A stretch of DNA of 64,000 bases from Rhodothermus marinus DSM 4252 (GTDB taxonomy: Bacteria; Bacteroidota; Rhodothermia; Rhodothermales; Rhodothermaceae). The DNA lies in contig NC_013501.1 in the NCBI RefSeq assembly GCF_000024845.1, positions 934,001-998,000 on the forward strand. The letters are read 5' to 3'. Positions 1-64,000 of the stretch are shown here, piece after piece. The notes below the pieces were generated by a model. It saw only the letters and a list, made by a program, of their open reading frames with translations, was not told the origin of the DNA and did not search any database. Made by a program: the position numbers and the translations under genes. The stretch's first letter is position 1, and every line of letters starts with the position of its first letter.

Positions 1-701
1 CACGTCTGCTGATCATAGAAGACGACGCGGAAGTACGCGAGGCGCTGGCGCTGTGCCTGGAGACGGCGGGCTACGAGGTGGACGCCGTCGCCACCGGCGA
101 GGCGGGGCGCGAGAAGGCCATCACGGTGCCCGGCTACGATCTGATCATCCTGGACGCGAGGCTTCCGGGGCGCGATGGCTTTGAGGTGCTCCGCGAGTTG
201 CGTGAGGAGGACGGGGTAATGACGCCTGTCCTGATGCTTACCGGGCTGAACGACCGGGAGCACCGCCTGAAGGGCTTTGAGCTGGGCGCCGACGATTACG
301 TGGCCAAGCCGTTTGCCCCCGAGGAGCTGCTGGCCCGCGTCGAGGCCGTCCTGCGCCGCGCAAAGCGGCGGCCGCAGCCCGAAAAGCGCCGCTTTCGGGT
401 GGGCGGCATCGAGGTCGACCTGGTGGACGGGACGGTGACGCGTGACGGCCAGCCGGTGCCGCTGACCGACATGGAGTTCCGGCTACTGCGCTACCTGATC
501 CTGCACCACGGCCGTACCGTCACCCGCGAGCAATTGCTCCGGGAGGTCTGGGAGCTTCCGCCCACCGTGCAGACCCGTACCATCGATCGCCACATCAACG
601 CCCTCCGCAAGATCATGGACGGCGAGGACGAAACAAGCTGGCCGATCCAGAGCGTCTACGGGATCGGTTACCGGCTGGTGGGCGGGGAGTTCGTCGATTG
701 A
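1..701 (+). CDS. OmpR-family response regulator (5' end outside window)
   Basis: DNA-binding response regulator of a two-component system. The reading frame is open from base 3, giving about 232 residues, so only a few N-terminal residues are missing. The first visible residues are RLLIIEDDAEV, the acidic start of a receiver domain. The phosphoacceptor Asp lies in DLIILDARLPGRDG, and the conserved Lys in DDYVAKPF. The C-terminal half is a winged-helix domain ending in the typical YGIGYRL. No sensor kinase is visible, but one could lie upstream of the window. The last 34 bases overlap the tail of the convergent regulator on the other strand. The internal ATG at 78 is not the start, because it would remove the receiver's first strand. 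Confidence 0.93.
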   Translation, partial: RLLIIEDDAEVREALALCLETAGYEVDAVATGEAGREKAITVPGYDLIILDARLPGRDGFEVLRELREEDGVMTPVLMLTGLNDREHRLKGFELGADDYVAKPFAPEELLARVEAVLRRAKRRPQPEKRRFRVGGIEVDLVDGTVTRDGQPVPLTDMEFRLLRYLILHHGRTVTREQLLREVWELPPTVQTRTIDRHINALRKIMDGEDETSWPIQSVYGIGYRLVGGEFVD

Positions 702-1408
702 TCCTCGGCGCGGAGACGATAGCCCTTCCCGTAGACGGTTTCGATATAGCGGGGCTGGCGCAGGTCGGGCTCGATTTTTTTGCGAATCGAAGCGATGTGC
801 CGGTCGATCGTCCGCGTTTCGACGTCGCCGACGATGTGCCACACGTCGCGCAGGAGTTGTTCGCGCGTGACCACTTCGCCCCGATGGTGGATTAGATAGC
901 GGAGCACATTCAGCTCCATGGCCGTGAAGTTGATGCGCTCGGAGCCGCGGTAGGCCTCGTGCGTGCTGAAGTTGATCTCCACGTCGCCGATGTGGTAGAT
1001 CTGCATGGGCGCCCGGTCGGGCGGTTGCGTTCGTTGCAGGATGGCCCGTACGCGGGCGGCCACTTCGTCCGGATCGAAGGGCTTGACGATGTAGTCGTCG
1101 GCGCCCAGCCCGAAGCCCTGCAGGACCTGCTCGCGTTCGCCGCGGCCGGTGAGCACCAGCACGGGCGTCTCCAGCCCGCGCCGGCGCATTTCCTGAAGTA
1201 CTTCGAAGCCGCTCCGATCGGGCAACATCACGTCCAGCAAGACGACGTCGAACCGATGGGCGTTTGTGAGCAGTTCGAGCGCTTTATGCGCTTCCGGGGC
1301 GTGGGTGACGCGATAGCCCTGCAGCTCGAAGAAATCCTGAAGGGCCTGAGCCACGTCGGCGTCGTCTTCGACGATCAGCATGTGATAGGTCGGCGTCGAC
1401 TCGGCCAT
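668..1408 (-). CDS. OmpR-family response regulator
   Basis: Two-component response regulator of 246 residues with a receiver domain (about 10-125) and a winged-helix DNA-binding domain (about 145-235). HMLIVEDDADV supplies the acidic pocket, VVLLDVMLPDRSG the phosphoacceptor Asp, and DDYIVKPF the conserved Lys. The C-terminal YGKGYRL is typical of OmpR/PhoB wings. The start at 1408 is preferred to upstream in-frame codons because a good sigma-70-like promoter lies at 1449-1477. The wing helices (TRTIDRHI) match those of the convergent regulator, so the two are probably paralogues. No kinase gene is adjacent. The target genes are unknown. Confidence 0.93.
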   Translation of the reverse strand: MAESTPTYHMLIVEDDADVAQALQDFFELQGYRVTHAPEAHKALELLTNAHRFDVVLLDVMLPDRSGFEVLQEMRRRGLETPVLVLTGRGEREQVLQGFGLGADDYIVKPFDPDEVAARVRAILQRTQPPDRAPMQIYHIGDVEINFSTHEAYRGSERINFTAMELNVLRYLIHHRGEVVTREQLLRDVWHIVGDVETRTIDRHIASIRKKIEPDLRQPRYIETVYGKGYRLRAEDQSTNSPPTSR

Positions 1409-1448
1409 GGTGCTGCCTGTGCGCTGGTTGAACGGGAACTCTTTCTGG

Positions 1449-1477
1449 AGATTAGCAACTGAAGGGGGCGCTGTCAA
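1449..1477 (-). promoter_or_regulatory. sigma-70-like promoter for response regulator
   Basis: On the minus strand a perfect -35 TTGACA (complement of 1472-1477) is followed by a 17-base spacer and the -10-like TAATCT (complement of 1449-1454). Transcription would begin near 1442, about 34 bases before the start at 1408. The match is to the general bacterial consensus; which sigma factor is used in this lineage is not shown. Confidence 0.5.
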
Positions 1478-1501
1478 CTTTCTTGACCAGCTAAAAAAGC
1501 A

Positions 1502-2575
1502 ATGGAAGCTACGAACGAAGCTTTTCTGCTGAAACTTCTGGAAACGCCCAGTCCGTCGGGGTTTGAACAGGCCCTGCAGCGCACCTGGGCGCAGCACGTG
1601 AAGCCGTGGGCCGACGCCGTCGAGCAGGATAGCTATGGCACGGTCTGGGCTGTAAAGCGCGGGCGGGCCGATCAGCCACGGCTGATGCTGGAGGCGCATG
1701 CCGACGAGGTGGGCTTCATCGTGCAGCACATCTCAGATGAGGGATTTCTGCACATTGCGCCCATCGGCGGAGCCGATCGGGCACTGGCCCGCGCGCGTCG
1801 GGTGCAGGTGCTGGGCAGCAACGGGCCGGTGGACGGCGTGCTGGGACATACGGCCATCCACCTGCGCGATACGAAAGACGAGAAGGTGCCCGAGTGGCAC
1901 GAACTGTTCGTGGACGTGGGGGCCCGCAATCGGGAGGAGGTGGCGGCGCTGGGCATCCGGGTAGGGCATCCGGTGGTGCTGGCTAGCGGGCCGTTTCGGC
2001 TTCAGGGGCGGCGGCTGGTGGGACGTGCGCTCGACAATCGGCTGGGCGGCTTCATTCTGGCCCAGGTGCTGGCCGCGCTGGCCGAAACGCCCGCAGAAGC
2101 AACTGTCTACGCCGTCAACGCGGTGCAGGAGGAGACGGGCGGCTATGGCGCGCGCATGGTGGCCTACCGGCTGCACCCGGACCTGGCGCTGGTGCTGGAG
2201 GTGACGCACGCCACCGATACGCCCGGCCTCGACGCCCGGCGGCATGGACTCGTCCGTCTGGGAGCCGGACCCGTGTTGACGCACGGCACGGCCAACCACC
2301 CGCTATTGGTCGAGCGCCTGCTGGCCGTGGCCGAGGCCGAAGGCATCCCCGTGCAGCACGAGGCGTCGTCCCGACGCACCGGCACCGACGCCGACGATAT
2401 CTTCCCGACACGTGGTGGCATTCCCTGCGCGCTGGTTTCGGTGCCGCTGCGCTACATGCACTCGCCGGTCGAGGTGGTCGATCTGGACGACGTGGCCCAC
2501 ACGGTCCGGCTGCTGGTGGCCTTCGTGCGCAGCCTGCAGCCAGACGATCGCTTTCTCCCGGAACTGACGGCGTAG
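1502..2575 (+). CDS. M42 family metallo-aminopeptidase
   Basis: Cytoplasmic di-metal aminopeptidase of 357 residues, a family that forms large tetrahedral particles trimming peptides left by proteases. Metal-site motifs appear in the expected order: EAHADEVGF (His), RALDNRLGG (bridging Asp), VQEETGGYG (catalytic and ligand Glu) and RYMHSPVEVV (terminal His). The fourth ligand position, usually Asp before VT, reads LEVTHATDTPG, so Glu may replace Asp. No signal peptide is seen. Substrate preference (glutamyl, leucyl or broad) cannot be read from sequence. The gene starts 93 bases from the divergent response regulator start and runs convergently into the aldehyde dehydrogenase, leaving only 2 bases between stops. 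Confidence 0.9.
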   Translation: MEATNEAFLLKLLETPSPSGFEQALQRTWAQHVKPWADAVEQDSYGTVWAVKRGRADQPRLMLEAHADEVGFIVQHISDEGFLHIAPIGGADRALARARRVQVLGSNGPVDGVLGHTAIHLRDTKDEKVPEWHELFVDVGARNREEVAALGIRVGHPVVLASGPFRLQGRRLVGRALDNRLGGFILAQVLAALAETPAEATVYAVNAVQEETGGYGARMVAYRLHPDLALVLEVTHATDTPGLDARRHGLVRLGAGPVLTHGTANHPLLVERLLAVAEAEGIPVQHEASSRRTGTDADDIFPTRGGIPCALVSVPLRYMHSPVEVVDLDDVAHTVRLLVAFVRSLQPDDRFLPELTA

Positions 2576-2577
2576 GC

Positions 2578-4026
2578 TCAGAAGAACGGCAGGAAACGGT
2601 CGATCAGGCGCTGCGCCTGCTCGCCATAGGGCGGATAGAGCCGGCGCAGCAGCGGAAAGTCGAACCGCCGGTAGACCACGGGGCGCTCGTTGGAGAAGGC
2701 CAGAAAGCCGTGGTAGCGGTAGGCTTTCCCGATCCCGCTGGGACCGACGCCGCCGAAGGGCAGGTCGGGGTGATTGAAGTGCAGCAGCGTATCGTTCACG
2801 CAGCCGCCACCGGCCGAGGTGTGATTGAGCACGTGCTGCACGCGCCGGTCATCCCGGGCAAACACGTAAAGCGCCAGCGGCTTGGGGCGGCGGTTGATGG
2901 CCTCTAACGCTTCGTCCAGATGGTCGAAGACCTGAACGGGCAGGAGCGGACCGAAGATCTCTTCCTGCATGATGGCGGCCTCGTCGGGCACCTGCGTCAG
3001 CACGGTAGGCGGCACGAAGCGTTCTGCTGCAATCCAGGGGCCGCCTATGGCCTCGCGGGCGCCGTGGGCCAGCGCGTCTTCGTACAGATGGCGCAGCCGC
3101 TCGAAGTGGCGGTCGTTGACGATCCGGGCGTAGCTGTCGCTCTGCCGCCAGGCTTCGGGATCCGGTCCGTAAAACGCTTCGATCTGCTCCCGAAGGGCCG
3201 CCACCAGCGCGTCGTGCAGGCTCCGGTGCACCAGCACATAATCGGGCGCGATGCAGGTCTGGCCCGCATTGGTAAACTTGCCCCAGGCGATTTTTTCGGC
3301 GGCCTGCTCGACGTCGGCCGTCTCATCAACGACGGTGGGCGACTTGCCCCCCAGTTCGAGCGTGACGGAGGCCAGATGGCGGGCGGCCGCTTCCATGACC
3401 AGGCGTCCCACCCGCGGACTGCCCGTGAAAAAGATGTGGTCGAAGGGCAAGTCCAGCAATGCTTCGGCCACCGTGTGATCCCCTTCGAAAACGGCCACTT
3501 CTTCCGGATCGAACACCTCTTCGATGATGCGTCGGATGGTGCGGGCGCTGTTGGGGGCGAACTCCGAGGGCTTGACGATCACGCAATTGCCCGCCGCGAT
3601 GGCCGTCACGAGCGGGGCAAGCGTCAGCGTGAAGGGATAGTTCCAGGGCGAAAGGAGGAGCACCACGCCTTTGGGTTCGTAGCGGATTTCGGCGCGTGTG
3701 CCCAGATGCGTCAGCGCCGTGCCCACCCGTTTCGGGCGCATCCAGTGGGCCAGGTGGCGGGCCACGTAGCGGGCTTCGGTGACGACGGGGGCAATTTCGG
3801 TCAGGTCCACCTCCAGCGGTGGCTTCCGGAAATCGGCCCAGAGCGCCGCCCGGATGGTTTCGCGGTGATCCAGCACGGCCTCGCGCAGGCGGATGAGCTG
3901 GCGTCGCCGCTCGCGTACGGTGCGATTACGGATCGCGGCGTGATGCCGCCGCTGGCGCTCGAAGACTTCGGCCATGGTGCGCGCCAGTTCCGGCGTGCAG
4001 GGCATGGCAGACGGGTGGGGCGTCAT
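2578..4026 (-). CDS. aldehyde dehydrogenase (class 3-like)
   Basis: NAD(P)-dependent aldehyde dehydrogenase of 482 residues. The nucleotide-binding turn is FFTGSPRVGR. The general-base Glu lies in TLELGGKSP (about residue 223) and the catalytic Cys in NAGQTCIAPDYV (about 258). The CIAPDY form and compact length point to the ALDH3-like branch, which oxidises medium- and long-chain or aromatic aldehydes. The natural substrate is unknown. An in-frame ATG at 4083 is rejected because promoter elements lie between it and 4026. The gene is divergent from nicotinamidase. The shared NAD theme may be coincidence. Confidence 0.93.
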   Translation of the reverse strand: MTPHPSAMPCTPELARTMAEVFERQRRHHAAIRNRTVRERRRQLIRLREAVLDHRETIRAALWADFRKPPLEVDLTEIAPVVTEARYVARHLAHWMRPKRVGTALTHLGTRAEIRYEPKGVVLLLSPWNYPFTLTLAPLVTAIAAGNCVIVKPSEFAPNSARTIRRIIEEVFDPEEVAVFEGDHTVAEALLDLPFDHIFFTGSPRVGRLVMEAAARHLASVTLELGGKSPTVVDETADVEQAAEKIAWGKFTNAGQTCIAPDYVLVHRSLHDALVAALREQIEAFYGPDPEAWRQSDSYARIVNDRHFERLRHLYEDALAHGAREAIGGPWIAAERFVPPTVLTQVPDEAAIMQEEIFGPLLPVQVFDHLDEALEAINRRPKPLALYVFARDDRRVQHVLNHTSAGGGCVNDTLLHFNHPDLPFGGVGPSGIGKAYRYHGFLAFSNERPVVYRRFDFPLLRRLYPPYGEQAQRLIDRFLPFF

Positions 4027-4061
4027 GGTTTCACTGCGGGGAGGTTGGACATTCTGTTTTA

Positions 4062-4090
4062 ATAGTATACGTTTTTGAAACATACGTCAA
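4062..4090 (-). promoter_or_regulatory. promoter of aldehyde dehydrogenase
   Basis: The minus strand has TTGACG (complement of 4085-4090), followed after 17 bases by TACTAT (complement of 4062-4067) or after 15 bases by TATACT. This sits 36-64 bases upstream of the chosen start and overlaps the divergent nicotinamidase promoter, so the two may compete for polymerase. Confidence 0.5.
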
Positions 4091-4104
4091 GGCTTCGGAA
4101 TAAT
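4075..4104 (+). promoter_or_regulatory. promoter of pncA
   Basis: TTGAAA at 4075-4080 is followed after 18 bases by AATAAT at 4099-4104. This is a reasonable sigma-70-type promoter ending 63 bases before the pncA start. It physically overlaps the divergent aldehyde dehydrogenase promoter. Confidence 0.45.
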
Positions 4105-4167
4105 CCTCCGGCTTGCTTCGCTACCTTACGGAGGCGAAACCGTTCACCAAAACATTCGGGGGGAGCC

Positions 4168-4800
4168 ATGAAGGCGCTGCTGGTTGTGGACGTGCAGAAC
4201 GACTTCTGCCCGGGGGGCGCCCTACCGGTACCCGAAGGCGATGCAGTCGTTCCGGTGATCAACCGACTGATTCCGTATTTCGGGAATATCATCCTGACGC
4301 AGGACTGGCATCCGGCGGGCCACTGGTCGTTTGCCTCGGCGCATCCCGGCAAGAAGCCGTTCGAGACGATCCAGCTCAGCTACGGCGAGCAGGTGCTCTG
4401 GCCGGATCACTGCGTGCAGGGCACGCCGGGCGCCGATTTCCATCCGGAGCTGGACACCACGCGCGCGCAGCTTATCATCCGGAAAGGATTCCGGAAGGAG
4501 ATCGACTCCTATTCGGCCTTCTACGAGAACGACAAGCAGACCACGACGGGACTGGCCGGTTATCTGAAGGAGCGGGGCATCACGACGCTCTACGTAGTCG
4601 GTCTGGCGGCCGACTTCTGCGTGAAGTGGTCGGCGCTGGACGGCCGCCGGCTGGGCTTTGACGTGTACGTGGTCACCGATGCCACGCGTGGTATCGACAC
4701 GAACGGCTCGCTGGCACGCGCCTGGGAAGAGATGAAAGCGGCCGGCGTGCATCTGATCACTTCCGACGAGGTGGTCCGCCAGACCGAGCCGGTAGCCTGA
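4168..4800 (+). CDS. pncA: nicotinamidase
   Basis: Isochorismatase-fold hydrolase of 210 residues that deamidates nicotinamide to nicotinate for NAD salvage through the Preiss-Handler route. The catalytic triad is visible as Asp8 (VVDVQNDF), a Lys near 106 in IIRKGF, and Cys at about 151 in GLAADFCVKW. The metal-binding set Asp46/His48/His52 is in TQDWHPAGH. An in-frame start further upstream would include promoter sequence, so the ATG at 4168 is used. The gene stands alone and is followed by a strong hairpin terminator. Confidence 0.94.
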   Translation: MKALLVVDVQNDFCPGGALPVPEGDAVVPVINRLIPYFGNIILTQDWHPAGHWSFASAHPGKKPFETIQLSYGEQVLWPDHCVQGTPGADFHPELDTTRAQLIIRKGFRKEIDSYSAFYENDKQTTTGLAGYLKERGITTLYVVGLAADFCVKWSALDGRRLGFDVYVVTDATRGIDTNGSLARAWEEMKAAGVHLITSDEVVRQTEPVA

Positions 4801-4822
4801 AGCCTGGCCATGGTATGGATAA

Positions 4823-4860
4823 CGGGGCGTCTGGTGGCAGGCCGGACGCCTCGCTTTTTT
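4823..4860 (+). terminator. Rho-independent terminator after pncA
   Basis: A 12-bp stem (4823-4834 with 4842-4853, allowing G-U pairs) closes a 7-base loop and is followed by CTTTTTT. It lies 22 bases past the pncA stop. Confidence 0.8.
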
Positions 4861-4933
4861 GTAGAACTTCTGTTGCGCATCCAGCGTTGGGCTGCCCGTC
4901 TTCAAGCGGTTTGCGCGCCCTGTGCCTGGATGA

Positions 4934-6331
4934 ATGGTTCTGCGCTATAGTCTGCATTACCTGATTGCCCGGGGAATTCCGGCACTGGTAAACTTTCTGG
5001 CAATTGCCGTCTACACGCGGCTGCTGTCGCCGGATGCGTATGGGCGCTACATTCTTGTCCTGGCCGGCGTCAACATGGCCAATCTTACCGTTTTTCAATG
5101 GCTTCGGCTGTCCCTGGTGCGTTACCTGCCGGCGTATCAGGAGCAGGAAGGCGTCTTGCTGGGCACCATTGGCCGGATTTACCTGATGCTGATGGCGGGC
5201 GTGGGCGTGCTGGGTGGGCTGGCGGCTGGGCTGGTCGGTGTGGGGGACTGGCAGCGTCTGGTGCTGGTGGCGGTGCTGTTGTTGTGGATGCAGGCCTGGT
5301 TTGAACTCAATGTCGAACTGTTAAGGGCTCGGTTGCAGACGCGCGCGTATGGCTGGGCGATGGGCGTGCGGAGCGTGGGCGCCCTGGGTCTGGGCACGTT
5401 GTTCATTCTGGGCGGACTGGGGGCGTTCGGGCCCCTGCTGGGTATGACATTGAGTATGGCAGGAGTTGGCCTTTTCTTTGTTTACCAGAACTGGCGAACT
5501 ATACGGCTTCAATTAAATTGGAATCAATTTATTCCATTATTACGTTTTGGACTCCCGTTAGCTGGTAGTGTATTTTTGAACTTGGCGCTCAATGCGTCTG
5601 ATAGATTCTTAATAGCATTGTTGATCGATGAAGGAAAGGCAGGTATTTATTCAGCAGGATATGATTTGGCATATCAACCTATTATATTACTTTTCAGTGT
5701 TGTAAACCTGGCTTCATATCCACTAATCGTAAGAGCATGGGAGAATAGAAAGGAAAGAATGGTTAAAGAATATTTATCAGACAACATAACATTGTTGTTG
5801 GCAATTGGTTTTGCATCCGGCATTTTTGTTACCGAATTTTCTGATCTTATTGTGAAAACGGTGTTGGGAGAAAAGTTTTATGATGCTACTATAATAGTGC
5901 CATGGATAGTGTGGGGAACATTATTGGAAGGAATTCGGATATACCATTCAGATTTTAGTTTTCATTTGACTGAAAATACAAAAAAACAGTTGTATGTGGT
6001 GATGTGTGGGCTTTTTGTTAATTTAATTGTAAATTTGATTTATATTCCTCGAGTGGGTATGATTGCTGCAGCCTGGTCAACATTGATAGCTTTTGGCTGT
6101 GCTTTATTGCTTAGTATTTGGTGGGGAAGGCGATTAATTCTTTTTACTCTGATATCAAAAAAAGTTATTTGGGTAGTAACCGCAGGGATTATTGTGCTTT
6201 TTTGTGTAAAGTTTTTGAAATCAAATCTTGATTCTGTGGAAGTTATGATAATCAGTATTTTGTTGTGTTTGCTTTATGTTTCTTCTGTTTTTTATTTATT
6301 AGTTCGAAATATAAAGATTCCCACTGATTGA
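4934..6331 (+). CDS. Wzx-like polysaccharide flippase (MOP superfamily)
   Basis: Polytopic inner-membrane protein of 465 residues with about twelve to fourteen hydrophobic segments. It is of the oligosaccharide flippase type that moves lipid-linked sugar units across the inner membrane. The N-terminal pattern (FLAIAVYTRLLSPDAYGRY) is characteristic of the family. The first ~180 codons are GC-rich like the rest of the chromosome. From about 5465-5510 the DNA becomes AT-rich in the same frame, so the gene looks mosaic. Its last 80 bases overlap the convergent glycosyltransferase. The sugar substrate is unknown; the neighbouring glycosyltransferases and EpsG-like polymerase support a Wzx/Wzy-type pathway. 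Confidence 0.85.
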   Translation: MVLRYSLHYLIARGIPALVNFLAIAVYTRLLSPDAYGRYILVLAGVNMANLTVFQWLRLSLVRYLPAYQEQEGVLLGTIGRIYLMLMAGVGVLGGLAAGLVGVGDWQRLVLVAVLLLWMQAWFELNVELLRARLQTRAYGWAMGVRSVGALGLGTLFILGGLGAFGPLLGMTLSMAGVGLFFVYQNWRTIRLQLNWNQFIPLLRFGLPLAGSVFLNLALNASDRFLIALLIDEGKAGIYSAGYDLAYQPIILLFSVVNLASYPLIVRAWENRKERMVKEYLSDNITLLLAIGFASGIFVTEFSDLIVKTVLGEKFYDATIIVPWIVWGTLLEGIRIYHSDFSFHLTENTKKQLYVVMCGLFVNLIVNLIYIPRVGMIAAAWSTLIAFGCALLLSIWWGRRLILFTLISKKVIWVVTAGIIVLFCVKFLKSNLDSVEVMIISILLCLLYVSSVFYLLVRNIKIPTD

Positions 6332-7406
6332 CAATTTGATCCAGAGAGTAAACATTTTCCATGTAATTTCTGCCTTTGATTCCCATAGCAATTCGCTGTT
6401 GAATAGGTAAGTTCATAAGCTTGAGCATGGCTTGTGCCAGTGCTTCCGGATTTTTGGGAGGAACTAAGAATCCAGTTTCTTCGTCAATAACAACTTCACT
6501 ATTTCCTCCGACATCTGTGGCGACAATAGGAAGGGCGCATGAAGCGGCTTCTTGTAAGACAAGAGGCATTCCTTCCCATTCTGAAGACATAACGAAAGCA
6601 TCTGCAGCATTCATAAGTCGGGGAATATCATCTCGTATACCCATAAAAAGAACATACTGATCTATTTCTAATTTGATTGCAAGATTTCTTAATGTCGAGT
6701 AAAGAGGACCATCTCCTGCAATCATAAGCCGAGTATTTCTGTTTTTTCTTAAAACTTTTTGAAATGCATGAAACAGACTGGGGTAATCTTTGGCCTCCAC
6801 CAATCTTCCAACCGAAAGCCAGAGGAAATAGTTGTCTAATTCTAACTCTTTACGAAGATTGATTCTATACGTCTTGTCAGGACGAAATTTTGTAGTGTCA
6901 ACAGCGTTAGGGATATATCTTATTTTATGAGGGGAAACCGCTTTAATGTCAATATAGCGTTTCAAGCCTGCTTTACTTACTTGCGTGGTGATGTCGCATA
7001 GCGGATCAGTGATCCGATAAGATAATTCGCGTAGTTTTAGTGAACCTCTTTGGCCTTTTTCAATAATATTCTGGGCTGTACATATTAAAACCGGGATTTC
7101 TGTAACTAATCGAGTTAATCTTGTAAGAATGTTGGCATGAACCATGTGACTGTGAACAACATCTGGTTGCCAGCTTCTTATTAATTGTGCCAATTTTAAG
7201 AATTTAGTGCTTGGTATTTTCTGGGTTATATTTAACGTTGTAACTGGTATTCCTGCGCTTTCTAATTCATCTCTGTATGCCTTAGGAGGAGTAATGGAAA
7301 CCACCCTTACATCCCATCCTCGAAGTTTGAGTTGGGTGGTAATTCTTACTAATTGGGTTTCTCCTCCCCCATATGTGAGACCTGTTATTACGTGAAGACA
7401 TTTCAT
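6252..7406 (-). CDS. GT4 family glycosyltransferase
   Basis: GT-B fold glycosyltransferase of 384 residues. The N-terminus MKCLHVITGLTYGGGETQL has the glycine-rich acceptor-domain loop. The C-terminal nucleotide-sugar domain has EWEGMPLVLQEAASC followed by PIVATDVGGNSEVV, the E-x7-E region of GT4 enzymes. The donor sugar is unknown. The gene is AT-rich and opposite in strand to its neighbours. Its 3' 80 bases overlap the flippase tail, so the extreme C-terminus (rich in Lys) may be poorly conserved. Confidence 0.88.
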   Translation of the reverse strand: MKCLHVITGLTYGGGETQLVRITTQLKLRGWDVRVVSITPPKAYRDELESAGIPVTTLNITQKIPSTKFLKLAQLIRSWQPDVVHSHMVHANILTRLTRLVTEIPVLICTAQNIIEKGQRGSLKLRELSYRITDPLCDITTQVSKAGLKRYIDIKAVSPHKIRYIPNAVDTTKFRPDKTYRINLRKELELDNYFLWLSVGRLVEAKDYPSLFHAFQKVLRKNRNTRLMIAGDGPLYSTLRNLAIKLEIDQYVLFMGIRDDIPRLMNAADAFVMSSEWEGMPLVLQEAASCALPIVATDVGGNSEVVIDEETGFLVPPKNPEALAQAMLKLMNLPIQQRIAMGIKGRNYMENVYSLDQIVNQWESLYFELINKKQKKHKANTTKY

Positions 7407-7691
7407 AACTTAATATTCAATTTATTTTGTGCAAATTTTAAATATTCAGAACGCATGCTATATAATTTGTGTTCCCTCAAAATAAAGATGGGCTATGATG
7501 ATGTGGGGACTGGTATTTCTAAGAGATCTGATGTTTAATCTTTTGAAGGTCAGGGGCATACCCAGAGGTCTACATACGCAGCTTATCCAGAAAGCAGATA
7601 CGGGGTTTGTGCTTGCTCGCTGACCCCATGCGTGGAGGGGCCGGGATGTTTTATATTGGACAGGAGTGAATGAACGGCGGCATATACATTG
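7407..7691. other. divergent intergenic region between glycosyltransferases
   Basis: This 285-base region separates two divergent glycosyltransferases. The left part is AT-rich and holds TATA-rich stretches (for example TATATAATTTG near 7458) that could serve as promoters. The right part, from about 7610, returns to higher GC. No convincing ORF, tRNA or repeat was found. Confidence 0.4.
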
Positions 7692-8840
7692 ATGTTGGAA
7701 GCTGGAAGAAAAGGGTCGGTGCATGTTGTCTATCTGATTACGCGGGCGGATGAATTGGGCGGTGCCCAGATGCACGTACTGGAACTGGCGCGAGGGTTTC
7801 GGGCGCGTGACTGGCAGGTAACCGTTCTGGCGGGCAGTGAAGGCTCTTTTTCAGAACTGGTGCAGGCGGCCGGTATTCCTTATGTTCATGTTCCTTTTTT
7901 GCAACGCGCCATTCACCCCTGGAAGGACATGTGCTGTCTGCTGGTGTTACGCCAGTTGCTCCGGAAGCTTAAGCCTGATCTGGTGGCCACCCATTCCTCA
8001 AAAGCTGGGTGGATAGGACGGCTGGTTGCGCGGAGTCTGGGAATTCCCGTAGTTTTTACCGCCCACGGCTGGGCATTCACTGAGGGAATTGGCTATCCCC
8101 AGCGATGGTTTTTCAAAGTAGCTGAGCGCCTGGTAGCGCCACTGGCCGACAAGATTATCACCGTATCCGAATATGATCGCCAGCTTGCTTTGCGCCATCG
8201 TATTGTTGAACCGGAACGAGTGATTACGGTCTATAATGGGGTTCCAGATATTCCTCCAGAGCTGCGGGCCTGCCCGCTGACAAACGAAGGGGAACGAGTA
8301 CGCCTCATCATGGTGGCCCGCTTCAGCCCTCAGAAAGATCATGCATTGGTGCTGCGGGCACTGGCCGGCTTGCGTGACCTTCCCTGGGAGTTGGAGCTGA
8401 TTGGAGATGGACCGTTGCGTCCTGCATGTGAGCAGCTGGCCCGCGACCTTCACATCAGCGACCGGGTTTATTTCAGAGGGGAACGCAAGGATGTGGCCGA
8501 GCGCTTGGCTCAGACCCATCTTTTTGTACTGGCTTCCCATTACGAGGGGCTTCCCATCACCATCCTGGAAGCCATGCGTGCGGGTTTGCCGGTTGTTGCC
8601 GCTAATGTCTCTGGCGTCAGCGAAGCGGTACAACATGGGCGCACCGGACTTCTGTTTGCTCGGGGCCATGTGGAAGAACTGAGAGCCTGTTTGCAGCAAC
8701 TCATTCTTAACGCAACACTGCGATATTCCATGGGGAAAAGTGGGCGAGAACGATATGAAAGGCACTTTACGCTTGAACGTATGCTGGAAAACACAGCGCG
8801 TGTATATCAGGAAGTTTTGAGAAATAGAGGAAAGATCTAA
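7692..8840 (+). CDS. GT4 family glycosyltransferase
   Basis: GT-B glycosyltransferase of 382 residues. VYLITRADELGGAQMHVLEL forms the N-terminal glycine-rich loop. SKAGWIGRLVARSLGIPVVF is typical of WcaC/RfaB-like GT4 enzymes. EGLPITILEAMRAGLPVV supplies the C-terminal donor-binding Glu pair. The ATG at 7692 is preferred to the preceding TTG. Base composition is intermediate between the AT-rich flanks and the chromosome. It lies 17 bases before the EpsG-like gene and is probably cotranscribed with it. Donor and acceptor are unknown. Confidence 0.9.
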   Translation: MLEAGRKGSVHVVYLITRADELGGAQMHVLELARGFRARDWQVTVLAGSEGSFSELVQAAGIPYVHVPFLQRAIHPWKDMCCLLVLRQLLRKLKPDLVATHSSKAGWIGRLVARSLGIPVVFTAHGWAFTEGIGYPQRWFFKVAERLVAPLADKIITVSEYDRQLALRHRIVEPERVITVYNGVPDIPPELRACPLTNEGERVRLIMVARFSPQKDHALVLRALAGLRDLPWELELIGDGPLRPACEQLARDLHISDRVYFRGERKDVAERLAQTHLFVLASHYEGLPITILEAMRAGLPVVAANVSGVSEAVQHGRTGLLFARGHVEELRACLQQLILNATLRYSMGKSGRERYERHFTLERMLENTARVYQEVLRNRGKI

Positions 8841-8857
8841 ATTGATAAAAACGAGAT

Positions 8858-9898
8858 ATGGTATACATAATAGGATGGCTGCTTGTTTACTATTATTTTG
8901 CAATGCGTTTTTTTCTGAAACGTCACCTTAAGGTGATTGCTGGAGGGGTAATTTTACTTTTAAGTTTGATTGCGATCTTCAGAGGCTCTGTTGGAACCGA
9001 CACAGCTACTTATGAAAGATTGGTCACGCGTATAGATACCTGGTCAGGCCTTGAGCCCGCCTCCTGGATTCTGATGTATGTTTTGAATTTGTGGTTAGAC
9101 GATCCTGTTTGGGTGGTCAGAGCATTTTCTGGGATTTTTGCTGGAATTTTATTGTGGTTTGTTTATAAGTCGGATGAGGAGGAATTGTTTTTTTTGATGG
9201 CTTTCTTTGTTCCTCTATTTTTTTATAATTACAGCATGAATGTAATTCGTGTGGGTATAGCTTTCGCCATTTTGTTGTTGGCTCTTCAGAAGGATAGAAG
9301 GCAGGAGTATAAAAAAGCAATTTTGCTTGGAATATTATCTGTTCTGTTTCATTATTCTATCTTATTTGCTCTTTTCTTTCTGTGGTTTAATCACGATTAT
9401 AACAAAGAGAATGTGTGGAATAGAAAGAATTTATTTTTAATCTTTGTTGTTTTGTCTTTAATTGCTATTTTGGTTGTTTTGAATGAGCACTACTTTCTTT
9501 CAAAACTGGCAATTTATGCTTATCTGGAAGCTCCAAGTTTGTTTTCCGGGCTTTCGCGTATTATGTTGGGACTTGTACTGTTGGCTCCAATACCCTTCAG
9601 CAATATCTTAGAATATCAGAAGAAAAGGATTGTTTATAGCTCTTTGTTTTTTATGATTGTGTTTTTCAGTATGGGTATTTATGTTACACCTCGTCTGCTG
9701 GATATGGTGAATCTGTTGATTCCGATAGCAATGCTGCGTGCCTATCGGCGCGTAAATGAACCAATGGACTGGCGCTTCAAGGCCGCCCTGTTTGTGGCCG
9801 GATTGGGCGGTGCCATCGGAATGTATCGCTACATGCTTAACGAGAGTTTCTGGTCGCCCTCGCCGTTCCTTCCCTACCACACGATCTTCGACCGCTAA
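8858..9898 (+). CDS. EpsG/Wzy-like polysaccharide polymerase
   Basis: Polytopic membrane protein of 346 residues with around ten hydrophobic segments. After the first segments it has FRGSVGTDTATYERL, the R-x-x-x-GTDT-x-x-Y signature of EpsG-family proteins, which are thought to polymerise exopolysaccharide repeat units. The body is AT-rich; the last ~50 codons, from about 9740, are GC-rich. The stop overlaps the stop of the convergent M19 peptidase by 3-4 bases. Together with the flippase it suggests a Wzx/Wzy-type export route, though no chain-length regulator is in view. Confidence 0.78.
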   Translation: MVYIIGWLLVYYYFAMRFFLKRHLKVIAGGVILLLSLIAIFRGSVGTDTATYERLVTRIDTWSGLEPASWILMYVLNLWLDDPVWVVRAFSGIFAGILLWFVYKSDEEELFFLMAFFVPLFFYNYSMNVIRVGIAFAILLLALQKDRRQEYKKAILLGILSVLFHYSILFALFFLWFNHDYNKENVWNRKNLFLIFVVLSLIAILVVLNEHYFLSKLAIYAYLEAPSLFSGLSRIMLGLVLLAPIPFSNILEYQKKRIVYSSLFFMIVFFSMGIYVTPRLLDMVNLLIPIAMLRAYRRVNEPMDWRFKAALFVAGLGGAIGMYRYMLNESFWSPSPFLPYHTIFDR

Positions 9899-11094
9899 GG
9901 TGTCTGCAGCTCGGCGGCGGCTTCGACGGCCTCCCAGACGCGCAGCAGGTTGCCGCCCAGGATTTTTTCGAGGTCCTCCTCGCTGTAGCCGCGGCGCAGG
10001 AGCTCGGCCACCAGGTTCGGATACATCGACACGTCCTGCAGCCCCTCCGGCAGGGCAAAGACGCCGTCGAAGTCGGAGCCCAGCCCGACGTGATCGACGC
10101 CCACGAGCTGCACGACGTAGTCGATGTGATCGGCCACGTCGGCCACCGTGCCGATGGGATGACGCTTGCGCTGCAGCGCCATCCAGCGACGCCCTTCCGG
10201 CGAATCGGGATCGATGCCCTGCGCTTCCAGTTCGGCCCGCAGTTGCCGACGGAGCGAGTCGCCCATGGCCTGATATTCGCCGCGCAGAAACGAGGAGCCG
10301 AAGTTGATCATGATCACACCGCCGTTGGCGGCCAGCGCCCGGATCATCTCATCGCTCATGTTGCGCTCCCAGCCAGGCGTGAAATGCCGGGCCGACGAAT
10401 GCGAGGCGATCACCGGGGCCTTCGTGCGGCGCAACACGTCGTAGAAAGCGCTGTCGGATACGTGCGAGACGTCGATGAGCATGCCGAGCCGGTTCATTTC
10501 GTCGACGACCTGTTCGCCGAAGGGGCTCAGGCCGTTCCAGACGCGCGTGGTGTCGTAGGAGCTGTCGCAGATCTGGTTGACGCGGGCATGGGTGAGCGTG
10601 ATGTACCGGATGCCCCGCTCGTAGAAGTAGGCGACGTTGCGCAGGTCGCCTTCCAGACCGGAGCCGTTCTCCATGCCCATGAGCAGCGCAATGCGCCCCT
10701 CCCGGTGGGCCCGGCGCACGTCCTCCGGCGAGCGCGCCAGCATGAATTTGTCGGGGGCCTGACGGGCCAGCGCTTCGACCATGTCGATCAACGAATCGGC
10801 CAGCGCTTTAGAAGCACCGGGCGTGTCCTGCAGCTCGGCCGGCAGGTAGATGGAGAAAAACGGGGCGTCCAGACCGCCCGCGCGGGCGCGCTCGTAGTCA
10901 AAGTCGCCCAGCTCGGTGCGCCGGGTGATGTCTTCCGGAAACTGACGCAGCCGGTAAGGCACATCGATGTGGCCGTCGATGAGGATGAATCGCTGGGTCA
11001 GTTCGCGGGCCCGTTCGTAAAGCCGCTGCTCCTCAGAGCGGCAGGCCGCCAGCAGTCCGGCCAGCAGGAGCAAAAAGACAACGGAGCGTATCAT
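9895..11094 (-). CDS. M19 membrane dipeptidase family lipoprotein
   Basis: Zinc dipeptidase of 399 residues (renal dipeptidase family). MIRSVVFLLLLAGLLAAC is a lipoprotein signal with a lipobox Cys near residue 18, so the enzyme is probably anchored in the periplasm or outer membrane. Metal motifs are present: IDGHIDVPYRL, GMENGSGLEGD, IDVSHVSDSAF, VIASHSSARHF and GLGSDFDGV. Family members cleave dipeptides, including D-amino-acid dipeptides. It is last in a minus-strand group with Mpl, so a role in using cell-wall-derived dipeptides is plausible but inferred. A start 51 bases upstream is in frame, but it would place extra residues before the signal peptide. Confidence 0.9.
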   Translation of the reverse strand: MIRSVVFLLLLAGLLAACRSEEQRLYERARELTQRFILIDGHIDVPYRLRQFPEDITRRTELGDFDYERARAGGLDAPFFSIYLPAELQDTPGASKALADSLIDMVEALARQAPDKFMLARSPEDVRRAHREGRIALLMGMENGSGLEGDLRNVAYFYERGIRYITLTHARVNQICDSSYDTTRVWNGLSPFGEQVVDEMNRLGMLIDVSHVSDSAFYDVLRRTKAPVIASHSSARHFTPGWERNMSDEMIRALAANGGVIMINFGSSFLRGEYQAMGDSLRRQLRAELEAQGIDPDSPEGRRWMALQRKRHPIGTVADVADHIDYVVQLVGVDHVGLGSDFDGVFALPEGLQDVSMYPNLVAELLRRGYSEEDLEKILGGNLLRVWEAVEAAAELQTP

Positions 11095-11152
11095 GGCGGA
11101 CAAAGCATGCACGATGGCTGTCTGGATTGGCCTGAAGAATATCAAATCTTGC

Positions 11153-11959
11153 TTAAGAGGGCAACCGGGTCGCCAGTTGGGCCTGCAGATGTCTCAGATA
11201 GGCGGGCGTTGCCAGCAACCGGGCGCCGTACCAGGAGAAGGGCTGTCCGTCGACCAGCAGGAACGTGGCCTCGGGACACAGCGGCCGTAGCTCCTCAATG
11301 TGCTTTTCCCTGAACGGATAGGGTTCGCTGCTGAGCAGCACGACTTCGGGGTGCAGTGCGCGGATTTCCTCGGGCGTCAGCACCGGATAGCGCGTCCGGT
11401 CGGCACACACGTTCTCGAAGCCTCCACGCCGGAGCACGTCGTGGATGAACGTGTCGTGGCCGACGCTCATGTACGGATCGCGCCAGATCAGGTAGAGCGT
11501 GCGCCGGGGCGGATAGGTCGGCAACGCCGCAAAGCGTTCGGCAATGGTAGTGGCCAGCGCTTCGGCGGCCGTTTCGGTGCCGGTCAGGTAGCCGACCTGG
11601 CGAATCATCTGCAGCGCTTCCTCCAGCGTTCGTACGTGGGTGACGAAAACAGGCACATGCGGATCCAGCGTCTCGACGATTTCGCGGGTGTTCTCCTCCA
11701 GGTTGGCCAGGACCAGCTCGGGCTGCAGACTCAGCAGCCGATCGTAGTTGACCTGCTTGGTGCCGCCCACGATCGTTTTTCGACGCTTCCAGTCGGGCGG
11801 GCGCACGCAGAAACGGGTCAGTCCCACGACGGCCTCATCCAGCTCGAGCGCCGCCAGCAGCTCGGTCAGGCTGGGCACGAGCGAGACGATGCGGCGGGGT
11901 GGACGGTCAAGACGGATCGTGCGGCCGCGTGCGTCGGTCAGTTCACGCGGAAAGGTCAT
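11153..11959 (-). CDS. helical backbone metal receptor (BtuF-like, cobalamin/metal binding)
   Basis: Protein of 268 residues of the ABC-transporter substrate-binding superfamily with a long-helix backbone (COG0614 type). RIVSLVPSLTELLAAL and GLTRFCVRPPDW resemble BtuF-like vitamin B12/siderophore-binding proteins. There is no signal peptide, so it may act in the cytoplasm or be a repurposed binding protein; an extended start giving a signal is not possible because the upstream bases code for Mpl. Its first 17 bases overlap the end of mpl, implying translational coupling. No permease or ATPase is nearby. Ligand unknown. Confidence 0.8.
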   Translation of the reverse strand: MTFPRELTDARGRTIRLDRPPRRIVSLVPSLTELLAALELDEAVVGLTRFCVRPPDWKRRKTIVGGTKQVNYDRLLSLQPELVLANLEENTREIVETLDPHVPVFVTHVRTLEEALQMIRQVGYLTGTETAAEALATTIAERFAALPTYPPRRTLYLIWRDPYMSVGHDTFIHDVLRRGGFENVCADRTRYPVLTPEEIRALHPEVVLLSSEPYPFREKHIEELRPLCPEATFLLVDGQPFSWYGARLLATPAYLRHLQAQLATRLPS

Positions 11960-13457
11960 GGGGCTGACGGGAGGTTGCCGGTTCCGTCTGGTGCTGCAGC
12001 GCGTGCAGCAGGCGTTCGTGCAGGTTTCCGAAGGCGCCGTTGCTCATGATCAGGGCGATGTCACCAGGTCGAAGCGCTTCCAATAAAAGCGGAAGCAGCA
12101 CGTCGGCCCCCTCGGCCACGTGGGCCGGAATGCCCCGTGCCCGGATGCCAGCCGCCACCGATTCGGGATCGAAAAAGTCCTCGGGCCGGTCGTTGTGTCG
12201 AAACGGGGGCATGCTCAGCCATACCTCGTCGGCGTCGTCGAAAGCTTCCATGTAGGCCTGCTCGAAGCGTTTGCGGCGGCTCGAGTTGGAGCGCGGCTCG
12301 AAGATGGCCACCAGGCGACGATCCGGCCAGCGCTGGCGGGCGGCACGGAGCGTCTCGCGGACGGCCGTCGGGTGGTGCGCAAAATCGTCCACCACGAGCA
12401 CCCCGCCGGCCTCGCCCCGCACCTCCAGCCGACGTTTCATGCCGGGAAAACCGGCCAGTCCCTCGCGCAACTGCTCGGGCGACAGGCCGATCTCCAGCCC
12501 GAAGGCACACACGGCCAGGGCGTTGCGCAGGTTGTGGCGGCCGCTCAGCGGCAGGAAGAAGCGCCCCAGCTCGCGTCCGTCCACGATCAGGGTGAAGTGC
12601 TGGCCTTCGAACGTCGGATACACCTGCCCGACCGTCACGTCGCAGAGCGTGTGCAGCCCGTAGGTGCGCACCTGAGCACGGCAGGAGCGCGCGACCTGAC
12701 GGACCGTCGGATCGTCGCCGTGCGCTACCAGCAGCCCTTCGGGGGGCAGCAGCGCGACCAGCTGTTCGAACGCTTCCCGGTAGTCGTCCAGGTCGTCGTA
12801 CAGGTCGGCGTGATCGAACTCGATGGACGTCAGCAGAACGGCCTCCGGACGATAGTGCAGAAATTTGGGGCGTTTGTCGAAGTAGGCGCTGTCGTACTCG
12901 TCGCCCTCGACAACGAACCAGGGGCCGGAACCGACACGGCCACTCGTTTCGGCGCCGATCATGACCCCGCCGATGAAAAAGCCCGGATCCAGTCCGGCCC
13001 GGTCCAGCACGTGGGCCAGCAGGCCCGCCGTGGTGGTCTTGCCATGGGTGCCGGCCACGACGACCGGCTGGCGGTATTGCAGGAAGAAGTGGGCGAGCGC
13101 TTCGGGCAGGGAGCATTGCGGCAATCGGCGTTCGCGGGCCGCGGCCGCCTCGGGATGCGTGGGCGTGCAGGCGTTGCCCACGACGACCAGATCCGGCGGA
13201 GGCTCCAGATGGGCCGGATCGAAGCCTTCATAAAACGAAATGCCATGGCGACGTAGCAGCGTGCTCATGGGCGGATAGGCGGCCGCATCGCTGCCACGGA
13301 CCTGATAGCCCGCTTCGCGGAGCAGCAGGGCCAGCGTGCCCATGCCCGTGCCGCAGATGCCGATCAGGTACACGTCACGAACAGCCTCCGGAGGAGGCAG
13401 GGGCGGCCGCTCGAACCGGCGCAGGTGCGCATCGGGATAATCTTCCAGCCGTTTCAT
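11943..13457 (-). CDS. mpl: UDP-N-acetylmuramate:L-alanyl-gamma-D-glutamyl-meso-diaminopimelate ligase
   Basis: Mur-ligase family enzyme of 504 residues that reattaches recovered murein tripeptide to UDP-MurNAc in peptidoglycan recycling. The N-terminal Rossmann loop is IGICGTGMGTLA. The ATP P-loop is GTHGKTTTAGL (about residues 133-143). EGDEYDSAYFDKRPKFLHY is the signature separating Mpl from MurC. The start at 13457 is 2 bases after the stop of the CNNM-like gene. The first 13 codons (MKRLEDYPDAHLR) extend slightly beyond the Rossmann strand. Its presence implies a meso-DAP-containing, recycled peptidoglycan. Confidence 0.93.
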   Translation of the reverse strand: MKRLEDYPDAHLRRFERPPLPPPEAVRDVYLIGICGTGMGTLALLLREAGYQVRGSDAAAYPPMSTLLRRHGISFYEGFDPAHLEPPPDLVVVGNACTPTHPEAAAARERRLPQCSLPEALAHFFLQYRQPVVVAGTHGKTTTAGLLAHVLDRAGLDPGFFIGGVMIGAETSGRVGSGPWFVVEGDEYDSAYFDKRPKFLHYRPEAVLLTSIEFDHADLYDDLDDYREAFEQLVALLPPEGLLVAHGDDPTVRQVARSCRAQVRTYGLHTLCDVTVGQVYPTFEGQHFTLIVDGRELGRFFLPLSGRHNLRNALAVCAFGLEIGLSPEQLREGLAGFPGMKRRLEVRGEAGGVLVVDDFAHHPTAVRETLRAARQRWPDRRLVAIFEPRSNSSRRKRFEQAYMEAFDDADEVWLSMPPFRHNDRPEDFFDPESVAAGIRARGIPAHVAEGADVLLPLLLEALRPGDIALIMSNGAFGNLHERLLHALQHQTEPATSRQPHDLSA

Positions 13458-13459
13458 GG

Positions 13460-14590
13460 TCAGCGATTCGGGTGGGGAGGACCACCGGTCAGACCCAGAC
13501 GCACGGCGGCCTCGCGTTCGGCGGCGGCAGCGGACTCGGCCGCCGCTTCCGATTCCGGAAGCAGTCCCAGCCGGGCCGCGCGGCGTCGCCACTGCTGGCG
13601 GGCCAGCTCCTGCATGTCGCGCGTCGAATCGACCTCGTCCACGATTTCCAGCCCCAGCAGGGTTTCGACCACATCCTCGAGTGTTACGATGCCCGCCGTG
13701 CCGCCGTACTCGTCGATCACCAGCGCTATGTGTTCCAGTCGGTTCAGCATGCGCTCGAACAACTCAGGCAGCGGCAGGTTCTCCGGCACCACCAGGATTT
13801 CGCGTCGTAGCTGGTGAAGTGGAATGTCGCCTTCGTCGCGGGCGGCGCGGAGCAGGATTTCATCTTTCAAGACATAGCCGGTGATGTGGTCCTTCGTTTT
13901 CCGGTAGATGGGAATGCGCGAGAAGCGCAGTTCGGGATGGCGGCGCAGCACCTCGGCAACGGTCAGCTCTTCGGGCAGCGCGAAGACGACCGTGCGCGGC
14001 GTCATGATGTCCTTGGCCCGCAGCGCGTGAAAGCGCAGCAGGTTTTTCAGGATGCGCAGTTCTTCCTGCTCGAAGACGCCCTGTTGGCGTCCCAGTTCGG
14101 CCAGGGCGGCCAGCTCTTCGCGGCTGATCGAGGGCGCTCGACGCTCGCGGGCCAGCAGGCGCGTGATGCCTTTGGAAAGCAGGACGAACGGATAAAGGAT
14201 CCAGATCATGGGGGGCAGCATGCGGGCCACGGCCGGAGCCAATGCACGCCAGTAGAGGGCGCCCACGGTCTTCGGAATGATCTCGGAAAGGACAAGGATC
14301 AGCAGCGTCAATATGCCCGAAATGATGCCCACGTAGGCGTCGCCAAAGATTTTCGCAGCCTGTGCGCCTGCTCCGGCTGCACCGGCCGTATGGGCGATGG
14401 TGTTCAGGCTCAGGATGGCCGCCAGCGGCCGGTCGATGTCGCGCTTGAGGCGCTGCAGCAGCCGACCGGTTGTCGTATGCTGATGAGCAGCCACGTACGA
14501 CGGCGTGACGCTGAGCAGCACCGCCTCCATGATGGAGCACAGAAACGAGACGCCCAGCGCCAGCGCCAGGTAAAAGATCAACAGGCCCAT
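13460..14590 (-). CDS. CNNM/CorC-like protein (DUF21 plus CBS pair)
   Basis: Membrane protein of 376 residues. An N-terminal DUF21 domain (about 1-170) has three or four hydrophobic helices and ends with LSEIIPKTVGAL, the conserved SExxPK motif. A CBS-domain pair (about 200-320) includes DEYGGTAGIVTLEDVVE. Homologues are linked to magnesium/cobalt export or resistance. The C-terminal CorC/HlyC transporter-associated domain usual in bacterial members is missing: about 60 Ala/Arg/Glu-rich residues follow the CBS pair. It is first in a tight minus-strand operon with mpl. Ion specificity is not determined. Confidence 0.87.
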   Translation of the reverse strand: MGLLIFYLALALGVSFLCSIMEAVLLSVTPSYVAAHQHTTTGRLLQRLKRDIDRPLAAILSLNTIAHTAGAAGAGAQAAKIFGDAYVGIISGILTLLILVLSEIIPKTVGALYWRALAPAVARMLPPMIWILYPFVLLSKGITRLLARERRAPSISREELAALAELGRQQGVFEQEELRILKNLLRFHALRAKDIMTPRTVVFALPEELTVAEVLRRHPELRFSRIPIYRKTKDHITGYVLKDEILLRAARDEGDIPLHQLRREILVVPENLPLPELFERMLNRLEHIALVIDEYGGTAGIVTLEDVVETLLGLEIVDEVDSTRDMQELARQQWRRRAARLGLLPESEAAAESAAAAEREAAVRLGLTGGPPHPNR

Positions 14591-14680
14591 CGAATGACCT
14601 TTCCGGATGCGCTCCGGAACCGGTGAGACAGATATACGGGACAGAAAAGAATGCCGCCGGGTACAGGGGAGTTTCAACAG

Positions 14681-14711
14681 AAAAAAGGTCCGGGCGCTGG
14701 GGCCCGGACCT
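14681..14711 (-). terminator. Rho-independent terminator of the T9SS cargo gene
   Basis: A perfect 10-bp stem (14686-14695 with 14702-14711) encloses a 6-base loop. On the minus strand it is followed by a T-run complementary to 14681-14686. It sits 29 bases after the stop at 14740. Confidence 0.85.
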
Positions 14712-14739
14712 TTGCCTGCTGCCGATGCTTGCCCGGCGA

Positions 14740-17466
14740 TCAGTGGGCCACGACGACGGGCAACGTCTGCACGCCGTCGCTGCCCTGCAGCCGCACCAGG
14801 TACAACCCTGCCGGCAGGGCGCTCACCGACCAGCGCAGCCGGTGCTCGCCAGCCGCCACCGGGCCATCGATCAGCCGGGCCACCTCCTGGCCCAGCAGGT
14901 TGTAGACGACCAGGCGGATGCGCTCGGTCCGGGGCACCTGCACGACGACCACCGCCGTCCGGTTGGCCGGATTCGGGTAGATGCTTCGGAGCACCAGGCG
15001 CGTGTCGTCAGGTAGCGTTTCGTTTGCGTCCACAACCGGTGGAATTAACAATGCGCCGGTCACCATATCGACCAGCACCACCAGCGAATCTTCCTGGGCG
15101 AGTGTGGCAGCGCGTTTACCCGATGTAAATCCCCGGAAGATGATCTCCCAGATGAAGTGTCCTTCCAGGTGCGGATAGCGGTCCGGCATGGCCCGGCCTT
15201 CCATGGTGATCCACGCCTCGGGGTGCGATTCCAGAAACGCGCTGCCGCCGCTGGCCATCGCCGTGGCCATCGCCTCGCCCGAGTCGATGAACGATTCGGG
15301 CAGCGTGGGCCAGTCGGCGACCGGATCGGTCGGCGGCGAGGAAGGATAGAATTCGAAGGCAAACGTCTCCTCCGGAGCCGAGACGGCTACGGTGATCTGC
15401 GTGTTTGCGTCGCTTTGATAAGCGTCGTACGTCCACCAGGAAGCAGTGCCATCCGGATTGACCCCGTCCGAGAAGATGCGTTTGAGTTCCGCCCCCGGGT
15501 AGTTTTCGGCCAGGGAGTCCCGGACGGCCTGCAGCGGCGCACGGGCCGTGAACGGCCCGATCGGTTCAAACGTCTGTGCTTCGACAAAGGCGCCGGTGGT
15601 CATGTGGACGAAGTACGTGGCGGACGCCTGCGCAATGGTTCGGCGCTCGGCACGTTTGGATGTCCACCCGGGGTAGGCTTCCAGCCTCAGCGCATACAGC
15701 GGTGTGTTCGGATCAACCTGCAATCCGTACTGCTCGGCCAGAAAGCCACCTTCTAGCCAGGAAGAGACCGATTCGTTGTCATGCGCGTTCAGAAAATCGG
15801 CCGCGCTGCGCGCCCGTGCCGTGTCGGCCGCCTGGTCGGAGTCGATGATCTCCGGGAAAGGAATTTTGGGCGTGTCCGCCCAGTCGGTCCAGTTCAGCGT
15901 GTCGATCCGGGTCACCAGCGTGTTGCTGAGCGTGAGGTTCAGCGCCTGCCCACCGGCGACGAGATCGACCGTCCAGTAAGAGGCCTTTCCGCTGTACGGA
16001 TCGAACGAATTCGACGAGAAAGCAACAATCCCATCGCTCTGCAGGATGCGCTTGGCGGGTGCCACCCGCTGCCAGGCAGCCTGCAGAGCCTCGACGGCCG
16101 TGGCCGGTTCGTAGGCCACGAGCTCGTTGCCGCTCAGGTCATAGGCGGCGCTGTATTCCAGGTTGCCTTCAAGGGGCGTCGGCAGCGAACGATTTTCCTG
16201 CACGAGCCAGATGGACTGCTCCGGATCCAGCGGGTACAGCGTGATCGGCAGGATGCCAAGACCGTCGAAATAGCGGGCAAGCTGGCCGGCCTGAAGCAGA
16301 AATCGCTCGGTATTGCCGGCGGCCGGAAAGCGGCTCCGATAGGCCGCTACGATGACGTCCGAATCCGCCATGTTGTCCAGCGGCAGCGGGGCCATCTGAT
16401 CGTAGGGTGTCGGTGAAGGCAGGGCCATCTGTGGCGCTGCCGACGTGGTGCCCCACGTGGAAAGGCCATAGGCCGTTTGCTGTGAGGGCGAATAGGCCGT
16501 AAAGCCCCAGCTCAGCGCCCGGCCGTTTTCGTCAGGTACGCCCTGAATAAAGACAATCTGGGCGTCCGGGGCTACGCTCGCCAGCGCCATCTGGGCCACC
16601 TGGGCCGCCTGAAGCGCTGTGAGCGGTTCGAGGCGGATGAGCGGAATCGTCAGTCCGGAAAGATTGCTGGAGATCTGCAGGGGATCGGGTGTTCCGTCCT
16701 CGTTCTGATCGTAGAAGCTAAAACTCAGCGGACCTGTGAAATCGGGCGCAAGGAAAAACGCCCACAGGTAGTAGGTGCCGGGGCGCACGTACTCGATGGC
16801 GAACGATCCGTCCGGGTTGGTTGCCGCCACGCGGACCGGATCGCCTTCCGGCTCTGCGGTGGGCCAGAGTGTCACGTACCAGTTGCCCAGGTGATTGGAC
16901 TGAATCGGCAGGGGACGTGCCGCAAGGCGCGGGGTGTCCGCCAGCGTGAACGGACCGGAACCAGACGAGGCCGACGGTCTGGCACGCGTTGCTGACAACG
17001 TCCGGAAAGTGAAAAGGCGGGGCGGCACCGAAAGCGGCCGTTTACCCGGCCCGCCCTGCATCTCTACGAGCTGGCCGCTGACGGTGTAGGGACCTGTCGC
17101 GGCCGCCGTCGTGTAGTGGAACACGTAATGCCGGGCCAGCCGGCTTTCATCGACCCCTTTGACGTAGTGCACCACCCAGGTGTAGTCGCGATTGGTCTGA
17201 TGGGTGACGTTGAAGGTGATCGTTGTGCCGTCGGGGCTGAACGTAACCCGACTCGGATCGGTCAGCTGCTGTTGCAATAGCGTGTCCAGCGGAAAGATAA
17301 GGAGACTGTCGGCCGGATTGATGGCCTTGTTGAACGTGATGGATACCGCCGTGGTCGGGTCCACTCCGGCGCTGCCGTGGGCGGGGGTCGTGGAGACGAC
17401 CTCGAGGTCCTGGGCCTGTGCAGCAGCGGCCAGCGCGAGCGTCAGGAGTAGCATCAGGCGTCTCAT
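14740..17466 (-). CDS. secreted T9SS cargo protein with Ig-like domain
   Basis: Exported protein of 908 residues. A signal peptide (residues 1-19, ending AAAAQAQ) precedes a bacterial Ig-like domain (about 20-115), with TPAHGSAGVDPTTAVSITFN typical of SbsA-type Ig folds. The last ~80 residues form a type IX secretion sorting domain: SIYPNPANRTAVVVVQVP, YNLLGQEVARL, then LPAGLYLVRLQ. The ~600 residues between are rich in Ala, Pro and Asp, and I do not recognise a catalytic domain there. It is probably delivered to the cell surface or medium. It is followed by a strong terminator and is monocistronic. Confidence 0.85.
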   Translation of the reverse strand: MRRLMLLLTLALAAAAQAQDLEVVSTTPAHGSAGVDPTTAVSITFNKAINPADSLLIFPLDTLLQQQLTDPSRVTFSPDGTTITFNVTHQTNRDYTWVVHYVKGVDESRLARHYVFHYTTAAATGPYTVSGQLVEMQGGPGKRPLSVPPRLFTFRTLSATRARPSASSGSGPFTLADTPRLAARPLPIQSNHLGNWYVTLWPTAEPEGDPVRVAATNPDGSFAIEYVRPGTYYLWAFFLAPDFTGPLSFSFYDQNEDGTPDPLQISSNLSGLTIPLIRLEPLTALQAAQVAQMALASVAPDAQIVFIQGVPDENGRALSWGFTAYSPSQQTAYGLSTWGTTSAAPQMALPSPTPYDQMAPLPLDNMADSDVIVAAYRSRFPAAGNTERFLLQAGQLARYFDGLGILPITLYPLDPEQSIWLVQENRSLPTPLEGNLEYSAAYDLSGNELVAYEPATAVEALQAAWQRVAPAKRILQSDGIVAFSSNSFDPYSGKASYWTVDLVAGGQALNLTLSNTLVTRIDTLNWTDWADTPKIPFPEIIDSDQAADTARARSAADFLNAHDNESVSSWLEGGFLAEQYGLQVDPNTPLYALRLEAYPGWTSKRAERRTIAQASATYFVHMTTGAFVEAQTFEPIGPFTARAPLQAVRDSLAENYPGAELKRIFSDGVNPDGTASWWTYDAYQSDANTQITVAVSAPEETFAFEFYPSSPPTDPVADWPTLPESFIDSGEAMATAMASGGSAFLESHPEAWITMEGRAMPDRYPHLEGHFIWEIIFRGFTSGKRAATLAQEDSLVVLVDMVTGALLIPPVVDANETLPDDTRLVLRSIYPNPANRTAVVVVQVPRTERIRLVVYNLLGQEVARLIDGPVAAGEHRLRWSVSALPAGLYLVRLQGSDGVQTLPVVVAH

Positions 17467-17532
17467 GGCGCACCCTCTTTTTTGGTTCTGAGATTGGCGG
17501 GTAGAGAGGGGGTGATCGCTCGGCGACTTCTC

Positions 17533-17565
17533 TAAAGATACAAAATTTTCCTGAGGTTAAACAGA
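17533..17565 (-). promoter_or_regulatory. Bacteroidota-type promoter of the T9SS cargo gene
   Basis: The minus strand carries TATCTTTA (complement of 17533-17540), close to the TAnnTTTG -7 element of Bacteroidota. TCTG lies 21 bases further upstream (complement of 17562-17565), a 3/4 match to the TTTG -33 element. It ends about 67 bases before the start codon. Confidence 0.4.
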
Positions 17566-17739
17566 CAGGCAAGCAGCCTGCTGGCCGGGCTTAATGCCGT
17601 ATGGCTCGAAGAAAAGCCCGGATGCGCTGACATCGCCGGTTTTTTTCAGGGGCATTCATGTCTATCTTTCAAAAGAAGCGCAAGCCCCGGTACAAACGGG
17701 ATTGCGTGGGAAACGAACGTAACGGTAAGCGCAACGCAG

Positions 17740-18852
17740 ATGAAAGGCGCCCTGCGTATCGGCCGGATAGCCGGCATCGACATTTATCTACACTGGACGT
17801 TCGGCCTGCTGATCGCCGGCATTTTTGCCTTTTACCTGCTGCACGGTGTGGGGGTGCAGGCAGCGCTGGCGGGCGTGCTGCTGGTCCTGGTCGTCTTCGG
17901 GTGCGTGGTCCTGCACGAGCTGGGCCATGCGCTCATGGCGCGACGCTTCGGGGTCCCCACGCGCGACATCACGCTGTACCCGATCGGTGGGGTGGCCCGA
18001 CTGCAACGCATCCCGGAGGAGCCCATTCAGGAGTTCTGGATTGCCGTGGCCGGACCGGCCGTCAATCTGGTGATCGCCACGGTGCTGGCGCTGGTGCTCT
18101 GGGTCGTGGGCGGTAGCTTCGACCCGAATGCGCTGGTGCAGCCCCGCCTGCATTTTCTGACATCGCTGATGTGGATCAACCTGCTGCTGGTGGGCTTCAA
18201 CATGCTGCCGGCCTTTCCCATGGACGGCGGCCGCGTGCTCCGGGCGCTGCTGGCGCTGCGCATGAACTACGTGCGCGCCACGCAGATTGCCGCCAGCATC
18301 GGACAGGGTATGGCCGTGTTGTTCGGATTGTTCGGGCTTATCAGCTTCAACCCGATTCTGCTGTTCATCGCGCTGTTCGTGTACGTGGGCGCTCAGCAGG
18401 AAGCGCAGCAGGCCATGTTCCGCTCGCTCACGCAGGGCATTCCGGTGCGGCAGGCCATGATGACACGCTTTCAGGTGTTGCACCCGGACGACACGCTGGG
18501 GCGGGCGGTCGAGGCCCTGCTGGCCGGAGCGGAACACGATTTTCCGGTGGTCGAGAACGGGCAGGTGGTGGGCGTGCTGACTCGGAAAGCACTGCTGCAC
18601 GCGCTGGCCCGCGAGGGACAGTCGGGCCGGGTGCGCGACGCGATGCGCGCGACTTGCCGGCCCATCGAGGATACGGCCATGCTCGAAGAGGCCTTTCTGC
18701 GCATGCAGGAATCCGGCTGCGAGGCGCTGCCCGTCGTGCACAACGGGCAGCTTGTCGGCCTGCTGACGCTGGAAAACGTCGGGGAACTCATGATGATCGC
18801 TTCGGCGCTTCGGCAGGCTGCAGTCCTGCGGGCCCAGGTGCCTCCGCTTTGA
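17740..18852 (+). CDS. site-2 protease family protein (M50) with CBS domains
   Basis: Intramembrane zinc metalloprotease of 370 residues. VVLHELGHALMARRFGVP (His-Glu-x-x-His near residues 58-62) and NMLPAFPMDGGRVLRAL (Asp near 162) are the S2P active-site motifs. Five or six membrane segments occupy the first ~220 residues. The last ~130 residues form two CBS domains, which often bind adenine nucleotides. This architecture matches the Rip3/SpoIVFB-like branch. Substrates are unknown; family members cleave anti-sigma factors or stress regulators. The gene stands 111 bases before pyruvate kinase, which has its own promoter. Confidence 0.9.
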   Translation: MKGALRIGRIAGIDIYLHWTFGLLIAGIFAFYLLHGVGVQAALAGVLLVLVVFGCVVLHELGHALMARRFGVPTRDITLYPIGGVARLQRIPEEPIQEFWIAVAGPAVNLVIATVLALVLWVVGGSFDPNALVQPRLHFLTSLMWINLLLVGFNMLPAFPMDGGRVLRALLALRMNYVRATQIAASIGQGMAVLFGLFGLISFNPILLFIALFVYVGAQQEAQQAMFRSLTQGIPVRQAMMTRFQVLHPDDTLGRAVEALLAGAEHDFPVVENGQVVGVLTRKALLHALAREGQSGRVRDAMRATCRPIEDTAMLEEAFLRMQESGCEALPVVHNGQLVGLLTLENVGELMMIASALRQAAVLRAQVPPL

Positions 18853-18901
18853 ATTTGCCGGGAAGGTTGTCGCCGTAAGCGCTTCAGGATAGGCGGCTCG
18901 G

Positions 18902-18934
18902 TTTGAACCCGTCCGGATTTTTATCGTAGCTTTG
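18902..18934 (+). promoter_or_regulatory. Bacteroidota-type promoter of pyk
   Basis: TTTG at 18902-18905 and TAGCTTTG at 18927-18934 are exact matches to the -33 (TTTG) and -7 (TAnnTTTG) elements known from Bacteroidota primary sigma promoters. The spacer is 21 bases. Transcription would start about 20 bases before the pyk ATG. Confidence 0.6.
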
Positions 18935-18962
18935 CCGGATCGCGAACAGGTCCGTCTGACCC

Positions 18963-20402
18963 ATGACACGCCGCACGAAGATCGTCTGTACGCTGGGACC
19001 GGCCTCGTCGGATCGCGAGACCATCCGAAAGCTCATCGAGGCCGGCATGGATGTGGCCCGGTTGAATTTTTCGCACGGCAACCATGAGGAGCATCGCCGC
19101 CGCATCGAAATCGTCCGGGAGGAGGCACGGAAGCTCGGGCGCGATGTGGCCATCCTGCAGGATCTGCAGGGCCCTAAGATCCGCCTCGGTGAAGTGGCCG
19201 AGGGCGGCATTCTGATTCACGAGGGGCAGCGGCTGGTCCTGACGGCCCATCCCGAGCGGGCCGACGGACAGACCCGCATCTTCGTGAACTATCCCACGCT
19301 GGCGCAGGACGTGGAGCCCGGCGGCCGCATTCTGCTCGACGACGGCCTGCTGGAATTGAAAATCGTGGACGTGGAAGGCGAGGACGTGATTACGGAGGTG
19401 GTGGTCGGCGGGCCGCTTCGCTCGCGCAAAGGCGTCAACCTGCCCCACCTGCGCAACTCCACGCCGTCGCTTACCGAAAAGGACCTGCGCGATCTGGAGT
19501 TCGGCCTGCAGATGGAAGTGGACCTGATCGCGCTTTCGTTCGTGCGAAGCGAAACAGACGTGGCCGATCTGATGCGCCGCGTGCGGGACTCCGGCAAGGA
19601 AGTGCGCGTGATCGCCAAGATCGAAAAGCCGGAGGCGGTGGCCAAGATCGATCAGATTCTGGCGCAGGCCGACGGGATCATGGTGGCGCGCGGTGATCTG
19701 GGCATCGAAATGCCGCTGGCCGAGGTGCCGGCCGTGCAGAAACGCATCATCCGGAAGTGTCTGGCCGCGGCCAAGCCGGTCATCACGGCCACGCAGATGC
19801 TCGAAAGCATGATCGAGAACCCGCGGCCCACGCGTGCCGAGGCCAGCGACGTGGCCAATGCGGTGCTGGACGGCAGCGACGCGCTGATGCTCTCGGGCGA
19901 GACGGCCACCGGTAAATATCCGGTGCGTGTGGTGCAGGTGATGGACGAGATCATCCGGCAGGCCGAACGCTTCCGGCGCGAGATTCGCGAAAGTCGGGGC
20001 CACTGGCTGCACATCCCGAAGGGCGCCGACGAGGCCGAGTCGGTTACCGAAGCCATCGGCTATACGGCCTGCCAGCTTGCCGAGCAGGTGGGCGCCGTGG
20101 CGATCGCCTGCCTGACGGCCACGGGCAGCACGGCCCGCATGATCGCCCGCCATCGGCCGCCCGTTCCGGTCTATGCCTTCACCGACAACCCTCGCATTGT
20201 CCCGCAGCTCAGCCTGCTCTGGGGCACGCGCGCCTTTTCGATTCCCTTTCAGCGCGACACGGACCAGGGCGTGCAACTGGTGCACCGGATTCTGAAAGAA
20301 CAGGGGCTGGTCAGGCCGGGCGATCTGGTGGTCATCACGGCCGGAATGCCGCTGCCGGCCAAAGGACGCACCAACATGGTGCACGTCAGCCGAATCGAGT
20401 AG
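18963..20402 (+). CDS. pyk: pyruvate kinase
   Basis: Glycolytic enzyme of 479 residues converting phosphoenolpyruvate and ADP to pyruvate and ATP in the cytoplasm. TKIVCTLGPASSDRETIRKL and GMDVARLNFSHG are the N-terminal signatures. VIAKIEKPEAV contains the catalytic Lys and metal Glu. MVARGDLGIEMP and ATQMLESMIENPRPTRAE form the metal and substrate loops. The length is that of the simple bacterial form without the extra PEP-utiliser-like domain. The final 17 bases overlap the end of the convergent phosphatidyltransferase gene. Confidence 0.97.
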   Translation: MTRRTKIVCTLGPASSDRETIRKLIEAGMDVARLNFSHGNHEEHRRRIEIVREEARKLGRDVAILQDLQGPKIRLGEVAEGGILIHEGQRLVLTAHPERADGQTRIFVNYPTLAQDVEPGGRILLDDGLLELKIVDVEGEDVITEVVVGGPLRSRKGVNLPHLRNSTPSLTEKDLRDLEFGLQMEVDLIALSFVRSETDVADLMRRVRDSGKEVRVIAKIEKPEAVAKIDQILAQADGIMVARGDLGIEMPLAEVPAVQKRIIRKCLAAAKPVITATQMLESMIENPRPTRAEASDVANAVLDGSDALMLSGETATGKYPVRVVQVMDEIIRQAERFRREIRESRGHWLHIPKGADEAESVTEAIGYTACQLAEQVGAVAIACLTATGSTARMIARHRPPVPVYAFTDNPRIVPQLSLLWGTRAFSIPFQRDTDQGVQLVHRILKEQGLVRPGDLVVITAGMPLPAKGRTNMVHVSRIE

Positions 20403-21201
20403 GCTTTCGGGCTTCCCGAGCGCGCCAGCCGAGCAGCAGGCCGCTCCAGAGCAGATACGGCCCCAGAAAAACCTGCGGTAGTCGGGCAGCCTGGCCGAAA
20501 AACACTAACACGGCGGCCACGACCAGCTGCAGGCCCAGTCCCAGCGTGGACAGCGCCGTCATGAACGTGGGTGAAGGAAGCGGGGGCGCTTGCGGACCGG
20601 TCAGCCAGACGTCCAGTCGGGCCACGAGCCGATCCTGCCAGCCGTACAGCACGAGATAAAGGCGCTGGAGCAGCCGCGTAAGCCGGGGCGGATCCCAGGG
20701 ATAAGGCCGGGCCTGGCGTTCGTCGGGCAGGCTGGTGCGCTCGCCGGCGAGGTGGTGGCGATAGCGCACGTAGTAAAAGTTGTACAGCGAGCCCTGCAGG
20801 AGCATGGCCAGCAGGCCCGCGGCCGAAAGCAATCGGTCGCGGAGCCGCCCGCCCCGCCGCTCGGCCACGGCCGCAAACAGGGCCACGTTCACCATGAAGT
20901 CTGCAATCGAGTCGAAATAGCGGCCCAGCCGGGAAGGGCGCTGGTGGCGGGCCAGCGCTCCGTCGAGCCCGTCCAGCAGGTGCTTCCCGACCAGCAGCAG
21001 CGCGGCCAGCCGGTCGGTGCGCCGTCGTCCACGACGTACCAGCCCGGCGGCCAGCAACCCGTCCAGCAGGAAAAGCCAGGTGATGTGCACGGGACGAAGG
21101 CGGGTGGGCGCCAGACGCCGGGCCACCTGTTGCATCAGGCCCAGACCAAACGCACTGAAATCGCGAAAAATGCGGACAGGTAGCTTGGTGGGCGCGGGCA
21201 T
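20386..21201 (-). CDS. CDP-alcohol phosphatidyltransferase family protein
   Basis: Integral membrane enzyme of 271 residues. The catalytic CDP-alcohol motif is present as DGLDGALARHQRP followed by SRLGRYFDSIADF, giving D-x2-DG-x2-AR-x7-G-x3-D-x3-D. Several hydrophobic segments surround it. Family members make phosphatidylglycerol phosphate, phosphatidylserine, phosphatidylinositol or related lipids; the acceptor alcohol cannot be assigned from sequence. It is a single minus-strand gene, convergent with pyk (17-base overlap) and divergent from the TPR lipoprotein gene. Confidence 0.85.
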   Translation of the reverse strand: MPAPTKLPVRIFRDFSAFGLGLMQQVARRLAPTRLRPVHITWLFLLDGLLAAGLVRRGRRRTDRLAALLLVGKHLLDGLDGALARHQRPSRLGRYFDSIADFMVNVALFAAVAERRGGRLRDRLLSAAGLLAMLLQGSLYNFYYVRYRHHLAGERTSLPDERQARPYPWDPPRLTRLLQRLYLVLYGWQDRLVARLDVWLTGPQAPPLPSPTFMTALSTLGLGLQLVVAAVLVFFGQAARLPQVFLGPYLLWSGLLLGWRAREARKPTRFG

Positions 21202-21335
21202 GGGCCAATTACCGGTTTGCCGGCCCGCTTAACGTTGCCGTTACAGCGGGCGTTCCGGACCCGAACCATTGCCCGGCGTGCGCGTTCGCTCCCTGCCGCC
21301 GGCCGGATGGACAACGCGCGATCGGACTATCTGCC

Positions 21336-24197
21336 ATGCGCCGCTCAGGGCCAGACCTGTGGTTTATACGCGCCCGCATGCTACTGGGCCTACTGCTTGC
21401 AGGGAGCATGCTGGCCGGCTGCAGCTCCAGCTCGTTTCTGGGACGCCAGTTCACCGACTTCCGCGCCTACTACAACACCTTCTACAATGCCCGGAAATCC
21501 TTTGACGAAGGCGTGCGCGGTCTGCGTGCCCAGCAGGAGCAGCCGATCGATCCGACCGCTTACCTGACCCTGTTCGGGCCGCCGACGCGTACGGCGAACG
21601 CGGCCGCCTTCAACAAGGCCATCGAAAAAAGCGCCGAGGTGGTGCGACGGTACCCCGGCTCGAAATGGGCCGACGATGCGCTCATGCTGATCGGCCAGTC
21701 CTATTTCTATCTGGGCAATTATGCCGGTGCCGCGCAGAAATTCCGCGAGGTGATCGCGCTGGGCGGGGCAAAGGAACTGGAGGCGCGTTTCTGGCTGGCG
21801 CGTTCGCTGGTGGCCGCCCGCTCCTTCGACGAGGCGCAGACCGTGCTGCAGGAAACGCTGGCCCGTGAAGCACTGCCCACCGACTGGCGGTCGCGCTTTT
21901 TACTGCTGCAGGCCGATCTCTACGTGCAACAGGAACGCTGGGAGGAGGCCCGTCAGGCGCTGGAGGCGGGCTTGCAGCGCGTGCCGGAGCGGTCGCTCGG
22001 CGCAAAAGGATACTTTCTGCTGGGGCAGCTCTGCGAAACGCTTCAGGATTACGCCTGTGCCTACGCAGCCTTCGATCGCGTGCGTCGCTACCGGCCCGAC
22101 TACGAGCTGGCCTATGCCGCCGAGTGGCAGGCCGTCCGCATTCAGGGGCTGTATCTGAATCCGGAAGCCGCGCTGGAGCGACTCCGCCGCATGGAGCGCG
22201 ACGACAAGCACTTTGCCCGTCGGGCCGAGCTGACCTACCTGCGCGCCCGCATCTATCAGGCCATGGGAGCGGTCGAAGAGGCCCGGGCGCTTTACCATCA
22301 GCTGCTCTACGAAACCGATGCCGACATCAACCGGGTTCGCGGGCGGATTCACTACGCGCTGGGCGAACTCTACCGCGACGTCTTTCAGGATTACCTGGCC
22401 GCTGCGGCCCACTTCGACACGGCTGCTACCGCCCTGGGTGGCAACCGGCGCGCATCGGCGCGTACCGAAGCCGCTTCGACGCCACCGACGCCGCTGGCCC
22501 TGAGCGATGTGCAGGAGCAGGCGCGCGTGTTCGGACAATTCGCACGGGTCCGGCAGGAAATCCACCGGCTGGACTCGCTGCTCTATCTGGGATCGCTCGA
22601 CGACGAGGCGTTCGCGGCCTTTGTGCTGGAACTGCGCCGTCGGCGGGCGCGCGAGCTGGAAGCGCAACGCCGACGGGCGGGGGAACGGGCGGCCGAACAG
22701 CGGTTTCTGCAGAGCCGCCTCGAGCAGCCCACGCGTAGCGCCGAGACCGCAGCCGCCACAGCAGGCGGCGATGCCGGCTTTCTGTTTCATCGCGATCCTG
22801 TCCGCGTCCAGGAAAACCGCACGCGCTTTTTTGAGCGGTGGGGCCGCCGTCCTCTGGTCCCCAACTGGCGCCGCCGGGCGGCCATCCAGGGCGCGACGGT
22901 TGCCGAGCGGACCGCGAACGGCCAGATGGCCGATGGGCTCCATGGAGAAGACGTCGAGGAGGAGCTGCCCCCGGTGGACGTTTCGGACGTGCCCCGCGAT
23001 TCGGTCCGACAGGCCCAGATGCGGGCCGAGCGCGCGCGGCTGCGCTACGAGCTGGGCAATGTGCTGTTTCTGTCCATGCAGCGACCCGACTCGGCCGCCT
23101 ACTGGTACCGGCTGGTGATCCTGGAAGACGCCGATCAGCCGGTGGCCCCGCGCGCCTATTATGCCCTGGCCGAGGTGCAGCGGGCGCTGGGCGACACGGC
23201 GGCCGCCTCGGCGCTGCTGAAGACCCTGCTGGAACGGTATCCCGATACGCCGCTGGCCAGCCGGGTCCGGGTGCTCCAGGGAACGGCTCCGCCACCGCAG
23301 CCGACCGTCCCCGACACCCTGGCCCATGCCGAAGCGGCTTACGCGCGGGCCGTGGATGCCTGGCGCCAGGGAAGTTATCGAGAGGCGCTCCGGCACTTGC
23401 TGGAAACGGCCGCGCACTACCCGGAAACACCGGTAGCGCCGCGCGCGCTGCTGGCCGTCGGCTACGTGTGGCGCGATATGCTGGATCGGGGATTGCTGGC
23501 CGACAGCACCCGACTCCCCGTTGCCGTACCGGCGCCGTTGCGTTCGGCCCTGATGCCTGCGCCCCCGGCGGAGGATACGGCCGCGGTGGCCGACACAGGG
23601 CGGACGCTTGTCGCGCCCGGCACGCTGGAGACGATCGCCGGGCCGGCTCCGCAGGACTCCGTGCAGGTTGATCCGACCCTTCCCGATTCGTCGTCGAAGG
23701 TCTCCCCGGCGGCGCGGCCGGACACCGCGCTCACGCTGGTTCGCCTCTACACCTACCTGACCGAGCGCTACCCGCAGGCGCCGGAAGCCCGGCTGGCCCG
23801 CGAGGTGCTGGCTGCATTGAAGCCGCCGCCGTCCGGAGTGGCGCCCGATTCGGCAAAGGCCGACTCGGCGCGGGTACGCCCGCCCCGGGGTCGACCCGAA
23901 CCGGAGCGGCTGCGGGAGCCGGAGTCCGTCCGGGCGGTCTGGACCATCCTGCTGCTGGAGACCGATAACGACCAGGAGGTCGGACAGGTGCTGCAGCAGT
24001 ACCGGCAGCTGGCGCCGGGGCAGGTGATCGACGTGCGGCCCTATCGCGCCGAAGGCCGCCTGCACTATCGGCTCATCCTGGGCCGCTATCGCAGCGAAGA
24101 AGAAGCCCGTGCCGCCATCCAGCAACTCCATCCGGTGCTACAGGGTGGGGCACAGCCCCTGCTGCTGGAGCCCGCGGGCCGCGAAAACAGGAACTAA
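21336..24197 (+). CDS. TPR outer-membrane lipoprotein with SPOR domain (PorW/SprE-like)
   Basis: Lipoprotein of 953 residues. The signal peptide ends in SMLAGC (lipobox Cys near residue 29). Just after it FRAYYNTFYNARKSFDEGV resembles the 'YN-x-x-x-NA..F..G' start of PorW/SprE, an outer-membrane TPR lipoprotein required for T9SS. Multiple TPR-like helices fill about 90-370 and 560-740. Low-complexity Pro/Ala/Asp linkers surround them, and a SPOR-like domain occupies about 865-945 (WTILLLETDNDQEV to YRLILGRYRSEEEARAAI). The SPOR end would bind denuded peptidoglycan. PorW assignment is inference from motif resemblance and the T9SS cargo nearby; other TPR lipoproteins are possible. Confidence 0.72.
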   Translation: MRRSGPDLWFIRARMLLGLLLAGSMLAGCSSSSFLGRQFTDFRAYYNTFYNARKSFDEGVRGLRAQQEQPIDPTAYLTLFGPPTRTANAAAFNKAIEKSAEVVRRYPGSKWADDALMLIGQSYFYLGNYAGAAQKFREVIALGGAKELEARFWLARSLVAARSFDEAQTVLQETLAREALPTDWRSRFLLLQADLYVQQERWEEARQALEAGLQRVPERSLGAKGYFLLGQLCETLQDYACAYAAFDRVRRYRPDYELAYAAEWQAVRIQGLYLNPEAALERLRRMERDDKHFARRAELTYLRARIYQAMGAVEEARALYHQLLYETDADINRVRGRIHYALGELYRDVFQDYLAAAAHFDTAATALGGNRRASARTEAASTPPTPLALSDVQEQARVFGQFARVRQEIHRLDSLLYLGSLDDEAFAAFVLELRRRRARELEAQRRRAGERAAEQRFLQSRLEQPTRSAETAAATAGGDAGFLFHRDPVRVQENRTRFFERWGRRPLVPNWRRRAAIQGATVAERTANGQMADGLHGEDVEEELPPVDVSDVPRDSVRQAQMRAERARLRYELGNVLFLSMQRPDSAAYWYRLVILEDADQPVAPRAYYALAEVQRALGDTAAASALLKTLLERYPDTPLASRVRVLQGTAPPPQPTVPDTLAHAEAAYARAVDAWRQGSYREALRHLLETAAHYPETPVAPRALLAVGYVWRDMLDRGLLADSTRLPVAVPAPLRSALMPAPPAEDTAAVADTGRTLVAPGTLETIAGPAPQDSVQVDPTLPDSSSKVSPAARPDTALTLVRLYTYLTERYPQAPEARLAREVLAALKPPPSGVAPDSAKADSARVRPPRGRPEPERLREPESVRAVWTILLLETDNDQEVGQVLQQYRQLAPGQVIDVRPYRAEGRLHYRLILGRYRSEEEARAAIQQLHPVLQGGAQPLLLEPAGRENRN

Positions 24198-24288
24198 AGC
24201 CTTTTCTCGGCGGTTTGGCCCTGGAGTGCGGTGCCACTTCGGCTCCGCCCTGAAGTGATTCCGAAGACGACCGTGTAGCGGAAATCCC

Positions 24289-26382
24289 ATGTCGCAGAAC
24301 GAGCGCGACAGCCTGGAGCTGGAACGGAAAAATACGCCTCCCGACGGCCCTCGCCTGCCTGAGCGGCGGCCGCGGTTTTCCGTCTGGATTTATCTGGCGA
24401 TTTTCCTGGCGCTGCTGGTGCACTTTTTCCTGTTCTGGACGGGCACCGACACCAGCACCATCGAATACAGCCAGTTTCTCGAATACGTAGAAAAAGGCTA
24501 CGTGGAGCGCGTCGAGATTGTCAACGACACGAAAGTGCAGGGGCGCTTCACGGAGGCCGCCGTACGCGAGGGCCTGGTGTCGGTACCGGTGCGCCAGACC
24601 GACCTGCTTCGCGGCGCGCAGACGCCCGAACTGATCCGCCGCTTTACGACCACCAAACCGGCCGATCATGATCTGACCAGCTTCCTGCTGGCCTACAACG
24701 AACGGGCCCGCGCCGAGGGCCGTCCTACCGTACAGTTCACCGCCCGCATCGAGGAGAACTGGTTCGGCGGGCTGCTCACGTGGATCTTTCCGCTCATTCT
24801 TATTGTGGCGCTCTGGGTGTTTCTGCTGCGCCGCATGAGCCCCAGTTCGCAGGTGCTCAATATCGGAAAGAACCGGGCCATTCTCTACGATGCGATGGGC
24901 GATCACCGGGTCACGTTCAAGGACGTGGCCGGACTGGACGAGGCCAAAGAAGAGGTCGCGGAAATCGTCGAGTTTCTGAAGAACCCGAAGAAGTTCACGC
25001 GTCTGGGTGGCAAACTGCCCAAAGGCGTGCTGCTCGTAGGACCGCCGGGCACGGGGAAGACGCTGCTGGCCAAAGCGGTGGCCGGTGAGGCGGGCGTGCC
25101 GTTCTTTTCCATTTCGGGGAGCGACTTCGTCGAGATGTTCGTGGGCGTGGGGGCCGCGCGCGTGCGCGATCTGTTCCGGCAGGCCAAGGAAAAGGCGCCC
25201 TGCATCATTTTTATCGACGAGATCGACGCGATCGGTCGCTCTCGTGGCCGCGGTATCATGATGGGCGCCAACGACGAGCGCGAAAACACGCTGAACCAGC
25301 TGCTCGTCGAGATGGACGGCTTCAACACGGACAAGGGCGTCATCATCATGGCGGCCACGAACCGTCCCGACGTGCTCGATCCGGCCCTGCTGCGGCCCGG
25401 CCGCTTCGACCGACAGATTCTCATCGACAAGCCCGACCGCCGCGAGCGGCTGGAGATCTTCAAGGTGCACACGCGCGATCTGATCCTGGGCGACGACGTG
25501 GACCTGGAGGTGCTGGCTGGCCAGACGCCCGGCTTCGCCGGGGCCGAAATCGCCAACGTCTGCAACGAGGCGGCCCTGCTGGCGGCCCGGAAGGGCAAAG
25601 AAGCTGTCGAGATGGAGGACTTCGAGCAGGCGATCGATCGCGTGATCGCCGGCCTGGAAAAGAAAAACAAAATCATTTCCCCGGAAGAACGCGAGATCGT
25701 CGCCTACCACGAAGCCGGCCATGCCATCGTCGGCTGGTTCCTGCGCTACACGGACCCGGTCGTCAAGGTCTCTATCGTCCCGCGCGGACTGGCCGCCCTG
25801 GGCTACGCGCAGTACCTGCCCGAAGAGCGTTACCTCTACACGAAAGAGGCGCTGCTCGACCGGATGACCATGGCCATCGGCGGGCGCGTGGCCGAAGAGC
25901 TGGTCTTCGGACGCATCTCGACCGGCGCGCAGAACGACCTGGAACGCATCACGCGCATGGCCTACGCCATGGTGGTAGACTACGGCATGAGCGAGCGCGT
26001 CGGATATGTCAGCTTCAACCTGTCGGGCCAGTATGGCGAGCAGGCCTTCTTCGACAAGCCGTACTCCGAGGAGACGGCGCGGCTGATCGACGAAGAGGTG
26101 CGCCGGATCATCAACGAGGTGCGGGAACGTGCCCGCCGGATCCTCGAAGAAAAGCGGGACAAGCTGGAGGCGCTGGCCCGCCGGCTGCTCGAAAAAGAGG
26201 TGCTGGGCCCGCGCGATCTGGTGGAGATTCTCGGCCCACGTCCCTACGGCGATTATCCCTCGCCCAACGGTAAGGACGTGGAAGAATTGAAAGATCTGCA
26301 AAAAGGCGAACCCACCTCGTCTTCCGCCGTTGAAGCGCCTGCTCCGCAGACGGAGCGGCCCGAATCCTCTTCTGCCCCCTGA
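24289..26382 (+). CDS. ftsH: ATP-dependent zinc metalloprotease FtsH
   Basis: Membrane-anchored AAA+ protease of 697 residues that degrades damaged membrane proteins and regulators. Two membrane helices (about 33-50 and 160-180) flank a periplasmic domain. The Walker A is GPPGTGKT (about residue 251), Walker [13 protein letters not shown], the pore loop FVEMFVGVG, and the second region of homology [18 protein letters not shown]. The protease zinc site is HEAGH (about 474). The Ser/Pro/Glu-rich C-terminal tail after 670 is probably disordered. It starts 91 bases after the TPR lipoprotein and ends in a hairpin before rpsL. Confidence 0.97.
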
Positions 26383-26389
26383 GGGCATG

Positions 26390-26424
26390 GCCTGCACCTG
26401 GTTTCAGGAAGCGCAGGCGTTTTT
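26390..26424 (+). terminator. probable terminator after ftsH
   Basis: GCCTGC (26390-26395) pairs with GCAGGC (26413-26418), with an inner CCTG/CAGG stem. GTTTTTA follows. It begins 7 bases after the ftsH stop and separates it from the ribosomal cluster. Confidence 0.6.
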
Positions 26425-26430
26425 ATTGAC

Positions 26431-26454
26431 ACCGATATATACTGCTATATCGGT
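26431..26454. repeat. 9-bp inverted repeat upstream of rpsL
   Basis: ACCGATATA (26431-26439) and TATATCGGT (26446-26454) form a perfect inverted repeat around a 6-base centre. It directly follows TTGACA at 26426-26431, which could be a -35 element. The palindrome may be an operator or part of the rpsL promoter region; no regulator is implied by sequence. Confidence 0.5.
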
Positions 26455-26604
26455 TTAGAACGCCTCGAAACGGGCTGGCCGGTGTAGAATCTGCTAAGAA
26501 AGGGGTGGTGGAGAGGATTGTTTTGGCGATAAAGCTTTTGGCTTGTTAAATTACTCAACTGCTGCTACGGCGCAACGTGTAACAACCAGACGGTACAGGA
26601 AGCC

Positions 26605-26979
26605 GTGCCTACGATTCAACAGCTGATTCGGTTGGGGCGCAAGCCCAAAGTGAAGAAAAGCAAATCGGTGGCCCTGCACGGCTGCCCGCAGCGTCGTGGC
26701 GTGTGCACGCGCGTGTACACCACCACGCCAAAGAAGCCGAACTCGGCGTTGCGTAAGGTGGCCAAGGTGCGCCTGACCAACGGCGAGGAAGTGATCGCCT
26801 ACATTCCGGGCGAGGGCCACAACCTGCAGGAGCACTCCATCGTGCTGGTGCGCGGTGGACGTGTGAAGGACCTGCCGGGTGTGAAGTACCACATCGTGCG
26901 CGGCGCGCTGGACGCGGCCGGCGTGGCCGACCGGCGCAAGTCGCGCTCCAAGTACGGTACGAAGCGGCCCAAACAGTAA
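26605..26979 (+). CDS. rpsL: 30S ribosomal protein S12
   Basis: Decoding-centre protein of 124 residues. [17 protein letters not shown] and [13 protein letters not shown] are invariant S12 signatures. The Lys in KPNS is the streptomycin-sensitive residue. It starts with GTG, the position fixed by the family's N-terminus PTIQQLIR. First gene of the continuous ribosomal cluster. No Shine-Dalgarno sequence is visible. Confidence 0.98.
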
Positions 26980-27038
26980 AAAGCATTCGGGAGGCGTTGT
27001 CGCGGGACAACGCAGTGTGAAGCTGTCGCCTGACAACC

Positions 27039-27506
27039 ATGCGTAGAAAACGAGCAGAAAGACGACCCGTAGCGCCCGATCCGGTTTACAACGACGAACT
27101 GGTGGCGCGCTTTATCAACTACGTCATGCGCGATGGTAAGAAGAGTATCGCGCAGAAGATCGTCTACGAGGCGTTCAAGGTCATTGAGGAGCGTACGGGC
27201 GAGCCGGGCATCGACGTGTTCAAGCGGGCGGTGAACAACGCCGCGCCGCTGCTGGAGGTGCGCAGCCGCCGCGTGGGTGGCGCCACCTACCAGGTGCCCA
27301 TGGAGGTGCGCCCTGAGCGTCGCATGTCGCTGGCCTTCCGCTGGATCATCCAGAGCGCCCGTGCGCGTCGAGATAAAAGCATGGCCATCCGTCTGGCCAA
27401 CGAACTGATGGCGGCCGCAAACGGAGAAGGCGGTGCCATCAAGAAGAAGGACGACATGCATCGCATGGCGGAAGCGAACCGGGCTTTTGCCCACTTCCGC
27501 TTCTGA
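27039..27506 (+). CDS. rpsG: 30S ribosomal protein S7
   Basis: Primary binding protein for the 30S head, 155 residues, the usual length. Signature [17 protein letters not shown], then [19 protein letters not shown]. It follows rpsL by 59 bases in the standard str order. In E. coli S7 autoregulates the str operon; a matching site here was not identified. Confidence 0.98.
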
Positions 27507-27546
27507 TGGAGGCTGTGGGGTTGTGTTAAACGGACGATAGAAGACA

Positions 27547-29667
27547 ATGGAAGTCAAGTACCACGATATTCCGCTGGAGCGGATCCGCAACATCGGCATC
27601 ATGGCTCATATTGATGCCGGGAAGACCACGACGACCGAGCGGATCCTGTTTTACACCGGGCGGGTGCACCGCATCGGTGAGGTGCACGAAGGGGCGGCCA
27701 CGATGGACTGGATGGAGCAGGAAAAGGAGCGCGGCATCACGATCACGGCCGCGGCGACCACCTGCTTCTGGTCCGGCTCCAAAAAGGACCGTCCGGTGCA
27801 CCGGATCAACATCATCGACACGCCCGGCCACGTGGACTTCACCGTCGAGGTGGAGCGCTCGCTCCGCGTGCTCGACGGCGCTGTGGCGCTCTTCTGTGCG
27901 GTAGGGGGCGTCGAGCCGCAGTCCGAGACGGTCTGGCGCCAGGCCAACAAGTACCGGGTGCCCCGCATCGCCTTCATCAACAAGATGGACCGCACGGGGG
28001 CCAACTTCGAGGGGACCATCGAGCAGATGAAGCAGCGCCTGAAGGCCAACCCGGTCCCCGTGCAGATCCCGATCGGCAGCGGGGAGATGTTCCGCGGGGT
28101 GATCGACCTGGTGCTCAACAAGGCGATCATCTGGCACGACGAGACCCAGGGCGCCACGTGGGACGAAATCGACATCCCCGAGGATCTCAAGAAAGAAGCG
28201 CGGCACTGGCGTATCCTGATGCTCGAGGCCATCGCCGAACACAACGATGAGCTCCTCATGAAGTATCTGGAGGGGGAGCCCATCACTCCCGAAGAAATCC
28301 GGGAAACGATCCGGAAGGCGACGCTGAGCCTCGACATCACGCCGGTTTTCTGCGGCAGTGCCTTCAAGAACAAGGGCGTCCAGCGGCTGCTCGACGGCAT
28401 TCTGGATTACCTGCCCTCGCCGGTCGACATTCCGGCCATCAAGGGGCATCATCCCGACACGCACGAGGAGCTGGAGCGCCATCCGAGCCCGGACGAGCCC
28501 TTCTGCGCGCTGGCTTTCAAGATCATGACCGACCCGTATGTCGGGAAGCTCACCTTCTTCCGCGTTTACAGCGGTCGGCTGACCAAGGGCCAGCAGGTGC
28601 TCAACACGACCACCGGCAAGAAGGAGCGCATCGGCCGCCTGCTTTTCATGCACGCCAACCATCGCGAAGATGTGGACGAGGTGATGGCGGGCGACATCGC
28701 GGCGGCCGTCGGGCTCAAGGAGGTGCGCACGGGTGATACGCTCTGCGATCCGGATCACCCGATTCAGCTCGAAAAGATGGACTTCCCCGAGCCGGTGATC
28801 CGGATCGCCATCGAGCCCAAGACGAAGGCCGACAGCGAAAAGCTGTCGACCGGCCTGCAGAAGCTGGCCGAGGAAGACCCCACCTTCCAGGTGTCGGTCG
28901 ACCCGGAGACCGGCCAGACGATCATCGCCGGCATGGGCGAGCTGCACCTGGAGATCATCGTCGACCGGCTGCGCCGCGAGTTCAAGGTCGAGGCGAACGT
29001 CGGACGGCCGCAGGTCGCCTACCGCGAGGCCATCCGTGCCACGGTCGACGAACACTATGTGCACAAGAAGCAGACGGGTGGCCGCGGTCAGTTCGCCGAG
29101 GTGTATATCGAGTTCGGACCGAACGAGTCGGGCACCGGTCTGGAGTTCATCAACGACATTCACGGCGGTGTCATTCCGCGTGAGTTCATTCCGGCCGTTG
29201 AAAAAGGTATCCGGGAGGCCATGAACCGGGGGCCGCTGGCCGGCTATCCGGTCGAGGGCGTCCGGGCCCGGCTCTACGACGGGAAGACGCACCCGGTCGA
29301 CTCCGACGCGATCTCGTTCGAGATTGCCGGCCGCATGGCCTTCCGCAACGCGGCGCGTCGGGCTAACCCGGTGCTCATGGAGCCGATCATGCGCGTGGAG
29401 GTGATCACGCCTGAGGAGTACCTCGGCGACGTGATCGGCGACCTGAACAGCCGGCGCGGTCGCATTCTGAGCATGGAACAGCGCCAGGAGGCCCAGGTGG
29501 TGCGGGCGCTGGTCCCGCTGGCCGAGATGTTCGGCTACTCGACCGACCTGCGCTCGCTCACGCAGGGCCGTGCCATCTACACCATGCAGTTTGAAACCTA
29601 CGAAGAGGTGCCCAAGAACATCGCCGACGAGATCATCGCGGCGGCCACGGGTGCCACAACCGCCTGA
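27547..29667 (+). CDS. fusA: elongation factor G
   Basis: Translocation GTPase of 706 residues. G1 [15 protein letters not shown] (near residue 20), G3 DTPGHVDF and G4 NKMD are intact. The five-domain length is normal. Codons end mostly in C or G, typical of this chromosome and in contrast to the following tuf. It lies 40 bases after rpsG and 35 bases before tuf. Confidence 0.98.
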
Positions 29668-29702
29668 GGATTTCGCAACGAACCATCAGACCAGATAGAA
29701 CC

Positions 29703-30899
<1,197 letters not shown>

Positions 30900-30926
30900 A
30901 ATCCGTCGATTTTGAATAAACCAACC

Positions 30927-30954
30927 GTGGGGGCACGCGTTAACGTGCCCCCAC
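30927..30954 (+). terminator. hairpin between tuf and rpsJ (weak terminator or attenuator)
   Basis: A perfect 11-bp stem (30927-30937 with 30944-30954) has a 6-base loop and is followed only by CCTTTG, so it is not a classical terminator. It may lower read-through from the str group into the S10 group, or stabilise the tuf mRNA 3' end. Confidence 0.5.
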
Positions 30955-30982
30955 CCTTTGACTTGCCGAAAGCAAGAGGGCG

Positions 30983-31291
30983 ATGGCCAGCCAGAAGATT
31001 CGCATCAAGCTGAAATCCTACGATCACACGCTGATCGACAGGAGTGCGGAAAAGATCATCCGCACCGTGAAGGCGACCGGTGCGGTGGTCAGCGGGCCGA
31101 TTCCGCTACCGACCGAGCGCACGGTCATCACGGTGCTCCGGAGTCCGCACATTGACAAGGAGAGCCGCGAGCAGTTTGAAATCCGTCGCCACAAGCGGCT
31201 GATCGACATCCTGTCGACCAGCAGCAAGACGGTCGACGCGCTGATGAAGCTGGAGCTGCCCAGCGGCGTCGATGTGGAGATCAAAGTGTAA
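30983..31291 (+). CDS. rpsJ: 30S ribosomal protein S10
   Basis: Protein of 102 residues, head of the S10 group; also a component of NusB-type antitermination complexes in bacteria. [20 protein letters not shown] and [20 protein letters not shown] are family signatures. It follows tuf by 83 bases across the hairpin. Confidence 0.98.
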
Positions 31292-31332
31292 GGGCGGCCA
31301 GTGGGCTGCCATAAGCTGTGTGCACAGGCACC

Positions 31333-31965
31333 ATGAGTGGAATGCTTGGACGAAAGATCGGAATGACCCAGGTCTTTGACCAGGCCGGCAACTGCATTCC
31401 CTGCACCATCATTCAGGCCGAGCCGAACGCGGTGGTGCAGGTGAAGACGGCCGAAGGCAAAGACGGGTACGAGGCCGTGCAGCTGGGCTACGGTGAACGG
31501 AAGCCCAAGCGCACCACGCGGGCCATGCTCGGCCACTTCGAGAAGGCCGGCGTGTCGCCGAAGCAGGTGCTCCGCGAGTTTAAAAACTTCGTGCTGGACG
31601 TCAAGCCCGGCGACGAAGTGCGCGTCGAGCAGCTTTTCCGGGAAGGTGAGCTGATCGACGTGGTGGGCATCACGAAAGGCCGGGGTTTCCAGGGCGTGGT
31701 CAAGCGCCATGGCTTTGGCGGCGTCGGTGCGCGCACGCACGGCCAGCACAACCGGGAGCGGGCGCCCGGTTCGATCGGCGCCTCGTCGTTCCCGTCGCAT
31801 GTGTTCAAGGGCATGCGCATGGCCGGGCGCATGGGCAACCAGCGCGTGAAGGTGAAAAACCTTCGGGTGGTGCGCATCTTTCCGGAGCACAACCTGATCC
31901 TGGTAAAGGGGGCGGTCCCCGGGCCTGTAAACGGCATTGTCGAATTGTACAAGAAGGTCCAGTAA
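31333..31965 (+). CDS. rplC: 50S ribosomal protein L3
   Basis: Primary 23S rRNA binding protein of 210 residues near the peptidyl transferase centre. [15 protein letters not shown] starts the protein, so the ATG at 31333 is chosen over a GTG 15 bases earlier. The conserved loop is [20 protein letters not shown]; the Gln after HG is the residue methylated in E. coli L3. Confidence 0.97.
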
Positions 31966-31992
31966 CGGACCCGCTGAATCGAGACGAACGTC

Positions 31993-32637
31993 ATGGAACT
32001 GCAGGTATATCGGCTGGACGGGAGCGAAAGCGGCCGCACGGTGACGCTCGATCCGACCGTCTTCGAGATTGAGCCCAACGATCACGTGCTCTGGCTCGAC
32101 GTCAAGCGGATCGAAGCGAACCGGCGGCAGGGCACGCACAAGGTGAAGAACCGGGCCGAAAACGCCCACAGCACCCGCAAGCTGTACCGCCAGAAAGGTA
32201 CGGGTTACGCCCGGGCCGGCGATGCCAAGTCGCCCATTCGTCGGGGGGGTGGTACGGCCCACGGGCCACAGCCCCGCTCCTACGAACTGAAGGTCAACCG
32301 CAAGACGCAGCGGCTGGCCCGGCGTTCGGCGCTGACCTACAAGGCGCAGGCCGAGGCCATCCGCGTGGTGGAGGACTTCACGTTCGAGCAACCCAGCACC
32401 CGGCGTCTGCTGGAAGTGCTGGCGGCGCAGGGACTGGCCGACCGAAAAGTGTTGCTGCTGACCGGGGAATACAACCCCGCGCTGTACCTGTCGAGCCGCA
32501 ACCTTCCGAAGGTGCGGGTGCTGGAAGCCCGGAACGCTTCGACGCGCGATCTGCTCGACGCGCAGGTCCTGCTGATGCAGGAGAGCGCCGTTGAGGTGCT
32601 GAATCGCATGCTGCGCACGGCACCGGTGGCGGCCTGA
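31993..32637 (+). CDS. rplD: 50S ribosomal protein L4
   Basis: Exit-tunnel protein of 214 residues. The tunnel loop is visible as [19 protein letters not shown] then [15 protein letters not shown]. In E. coli L4 represses the S10 operon; no equivalent leader was recognised here. It lies 27 bases after rplC. Confidence 0.97.
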
Positions 32638-32660
32638 ATCAAACCGGCTGAGACGAGACC

Positions 32661-32963
32661 ATGAGCAAGCATCCGATTTTGATCCGTCCGCTGGTGACGG
32701 AAAAGCTCTCGCAGCAGATGGACGAAGGGCGTTACGCCTTCATCGTGGCGAAAGACGCCAACAAAATCGAAATCCGCAAGGCCGTCGAGGCCATGTATCC
32801 GGGCGTCAGGGTCCAGAAGGTGCGCACGATGATCATGCCCGGTAAGCGCCGCCGGCAGTTTTCGCGCCGGGGTGTGGCCGAAGGCCGTACCGGATCCTAC
32901 AAAAAAGCCATCGTGACGCTGACGCCCGACAGTCCTCGGATCGACTTCTTCGAAAACGTGTGA
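32661..32963 (+). CDS. rplW: 50S ribosomal protein L23
   Basis: Tunnel-exit protein of 100 residues that docks trigger factor and [21 protein letters not shown] and [14 protein letters not shown] are typical. It lies 23 bases after rplD. Confidence 0.96.
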
Positions 32964-33029
32964 GTGTGAACCCGGCGGGCGCAAAGTCCTTCGGGACAGC
33001 TAAGCCCGCCCCAGACCGAGCCGACGATC

Positions 33030-33860
33030 ATGCCGATTCGCAGACGGAAACCGATAACCCCTGGTCAGCGCCAGTATTCGGTTTCGACGTTTGAGGAGAT
33101 CACCAGGGATACGCCCGAGAAAAGCCTGCTGGCGCCGCTGAAAAAGCACGCCGGCCGTAACAACCAGGGCCGGATCACCACGCGCCATCAGGGCGGAGGC
33201 CACAAGCGTCGCTACCGTATCATCGATTTCAGGCGGGACAAGGACGGCATCCCGGCCCGCGTGGTCAGCATCGAATACGACCCGAACCGTTCGGCGCGCA
33301 TCGCGCTGCTGGCCTATGCCGACGGCGAAAAGCGCTACATCATCGCACCGAACGAAATCAAGGTCGGCCAGACTGTGATGAACGGGCCGGACGCGCCGCC
33401 CGAGCCGGGCAACTGCCTGCCGCTCGAGAAAATTCCGGTGGGCTCCTACGTGCACTGCATCGAGATGAAGCCCGGCAAAGGCGCGCAGATTGCCCGGGCG
33501 GCCGGTACTTATGCGCAGGTGATGGCCCGTGAAGGGAAATACGCCACGCTGCGCCTGCCTTCCGGAGAGATTCGCCTGATCCACGTGAAGTGCCGGGCAA
33601 CGATCGGCACCACGAGCAACGCCGACCACATGAATATCGATCTCGGAAAGGCCGGCCGCAGCCGCTGGCTGGGGATTCGGCCCAAAGTGCGCGGTGTGGC
33701 CATGAACCCCATCGATCACCCGATGGGTGGTGGCGAAGGGCGGCACTCCGGTGGACATCCGCGTTCGCCGTGGGGCCAGCCGGCCAAGGGCTACAAGACC
33801 CGCAAGCGCAACAAACCTTCGGACAAATACATCCTGCGTCGTCGCAATGCGGCCAAGTAA
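33030..33860 (+). CDS. rplB: 50S ribosomal protein L2
   Basis: Large-subunit core protein of 276 residues needed for peptidyl transferase activity and subunit joining. [17 protein letters not shown] and the C-terminal [18 protein letters not shown], containing the functionally important His, are intact. It lies 66 bases after rplW. Confidence 0.98.
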
Positions 33861-33897
33861 CGCACGACGCTGAAGCAAAACGCAGAGAATAGCGGCT

Positions 33898-34182
33898 ATG
33901 GCGCGTTCGCTGAAAAAAGGACCCTACGTCCATTATAAACTGCTCAAGAAGGTCGAGGAGCTCAACCGGTCCGGCCAGAAGAAGGTGATCAAAACCTGGA
34001 GCCGGGCCTCGATGATCATTCCCGAGTTTGTCGGCCATACGTTCGCCGTGCACAACGGCCGGCAATTCATCCCGGTCTATATCACGGAGAACATGGTCGG
34101 GCACCGGTTGGGCGAGTTTGCGCCGACGCGGACCTTCCGCGGGCATGCCGGCGACAAGAAAGACAAGCGTGGCCGTCGATAA
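33898..34182 (+). CDS. rpsS: 30S ribosomal protein S19
   Basis: Head protein of 94 residues. [36 protein letters not shown] and [13 protein letters not shown] are classical S19 motifs. The C-terminal Lys/Arg tail is normal. It lies 37 bases after rplB and 13 before rplV. Confidence 0.98.
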
Positions 34183-34195
34183 GCCATAGGGAGCC

Positions 34196-34555
34196 ATGGA
34201 AGCCAGAGCCATCAACAAATACATTCGGAGTTCGCCGCGCAAGATGCGCGTGGTGGTCAACGCCGTGCGTGGCAAGCGGGTGGCCGAAGCACTGGCCATC
34301 CTGCGGCACCTGCCGCACCGGGCGGCACGCCCCGTCGAAAAGACCATCCGCTCGGCCGTTTACAACTTGATCGAGAAGAATGCGGAGGAGCGCATCGACG
34401 AGGCGGCCCTGGTGATCCGGGAGATTCGCGTGGACGATGGACCGCGGCTCAAGCGCTGGCGTGCGGCACCCCGCGGGCGGGCGGTGCCCATCCGGCGGCG
34501 CATGAGTCATCTGACGGTCGTAGTGGCCACCACCGAGCCCGAAGCGGAAGCCTGA
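34196..34555 (+). CDS. rplV: 50S ribosomal protein L22
   Basis: Exit-tunnel protein of 119 residues whose hairpin contributes to the macrolide-binding region. NKYIRSSPRKMRVVVNAVRG and RAAPRGRAVPIRRRMSHLTV are typical. Confidence 0.97.
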   Translation: MEARAINKYIRSSPRKMRVVVNAVRGKRVAEALAILRHLPHRAARPVEKTIRSAVYNLIEKNAEERIDEAALVIREIRVDDGPRLKRWRAAPRGRAVPIRRRMSHLTVVVATTEPEAEA

Positions 34556-34598
34556 GCGGCGGCGAGCAGAAAAGGTCAACCCGTAGCAACGAACCATT

Positions 34599-35348
34599 AT
34601 GGGTCAGAAAACACACCCGATAGGATTTCGCCTGGGCGTCATCCGCGGCTGGTTCTCCAGCTGGTATGCGGAAAAGGACCTGCCGGAGAAGCTGATCGAG
34701 GACGAGGAGATCCGGCGCTATCTGCAGGCGCGACTCAAGCGGGCCGGCCTGAGCCGGGTGGTGATCGAGCGCACCCCGAAGCGGGTGATCCTCACGCTCC
34801 ATACCAGCCGGCCGGGCGTCGTCATCGGCCGCGGTGGCCAGGAGGTCGAGAAGCTCCGGGAAGAGCTGCAGAAACTGACCGGCAAGGAGATCCAGATCAA
34901 CATCAGCGAGATCAAGCGGCCGGAGCTGGATGCCAGCCTGGTGGCGCAGAACATCGCGCAGCAGCTGGAGGGCCGCGTCTCCTTCCGCCGGGCCATGAAG
35001 CAGGCCATCACGGCGGCCATGCGTATGGGCGCCCAGGGCATCCGTATCAAGGTGTCCGGCCGTCTGGGGGGCGCCGAAATGAGCCGCACCGAGCAGTACC
35101 TGGAGGGACGCGTGCCGCTGCATACGCTCCGGGCCAATATCGACTACGCGCAGGCGACGGCCTACACGATCTACGGCACGATCGGCGTCAAGGTGTGGAT
35201 CTTCCTGGGCGAGATCATTGGCAAGCCGGATCTGAGCCCGAACGCCCTGATGCAGCGGCAACAGCAGCAGACCTTCGAGCAGCCCGAACGTCGGCGTCGG
35301 CGTCGTGCACGGCGGGCCGGTCGCCGCGCTGCCGAAGACGAGAGCTAA
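34599..35348 (+). CDS. rpsC: 30S ribosomal protein S3
   Basis: mRNA-entry protein of 249 residues. The N-terminus [15 protein letters not shown] is canonical. The KH domain includes [19 protein letters not shown]. The C-terminal tail is strongly Arg-rich and longer than in many species, ending in acidic residues. Confidence 0.97.
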
Positions 35349-35402
35349 CCTGAAACCGTGCGGGGGTAGTCCCTCGCCGTAAGCGAAGCGGAGGTACGAG
35401 CC

Positions 35403-35837
35403 ATGTTAATGCCCCGACGTACCAAGTACCGCAAGCAGCAGAAAGGCCGTATCAAAGGCCTGGCTTCGCGCGGTACGCAGATAGAGTTTGGCGACTTCGG
35501 GATCAAAGCGCTTGAGCCGGCACGCATCACGTCGCGGCAGATCGAGGCGGCCCGTGTGGCCATCACCCGTAAGCTGCGGCGTACCGGGAAGGTGTACATC
35601 CGCATCTTTCCGGACAAACCCGTGACCAAAAAACCGGCCGAAGTCCGTATGGGTAAAGGGAAGGGCTCGGTCGAGTTCTGGGTGGCGGTCGTGGAGCCGG
35701 GGCGCATCCTCTTCGAAGTGGGCGGCGTGCCGGAAGAGCTGGCCCGCGAGGCGCTTCGACTGGCTTCGCACAAGCTGCCCATTAAAACCAAGTTCGTCAA
35801 GCGGCCAGAACTCATGGCCGCTCCGCAGGGACGCTAA
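35403..35837 (+). CDS. rplP: 50S ribosomal protein L16
   Basis: Protein of 144 residues near the A site. [19 protein letters not shown] is the standard start; the ATG two codons later is an alternative. [19 protein letters not shown] is the family core. It lies 54 bases after rpsC. Confidence 0.97.
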
Positions 35838-35858
35838 CCCAAACCTGGGACGCAGGCT

Positions 35859-36074
35859 ATGAAGCCGAAAGAAATCCGTGCAATGAGCCTGGAAGAAATC
35901 GCCCAGCGCATTCGAAGCGAAGAGCAGGAACTGCGCCAGCTTCGGTTTCAGCATGCCGTGGCGCAGCTCGAAAATCCCATGCTGCTGCGCAACAAACGGC
36001 GGCTTATTGCACGGTTGAAGACGATTTACAACGAAAAACTCCGGGAAGCCCGGCAGGCTTCCGTGAACGAATAA
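35859..36074 (+). CDS. rpmC: 50S ribosomal protein L29
   Basis: Small helical protein of 71 residues at the tunnel exit. [18 protein letters not shown] and [19 protein letters not shown] are typical. It lies 21 bases after rplP. Confidence 0.95.
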
Positions 36075-36121
36075 CCTGGTAGTTGGTGAGGTCGCGGCTC
36101 ACCAAGCCCTGAAAGACAACT

Positions 36122-36427
36122 ATGGCTAACGAACAGCAGACGCAGAAGACGCAGCGCGGACGCCGAAAAGAGCGGATCGGCGTGGTCGTCAGCAACAAAA
36201 TGGATAAGACGATCACGGTCGCCGTCGAGCGACTCGTCAAACATCCGCTCTACGGCAAATACATCAAGCGTACGACGAAACTGATGGCCCACGACGAGCA
36301 CAACGAGGCCAACGAGGGCGACGTGGTCCGCATCATGGAAACGCGGCCGCTCTCGAAGCACAAGCGGTGGCGCCTCGTCGAGATTATCGAGCGGGCTAAG
36401 AAAATCCAGCGAGAAGAAACGCCATGA
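36122..36427 (+). CDS. rpsQ: 30S ribosomal protein S17
   Basis: Primary 16S rRNA binding protein of 101 residues. [20 protein letters not shown] and [20 protein letters not shown] are signature regions. About 17 extra charged residues precede the core compared with the 84-residue E. coli protein. Its stop overlaps the rplN start in ATGA. Confidence 0.97.
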
Positions 36428-36792
36428 TTCAGCAGGAAAGCAGACTGGTGGTCGCCGACAACAGCGGGGCGAAAGAATTGCTCTGCATCCGCGTGCTGGG
36501 CGGCAGCCACAAGCGCTACGCCCGCGTCGGCGACAAGATCGTCGCTTCGGTCAAATCGGTCATTCCTGGGGGGAGCGTAAAGAAGGGCGACGTGGTCAAA
36601 GCCGTCGTCGTCCGCACCAAGAAAGAATACCGCCGCCCGGACGGAACCTACATTCGCTTCGACGACAACGCGGCGGTATTGATCAACAACCAGGACGAAC
36701 CGATCGGGACCCGTATCTTCGGGCCTGTGGCGCGTGAGCTGCGCGACAAGCAGTTCATGCGCATCGTTTCGCTGGCCCCTGAGGTGGTCTGA
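36424..36792 (+). CDS. rplN: 50S ribosomal protein L14
   Basis: Subunit-interface protein of 122 residues. [20 protein letters not shown] and [20 protein letters not shown] are diagnostic. The 4-base overlap with rpsQ suggests coupled translation. Confidence 0.98.
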
Positions 36793-36824
36793 GCCGCCGC
36801 TAAACCCAAGAGCTGCAGAAGGCC

Positions 36825-37181
36825 ATGCCGCGTACAAAAAATAAACAACCCAAGCTGCACGTAAAACGAGGCGATCTGGTGCGCGTGATCGCCGGCAACG
36901 ATAAAGGCAAGGAAGGGCGCATCCTGCGCGTCTTTCCGAAAAAGCAGCGCGTCATCGTGGAAGGCGTGAACCTGCGCATCCGCCACGTGCGGCCCAGCCC
37001 TCAGTACCCGCAGGGCGGGCGCATCCAGCAGGAAATGCCCATCCACGTCTCGAACGTCATGCCGCTCGACAGCAACGGGCGGCCCACGCGGGTCGGTCGT
37101 AAGTGGGTGGAAGACCCGGCTACGGGACGGGGCCGCTGGGTGCGTTACGCGAAAACGACGGGCGAGGAGTTGGACCGCTGA
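36825..37181 (+). CDS. rplX: 50S ribosomal protein L24
   Basis: Assembly-initiator protein of 118 residues. The KOW motif is present in [36 protein letters not shown] is typical. It lies 32 bases after rplN. Confidence 0.97.
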
Positions 37182-37222
37182 GGCCGGCTGCGCGCACAAA
37201 AGCCCAGAATGAATAGGGAGCC

Positions 37223-37798
37223 ATGACCTACGTTCCTCGACTGAAGAAAAAATACCGGGAAGAGGTGGTACCCGCCCTGATGAAACAGTTCGGGTACCGC
37301 AACGTGATGCAGGTGCCGCGCCTGGTCAAGATCTGCGTCAACAAAGGCGTGGGCGAGGCGGCCCAGAACAAAAAGGTGCTGGACGACGCGATCGAAGAAA
37401 TCCGACTGATCACCGGCCAGCACCCGGTCGTGCGGCGCGCTAAGAAAAGCATCTCGAACTTCAAGCTACGCAAGGGCATGCCCGTCGGCGTATCGGTCAC
37501 GCTGCGCGGCGACCGGATGTTCGAGTTCTTCGACCGCCTCGTCACGCTGGCCCTTCCCCGGATGCGCGACTTCCGGGGCGTTTCGGACCGCAGCTTCGAC
37601 GGGCGCGGCAATTACACGCTGGGCATTCCCGAGCAGATTATTTTCCCCGAAATCGACGTGGATAAAGTCGATCGCATCAGCGGCTTCGACATCACGTTCG
37701 TGACCACGGCGAAGACGGACGAAGAGGCCTATGCGCTGCTGAAGCTGCTGGGCATGCCGTTCGTCCGCCGCGAAGAACCTCAAGCAAAGGCAGCATAA
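37223..37798 (+). CDS. rplE: 50S ribosomal protein L5
   Basis: 5S rRNA-binding protein of 191 residues. [20 protein letters not shown], then [20 protein letters not shown] and GLGIPEQ-like [13 protein letters not shown] are diagnostic. It lies 7 bases before rpsN. Confidence 0.98.
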
Positions 37799-37805
37799 AG
37801 GCGCT

Positions 37806-38075
37806 ATGGCGAAAAAAAGCTGGATGGCGCGCGAGAAAAAGCGCCGCGAACTGGTAGCCAAATACGCGGAGAAGCGGCGTCAGCTCAAAGAAGCAGGCGA
37901 CTGGATCGGCCTGCAGAAGCTGCCGCGCAACTCCAGCCCGGTCCGGCTGCGGAATCGCTGTCCGCTGACGGGACGGGCTCGGGGCTACCTGCGCAAGTTC
38001 GGCGTCTCGCGTATCGTCTTCCGTGAAATGGCCCTCGAAGGGAAGATTCCAGGGGTTCGCAAAGCCAGCTGGTAA
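37806..38075 (+). CDS. rpsN: 30S ribosomal protein S14, zinc-free type
   Basis: Head protein of 89 residues, the long form lacking both CxxC zinc pairs. [19 protein letters not shown] and [20 protein letters not shown] are diagnostic. The zinc-free form matches the zinc-free S4 and L36 in this cluster. Confidence 0.97.
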
Positions 38076-38102
38076 CCCCGATTTCAGTCAACTGCAACGA
38101 CC

Positions 38103-38504
38103 ATGAGTGGGATTACAGATCCGATTGCCGACTACCTGGCCCGTCTGCGCAATGCGCAGATGGCGCGCAAGGTGTACGTCGACGTGCCCGCTTCCAAACT
38201 GAAGCGGGCTATCACCCAGATTCTGGTGGACAAGGGCTATGTGCAGCGGTACCTGGATATCGATGACGGAAAGCAGGGCCTGCTGCGCATCTACCTGAAA
38301 TACGACCGGAACGGCAATCCGGCGATCCGGGAGCTGCAGCGCGTCTCCAAGCCGGGGCGCCGCCAGTACGTGGGGGCCGATGAACTGCCCCGCGTGCGCA
38401 ACGGCCTGGGCATTGCCATAATCTCGACCTCCCAGGGCGTGATGACCGACAAGGAGGCGCGCAAGCTGCACATTGGCGGCGAGGTCCTGGCCTACGTGTT
38501 CTAA
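38103..38504 (+). CDS. rpsH: 30S ribosomal protein S8
   Basis: Platform protein of 133 residues that in E. coli represses the spc operon. The N-terminus [17 protein letters not shown] and C-terminal [20 protein letters not shown] are canonical. It lies 27 bases after rpsN. Confidence 0.98.
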
Positions 38505-38544
38505 AACAGCCACGGATCAGCTTCACAGCTAAACCAGAAAAACC

Positions 38545-39099
38545 ATGTCGCGGATAGGGAGACTGCCGATCCATCTGCCCGACGGCGTGCGCGTCGAAGT
38601 GGCCCCGAACAATGTGGTGACCGTCACGGGCCCCAAAGGGACGCTCACGCTGCAGGTGGATCCGGACATTACCGTGGAAGTCGCGGATAAAACCGTACGG
38701 GTACTCCGGCCCACCGAGCAGAAGCGCCACCGCGCGATGCACGGGCTTTACCGCGCCCTGATCCAGAACATGGTGACGGGCGTAACCGAAGGCTACCGCA
38801 AGGAGTTGGAAATCATCGGGATCGGCTTCCGCGCTTCGATGTCGGGCAACATGCTGGAACTGGCACTGGGTTACTCGCACCCGATTTACTTCGTGCCGCC
38901 GGAAGGCATCAAACTGTCGGTGCGTAGCGAGCGCGGGAGCAACCCGATCGTCATTGTAGAGGGTATCGACAAGCAACTGGTCGGAGAAGTGGCGGCCAAG
39001 ATCCGCGCCCTGCGGCCGCCGGAGCCCTACAAGGGCAAAGGTATCCGCTACGTGGGCGAGTACGTGCGGCGCAAGGCGGGCAAGACGGCTGGCCGCTAA
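38545..39099 (+). CDS. rplF: 50S ribosomal protein L6
   Basis: Protein of 184 residues near the factor-binding site. MSRIGRLPIHLPDGVRVEV starts it, and the second-domain signature is PEPYKGKGIRYVGEYVRRKA. It lies 40 bases after rpsH with an A-rich leader instead of a Shine-Dalgarno. Confidence 0.98.
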   Translation: MSRIGRLPIHLPDGVRVEVAPNNVVTVTGPKGTLTLQVDPDITVEVADKTVRVLRPTEQKRHRAMHGLYRALIQNMVTGVTEGYRKELEIIGIGFRASMSGNMLELALGYSHPIYFVPPEGIKLSVRSERGSNPIVIVEGIDKQLVGEVAAKIRALRPPEPYKGKGIRYVGEYVRRKAGKTAGR

Positions 39100-39170
39100 T
39101 CTCCGTCCGCTGTTGAAATCGGAAAGACCCGGAGGGTCGGCAATCTTCCGGCAAACCTGTCAGGCAGATC

Positions 39171-39530
39171 ATGATCAACGAACTCAAGCACAAGAAGGAA
39201 CGGCGGGCGCGCGTCAAGCGTGGCCTGAAGAAAAAAATCCGCGGTACGCCCGAGCGCCCGCGCCTGTGCGTGTATCGGTCGAACAAGCACATTTACGCGC
39301 AGGTGATCGACGACACGCGTGGCCATACGCTGGCGGCCGCCTCCAGCCTTGAGAAAGACATGCCTTCCGGCACCAAAACGGAGATCAGCCGGGAGGTGGG
39401 GCGGCGGGTGGCCCAGCGGGCGCTGGCCGCGAACGTGACGCAGGTGGTATTCGATCGGAACGCCTACAAATATCATGGCCGGGTAAAGGCGCTGGCCGAA
39501 GGCGCGCGTGAAGGCGGCCTTCAGTTCTGA
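39171..39530 (+). CDS. rplR: 50S ribosomal protein L18
   Basis: 5S rRNA-binding protein of 119 residues. [20 protein letters not shown] and [20 protein letters not shown] are diagnostic. It follows rplF by 71 bases. Confidence 0.97.
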
Positions 39531-39568
39531 GCCTTCCCGGATTCTCGGACAAAGGATGACAGACGATT

Positions 39569-40117
39569 ATGGCACGGCAGAAAAATCGTAACAACCGCGG
39601 TCGTCGTCGACAGCGCCAGCGTGCTGCCGAAGAGCAGCAGCAGTGGATCGAACGCCTGGTGTCGGTCAAACGGGTGGCCAAGGTCGTGCAGGGCGGCCGG
39701 CGCTTCTCCTTCAGCGCCGTGGTCGTGGTGGGCGATGGCAACGGACTGGTCGGCTCCGGCGTGGGCAAGGCGCGCGAAGTGGCCGATGCCATCGCCAAGG
39801 CCACCGAAAACGCCAAGAAAAACCTGATCCGCGTGCCGATCCGGCGCGGGACGATTCCCCATCCGGTGATCGGACGTCAGGACGCGGCGCGCGTGCTGCT
39901 GAAGCCGGCCTCGCCCGGTACCGGGGTCATTGCCGGCAGCGGCGCCCGCGCCGTGCTGGAGTGTGCCGGCATCACCGACGTGCTCTGCAAGGCGCTGGGG
40001 TCGACGAACCCCTACAACCTCGTGGCGGCGACCGTCAACGCCCTCGAGCAGCTGGAAGACCCGCTGGAGGTCGCCCAGCGCCGGGGCGTCCCGCTGCAGA
40101 AGGTGTTCGAAGGGTAA
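39569..40117 (+). CDS. rpsE: 30S ribosomal protein S5
   Basis: mRNA-entry and accuracy protein of 182 residues. [20 protein letters not shown] and [20 protein letters not shown] are the double-stranded-RNA-binding-like core. [19 protein letters not shown] is the second domain. Confidence 0.98.
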
Positions 40118-40149
40118 CAACGCGACGGACCACGGAAGGCAACGGACGT

Positions 40150-40350
40150 ATGGCGGCAAAAAAACAGAAAAAGCTGAAAATCACGCAGGTCCGCAGCGTG
40201 ATCGACTATCCGGAGCGGCAGCGCCGCACCCTGGAAGCACTGGGCCTGCGACGCATTGGCCGGACGGTGGTCCACGACGACACGCCCCAGATCCGGGGCA
40301 TGATCAAGAAGGTGGAGCACCTGGTACGCGTTGAAGAAATTGAAGCATAA
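40150..40350 (+). CDS. rpmD: 50S ribosomal protein L30
   Basis: Small protein of 66 residues. [20 protein letters not shown] and [19 protein letters not shown] are typical of bacterial L30. It is in place between rpsE and rplO. Confidence 0.95.
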
Positions 40351-40387
40351 CCGCACGGTTTGGCGTGCGCAAAACGGTCTGGCAGCA

Positions 40388-40849
40388 ATGGATCTGAGTC
40401 GACTGAAACCGGCAAAAGGAGCGGTCCGCGAACGCAAGCGCCTGGGACGTGGCGTGGGCTCCGGCTATGGTGGCCATAGCTCGACGCGCGGGACGAAAGG
40501 TCAGAAGGCGCGCACCGGCCAGAAGATCCCGGCCTACTTCGAAGGCGGTCAGATGCCGCTGGTGCGGCGTGTGCCCAAACGGGGCTTCCGCAATCCGTTC
40601 CGCACGGAATACCGGGTGATCAACGTGGGCGATCTGGCCCGCTGGATCGAGGCCGGGCGGCTTTCGGCCGAGGCGCCGATCACGCCGGAGACGCTGGTGG
40701 CCGCCGGACTGGCCCGCAAACGCGACCGCATCAAGATTCTGGGCGACGGCGAACTGTCGGTGGCGCTCCAGATTTCGGCGCATGCCTTCAGCGCCTCGGC
40801 CCGGCAGAAGATCGAAGCGGCCGGTGGAACGGCCACGGTAATCGCCTGA
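40388..40849 (+). CDS. rplO: 50S ribosomal protein L15
   Basis: Late-assembly protein of 153 residues. [20 protein letters not shown] starts it; the Gly-rich stretch [20 protein letters not shown] follows. The ATG at 40388 is used because upstream codons add 19 residues with no family counterpart and overlap rpmD. Confidence 0.96.
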
Positions 40850-40898
40850 TTCGCAAGCGCAGCCGCGTCCTGCAGGACGCCCAGCCCATTAGCAGACC

Positions 40899-42215
<1,317 letters not shown>

Positions 42216-42225
42216 ACGCCCGGTT

Positions 42226-43071
42226 ATGATCCATATCAAAACCGAAAAAGAAATCGACATCCTGCGTCAGTGCGCCGAGCTGGTGGGACGCACGCTGGGG
42301 GAGGTGGCGCGCTACATCCGACCGGGTGTGGCCACGGCCGAGCTGGACGCCATCGCCGAAGATTTCATCCGGACGCAGGGTGCTGAACCGGCCTTCAAAG
42401 GCTACCGGGTGGGCCGGCTGGTCTATCCGGCCACGCTGTGCGTGTCGGTAAACGACCAGGTGGTGCACGGCATCCCGGGCGACTATAAGCTCAAAGAAGG
42501 GGATCTGGTGTCGGTGGATTGCGGGGTGCGGTATCGTGGCTTCTATGGCGACAGCGCCTACACCTTCGGGGTGGGCGAGCTGGACCCGGAGAACGTCCGT
42601 CTCTGCCGGGTTACCTACGAGGCGCTCGACAAAGGCATTGCGCAGGCGGTGGCCGGCAAACGCATCGGCGACATCAGCCACGCGATTCAGCGGCATTGCG
42701 AGGCGGCGGGCTATGGCGTGGTGCGGGCGCTGGTGGGGCACGGCATCGGCCGCCGTCTGCACGAAGAGCCGCAGGTGCCCAACGTGGGGCGGCCGGGTAC
42801 AGGCCGACGGCTCCGTGTGGGGATGACGCTCTGCGTGGAACCCATGGTCAATCGCGGAACGTATGAGGTGCGCGTCGGCGACGACGGATGGACCGTCTAC
42901 ACGGCCGACGGGCAGCCCTCGGCCCACTACGAACACATGGTCGTGGTACGGGCCGGGCGGCCGGAAGTGCTGACGACGTTTGCCTACATCGAAGAGGTAG
43001 TCGAAGCGCCCTACAAACAGACCATCGCATCCCCACATGGCGAAACAGAAACCCATTACACAGGACGGTGA
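42226..43071 (+). CDS. map: type I methionine aminopeptidase
   Basis: Co-translational enzyme of 281 residues that removes initiator Met. Metal ligands appear in [17 protein letters not shown] (two Asp), [17 protein letters not shown] (His), TLCVEPMVN (Glu) and [10 protein letters not shown] (Glu). The C-terminal ~25 residues extend past the family core, and the last 35 bases overlap the infA start, an unusually large overlap for this cluster. Confidence 0.96.
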
Positions 43072-43255
43072 AGTGATCGAGGCGCTGCCCAATGCCCAGT
43101 TTCGCGTGCGGCTGGACAACGGCCACGAGATCCTGGGCATTCTTTCGGGCAAGATGCGCATGCACTACATCAAGATTCTGCCGGGCGACCGCGTCAAAGT
43201 CGAACTGTCGCCCTACGACCTGACCAAAGGACGCATCGTGTATCGTTATAAATAA
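43037..43255 (+). CDS. infA: translation initiation factor IF-1
   Basis: OB-fold factor of 72 residues that binds the 30S A site. [20 protein letters not shown] and [12 protein letters not shown] are diagnostic. Translation begins inside the end of map, so it may be coupled to it. Confidence 0.97.
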
Positions 43256-43264
43256 AGGTTCACG

Positions 43265-43317
43265 AACCCGGCGTCGGCTGGGGCGTTTACGCACCCTTGC
43301 CTGATGACGCCGGGGTT
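43265..43317 (+). ncRNA. candidate structured leader between infA and rpmJ
   Basis: An 11-12 bp outer stem (43265-43275 with 43306-43317, one bulge) encloses a smaller GC-rich hairpin centred on TTTA near 43292. It ends 22 bases before the rpmJ start. No T-run follows, so it is not a simple terminator. It could be a processing or autoregulatory element. Seen in one sequence only. Confidence 0.35.
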
Positions 43318-43338
43318 TCAGCTAAAACGAAAAGCATC

Positions 43339-43455
43339 ATGAAGGTACGTGCCAGTGTCAAGAAGCGGAGCGCCGACGACAAGATCGTCCGGCGCAAGGG
43401 CCGCATCTACGTGATCAACAAGAAGAACCCCCGCAACAAGCAGCGTCAGGGCTGA
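43339..43455 (+). CDS. rpmJ: 50S ribosomal protein L36, zinc-free type
   Basis: Protein of 38 residues. [20 protein letters not shown], then a C-terminal [12 protein letters not shown], match L36. The usual zinc ligands are gone: ICRNC is replaced by RSADD and the third Cys by Asn. The family is certain from position and the KVRASVKK / NKQRQG ends. Confidence 0.95.
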
Positions 43456-43476
43456 GCGGGTTAAACCAGAGAAGCT

Positions 43477-43857
43477 ATGCCACGGATCGCAGGTGTCGAC
43501 ATTCCGCTGCACAAGCGCGGAGAAATTGCGCTGACCGCGATTTACGGAATCGGGAAGTCCCGGGCGAAAGAGATCCTCAGTCGCGTTGGCCTGGATCCCA
43601 ACACGCGTCCGAAGGACTGGACCGAGGAGCAGACGCGCGAGATCCGTCGGATCATCGAACAGGAGTACGTCGTCGAGGGACAGCTCCGGGCCGAGATCCA
43701 GATGAACATCAAGCGGCTGATGGACATCGGCTGCTATCGTGGGATCCGGCATCGTCTGGGGTTGCCCGTGCGGGGTCAGCGCACGCGCACCAATGCCCGT
43801 ACGCGCAAGGGGCCCCGTAAGACGGTGGCCGGGAAGAAGAAGGCTCCGAAGAAGTAA
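43477..43857 (+). CDS. rpsM: 30S ribosomal protein S13
   Basis: Head protein of 126 residues contacting tRNA and L5. [20 protein letters not shown] and [20 protein letters not shown] are signatures. It lies 21 bases after rpmJ. Confidence 0.98.
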
Positions 43858-43872
43858 TCCTGCAGCACAGCC

Positions 43873-44262
43873 ATGGCAAAGAAGCAGCGGACGACGCGCA
43901 AGAAGAACGTCATCGTCGAGCAGAACGGGCAGGCGCACATTCAGTCCACGTTCAACAATACGATCGTCACGATCACGGACCAGTACGGCAACACGATCGC
44001 CTGGTCCAGTGGTGGCAAGGAAGGCTTCAAGGGCAGCCGGAAGGGCACGCCCTATGCGGCGCAGATGGCCGCCACGTCGGCCGCCCGCGAAGCCTACGAT
44101 CTGGGGTTGCGCCGGGTGGACGTCTTCGTCAAGGGACCCGGATCGGGGCGCGAGTCGGCCATTCGTGCGCTGGCCGCGGCCGGTCTGGAGCTGCTGAGCA
44201 TCCGGGACGTCACTCCGGTACCCCACAACGGCTGCCGGCCTCCGAAGCGGCGGCGCGTCTGA
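43873..44262 (+). CDS. rpsK: 30S ribosomal protein S11
   Basis: Platform protein of 129 residues. [20 protein letters not shown] and ISIRD-like [20 protein letters not shown] are diagnostic. It lies 15 bases after rpsM. Confidence 0.98.
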
Positions 44263-44289
44263 GCGACCGCGTTTCGGTATAAGCCCGGT

Positions 44290-44317
44290 CACGGTAGCCA
44301 GCAACGGGGCTGCCGTG
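44290..44317 (+). promoter_or_regulatory. hairpin upstream of rpsD
   Basis: CACGGTAGCC (44290-44299) pairs with GGCTGCCGTG (44308-44317) with one G-U pair, about 52 bases before rpsD in a 107-base gap, among the longest inside the cluster. S4 represses its own operon in E. coli, so an S4-binding leader is possible but unproven. Confidence 0.35.
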
Positions 44318-44369
44318 CGTTTGTCTTTATCAGAAACATCCCTCACCGACAAACGAGACCTGAACGACC

Positions 44370-44972
44370 ATGGCCCGATATCGAGGCCCCAAACAGAAGA
44401 TTGCCCGGCGTTTTGGCGAACCGATTTTCGGTCCGAGCAAGGCGCTGGAGCGCAAGCCGTATCCGCCCGGCCAGCACGGACGTACCCGCCGGGCCAAAGA
44501 GAGCGAATATGCCGTCCAGCTCAAGGAAAAGCAGAAGGTCAAGCACATTTACGGGCTGCTGGAGCGGCAATTCCGCAACCTGTTCGAAAAAGCCACGCGC
44601 AAGAAGGGCATCACCGGTGAAAACCTGCTCAAGATGCTCGAGGCGCGGCTGGACAACACGGTCTATCGCATGGGCTTTGCCCGCACGCGCCGGCAGGCGC
44701 GGCAGCTGGTCGTTCATCGCCACATCATGGTGAACGGTCAGGTCGTCAACGTTCCGTCGTACCAGCTGCGGCCCGGCGACGTGGTGGCCGTGCGGCCCAA
44801 GAGCCGCCAGCTGGCCGTCATTCAGGAGAACATCAAGCGTTTGCGCCGGAACTTTCCCTGGCTGGAAGTCGATCGTAAGGAAATGCAGGGCAAGTTCCTG
44901 GACTACCCCAATCGGGAAGACATTCCCGAAAACATCCGCGAGCACCTGATCGTCGAGCTCTACTCCAAGTAG
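44370..44972 (+). CDS. rpsD: 30S ribosomal protein S4, zinc-free type
   Basis: Primary 16S binding protein of 200 residues. [20 protein letters not shown] starts it and the S4 RNA-binding domain is [20 protein letters not shown] followed by [14 protein letters not shown]. No N-terminal zinc Cys cluster is present. It follows a 107-base gap with a hairpin. Confidence 0.98.
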
Positions 44973-45051
44973 TGCGGCGACGGGTGGCATGGATGGCCAT
45001 ACCGGAAACGGGATTTCCGGGTTTTGCGATCGATAAAACCCCAGACAGACC

Positions 45052-46035
45052 ATGAGCAACTACATGGTGCAATTGCCCGAAGGTGTTCGGGTGGAAGAGG
45101 CGACGGAAACGTTCGGGCGTTTTGTGGTGCAGCCGCTCGAGCGCGGCTATGGCGTGACGATCGGCAACGCGCTCCGGCGCGTGCTGCTTTCTTCGCTGCC
45201 GGGCGTTGCCATTACGGCCGTCCGAATCGACGGCGTGCAGCACGAATTCTCGACGATTCCGGGCGTCACCGAAGACGTCGCGGAAATTATCCTGAACCTG
45301 AAGGGCGTTCGCTTCAAGGCGAAGGACACCACCGACGCGAACATCCGGCTCTCGCTCAAAGGGCCGCACGTGTGGACGGCCCGCGACATCGGCGAGGCCA
45401 CCAGCCACTACGAGGTGCTGAATCCGGACCACTACATCGCCACGCTGGCCGAAGGCGCCGAGGTGAACCTCGAGCTGCGCATGGGGCGCGGGCGCGGCTA
45501 CGTGCCGGCCGAGGAAAACAAGCTGCCGGATGATCCGATCGGGGTGATCGCCATCGACGCGATCTTCACGCCCATCAAGAACGTGCGCTACACGATCAAA
45601 CCCACGCGCGTGGGCCAGAAGATCGAGTACGAGCGTCTGGAACTGGAAATTACCACGGACGGCTCGGTCTCGCCCGAAGAAGCACTCGTGCAGGCGGCCA
45701 CGATCCTGCGCGATCATATCAACCTTTTCATCACGATGGAGAGCGAGCCGCAGCCCGAGGTCAAGAAGAAAGAGGTCGACGCCGAGGTGCAGCGCATCCG
45801 CGAGCTGCTCTCGCAGCCGGTCGATGAACTCGACCTGTCGGTGCGGGCGCAGAACTGCCTCAAGGCGGCCAACATCCGCACGATCGGCGATCTGGTGCGA
45901 CGGCAGGAGTCCGAAATGCTCAAGTTCCGCAACTTCGGCCGCAAGTCGCTCCAGGAGCTGATCGCCGTGCTGGAGGAGCGCGGGCTGCACTTTGGCATGG
46001 ACGTCGACAAGTACCTTGAGGGAGCCGAGAGCTGA
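45052..46035 (+). CDS. rpoA: RNA polymerase alpha subunit
   Basis: Protein of 327 residues. The N-terminal assembly domain has [20 protein letters not shown] and [19 protein letters not shown]. The C-terminal domain has [20 protein letters not shown] and [17 protein letters not shown], which contact promoter DNA and activators. It lies 79 bases after rpsD and 32 before rplQ, the usual alpha order. Confidence 0.98.
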
Positions 46036-46067
46036 GCCGGCGCTGCCGGAGTAAGCCGAAACGAGCC

Positions 46068-46748
46068 ATGAGACATCGAAAGAAAGGATTCAAGTTAGGC
46101 CGCACCTACGGACATCGCCGGGCCACGCTGGCGGCGCTTTCGTGCGCGTTGATTCGCCACAAACGGATCCGCACGACGCTGGCCAAGGCCAAGGCGCTCC
46201 GCATGTTCATCGAGCCGCTCATCACGCGGGCCAAGGAAGACACCACCCACAACCGCCGGCAGGTCTTCCGCTACCTGCAGGACAAGGAGGCCGTTAAGGA
46301 ACTCTTTGGCGAGATCGCCGAGAAGGTCAACGGCCGTCCGGGCGGCTACACCCGCGTGGTGCGGATCGGTCGTCGGCCCGGCGACGGCGCCGAGATGGCC
46401 GTGATCGAACTGGTCGATTACAACGACGTCAAGCCGGCCGACAGCCGGAAGACGCGGCGTCGGACGCGCCGCGGCCGCGGGCGTGGACGTCGTTCGGAGA
46501 CGCCGGAGGCGGCCGCTGCCACGACCCAGGCGGCCGAGGTGGAGGCCGCGGCCCCGGAGGCCCCGGAGACGGCCGAACCGGAGGCACAGGTCGAGCAGAC
46601 GACCGCTGAAGCGGAAGCGGCCGCCGAGGCGGCTACGCCTGCCGAAGCGGAGGCCGAAACTCCGGCCGAACCCACTCCCGAAGCCTCTGCGGAGGAGGCG
46701 ACTGAGGAGCAGGAGAAAGAGGACCAGGAGAAAAAGGACGCAGGCTGA
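46068..46748 (+). CDS. rplQ: 50S ribosomal protein L17 with long charged C-terminal tail
   Basis: The first ~125 residues are a normal L17 ([40 protein letters not shown]). The protein continues to 226 residues: an Arg-rich block ([16 protein letters not shown]) and then ~80 residues almost wholly Ala, Glu, Pro and Thr, ending in [12 protein letters not shown]. coli L17 has 127 residues. The tail has no predicted fold and codon use matches the core. It is the last gene of the cluster, before a perfect terminator. Confidence 0.95.
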
Positions 46749-46784
46749 TCCGGCCTACGTACAAATCCTGAAAAGCGATGCCCA

Positions 46785-46817
46785 GAGCGCCATCCCGATC
46801 GGGATGGCGCTTTTTTT
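46785..46817 (+). terminator. terminator of the ribosomal cluster
   Basis: A perfect 26-base palindrome (46786-46811) is followed by a run of seven T. It lies 37 bases after the rplQ stop and closes the str-S10-spc-alpha cluster. Confidence 0.9.
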
Positions 46818-46895
46818 GTTGGCGGAACAGGGGAAAGCCCCGGTACTTTAACTTCTGGAAAACTTTCCACAGGGCAAGCACAGGCCCGGAGGCCC

Positions 46896-49124
46896 ATGGT
46901 CCAGGTATCCACCCTCCTGAAAGAAGGGGATCTGAACATCCCGGAAGAGTACCAGCAGCGTCTGGAGGAACTGATTCAGGTCTGTCATCGGCATCTGCCG
47001 CGCGTCGACGAAGCGCTGATTCGTAGGGCGTTTCGGGTGAGCTACTGGGCCCACCGGGACCACCGGCGGGTGACGGGCGAGCCTTACATCCTGCATCCGC
47101 TGGAGGTGGCCTTCATTGTGGCCGAGGATATCAGCTTCGACGACGTGAGCGTGGCGGCCGCGCTGCTGCACGACGTGGTCGAAGACTCCGACATCTCGCT
47201 GGACTTCATCCGGGAGGAGTTCGGCGAGACCATGGGCATCATTATCGACGGACTGACCAAGATCCAGGGCGTCTTCACCTCACGCGAGCTGGGGCAGGCC
47301 GAGAACGTGCGTAAGCTGATGCTTTCGATGGCCGAGGACATCCGGGTCATCCTGGTCAAATTCGCCGATCGGCTGCACAACATGCGGACGATCGAAGCGC
47401 TGCCCCCGCAGAAACGCCTGAAGATCGCTACCGAAACGCTGGAGCTATTTGCCCCGCTGGCCCACCGCTTCGGTCTGTTCAAGATCAAAAGTGAGCTGGA
47501 AGACCTTTCGCTCAAGGTACTGCAGCCCGACGAGTACTATGCCATCGTGCGCGGACTCAACGAATCCAAAAAGGAGCGTGAGGCCTACATTCAGCGCTTT
47601 ATCGAACCGCTGAAGCAGCGACTGGAGGAGGCCGGACTGGAGTTCGACATCTACGGCCGCCCCAAAAACATCTACTCGATCTATCGCAAGATGAAGCGGC
47701 AGAACAAGCCGCTGGAGGAGATCTACGACCTGTTTGCCATTCGGATCGTGCTCAAAAGCTCGGGTCGCAAGGGCAAAGAGGACTGCTGGCGGGCCTATTC
47801 CATCGTGACGGATCTGTACAAGCCGCTGCCGGAGCGTTTCCGGGATTTCATCTCGGTGCCCAAGTCCAACGGCTACCAGAGCCTGCATACAACGGTACTG
47901 GGACCCGACGGCCGTAAGGTGGAGGTGCAGATCCGCACGCAGGAAATGCACGAAGTGGCCGAGCGCGGCGTGGCCGCCCACTGGCGCTACAAAGAGGGCA
48001 TCGAAGAGCCGGACCCGAAAATGGACCAGTGGCTCCGGTGGGTCCGCGAGATTCTGGAGAATCCCAAGCCGGATCAGGCCACCGAGTTCGTCAAGGAGTT
48101 CCGGCTGAATCTCTACGACGACGAGATCTACGTCTTTACGCCCAAAGGCGACGTGATCAGCCTGCCGCAGGGGGCTACGCCGGTAGACTTCGCCTTCCGG
48201 GTGCATACGGAAGTGGGGTTGCACTGCATCGGCGCCAAGGTCAATGGCAAGCTGGTGCCGCTGTCCTACAAGCTCAAGAGCGGCGACCAGGTGGAAATCA
48301 TCACCTCCAAGAAGCAGACGCCCAACCCCGACTGGATGAAGTTTGTCGTTACCCAGAAGGCGCGGAGCCACATCCGGCACTGGATCAACGAGCAGCGGCG
48401 GAAGACGATCGAATTGGGGAAGGAGCTCTGGGAAAAACGCGCGCAGCGGCTGGGCCTTGAGGTGGACGAACGCCAGCTGCAGCGGGTGGCGCACCGACTG
48501 AAGTTTCCCAACCTACAGCAGATGTTCTATGAGCTCGGCAGTGGCCTGTTCGAGGTAGACGAGCTGGTCAGGGCGCTGCGTTCGGGCGACGGGCAGCAGC
48601 AGGAATCGCAGTCCCAGGCGCTGCGGCTCAAGTACGAAAGCTTTCTGGATACGGCCAAAGAAACGGGCCAGCCGGCGCTGAAGATCGACGGCGAGCTGCA
48701 CACGGACATCGTCACCACCTATGCCTCCTGCTGCAATCCCATTCCCGGCGACGAGGTCTTCGGATACGTGAGCCGGAGCGGCGCCATCAAGATCCACCGG
48801 GTCAACTGCAAGAACGCGCCCTACCTGCTGATCAACCATCCGGACCGCATCGTGCCGGTCGAGTGGAGCCGGCAGAAGGACGTGCAGTTTCTGGCCGCGC
48901 TGCGCGTGATCGGCGAAGATCGGGTGGGCATCGTCAGCGACATTACCACGGTCATTTCCAAGAGCCTCAAAACGAACATTCGCTCCATTACGGTCGATTC
49001 GGAAGACGGCGTGTTTGAGGGCACCATCGTGCTTTACGTGAGTGATCTGGAGCACCTGCGACGGGTCATCGAGCGCATCAAGCGGATCGACGGGATCTAC
49101 GGCGTCTATCGCTTCGAGGAGTAG
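46896..49124 (+). CDS. bifunctional (p)ppGpp synthetase/hydrolase (RelA/SpoT homologue)
   Basis: Stringent-response enzyme of 742 residues. The HD hydrolase (about 40-190) has His67 and HDVVED at 92-97. The synthetase (about 235-350) has YDLFAIRIVL and VPKSNGYQSLHTTV. TGS (about 405-465) starts IYVFTPKGDVISLPQGATPV. The C-terminal ACT domain is about 665-740. Both catalytic sites look intact, so it should make and degrade (p)ppGpp. Placement directly after the ribosomal cluster terminator is notable. Confidence 0.95.
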   Translation: MVQVSTLLKEGDLNIPEEYQQRLEELIQVCHRHLPRVDEALIRRAFRVSYWAHRDHRRVTGEPYILHPLEVAFIVAEDISFDDVSVAAALLHDVVEDSDISLDFIREEFGETMGIIIDGLTKIQGVFTSRELGQAENVRKLMLSMAEDIRVILVKFADRLHNMRTIEALPPQKRLKIATETLELFAPLAHRFGLFKIKSELEDLSLKVLQPDEYYAIVRGLNESKKEREAYIQRFIEPLKQRLEEAGLEFDIYGRPKNIYSIYRKMKRQNKPLEEIYDLFAIRIVLKSSGRKGKEDCWRAYSIVTDLYKPLPERFRDFISVPKSNGYQSLHTTVLGPDGRKVEVQIRTQEMHEVAERGVAAHWRYKEGIEEPDPKMDQWLRWVREILENPKPDQATEFVKEFRLNLYDDEIYVFTPKGDVISLPQGATPVDFAFRVHTEVGLHCIGAKVNGKLVPLSYKLKSGDQVEIITSKKQTPNPDWMKFVVTQKARSHIRHWINEQRRKTIELGKELWEKRAQRLGLEVDERQLQRVAHRLKFPNLQQMFYELGSGLFEVDELVRALRSGDGQQQESQSQALRLKYESFLDTAKETGQPALKIDGELHTDIVTTYASCCNPIPGDEVFGYVSRSGAIKIHRVNCKNAPYLLINHPDRIVPVEWSRQKDVQFLAALRVIGEDRVGIVSDITTVISKSLKTNIRSITVDSEDGVFEGTIVLYVSDLEHLRRVIERIKRIDGIYGVYRFEE

Positions 49125-49289
49125 CGGCAAGTCCTTAAAAATTCAATGATGCGTTGCGCTTTTGTTTTGCAAAAGCCCGCGTAATTTAATAAAATGGTGC
49201 GTCCTGCCACGTCGATGCCTGTGCGCACGCATAACTTAAGGCAGGGCCGGTGTTGAGTGCATGTGCAAAATTAAACGGAGTGGTCGATT

Positions 49290-49685
49290 ATGGCGCAACG
49301 CATTCCTACCCTGACCAAGAAAGATGTCGCGCGTCGGGTGGCCCAGCTCATGGGCGAACCCATTTACAAAAGCGAGCCGTGGGTGAACGCAGTCATTGAG
49401 GCGCTGGCGCAGTTGCTGGAAGAGGCGGATCCCGAGGTGCGTATTGAGTTGCGCGACTTTGGCGTGTTCGAGGTCAAACGGACGCGGGCCAAGCCGAAGG
49501 CGCGCAATCCCAAAACCAACGAGACGGTATTCATCCCGAGCCGTCGTAAGACGCACTTCAAGCCCAGCAAGCGGCTGAAGCAGGTACTGCAGCGTCCGCT
49601 GATCGAGTTGAATTACGAGATTCCGGAAGGCAGCGCCGACAAATACCTGGAGGCGCAGGCCGCCGGAAAGAACGGCGCCGGCTGA
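49290..49685 (+). CDS. HU/IHF family DNA-binding protein
   Basis: Nucleoid protein of 131 residues. The HU body is visible in LTKKDVARRVAQLMG, then IELRDFGVFEVKRTRAK and the DNA-arm segment ARNPKTNETVFIPSRRKTHF. HU is normally about 90 residues; here ~35 further residues, partly charged, follow KPSKRLKQVL. Single gene followed by a terminator. Whether it is HU-like or IHF-like cannot be told. Confidence 0.9.
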   Translation: MAQRIPTLTKKDVARRVAQLMGEPIYKSEPWVNAVIEALAQLLEEADPEVRIELRDFGVFEVKRTRAKPKARNPKTNETVFIPSRRKTHFKPSKRLKQVLQRPLIELNYEIPEGSADKYLEAQAAGKNGAG

Positions 49686-49711
49686 AACCCGGGCTTTTGC
49701 GAACCGACAGG

Positions 49712-49748
49712 AAGCGGACGGGTTTACGACAGCCCCGTCCGCTTTTTT
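49712..49748 (+). terminator. terminator after the HU-like gene
   Basis: An 11-bp stem (49712-49722 with 49734-49744) is followed by a T-run to 49748. The T-run overlaps an in-frame TTG of the next gene, arguing against TTG as its start. Confidence 0.85.
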
Positions 49749-49764
49749 GCTGAACGTGAAGGCC

Positions 49765-50220
49765 ATGCTGCTGGCTTCAGGTATGCGGCCACGGGTGGTG
49801 GCGGTGGACTACGGGACGCGGCGTGTTGGACTGGCACTGGCCGATCCGCTGCGCGTCATCGCGCAACCCTATGGCACGTATGCGCCGGAAGCGGCGCTCC
49901 AGGTGCTGCAACGCCTGCATGCCGAGGAAGGCATCGAAACGCTGGTAATCGGCTGGCCGCTGACCGAAGCAGGAACGGAAGGAGAGGCCACACGTCGGGT
50001 GGAGCGCTTCATCCGGCGACTGCGACGGCTGCTGCCCGGCGTGCAGATCGTACGCTGGGATGAACGCTACACTTCAGAGTTGGCAAAGGAACGCCTTCGG
50101 GAAGTAGGCGGGCCGCGCAAGAAGCGGCGCGATAAGGGCCGCATCGATCAGATGGCGGCCGTCATCATCCTGCAGGAGTATCTGGAACAGCAGGAACCGA
50201 AAGCCGGCTTGCCCGAATAA
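49765..50220 (+). CDS. ruvX: RuvX/YqgF Holliday-junction resolvase-like protein
   Basis: RNase H-fold nuclease of 151 residues. VVAVDYGTRRVGLALADPL contains the first catalytic Asp. LVIGWPLTEAG and WDERYTSELA are further family motifs, and a final Asp lies in GRIDQMAAVIILQEYLEQ. Family members process pre-16S rRNA ends or junction DNA. The ATG at 49765 is chosen over TTG 49747; ATG 49783 is also possible. Confidence 0.9.
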   Translation: MLLASGMRPRVVAVDYGTRRVGLALADPLRVIAQPYGTYAPEAALQVLQRLHAEEGIETLVIGWPLTEAGTEGEATRRVERFIRRLRRLLPGVQIVRWDERYTSELAKERLREVGGPRKKRRDKGRIDQMAAVIILQEYLEQQEPKAGLPE

Positions 50221-50250
50221 AGCACAGGCTTAAAATTGCACAGGGCACAC

Positions 50251-50820
50251 ATGGTACTGCCGATTCACGTATACGGAGATCCGATTCTGCGTGAGCGGGC
50301 GCAGCCGGTGGCCGCCGATTCGCCCGAGCTGCAGCAGTTGCTCGACGACATGGTCGAGACCATGCACGCGGCCTCGGGCATTGGCCTGGCCGCGCCGCAG
50401 GTGGGGCGTCGGGAGCGCGTTTTTGTGGTGGACCTGACTCCCATGAAGGAGGAGCTGGAAGCCGAGGGGGAGACGCTCCCGCCCATGCCCATGTTCTTCA
50501 TTAACCCGGAAATCGTCTGGACCAGCGAGGAGCAGTGCAGCTTTGAGGAGGGCTGTCTGTCCATTCCGGACGTCCGGGAGGTGGTCGAGCGGCCCGTGGC
50601 CGTCCGCATTCGCTACCTGGATCGGCAGTTCCGGCCTCAGGAGCTGGAGGCCCGGGGCATGCTGGCCCGGGTGATCCAGCACGAGTACGATCATCTGGAA
50701 GGCATTCTCTTCATTGATCGCATCAGCGCGTTTCGACGGCAGCTACTCCGGCGTCGCCTGCGCGAGATTGCGCGGGGGCAGGTTTCGGCCGAATACCCGC
50801 TGGCCCTCAGCCGCGTGTAA
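50251..50820 (+). CDS. def: peptide deformylase
   Basis: Metalloenzyme of 189 residues that removes the formyl group from nascent proteins. The three motifs are GIGLAAPQVG (43-52), EEGCLSIP with Cys102, and QHEYDHLEG with His144, Glu145 and His148. A TTG 15 bases upstream is in frame, but the family start is VLPIHVYGDPILRE. It is 30 bases after ruvX and probably cotranscribed. Confidence 0.96.
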   Translation: MVLPIHVYGDPILRERAQPVAADSPELQQLLDDMVETMHAASGIGLAAPQVGRRERVFVVDLTPMKEELEAEGETLPPMPMFFINPEIVWTSEEQCSFEEGCLSIPDVREVVERPVAVRIRYLDRQFRPQELEARGMLARVIQHEYDHLEGILFIDRISAFRRQLLRRRLREIARGQVSAEYPLALSRV

Positions 50821-50840
50821 CGGTTGCTTGATGCCGCCGT

Positions 50841-50873
50841 CTTGCATCTACGGGCTGGCGGTCGATATCTTTC
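50841..50873 (+). promoter_or_regulatory. Bacteroidota-type promoter of the small exported protein / TonB receptor
   Basis: CTTG (50841-50844) and TATCTTTC (50866-50873) are separated by 21 bases, close to the TTTG / TAnnTTTG elements and with the same spacing as the pyk promoter. It lies 25 bases before the small protein's ATG. Confidence 0.45.
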
Positions 50874-50897
50874 CCGCTGATTCCAGCGTCTCTGGGT

Positions 50898-51230
50898 ATG
50901 CTGGCCATTTTGCGTAAACGGGCGGCGGGATTATCCCTGCTCTTTCTGATCGGCGCTTTCGGGTTGCCGGCGGCGCATCTGGTGCGCCATGTCCTGCAGC
51001 CCGAATCAGCCGTCTGTACGGTCGGTGAGGGACTTTACCGGAGCCCGGACTGTCAGCACCTGCCCGATCCCTGCCGTCTGTATGCCAGTCTACGCTCGCT
51101 GCCCGCCGTTACCCCGACGTTCCCGGAGCTGTGGACGCAGTGGGAGGAGCTTCCCGTTGCGAAAGTCCGGGTGATTCTTTCCACCCTGTCTTTCGCCCAT
51201 GCCAGCCGTGCGCCTCCGGTTCTGTGCTGA
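50898..51230 (+). CDS. small exported Cys-containing protein, unknown function
   Basis: Predicted protein of 110 residues that I do not recognise. Residues 1-26 look like a signal or anchor segment (LSLLFLIGAFGLPAAHL). The mature part has four Cys and scattered His: HLVRHVL, then AVCTVGEGLYR, CQHLPDPC, and Cys at the very C-terminus. It is 81 bases ahead of a TonB receptor, with a promoter-like sequence 25 bases upstream. Small His/Cys exported proteins often accompany metal-linked receptors, so a metal-binding accessory role is possible but unproven. Confidence 0.6.
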   Translation: MLAILRKRAAGLSLLFLIGAFGLPAAHLVRHVLQPESAVCTVGEGLYRSPDCQHLPDPCRLYASLRSLPAVTPTFPELWTQWEELPVAKVRVILSTLSFAHASRAPPVLC

Positions 51231-51311
51231 AGCCGGCCGGTTCAATCGGCCTGGCTATCTCTCCTGATTGTCCAGCGTCACCTTTCTCAGCACAGAATTG
51301 GGGTGTCAGCC

Positions 51312-53591
51312 ATGAAGCAGTCTGTACGGACAGGACTACTCGTGCTTATTCTGCTCGTTTCGGGAATTTCAACGGGACTTGCGCAGGTACTGGAAGGACG
51401 GGTCACCGACGCAACGACCGGGGCGCCGCTGATCGGCGCCAACGTGCTCGTGCTTTCGGTGCAGACGGGAACCACGACCGACGCGGAAGGACGTTACCGG
51501 CTCCTGCTCCCCCGACCCGGTCGCTATCGCGTACTGTTCAGCTTCGTGGGCTATCAACCGGAAACGCGCGAGGTCGTGCTCTCCGAAGCGGGGCCGGTTC
51601 GTCTGGATGTGGCGCTGACGCCCACCTCCATTGAGGCGCCCGCCGTCACCATTACGGCCAAGGCGCAGGCTACCGATGTGCTTTCGACGCCGCAGGCGGT
51701 GGCCGTGCTCGAAGGCGATGCGCTGCGGCTGGCCCGCGGCATGACGGCCGTCGATGCGCTGGCGCAGACGCCGGGTGTGCATCTGGTGCATACGGGCACC
51801 GGCATTGCCAAGCCGATGATCCGGGGCCTGACGGCGCAGCGTGTGCTGGTGGTGCAGGATGGCATCCGGCAGGAAGGCCAGCAGTGGGGCGACGAGCACG
51901 GCGTGGAAATCGACGCCCACGCGGCCGAGCGCATCGAGGTGGTCAAGGGCCCGGCCAGCCTGCTCTACGGCTCCGACGCGCTGGGCGGGGTCGTGCAACT
52001 GGCCACCGAAGGGCCGTTCGGCTACGACCGGCCGCTCACCGGCGCGGTCACGTTCGAGGGCGCCAGCAACACGCGCATGGGCGGGTTGCATGTGGAAGCG
52101 GGCGGTCGCCAGGGCAACTGGGCCTATGCGGGCAACCTGACGTTCCGACAGGCCGGTGCCTACGACACGCCCCGGGGGACGGTCCCCAACACCGGGCTGG
52201 AGGAACGCAACGGCATGCTTCAGCTCGGCTACGAAAACCACGCCGCGCGCTGGGAGCTGGCCTACAAGCGGTACCGCGCCCGCATCGGATTCTTCGAGCC
52301 GGAGGAAGATGAGGCGACTGCGGAAACGCCCGATCGCTACCGCATCGGGGAGCCTTACCAGCAGGTGGATCATGACCTGCTGCAGCTTCGCTCGCGGTGG
52401 CGCCTGGGAGCCGATCGGCTGGAGCTGAACGCAGCCTGGCAACAGAACCGGCGGCGGGAATTCGGGCACCATCACGAGGCGGACGAGGAAGAGGCGCCCC
52501 ACGTTGACGAGCACGAGGCCCCTTCGCTGTATCTGCGGCTCAGCACCCTGACCTCCGACCTGCGTTTCCACCACCGGCCCCTCGGTCCGCTTTTCGGCAC
52601 GATCGGCCTGAGCGGCTTTTTCCAGCGCAACGAAACGCTGGCCGAGGAGGCGCTTATTCCGGGCGCGCGCACCTGGAACGGGGCCGTGTACGTGTTCGAG
52701 GAGCTGGTGCTACCGCGCCTGACCATCAGCGGCGGGGTGCGGTGGGATGGCCGGCGGCTTTCGGTAGAGGCCAACGAGGACCTTGGTGTGGTGGCCCAGA
52801 CGCGCACCTACAGTGCCTTCAGCGGGGCGGTGGGACTGGCCTGGCAGGTGCGCCCGGATCTGTCGCTGGCCTTCAACGTGGGCCGTGCCTGGCGGGCCCC
52901 CACGCTCAACGAACTCTTTTCGCAGGGCGTGCACGAAGGGACCAGCCGCTTCGAAGTGGGCACGCCGACGCTCCGGCCCGAGCAGAGCCTGAGTCTGGAC
53001 GGCACGCTGCGCTGGCTGCGCCCCCGCTGGTATCTGGAACTGAACGCCTTCGTCAACCGGATCGACCGCTTCATCTTCCCGCGGCCTACAGGCCAGCGTG
53101 ATCCGGACTCGGGGCTTTTTATCTATCAGTACGACCAGGCCCAGGCGCTGCTCTGGGGGGGCGAGCTGCTGCTGAACCTGGGGGTGACCGCGTGGCTGCA
53201 TCTGCACGTGGGTGGCGACGTGACCTACACGGAGAACCGGGAGACCGGCCAGCCGCTGCCGTTTTCGCCGCCGCCGCGTCTGATCACCGGGATCGAGGTG
53301 CACCGGGAGCGCTGGGGGCCGGCCAGCGAGGTCATGCTCCGACTGGGCCCTACGCTGGTGGCCGACCAGCGTCGCGTGGCGCCTGAGGAGGCGCCCACCG
53401 AGGGCTACGTGCTCTGGAATGCGGCGTTTTCGGCCCGCTGGCCGCTGGGCGCCTGGCAGCTGGTAACGGATCTGACCGTGCAGAACCTGCTGGACCGGGC
53501 CTACGTGAGCCATCTCAGCCGCCTGAGACCTTACGGCGTGCTGGACCCCGGCCGTAACGTGCAACTGCGCCTTATGCTGCGGCTACCCTGA
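51312..53591 (+). CDS. TonB-dependent receptor, probably metal-related
   Basis: Outer-membrane receptor of 759 residues. Signal peptide 1-24, carboxypeptidase-regulatory-like domain about 25-110 (GRVTDATTGAPLIGANVLV), plug about 115-225 (RVLVVQDGIRQEGQQWGDEH), then a barrel ending in R-x-M-L-R-L-P. An extracellular loop near 385-405 is His/Asp/Glu-rich (FGHHHEADEEEAPHVDEHEA), similar in kind to the metal-binding loops of ZnuD-type zinc receptors. The plug text resembles ZnuD/copper-receptor relatives. Zinc or another divalent metal is the inferred ligand. The ATG at 51312 is chosen over a GTG 9 bases earlier. Confidence 0.87.
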   Translation: MKQSVRTGLLVLILLVSGISTGLAQVLEGRVTDATTGAPLIGANVLVLSVQTGTTTDAEGRYRLLLPRPGRYRVLFSFVGYQPETREVVLSEAGPVRLDVALTPTSIEAPAVTITAKAQATDVLSTPQAVAVLEGDALRLARGMTAVDALAQTPGVHLVHTGTGIAKPMIRGLTAQRVLVVQDGIRQEGQQWGDEHGVEIDAHAAERIEVVKGPASLLYGSDALGGVVQLATEGPFGYDRPLTGAVTFEGASNTRMGGLHVEAGGRQGNWAYAGNLTFRQAGAYDTPRGTVPNTGLEERNGMLQLGYENHAARWELAYKRYRARIGFFEPEEDEATAETPDRYRIGEPYQQVDHDLLQLRSRWRLGADRLELNAAWQQNRRREFGHHHEADEEEAPHVDEHEAPSLYLRLSTLTSDLRFHHRPLGPLFGTIGLSGFFQRNETLAEEALIPGARTWNGAVYVFEELVLPRLTISGGVRWDGRRLSVEANEDLGVVAQTRTYSAFSGAVGLAWQVRPDLSLAFNVGRAWRAPTLNELFSQGVHEGTSRFEVGTPTLRPEQSLSLDGTLRWLRPRWYLELNAFVNRIDRFIFPRPTGQRDPDSGLFIYQYDQAQALLWGGELLLNLGVTAWLHLHVGGDVTYTENRETGQPLPFSPPPRLITGIEVHRERWGPASEVMLRLGPTLVADQRRVAPEEAPTEGYVLWNAAFSARWPLGAWQLVTDLTVQNLLDRAYVSHLSRLRPYGVLDPGRNVQLRLMLRLP

Positions 53592-53611
53592 CCTCGTGGA
53601 ATCCTGCAAAC

Positions 53612-53645
53612 AAAAAGGCCGTGGCGCATTTGCCACGGCCTTTTT
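53612..53645. terminator. bidirectional terminator between receptor and OmpA genes
   Basis: A perfect 14-bp stem (53612-53625 with 53632-53645), including A-tract and T-tract arms, lies between two convergent genes and can end transcription from both sides. Confidence 0.9.
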
Positions 53646-53657
53646 TATCTGTAACCG

Positions 53658-55148
53658 TCAGCGTGGCCAGCGAATTACGATCGTATCCACACGCCGTAGC
53701 TCGCGGCAACCCGGACGGTCGGCCGGGTTCGGGCAGGGCGGCGGCAGCTCGCCCAGGCCCCGGAAGATTAAGCGTTCCGGCTCGATGCCCTGCTGCTGGT
53801 AATAGTTGTACACGGCCAGCGCACGGCGCAGGGACAGCAGGGCATTGAACGCCTCGCCGCCCACGTAGTCGGTGTACCCGACGAGTTGCACGACCAGCTC
53901 GGGGCAGCTCTGAAGCACGCGAGCGTTCCGTTCGAGAACGGCACGGGCCGAATCGGTGAGGGTACTTCTGCCAAACTCAAAGGAGACCGATTCCAGCGTC
54001 GAGATCAGATCGCAGGCGGTCGGCTCCACCACGATCCGGGCCTGCACCGAGTCCCGCCCCAGCTCGTTGTCGGCGATCAACGAGACGGTGTAGGTGCCGG
54101 GCCGGTCGAAACGGTGCGCGGTCCTGGCATGGAGCGACATGGTGCCGGCCCGCAGGCCTTCTTCAAGGCGGTACTGGTTGTCGGTGGTCAGGGCGCCGTT
54201 GCCATCGCCAAAATTCCAGAAGTAGCGGATGGATGGCGCCCCTTCGATCTGCGCTTCAAAGGTGACAAAATTGCCGCGCTTGATCGTGTCGGCCAGTGGC
54301 TGGAACGAGACGATGCGGACGGCCCGCGGCGTTTCGACGACCTCGACCAGATGGGTCGCCGTGCGCACCACACCGGCCGCATTGCGCGCCTGCACCTGAA
54401 TCTCGTAGCGACCGGGCAGGCGATAGCGATGTTCGACCACCGGGCCGGTGTACTGCGTGCCGTCGCCCATGAACCAGATGTAGGAAACGGGCTGCGTAGC
54501 CTGATCATCGACGCGGGCCGTGAAGGTGCCGTACTCCCGGCGCTGAAGCTGCGCGGGACCTTCGATGTTCAGGGTCCGGATCGGGATCGGCAACGGGCGG
54601 AACGTGATGCGCAGGCCGGCTCCCAGAAAGCCCAGCCCGTCGAAGGCAGCACGACCGCTCCGGATACCTTCGGAAGCCCGGTCAGGAAAGACCGCGTTGG
54701 CGCTTCCTTCGACGAAAAAGGCCACGTTGCGCGTGAGCACATAGTCGGCGCCCAGCGCGGCGTTAATTCCGAAGCCCGTCTTGTAGCCGCCCAGCGTGAT
54801 GTGCGGACCGATGTTGAAATAATGGCTGAGGCGCTTGAAAGGAAAAACGCGCCAGCGAAGCAGCGCCTGAATGATGTGAAAACGATGATAGGTGCGGCTG
54901 ACCTTGGGATAGTTGCCGCCTTCGTAGGCCAGCCCGAGGCTCAATCCGAGCGGGAACTGATAGCCCAGTTCGCCTTTGAGCGCATACGGCTCGACCGCAT
55001 AGGTCGAGTAGTCCGTTTCGCTGAGCGACGGACCATAGCCGAAGCGCAGGAAGGGTCCGGGCGCAACCCAGACGCGCTGCGCGAAAAGGTCCGGTGCCGC
55101 CAGCAAAAGCAGCACGAAAAACCCGTAACGTAAACCCCCGTGTCGCAT
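53658..55148 (-). CDS. OmpA family outer-membrane protein with PKD domains
   Basis: Protein of 496 residues. Signal peptide 1-23 (ending DLFAQ), N-terminal beta-barrel-like region about 25-180, two PKD domains (YIWFMGDGTQYTGPVVEHRY and YFWNFGDGNGALTTDNQYR), and a C-terminal OmpA peptidoglycan-binding domain about 380-490 (VQLVGYTDYVGGEAFNALLS). PorE/PG-binding proteins and OmpA-PKD fusions are common in Bacteroidota surface systems. It probably links outer membrane and cell wall. It shares a terminator with the TonB receptor and a divergent region with merC-like. Confidence 0.87.
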   Translation of the reverse strand: MRHGGLRYGFFVLLLLAAPDLFAQRVWVAPGPFLRFGYGPSLSETDYSTYAVEPYALKGELGYQFPLGLSLGLAYEGGNYPKVSRTYHRFHIIQALLRWRVFPFKRLSHYFNIGPHITLGGYKTGFGINAALGADYVLTRNVAFFVEGSANAVFPDRASEGIRSGRAAFDGLGFLGAGLRITFRPLPIPIRTLNIEGPAQLQRREYGTFTARVDDQATQPVSYIWFMGDGTQYTGPVVEHRYRLPGRYEIQVQARNAAGVVRTATHLVEVVETPRAVRIVSFQPLADTIKRGNFVTFEAQIEGAPSIRYFWNFGDGNGALTTDNQYRLEEGLRAGTMSLHARTAHRFDRPGTYTVSLIADNELGRDSVQARIVVEPTACDLISTLESVSFEFGRSTLTDSARAVLERNARVLQSCPELVVQLVGYTDYVGGEAFNALLSLRRALAVYNYYQQQGIEPERLIFRGLGELPPPCPNPADRPGCRELRRVDTIVIRWPR

Positions 55149-55323
55149 AGTTGCTCAGAAAAATGACCAGCATGAAAAGACACAGGCCCGCTTATGGACA
55201 GGGAGTATACAAAACTTACATGGAGAAAACATAGCAGAGGCGGCGCTTTTTTAGAATCTTGCCCGTTATTTACGGCGTTTGCCGGCAGGTAGTTTTGACG
55301 TATAGTCTGGCGCATAACAACAA

Positions 55324-55791
55324 ATGTTGACCGAAAAATCACGGTGGGATCGGGTGGGGATCTGGCTTTCCGGGATCTGTCTTGTCCACTGTCTGCTGCT
55401 CCCACTGGCGCTGGTGGTGTTGCCGGTCAGTGCACTGGTGATCACCTGGCACGAAGACGTGCATATCGTATTTGCCGTGCTGCTGGTGCCCACCACGGCG
55501 CTGGCGTTTTATCAGGGCTATCGCCGACATCGTCAGAAGCGGGTGCTGTGGGGATTCGGTCCGGGACTGGCGCTGGTGCTGCTGGCCAGCTTTCCCGGCC
55601 ACGAAGCGCTGGGGGTGCTGGGCGGTACGCTGGTCACGATGCTCGGCAGCGCCTTGCTCATCTGGGGACACTGGCAGAACTGGCGGCTGCAGGCCCGGTG
55701 TGCGGTGCAGCCCGTGGCCGAATCCAAAGAAAATGCCACCGCAGGCACTACTGAATCCGCTTCGTTTTATACGATTTCTGAAAAATCATAG
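55324..55791 (+). CDS. MerC-like membrane protein
   Basis: Inner-membrane protein of 155 residues with four hydrophobic segments. SGICLVHCLLLPLALVVLPV contains the C-x3-HC-x3-P pattern of the MerC family, originally described as a mercury transporter. In Bacteroidota MerC-domain proteins commonly sit in zinc-repressed or metal-uptake loci, fitting the nearby receptor. The second Cys pair of mercury-type MerC is not obvious. Ligand unknown. Confidence 0.82.
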   Translation: MLTEKSRWDRVGIWLSGICLVHCLLLPLALVVLPVSALVITWHEDVHIVFAVLLVPTTALAFYQGYRRHRQKRVLWGFGPGLALVLLASFPGHEALGVLGGTLVTMLGSALLIWGHWQNWRLQARCAVQPVAESKENATAGTTESASFYTISEKS

Positions 55792-55808
55792 TGCATGTGA
55801 GAAAACAC

Positions 55809-55908
55809 GGGCGCACACGGTGGTGCGCCCCTACCAGGTCCTTGACCTTTTCCCTGTCCCGTAGGGGCGGACCCCTGTGTCCGCCCCGTCCGCCACACGG
55901 GGTGTGGC
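55809..55908. repeat. cluster of three palindromes (REP-like intergenic element)
   Basis: Three perfect hairpins lie within 100 bases: 55809-55830 (8-bp arms), 55864-55887 (9-bp arms) and 55892-55908 (7-bp arms). In addition GCCCCTAC at 55827-55834 is the inverse of GTAGGGGC at 55861-55868, pairing the first two units. The GTAGGGGCGGAC box style is that of dispersed intergenic repeats in many GC-rich bacteria. No ORF is present. Confidence 0.6.
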
Positions 55909-55967
55909 CCCTCATGCACCGGTAAATCAGCGATTCCTTATTAGACGAATCGAGCCTGGTACAGAAG

Positions 55968-56003
55968 AAAAAAAGCCTTCGCTGGCTCAGCGAAGGCTTT
56001 TTT
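55968..56003 (-). terminator. terminator of the RND efflux operon
   Basis: A 16-17-bp stem (55968-55984 with 55988-56003) with a 3-base loop; the minus strand ends in a T-run. It lies 19 bases beyond the RND stop. It could also act on plus-strand transcription. Confidence 0.88.
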
Positions 56004-56021
56004 CATGATCGACGAAGAAGC

Positions 56022-59000
56022 TCAGCGCCGGGACACAGCGCTTGGCCGGGTTTCTACGTCGGCCGGCGGGGTGTCCGTTGCGCCGTTGCCCACCTCGGCC
56101 GCCACGGGCGCGCGTCCCAGGAAACGCCGCAGATGGTTGGCGACCGAGTCGAACGACGAGTAGAGCACGGGCATGATCACCAGCGTCAGGAACGTCCCGA
56201 ACGTCAACCCGCTGATAATGGCCGTGCCCATCGGCCCCCAGAACTGGGTGTTTTCCGAGCCAAGCTGAAAGTTGGGCTCCCAGTTGATCAGCAATCCCAC
56301 AAAGTCGATGTTGATGCCGAACGTCAGCGGCACCAGGCCGATCACGGTGGTCAGCGCCGTCAGGATCACGGGACGCAGGCGTGTGGCGCCAGCCTCGATG
56401 ATCGCGTCGTGCTTGCTGAGTCCGCGTCGCTGAAGCTGCATCGTGTAGTCGATCAGCACGATGTTGTTGTTGACCACGATGCCGGCCAGCGAGATCAGCC
56501 CGATGAAGGTCATCAGTCCGAAGGCCGTGCGCGTAAGGATCAGGCCCAACAGCACGCCGATCAGGCTCAGCCCCACGGCGATCATGATCAGGAACGGTCC
56601 GCTGACGCGGTTGAACTGGGCGATCATGATCAGAAAGATCAGCGCCGAGCCGATGAGCAGCGCCGTGGTCAGAAAGCTGAACGACTCCTGCTGCTCTTCG
56701 TTTTCGCCCGTGTAGGCCAGGTGGTAGCCCGGCGGCAGCGACCGCTCGTAGTCGGCCAGGTACTGGCGCACCTGCTGCAACACGGCCTGGGCATTGTAGC
56801 CGGGTGCCACGTCGCCGCTGACGGTGGCGACGCGCTGCAGGTCCAGGCGCGTGATGGCGCCGAGTCCGCCGCCCAGCTCGAAGTCGGCCACGGCCGCCAG
56901 CGGAATCTGCTGGCCTTCGTGCAGAATGGTCAGGTTACGCAGGCTTTCGAGCGAGCGACGGTCGGCCTCCTTCAACCGGACGGTGATGTCGTATTCGTCC
57001 TCGCCCGTGCGGTACTGGCTGGCCTCGATACCGTTGATGGCGGCCCGCACGGTGGAGGCGATCTGTTGCGTGCTCAGCCCGAAACGTCCGGCCCGCTCCC
57101 GGTCGATGCGCACGCGCAGCTCCGGCCGCCCCGTGTTCAGGTTGTCGGTAATGTCCACCAGACCGGGAATGCGGCCTGTCGCGGCGGCTTCGATCAGCCG
57201 CTGCTTGATTTCCTGCGTGATGCGCACGATCTCCGTGAACTCGGGGCCGGAGATTTCGATGTTCACCGGCGGCCCGGTGGGCGGTCCCGGATTGTCCTGA
57301 TCGATCTTGATCGTCACGCCGGGGATGCCCTGCAACTGGCGGCGCAGCCGGTCAAGCGTCTCGCGGCTGGAGACGGCCCGGTCTTCGTAATCGACCAGAT
57401 CCAGCGTGATCGTGGCCACCTCGGGCTTCGACGAGCCGCCGCCGAACATCCGGTCGCCGCCCACCCCCACGTTCACCTGAATGTTTTTGACGTTGGCCCG
57501 GTCTTCCGGATGCTCGTTCAGTAGCTGCTCGATACGGGCCAGCGCCTCGCGGGCGATCCGATCGGTCGTCTCGACGTTCGTGCCCAGCGGGGCCGTCAGC
57601 GTGACCTGAATCTGGTTGGGGTCGGTCTTCGGGAAGAACTCGACGCCCGTGGGTGCAATGGCGAACATCGCCAGAATCGCGAAGAGCGCGCCGAGCACGC
57701 TGTTGAGCAGGCGGGCGCGATTGTCCGTGAGGATCAGGTAGCGACGGCCCCGGCGGTTCAGCAACGCGCCCAGCAGACCGACGACGATGATGAGCAGCGG
57801 CAGCGTCAGCAGCTCGACGATCGTGGTGAGGGCCACTTCGCGCGGGCTCAGGTACATGAGGCCGGTGATGACGAGCACCACGGCACCGAAGATCAACCCG
57901 CCGCGCACCGTCGCCCAGCCGCCCAGAAAAAGTGTCTCGAGCGTGTGCAGCACGATGCCGATCAGACCCACCACCGCCAGGATGGTGCCGGGAACCGTCA
58001 GCACCATCCCGGCCGGACCGCCGCCCAGCAGGGCCGAAAGGCCGCCGCCCAGCACCAGCAGCACCACGCCCAGCGTGAAGCTTCCCAGCGCGAACGTGTT
58101 GCGCAGCAGCGCATGCCGCACCGAATAGTCCCGCTCCAGCATCCAGCTCAGGAAGGCCCGGTAGCGCTGGATCAGGCCCGGCAGGCCGTGGTGGATGAAC
58201 CAGTTGCCGATCGGGCTGAAAATGTAGCGGTGGAGCAGGTAGATCACCGGAACGGCGACGGCCAGCACTACCAGCGTTTTCCAGTTGGCCAGCCCCAGCA
58301 CCAGCCCCAGCGTCAGGATCACGGCGGCCGCCAGCACACGCACCCGCCGGGGCGGACGCGGCGCTTTTTCGCCCTCTACGCGCATGAAGTAGCCGGTCAG
58401 CACCGGGTTGATCACCAGCGCCACGAACAGCGACGAGGTAAGCGTGATGATGAGCGTCAGCGGCAGAAAGCTCATGAACTCGCCGATAATGCCGGGCCAG
58501 AAGAGCATGGGCACGAACGCCGCCACCGTCGTGGCCGTCGAGGCTACCACGGCCCCGCCCACCTCGGCTGTGGCCAGCCGGGCCGCCTCGAAGCGACTGT
58601 AGCCCTGCTCCCGGAAGCGGTAGATGTTCTCGACAATGACGATGGCATTGTCGACGAGCATGCCCAGCGCGATGATCAGCGAGAAGAGAATGACGAAGTT
58701 GAGCGTGTAGCCGAGCGCCTGGAAGACCAGGAACGAGGTGAACATCGACAGCGGAATGGCAATGCCCACGAGCGTGGCCGTGCGCACGCCCAGGAAGAAC
58801 AGCAGCACCGCCACCACGAAGATCAATCCGCTGATGATGTTGTTTTCCAGGTCGCGAACGAGCGTTCGCACGTCCTCGCTCTGGTCGCCCGTGATGACCA
58901 CCTCGGTGCCGGCCGGGAAGGGGAAGCGGTCGAGCACTTGGCGGATGGCCTCGGTGGTCTCCAGAATGTTGGCCCCCGAGCGCTTGCGGATGCTCAGGCT

Positions 59001-59894
59001 CACCACCTGCAGCGGCTCGCCGGACTGATTGTGGACGGGCACCAGGCGACCGTCTTCTTCGCGTTGCAGCACGCGCAGATAAGCGTAGCTGTCGCGCTCT
59101 TTGTAGCCGAAGACCACCTCGGCCACGTCACGCACGTAGATCGGCTTACCGTTCGGCGCTTTGATCACAATGTTGTTGATCTCCTCCGGCACCTCGAACT
59201 CTCCGTCCACACGCACCAGGTAGTTGAGCCGGTCCACGTCGATGGAGCCGCCCGGCAGGTTCGTGTTTTCGCGCTGGATGGCGTTGATGACGTCGTTGAA
59301 GGTCAGGTTATAGGCCTGCAACGCCGCGCGATCGACGTTCACCTGCACCTCACGCTCCAGGCCGCCCACGACCGTGGCCTCCAGCACGTCCGGCAGCGCC
59401 TCCAGTTCGTCCGAAAGGTCCTCGGCCACTTCCTTCAGGCGCGAAAGCGCGTAGGGCGCCGCCAGGTTGATCGTCATGATGGGCAGCTCCGAGAGGTCGA
59501 TCTCGCTGACGATCGGCTCCTCGGCATCCTCGGGCAGCTCCGCCTTCGCGATGTCCACTTTATCCCGCACCTTCTGGAACGCCTCGTCCAGCGAGATCTG
59601 GTCGGGCATGAATTCCACCACGATCGTCGAGACGCCCTCCGTCGAGGTCGAGCGGATCTCGTCGATCCCGGTAATGCCCTGCAGCTCTTCTTCGATGGGC
59701 TTGGTGATCAGCGACTCGATGTCCTCCGGACTGGCGCCGGGGTACACCGTTGTGATGACGATATTGGGGATTTCGATGGAGGGAAAGGACTCCTTGGGAA
59801 TGGTCAGGTAGCTGACCAGCCCTCCGACGGCCAGCAGTACGGTCAGCACAAGGACCGTGGTACGCTGGCGTATGGCAAGATCGGTGATTTTCAT
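56022..59894 (-). CDS. RND efflux transporter permease (enlarged)
   Basis: Inner-membrane drug/metabolite exporter of 1290 residues; AcrB has about 1050. The N-terminus (LTIPKESFPSIEIPNIVITT, VYPGASPEDIE) is typical. The membrane proton-relay Asp is in GMLVDNAIVIVENI (about 413). Its partner Lys of AcrB is replaced in SLAGIVVNNNIVLIDYTMQL. Between the two halves (about residues 505-740, bases ~57,680-58,380) are extra hydrophobic segments, including LLVLGGGLSALLGGG and LLTLPLLIIVVGLLGALL. Substrate unknown. It is last in the tetR-tolC-adaptor-RND operon, 18 bases after the adaptor. Confidence 0.93.
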   Translation of the reverse strand: MKITDLAIRQRTTVLVLTVLLAVGGLVSYLTIPKESFPSIEIPNIVITTVYPGASPEDIESLITKPIEEELQGITGIDEIRSTSTEGVSTIVVEFMPDQISLDEAFQKVRDKVDIAKAELPEDAEEPIVSEIDLSELPIMTINLAAPYALSRLKEVAEDLSDELEALPDVLEATVVGGLEREVQVNVDRAALQAYNLTFNDVINAIQRENTNLPGGSIDVDRLNYLVRVDGEFEVPEEINNIVIKAPNGKPIYVRDVAEVVFGYKERDSYAYLRVLQREEDGRLVPVHNQSGEPLQVVSLSIRKRSGANILETTEAIRQVLDRFPFPAGTEVVITGDQSEDVRTLVRDLENNIISGLIFVVAVLLFFLGVRTATLVGIAIPLSMFTSFLVFQALGYTLNFVILFSLIIALGMLVDNAIVIVENIYRFREQGYSRFEAARLATAEVGGAVVASTATTVAAFVPMLFWPGIIGEFMSFLPLTLIITLTSSLFVALVINPVLTGYFMRVEGEKAPRPPRRVRVLAAAVILTLGLVLGLANWKTLVVLAVAVPVIYLLHRYIFSPIGNWFIHHGLPGLIQRYRAFLSWMLERDYSVRHALLRNTFALGSFTLGVVLLVLGGGLSALLGGGPAGMVLTVPGTILAVVGLIGIVLHTLETLFLGGWATVRGGLIFGAVVLVITGLMYLSPREVALTTIVELLTLPLLIIVVGLLGALLNRRGRRYLILTDNRARLLNSVLGALFAILAMFAIAPTGVEFFPKTDPNQIQVTLTAPLGTNVETTDRIAREALARIEQLLNEHPEDRANVKNIQVNVGVGGDRMFGGGSSKPEVATITLDLVDYEDRAVSSRETLDRLRRQLQGIPGVTIKIDQDNPGPPTGPPVNIEISGPEFTEIVRITQEIKQRLIEAAATGRIPGLVDITDNLNTGRPELRVRIDRERAGRFGLSTQQIASTVRAAINGIEASQYRTGEDEYDITVRLKEADRRSLESLRNLTILHEGQQIPLAAVADFELGGGLGAITRLDLQRVATVSGDVAPGYNAQAVLQQVRQYLADYERSLPPGYHLAYTGENEEQQESFSFLTTALLIGSALIFLIMIAQFNRVSGPFLIMIAVGLSLIGVLLGLILTRTAFGLMTFIGLISLAGIVVNNNIVLIDYTMQLQRRGLSKHDAIIEAGATRLRPVILTALTTVIGLVPLTFGINIDFVGLLINWEPNFQLGSENTQFWGPMGTAIISGLTFGTFLTLVIMPVLYSSFDSVANHLRRFLGRAPVAAEVGNGATDTPPADVETRPSAVSRR

Positions 59895-59912
59895 GGCTCC
59901 GAACCGATCGGG

Positions 59913-61106
59913 TTACGGGGTCTGAAGGGTACGGACGCTGTCGGTGGTTGCGTCGGCGGCCAGGGCGGCCACGGTGTAGGTCTGCAGCACGTCGAGCAGG
60001 TCGCCGTCGCTCAGGTCGTTCTGGCCGAGTACGACCACCTTTTCGCCAAAGCGAAGGCCCTGCGTGACGACCACCAGTCCTTCCGAAGAGGGCCCCAGCG
60101 TGACGTACCGCTGGCGAGCGACCGGCCCCTCGGCCGACGAATCGGCCACGAACACGCTGGTGCCGGTCTCGTCGCGCACGACGGCCGGCAGGGGAACGAC
60201 GACCACGCTGTCGAGCACCTGTCGGGCCAGCCGCACGCGCACGACCATTTCGGGCTTGAGCTGGCCGTCCGGATTGTCCAGCCGCACTTCGACGGGGAAG
60301 GTGCGGTTGGCCGGATCGATCGCGTTGCCGACGAAGGTCACGGTAGCCTGGCGCGGTGGCAGGCCATAAGCCTGAAAGCGCAGTTCGACCGACGTGCCCA
60401 CGCGGACATCACGGGCATAGCGCTCCGGTACACCGGCCCGGACCTTCACCTGGCGCAGGTTGACCAGACGGACGACCGGCTGGCCCATGGCGATCTGCTC
60501 GCCCACGTCCACGAAGTGCGTTTCGACCGTTCCGGCAAAAGGTGCCCGGATTTCCGTGTGGGCCAGCTGCTTGCGGGCCTGCTCGACGGCCGCCTCGGCC
60601 AGTCGGAGCTGGGCTTCGGCCTGGTCGCGCTGTGCGCGAACGTTTTCGAACTCCAGCGCGCTGATGATCGAGTCGCGGAAAAGCGGCTCCTGGCGCCGGA
60701 AGTTGTCCAGGGCCAGTTCGTAGGCGGCACGGGCGCTGGCCAGTTGCGCTTCGGCCTGTTTGAGCGCCGCGCGCGCCAGCGTCTGATCCAGACGGGCCAG
60801 CAGGGCGCCTTCTTCGACGCGGCTACCCAGGGGCGCCAGGTACTCGACGGTGCCGGAGGCCTGCGCCGAAAGCGTCGCGTCGTGCTCGGCCTCGACGGTG
60901 CCCGTCACTTCGATCCAGTCCACGAACCGGGTCGGGCGCAGTTCAAGCAGCTCGACGCGCACGCGCCGTTTGGCGGCGGCCAGGGCCGTATCGGAAGCCG
61001 GTGCCGACGCGTCCGGCGGAGCGCAGCCGCCGAGCAGCACCAGTACGACAAGGCCGGTCAGGACCGAAAGGCGAATCCATCCGTGTGTATGCATGGCAGT
61101 GTGCAT
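59913..61106 (-). CDS. RND periplasmic adaptor lipoprotein
   Basis: Membrane-fusion protein of 397 residues. A lipoprotein signal ends in VLVLLGGCAPP. The lipoyl half-motif GTVEYLAPLGSRVEEGALLA is followed by a coiled-coil hairpin (ALKQAEAQLASARAAYELAL) and the returning half AHTEIRAPFAGTVETHFVDV. Beta-barrel and membrane-proximal domains follow. It joins the inner RND pump to TolC. An alternative ATG lies 12 bases downstream. It starts 20 bases after the tolC-like stop. Confidence 0.93.
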   Translation of the reverse strand: MHTAMHTHGWIRLSVLTGLVVLVLLGGCAPPDASAPASDTALAAAKRRVRVELLELRPTRFVDWIEVTGTVEAEHDATLSAQASGTVEYLAPLGSRVEEGALLARLDQTLARAALKQAEAQLASARAAYELALDNFRRQEPLFRDSIISALEFENVRAQRDQAEAQLRLAEAAVEQARKQLAHTEIRAPFAGTVETHFVDVGEQIAMGQPVVRLVNLRQVKVRAGVPERYARDVRVGTSVELRFQAYGLPPRQATVTFVGNAIDPANRTFPVEVRLDNPDGQLKPEMVVRVRLARQVLDSVVVVPLPAVVRDETGTSVFVADSSAEGPVARQRYVTLGPSSEGLVVVTQGLRFGEKVVVLGQNDLSDGDLLDVLQTYTVAALAADATTDSVRTLQTP

Positions 61107-61126
61107 GGCTTTCTGGTTGACAGGAA

Positions 61127-62734
61127 CTACCGGGATTCGTTGCGGAGCGTCAGGGTAATCCGGTCTTCCTGACCGGGCGGGGCGATCAGCCCCACGGCCG
61201 CCTCGAAGGCACTCTGGGCCGCCAGGTAGTCGTAGACGGCCTGCAGGTAGTTGAGGCGGCTCTGATCGAGCTGTTGCGAGGCTTCGCGTTCTTCCAGCGG
61301 ACTGGCCACGCCTTCGCGCAGCCGAATGCGGGCGTGCTCGTAGTTCAGCTCGGCCCGCTCGACGTTGCGCTCCTGGCTGACCAGCCGCTTGCGGGCGGCT
61401 TCCAGATCGCGCATGGCCTGCAGCACTTCCAGCCGCACCTGCTCCAGCTGCTCCAGGTACTGGAGTTCGGCCTGCTTGACGGCGATCTGGCGCTGCTGCA
61501 CGCGGGCCGAAGTCTGGAAGCCGGAGAAGATCGTCCAGGTCAGCCGCAGCCCGACGTTAACCGACGGGTTCCAGTAGTCGCTCGAAAAGAAGTCGTTCGT
61601 GCGCTGCGAGAACTTGAACGGATCGTTCGGGTCCGATAGCACGATCGTCCGGTAATCCGGCACGTTGCCGATGTAGCTGAAGCTGGCGAAGGCGCTCAGG
61701 CGCGGATAGCGGGCGGCTTTGGCCAGCTCCCGATCCACCTCGCGCAGCTTGACCTGCAGCCGGAGCTGCTCCAGATCCGGGCGGCGCTCCAGCGCCAGGG
61801 CCACGGCATCGTCCAGCGCGACCTGCTGGTAGCGGCCGGGATCGGTCACGGTCAGCGTGCCCCGGAGCTGCACCGGCTGTTCGATGGGAATGCCCAGCAG
61901 CAGCTTGAACTGGTCGAGCGCCTGGGCCGCCTGATTCTGGGCCTGAATGAGCTGCGTCTCCAGGTTGGCCAGCTCCACCTCGGCGCTCAGCCGCTGAAAC
62001 TGCGGGGCCACGCCCTGCGCCACCCGCCGGATCGTCTCCTGGAGTGTCTCGCGCGTGTGCTCCACGCTCTGGGCCATCACGCGGACCTGCTCCTGCGCCA
62101 GCAACGCGCCATAAAAGGCCCGCCGCACCTGATCGATCAGCAGTTGCTCCTGACGCGTGGCGCCGCGGCGATTGATTTCTTTCAGGATCTCGGCCCCTTT
62201 GATGGCCGCGAAGGCCGTTTTGCTGAAAAGCGTCTGCTCGATGGTGATGCCCGCCGTAAACCGGTTGTCCACGGCGAAGGGGTTGTCGCCCGTGCGCAAC
62301 CGGATGCCGGCCTCCTGAAGCCCCTGCTGCTGACGCTCCACAAACTCGCCGAACGAGATGGGCTCGGTCTCCGGATCGTCGTCGGTGCGGGCCCGCTCGT
62401 TGTAGGCCAGCCAGTCCACAAAGCCCAGTGAATTGAACAGGCTACCGGCGCTGGAGCCAGCGAAGGGGTTGGGGCTTTTCAGGTTGCGCGTGTAGTCGGC
62501 GCTCAGGTTCACCTGCGGCAGCACCTGGCCCCAGGCCTCGCGCACCTGAGCGCTGGCGTTTTCCACGTCGAGCCGGGCGCGCTGCAGGGCCCGGTTCTGT
62601 ACCAGCGCGATCTGAATGGCCTCTTCCAGCGTCAACACCACGGGCTGCTCGGACGGCTTCGGCTCCAGAAGGGGCTGGGCGCCGACGCCGGGTGCCAGCA
62701 GCAACAGCAGCCCGATGATTTTCCAGCGGCTCAT
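61127..62734 (-). CDS. TolC family outer-membrane efflux protein
   Basis: Outer-membrane channel of 535 residues. Signal peptide 1-19 (ending GVGAQ), then two OEP repeats with long coiled-coil helices (LTLEEAIQIALVQNRALQRA; VALALERRPDLEQLRLQVKL). The start at 62734 overlaps the tetR stop by 4 bases. About 60 residues after VNLSADYTRN are richer in Asp/Glu than usual and may form an extra surface loop. Confidence 0.92.
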   Translation of the reverse strand: MSRWKIIGLLLLLAPGVGAQPLLEPKPSEQPVVLTLEEAIQIALVQNRALQRARLDVENASAQVREAWGQVLPQVNLSADYTRNLKSPNPFAGSSAGSLFNSLGFVDWLAYNERARTDDDPETEPISFGEFVERQQQGLQEAGIRLRTGDNPFAVDNRFTAGITIEQTLFSKTAFAAIKGAEILKEINRRGATRQEQLLIDQVRRAFYGALLAQEQVRVMAQSVEHTRETLQETIRRVAQGVAPQFQRLSAEVELANLETQLIQAQNQAAQALDQFKLLLGIPIEQPVQLRGTLTVTDPGRYQQVALDDAVALALERRPDLEQLRLQVKLREVDRELAKAARYPRLSAFASFSYIGNVPDYRTIVLSDPNDPFKFSQRTNDFFSSDYWNPSVNVGLRLTWTIFSGFQTSARVQQRQIAVKQAELQYLEQLEQVRLEVLQAMRDLEAARKRLVSQERNVERAELNYEHARIRLREGVASPLEEREASQQLDQSRLNYLQAVYDYLAAQSAFEAAVGLIAPPGQEDRITLTLRNESR

Positions 62735-63399
62735 GATTTTTCCGTCGTTTGCGTTCGGTTCAACAGGCCCTCCAGCAGCAGCGTCGAAAGGAAGCGTGTG
62801 GCCTCTTCCGGAGTAGGGATGACATGCTGCGGTTTGCCGGCCACGCATTCCTTCAGCAGGCGGTGCATGGCCAGCCCGTGCAGGTTGCCCAGAATGGTGT
62901 GGGCCACGGCTTCGGCCGGCAGCGGCCGCACCTCGCCCCGCTCGATGGCCGCCTGAATGTGGCGGGCAAGCAGCTCCAGGAACGTTTCGTGATGTTTCTG
63001 GAAAAAGGCGGCCCGCTCCGGATCGGGACTGACCAGCATCCGCTGCGACTCGCGCGTGACGAGCAGCAGCATGTCCCGGTGCTGCTCGAAGAACTCGAAG
63101 CTGGCCCGCAGAAACGTCTCGAATCCCTCGCGGAACGAGGCGGCCCCGGCAAAGGACTGCTCGATCAGCTGACGAAACTGCGCAAAGATCTCCTCGAAGA
63201 CGGTAAAGAACAGCTCGTCCTTGCCGCCGGGGAAGTAGTTGTAGAGCGTGCCTTTGCCGAACTCGGCCCGCTGGGCGATTTCGTCCAGCGTGGCATCGAC
63301 GTAGCCCTTTTCCGCGAAGACGGCCCGCGCCGCTTCGAGCATGGCCCGCCGGCGCATCAGGCGCTCGCGTTCTTTACGGGAGAGTACGGGGGATTCCAT
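62731..63399 (-). CDS. TetR family transcriptional repressor
   Basis: Regulator of 222 residues. The helix-turn-helix (about 15-60) reads MLEAARAVFAEKGYVDATL then DEIAQRAEFGKGTLYNYFP, the TetR signature. The C-terminal helical ligand domain includes LHGLAMHRLLKE. First gene of the efflux operon, so it most likely represses tolC-adaptor-RND and itself. Upstream in-frame starts (63432, 63468) are rejected because a palindromic operator sits there. Confidence 0.92.
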   Translation of the reverse strand: MESPVLSRKERERLMRRRAMLEAARAVFAEKGYVDATLDEIAQRAEFGKGTLYNYFPGGKDELFFTVFEEIFAQFRQLIEQSFAGAASFREGFETFLRASFEFFEQHRDMLLLVTRESQRMLVSPDPERAAFFQKHHETFLELLARHIQAAIERGEVRPLPAEAVAHTILGNLHGLAMHRLLKECVAGKPQHVIPTPEEATRFLSTLLLEGLLNRTQTTEKS

Positions 63400-63417
63400 G
63401 AATGCTTCGTCAAAAAG

Positions 63418-63435
63418 TGACTGACCGGTCATTTG
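63418..63435. promoter_or_regulatory. probable TetR-type operator of the efflux operon
   Basis: TGACCGGTCA (63422-63431) is a perfect palindrome flanked by TGAC on the left (63418-63421) and a weaker TTTG on the right. TGAC-rich palindromes are common TetR-family operators. It lies 19-36 bases before the tetR start, in the right place for autorepression. Confidence 0.6.
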
Positions 63436-63512
63436 TTGACGCGCAAGTTTACGTCGGGCACGTTGCAAAGATGCGCGCCCGGCGTTAAGCCTTCATGAAG
63501 AAATGGGCGCAA

Positions 63513-63547
63513 GAAAAAAACGGCGCGAGCAGGAGCGCTCACGCCGT
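63513..63547 (-). terminator. terminator after the mannose-1-phosphate guanylyltransferase gene
   Basis: An 11-bp stem (63520-63530 with 63537-63547, one G-U pair) has a 6-base loop. On the minus strand it is followed by a T-run complementary to 63514-63519. It lies 26 bases beyond the stop at 63573. Confidence 0.85.
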
Positions 63548-63572
63548 CGGGTAAAGCGAGGCGGTGTTTTTC

Positions 63573-64000
63573 TCAGAGGTATTGCTCCAGGTTGTGCGCC
63601 TGAAGGTACTCGACGACGTTCTTCACCTGCTGGGTGCTGTCGAGATTGCAGATGAGCAGGGCGTCGTCGGTGTCGATGACGGCCGTGTCGTGAATCCCGA
63701 TGAGCACCACCAGGCGCTTTTCCGTGTCCACGTAGTTGCGGCTGGCGTCGCGCACGATGACCTGGCCCTTCAGCGCGTTGCCCAGCTGATCTTTGGGGCT
63801 CAGGTCGTAGACGGCGCGCCAGTCGCCCACGTCGCTCCATTCGAAGTTGCCGGGAACGACCCAGGCGTTCTTGGAGCGCTCCATGACGCCGTAGTCGATC
63901 GAAATGCTGGGGCAGATCTGGTAGGCCTGCTCGACCAGCCGGGGTTCGTCGGGCGTTCCGACGGCCTGGCGCAGCGGCTCGAATGCTTCGTAGAGGTCGG
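63573..64000 (-). CDS. manC: mannose-1-phosphate guanylyltransferase (N-terminal part outside window)
   Basis: C-terminal ~140 residues of a GDP-mannose-forming nucleotidyltransferase. The frame is open to the window edge. Visible are the conserved SISIDYGVMERSKNAWVVPG, with WSDVGDW and IVRDASRNYVDT, then a left-handed helix end LICNLDSTQQVKNVVEYLQ. It makes GDP-mannose for glycans or lipids. An internal Met (63884) is not the start because the conserved SIDYGVMERS spans it. The single-domain end (no fused isomerase) is seen. Confidence 0.9.
   Translation of the reverse strand, partial: DLYEAFEPLRQAVGTPDEPRLVEQAYQICPSISIDYGVMERSKNAWVVPGNFEWSDVGDWRAVYDLSPKDQLGNALKGQVIVRDASRNYVDTEKRLVVLIGIHDTAVIDTDDALLICNLDSTQQVKNVVEYLQAHNLEQYL

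Follow-up and report, generated by a model that had tools for sequence, protein, structure and literature searches.

A conserved leader ORF ending in RAPP precedes a ZnuD-like TonB-dependent receptor in Rhodothermus marinus and probably encodes a metal-responsive arrest peptide

The window is the whole stretch of DNA that was analysed, 64,000 nucleotides from the 3.39 Mb, two-contig genome of Rhodothermus marinus DSM 4252. The gene order at the locus is a relA/spoT-like gene, a gene for a DNA-binding protein, a ruvX-like gene, def, a small leader ORF (uORF), a TonB-dependent receptor, a convergent OmpA/PKD gene, a MerC gene and, on the other strand, an RND gene; the names of the genes ahead of the leader, from relA/spoT-like to def, were assigned by eye. 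The leader and the RNA that follows it carry these features:

50898..51230, plus strand: leader ORF, 110 codons, small exported-looking protein (ORF listing; kept in all seven Rhodothermus genomes)
50919..50975, plus strand: hydrophobic N-terminal segment, residues 8-26, for export or membrane anchoring (judged by eye; alignment)
50976..50990, plus strand: H27-x3-H31, both His invariant in 7/7 Rhodothermus and in 7/7 leaders selected from other genera within the order
51063..51074, plus strand: PDPC, residues 56-59, with invariant C59, in the place of the CXXC of CruR (alignment; accessible text of PMC9426467)
51207..51218, plus strand: RAPP, residues 104-107, putative arrest motif (alignment; accessible text of PMC9426467 and PMC12992588)
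51231..51256, plus strand: predicted RNA hairpin of 26 nt directly past the leader stop (folding, z -3.6)

The leader ORF is a real gene. It is present in all seven Rhodothermus genomes, always between def and the receptor, and this conservation contradicts a chance ORF. As the initial annotation had it, the product is an exported-looking protein of 110 residues with Cys in it, export being judged by eye from the hydrophobic N-terminus. Identity of the other six Rhodothermus proteins to that of the window is 89, 85, 53, 53, 50 and 36%, and dN/dS in four pairs is 0.31, 0.32, 0.59 and 0.08. The leader changes faster than the receptor: across the four more distant Rhodothermus, identity is 36-53% for the former and 73-83% for the latter (receptor identities within the genus are 95, 82, 83, 77 and 73%, leaving out genome G005, where the receptor runs off the contig). 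Past the hydrophobic N-terminus, conservation is focused on H27, H31, PDPC with C59, the terminal RAPP and the spacing between Cys and RAPP, while the remainder diverges fast. The residues invariant in the genus include H27, H31, P56-D57-P58-C59, L61, A63 and R104-A105-P106-P107 together with several near the N-terminus; among the four Cys of the window protein (C40, C52, C59 and C110) only C59 is invariant. The partner position of a CXXC is Pro, which leaves a single Cys at the site. C59 and Arg104 are 44 residues apart. RAPP is followed by three residues and the stop in the window protein, and in two Rhodothermus species RAPPV runs directly into the stop. Its codons show synonymous differences between species, which together with the dN/dS values indicates selection at the protein level. 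At the start position of the leader, genome G006 has GTA in place of the ATG of the others.

The C-terminal RAPP does not appear in the initial annotation. The window has 253 ORFs of 60-290 aa, and the leader alone among them carries R[AG]PP at its C-terminus. The protein has no family match in Pfam or NCBIfam. For PF11162 (DUF2946) there is no match to the leader at E up to 1 and none in the whole genome at E up to 10, and the best score among ten scanned relatives is 19.9 bits (cut-off 23.7). A direct similarity search of 40 genomes with the leader retrieves all seven Rhodothermus and nothing convincing in the other 33 (best E 0.004); leaders outside the genus came to light solely by their position in the genome.

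Relatives of the receptor were sought in 296 genomes of the phylum, with three candidates scored per genome. All of the 125 matches listed outside Rhodothermus (E up to 1e-60) were examined upstream, the best 80 with wide flanks and the weaker 45 with 2 kb (1.2 kb at locus L323). A leader was defined as a same-strand ORF of 60-260 aa that ends at most 600 nt upstream and carries R[AGSD]PP with no more than 15 residues after it; ORFs were taken from the earliest start and some lengths are overlong. The screen of the weaker 45 used a wider reach for seven matches starting inside the receptor, and counts of neighbours, hairpins, shuffles and families refer to the best 80 of the 125 matches. A small exported-looking ORF with a C-terminal R[AGS]PP lies ahead of 79 of the 125 receptors. 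It accompanies 61 of the best 80 when ORFs of up to 290 aa are admitted (60 at 260 aa) and 18 of the weaker 45, so that the share drops with distance, and the 61 leaders span 59 of 77 genomes and 20 of 24 family codes. By contrast, none of the 60 control TonB receptors from the same phylum (30 siderophore, 30 SusC) is preceded by this architecture, even with a reach of 1400 nt and a limit of 290 aa. Co-occurrence of the small protein and the receptor in relatives, the check suggested in the initial annotation, is thus borne out. The leader is not obligatory for related receptors, since its strict form is missing from 46 of the 125 and its share falls with distance. The 19 misses among the best 80 include two with KSPP and one with PRAAP at the right place, and two where MerC is next upstream and there is no such ORF. 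An organism-named receptor set, from a profile scan of genome contigs, has the leader at 67 of 80 loci (one of them, L283, with under 500 nt upstream), with bearers that include Hymenobacter, Pedobacter, Chitinophaga, Flavobacterium, Prevotella and one of two Gemmatimonadota MAGs; this set overlaps the first, being mostly of the same phylum with some shared organisms and one Rhodothermus.

The most regular property of these leaders is the distance between a Cys and the terminal motif. Taking the 61 leaders from outside the genus with the seven from Rhodothermus, the motif is RAPP in 34, RGPP in 33 and RSPP in one, and 67 of the 68 have one to five residues after it. All 68, and also all 18 leaders of the weaker matches, have a Cys 40-48 residues ahead of the motif Arg, which makes 86/86. 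When the residues after position 25 of the 68 leaders are shuffled 2000 times, the mean is 18.4 leaders and the maximum 31. In the named set, 66 of 67 leaders have a Cys 38-50 residues ahead of the Arg. The Cys belongs to a CXXC in 43 of the 68 leaders and to a CXC in two, and is single in 23. An alignment of seven leaders picked from other genera within the order has the His pair (H..H), the Cys and RxPP as its invariants, the same as in Rhodothermus, and a profile comparison between this alignment and the Rhodothermus leaders matches 29 N-terminal columns, covering the signal and HxxxH, with a probability of 79%. The shared architecture is firm, the direct similarity weak. Homology of the leaders over their full length is likely rather than proved, and the arrest motif may have evolved more than once.

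The receptor and the genes beyond it have the following features:

51312..53591, plus strand: TonB-dependent receptor, ZnuD-like, 759 aa (domain, sequence and fold matches)
51894..51899, plus strand: E195-H196 of the receptor plug, aligned with Asp-99/His-100 of ZnuD
52467..52514, plus strand: His/Asp/Glu-rich loop of the receptor, residues about 386-401 (sequence, model)
52932..52934, plus strand: H541 of the receptor, aligned with His-499 of ZnuD
53658..55148, minus strand: OmpA/PKD gene, convergent, between receptor and MerC (domain match)
55324..55791, plus strand: MerC-domain membrane protein (PF03203, 90.6 bits, cut-off 27.6), a separate transcription unit and a doubtful member

The receptor starts at the ATG at 51312, leaving the 81-nt gap after the leader stop that the initial annotation had given. 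This start is preferred over a less likely GTG at 51303, the product of a mechanical ORF call, because aligned relatives retain the ATG with a GGAG-like stretch upstream (by eye). Plug, barrel and CarboxypepD-like domains are clear in Pfam. The best NCBIfam match is the heme receptor model TIGR01785 at 210 bits, under its cut-off of 316.85, and the ZnuD model NF038289, of the kind 'exception', is third with 119.6 bits against a cut-off of 950. The top sequence match in the PDB is ZnuD (2e-26). ZnuD is also the top fold in Foldseek for an AlphaFold2 model of fair confidence (33 sequences, pLDDT 81.2). VIA-align 2 gives this model a Z of 41.0 to ZnuD (2.0 A over 583 residues), 38.1 to ChuA and 37.9 to OprC, a lead of about three Z units over the next families, with ZnuD entry 4rdr ranking 15th; a shared fold shows no substrate. 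The zinc site of ZnuD comprises Asp-99, His-100, Glu-340 and His-499 (accessible text of PMC4557270). E195, H196 and H541 align with three of these four residues (the ZnuD numbers were assigned to the chain by our own count), and no counterpart is placed for Glu-340. All three are invariant in an alignment of 21 sequences and nearly so in one of 33. H196 and H541 align with His of a heme receptor too, a match that does not extend to the acidic residue ahead of the plug His. Sequence and model together make zinc the likeliest substrate.

The His/Asp/Glu stretch that the initial annotation had pointed out near residue 385 is present, at about residues 386-401. It is a low-confidence region between two barrel strands in the AlphaFold2 model and is poorly conserved even within Rhodothermus. 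Of the 64 receptors preceded by a leader, 15 have at least three His there, and the mean number of His is 1.75 with a leader (n=64) and 1.36 without (n=14), a difference too weak to serve as evidence.

The initial annotation had joined the MerC-like gene at 55.3 kb to a metal-acquisition unit. The gene itself is confirmed by PF03203; its membership of the unit is doubtful, since the convergent OmpA gene lies between it and the receptor and MerC accompanies few related loci. It is found about 2 kb past the receptor, beyond the convergent OmpA gene, in four of the five Rhodothermus with enough flank (G003 lacks it). Among 80 other loci, MerC lies on the same strand within about 1.1 kb upstream in six (two family codes), in four of which the leader or a variant stands between MerC and the receptor, and one further MerC lies at 6 kb. 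It is absent from 40 control windows (20 siderophore and 20 SusC, of 30 each). With 6/80 loci, MerC was rejected as a general fixed partner of the receptor. It may share physiology with the receptor and is not on the same transcript in the window. The proposed metal-acquisition unit is partly supported, by the co-occurrence and the closeness of the receptor to ZnuD, and is weak as regards MerC, the promoter element and an accessory role for the small protein.

The promoter-like element that the initial annotation had placed ahead of both genes was not recovered. A consensus scan of 50780-51340 finds no sigma-70-like site, nor is there an exact TTTG/TANNTTTG match in this interval, and the word CCAGCGTC ahead of both starts was dropped as a promoter element, as aligned relatives do not keep it. 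A look for Zur sites, advised in the initial annotation, also gave nothing: 50781-50900 holds no near-perfect palindrome (arms of 7-11, at most one mismatch), and the leader upstream region shares no 9-mer with the 350 nt before the ZnuA-family match, a weak test in which the stretch partly overlaps the ZnuA open frame. The genome holds one Fur-family and one ZnuA-family match. The predicted hairpin was scored over 40 nt, with mononucleotide shuffles as background. Two other Rhodothermus have a strong one (z -4.0 and -4.4), one has a moderate one (-1.7) and three have a weak one or none (-1.1, -0.1 and +0.5), so that z lies below -1.5 in four of seven; outside the genus the mean z is -0.88 and 20 of 61 loci lie below -1.5. 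A rho gene is found in the genome. Windows with C over G number 8/56 in the leader and gap, 19/367 in the receptor and 46/633 in the RND gene, with similar maxima; C-over-G bias was discarded as a hint of Rho sites, the leader region not being special. Two terminator-like sites lie within the leader, where 0.6 are expected. The hairpin and rho data allow both a Rho-dependent and an RNA-structure form of control.

The closest described system is CruR of Bordetella pertussis, a DUF2946 (PF11162) protein encoded by the first gene of an operon that also contains a TonB receptor. In the accessible text of PMC9426467, 45 residues, conserved within one or two, separate the CXXC of CruR from its RAPP, after which three residues remain. 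The receptor is not expressed properly unless RAPP is present, control by copper requires CXXC, and the authors' model is that copper lifts the arrest and Rho then ends transcription (PMC9426467). The arrest of CruR is reported in vitro, the P site holding the third residue of RAPP and the A site the fourth (PMC12992588). Like CruR, which precedes bfrG/crtA, the Rhodothermus leader is a small exported-looking protein, the first gene before a TonB receptor, with a C-terminal RAPP three residues from the end, a Cys about 45 residues earlier (44 here) and an untranslated gap to the receptor (81 nt here, 162 in the CruR locus). It differs in having no PF11162 match, in the reduction of CXXC to one Cys (PDPC) and in the HxxxH after the signal; the receptor is ZnuD-like and is followed by a convergent OmpA gene, while the CruR locus has PepSY_TM. 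The Rhodothermus locus is thus rated as a case of the CruR principle in which both the sensor make-up and the receptor class differ.

RAPP leaders before TonB genes have already been reported in general (PMC12992588), and those TonB-class RAPP/RGPP leaders have the same architecture and position as the one described here; the source data of that study probably list many of these ORFs. In its accessible portion, ZnuD-like receptors and the word zinc do not occur and no fixed Cys spacing is given for the TonB class. CutF of Rhodobacter capsulatus is likewise a nascent exported copper sensor whose gene precedes a metal gene; it has a proline-rich motif at the C-terminus and a stem-loop downstream. 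In contrast to CruR-type control its sign is opposite, copper prolonging a stalling-like state; it has CxxxC, lacks RAPP and controls a multicopper oxidase (accessible text of PMC9973294). ZnuD of Neisseria meningitidis resembles the receptor in its fold, in the aligned acid-His pair of the plug, in the aligned barrel His and in a His/Asp/Glu-rich external loop; it differs in sequence (about 22% identity), and the Rhodothermus receptor has an extra CarboxypepD-like N-terminal domain. To our knowledge, no leader peptide has been described for ZnuD. A literature search of partial coverage returned no report of one for ZnuD-like receptors.

By analogy with CruR, the leader is very likely a translation-arrest peptide through which a transition metal would control the ZnuD-like receptor 81 nt downstream. 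Near the end of leader translation, RAPP would stop the ribosome at the point where its P site holds Pro106 and its A site Pro107, and the leading edge of the halted ribosome would be about at the leader stop codon, at the foot of the predicted hairpin. C59 would then be 47 residues from the peptidyl-transferase centre, just beyond the exit tunnel, and H27 and H31 would be further out, in or past the translocon. At low metal the arrest would last and the receptor would be made, the parked ribosome either shielding the RNA from Rho, as proposed for CruR, or, as with SecM or CutF, holding the RNA of the leader open. Ample metal would be bound by the Cys and His of the nascent chain and release the arrest, which would turn the receptor off. 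The arrest, its release by metal and the sign of the effect are all modelled on CruR. Zinc, rather than copper, heme or another ligand, is somewhat favoured as the metal. That C59 together with H27 and H31 reads zinc co-translationally and so switches a ZnuD-type receptor is a more tentative proposal, put forward here as a possible form of the sensor.

Other readings of the leader have been considered. The protein could be an arrest peptide that senses copper as CruR does, the receptor being a copper importer; CXXC in 43 of 68 leaders, as in copper-responsive CruR, and OprC among the next-best folds of the receptor point that way. This is a minority possibility that deserves weight, but the window leader has no CXXC, ZnuD is nearest to the receptor in sequence and fold, and RAPP leaders ahead of copper-related genes are reported as missing from Bacteroidota in the accessible text of PMC12992588. 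An arrest peptide that monitors export in the manner of SecM, or heme or iron, instead of a transition metal taken up by the receptor, appears unlikely. RAPP leaders are best known before sec and yidC genes (accessible text of PMC10987492); however, the gene downstream of this leader is not a localisation factor. Heme sensing would agree with the best, below-cut-off NCBIfam match of the receptor and with the alignment of both its His with those of a heme receptor, yet ZnuD itself was originally annotated as a heme transporter (accessible text of PMC4557270), and the Cys at a fixed distance suggests metal sensing.

The accessory role assigned to the protein by the initial annotation, that of an exported metal-binding chaperone or scavenger and periplasmic partner of the receptor, is now quite unlikely. 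It would account for the hydrophobic N-terminus, the conserved His and Cys and the tight link to the receptor. The extreme C-terminal motif, however, is a known ribosome-arrest motif, and the Cys-to-motif distance is kept in 86/86 leaders while the intervening sequence is not; neither motif nor spacing has an evident periplasmic reason. CruR, moreover, did not show up in proteomics, could not be made as a protein and gave no complementation in trans, as stated in the accessible text of PMC9426467. Terminal RAPP, Cys spacing and the CruR precedent favour a regulatory leader peptide instead. A chance ORF or a functionless plain leader is highly improbable: the ORF is short, fast-changing and without a family match, but its presence throughout the genus, the purifying selection on it and its absence from the controls speak against this.

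The metal-responsive arrest peptide is thus the preferred reading, and a Cys fixed 40-48 residues ahead of the motif in so many dissimilar proteins is strong comparative evidence for a nascent-chain mechanism. The fixed spacing also permits a precise mutagenesis design. If the reading is right, it would explain a hypothetical protein whose gene precedes a large class of metal receptors in Bacteroidota, and would reclass it from accessory protein to cis-acting sensor. In the more tentative zinc-sensing form, the Rhodothermus leader would be a copper-type CXXC sensor rebuilt with one Cys and two His. Zinc control that is independent of Zur and post-transcriptional would in that case extend across Bacteroidota, including the Rhodothermus side, and to one Gemmatimonadales genome. 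Post-transcriptional control by zinc (or copper) would become testable in organisms whose metal regulation has been little studied.

Directly 3′ of many ZnuD-like TonB-dependent receptors in genera other than Rhodothermus lies a gene for a lipoprotein-like protein of ~190 aa with the sequence pattern ITT..LTL ... DLDG.GGN ... LDES. By a count made by eye, this family supplies ~20 of the 43 same-strand next genes after such receptors. Six loci serve as examples, and further members exist:

L067:8261-8836, family member, gene 3′ of receptor
L072:3371-3931, family member, gene 3′ of receptor
L083:8402-8968, family member, gene 3′ of receptor
L112:8327-8875, family member, gene 3′ of receptor
L118:8242-8835, family member, gene 3′ of receptor
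L188:8410-8964, family member, gene 3′ of receptor

Scans of these six gave no match in Pfam and nothing close to cut-off in NCBIfam. No gene of this family adjoins the window's receptor.

A promoter consensus of the Bacteroidetes type is matched exactly at two sites in the window, against 0.17 expected there:

5546-5578, + strand, exact match
18902-18934, + strand, exact match

Outside the window, the same genome carries a second Rho-like match (G000:C1:2890727-2891815) that scores 438 bits, under the equivalog cut-off; the main rho scores 666 bits.

In another genome, G013, a single contig (C109) contains three DUF2946-like matches, one of which is above the Pfam cut-off and one, weak, is the leader of a ZnuD-like receptor:

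C109:287-451, DUF2946-like match
C109:9633-9923, DUF2946-like match
C109:19786-20010, DUF2946-like match

Two leaders upstream of receptors (L116 and L184) end in a C-terminal KSPP in place of R[AG]PP and have a His/Cys architecture like that of the R[AG]PP leaders. A receptor of the ZnuD-like type with a RAPP leader is also found in a Gemmatimonadales MAG, at one of just two Gemmatimonadota loci in the organism-named set:

L242, RAPP leader directly upstream of the receptor at 6001

Either the leader and receptor range beyond one phylum, or this locus reflects transfer or mis-binning.
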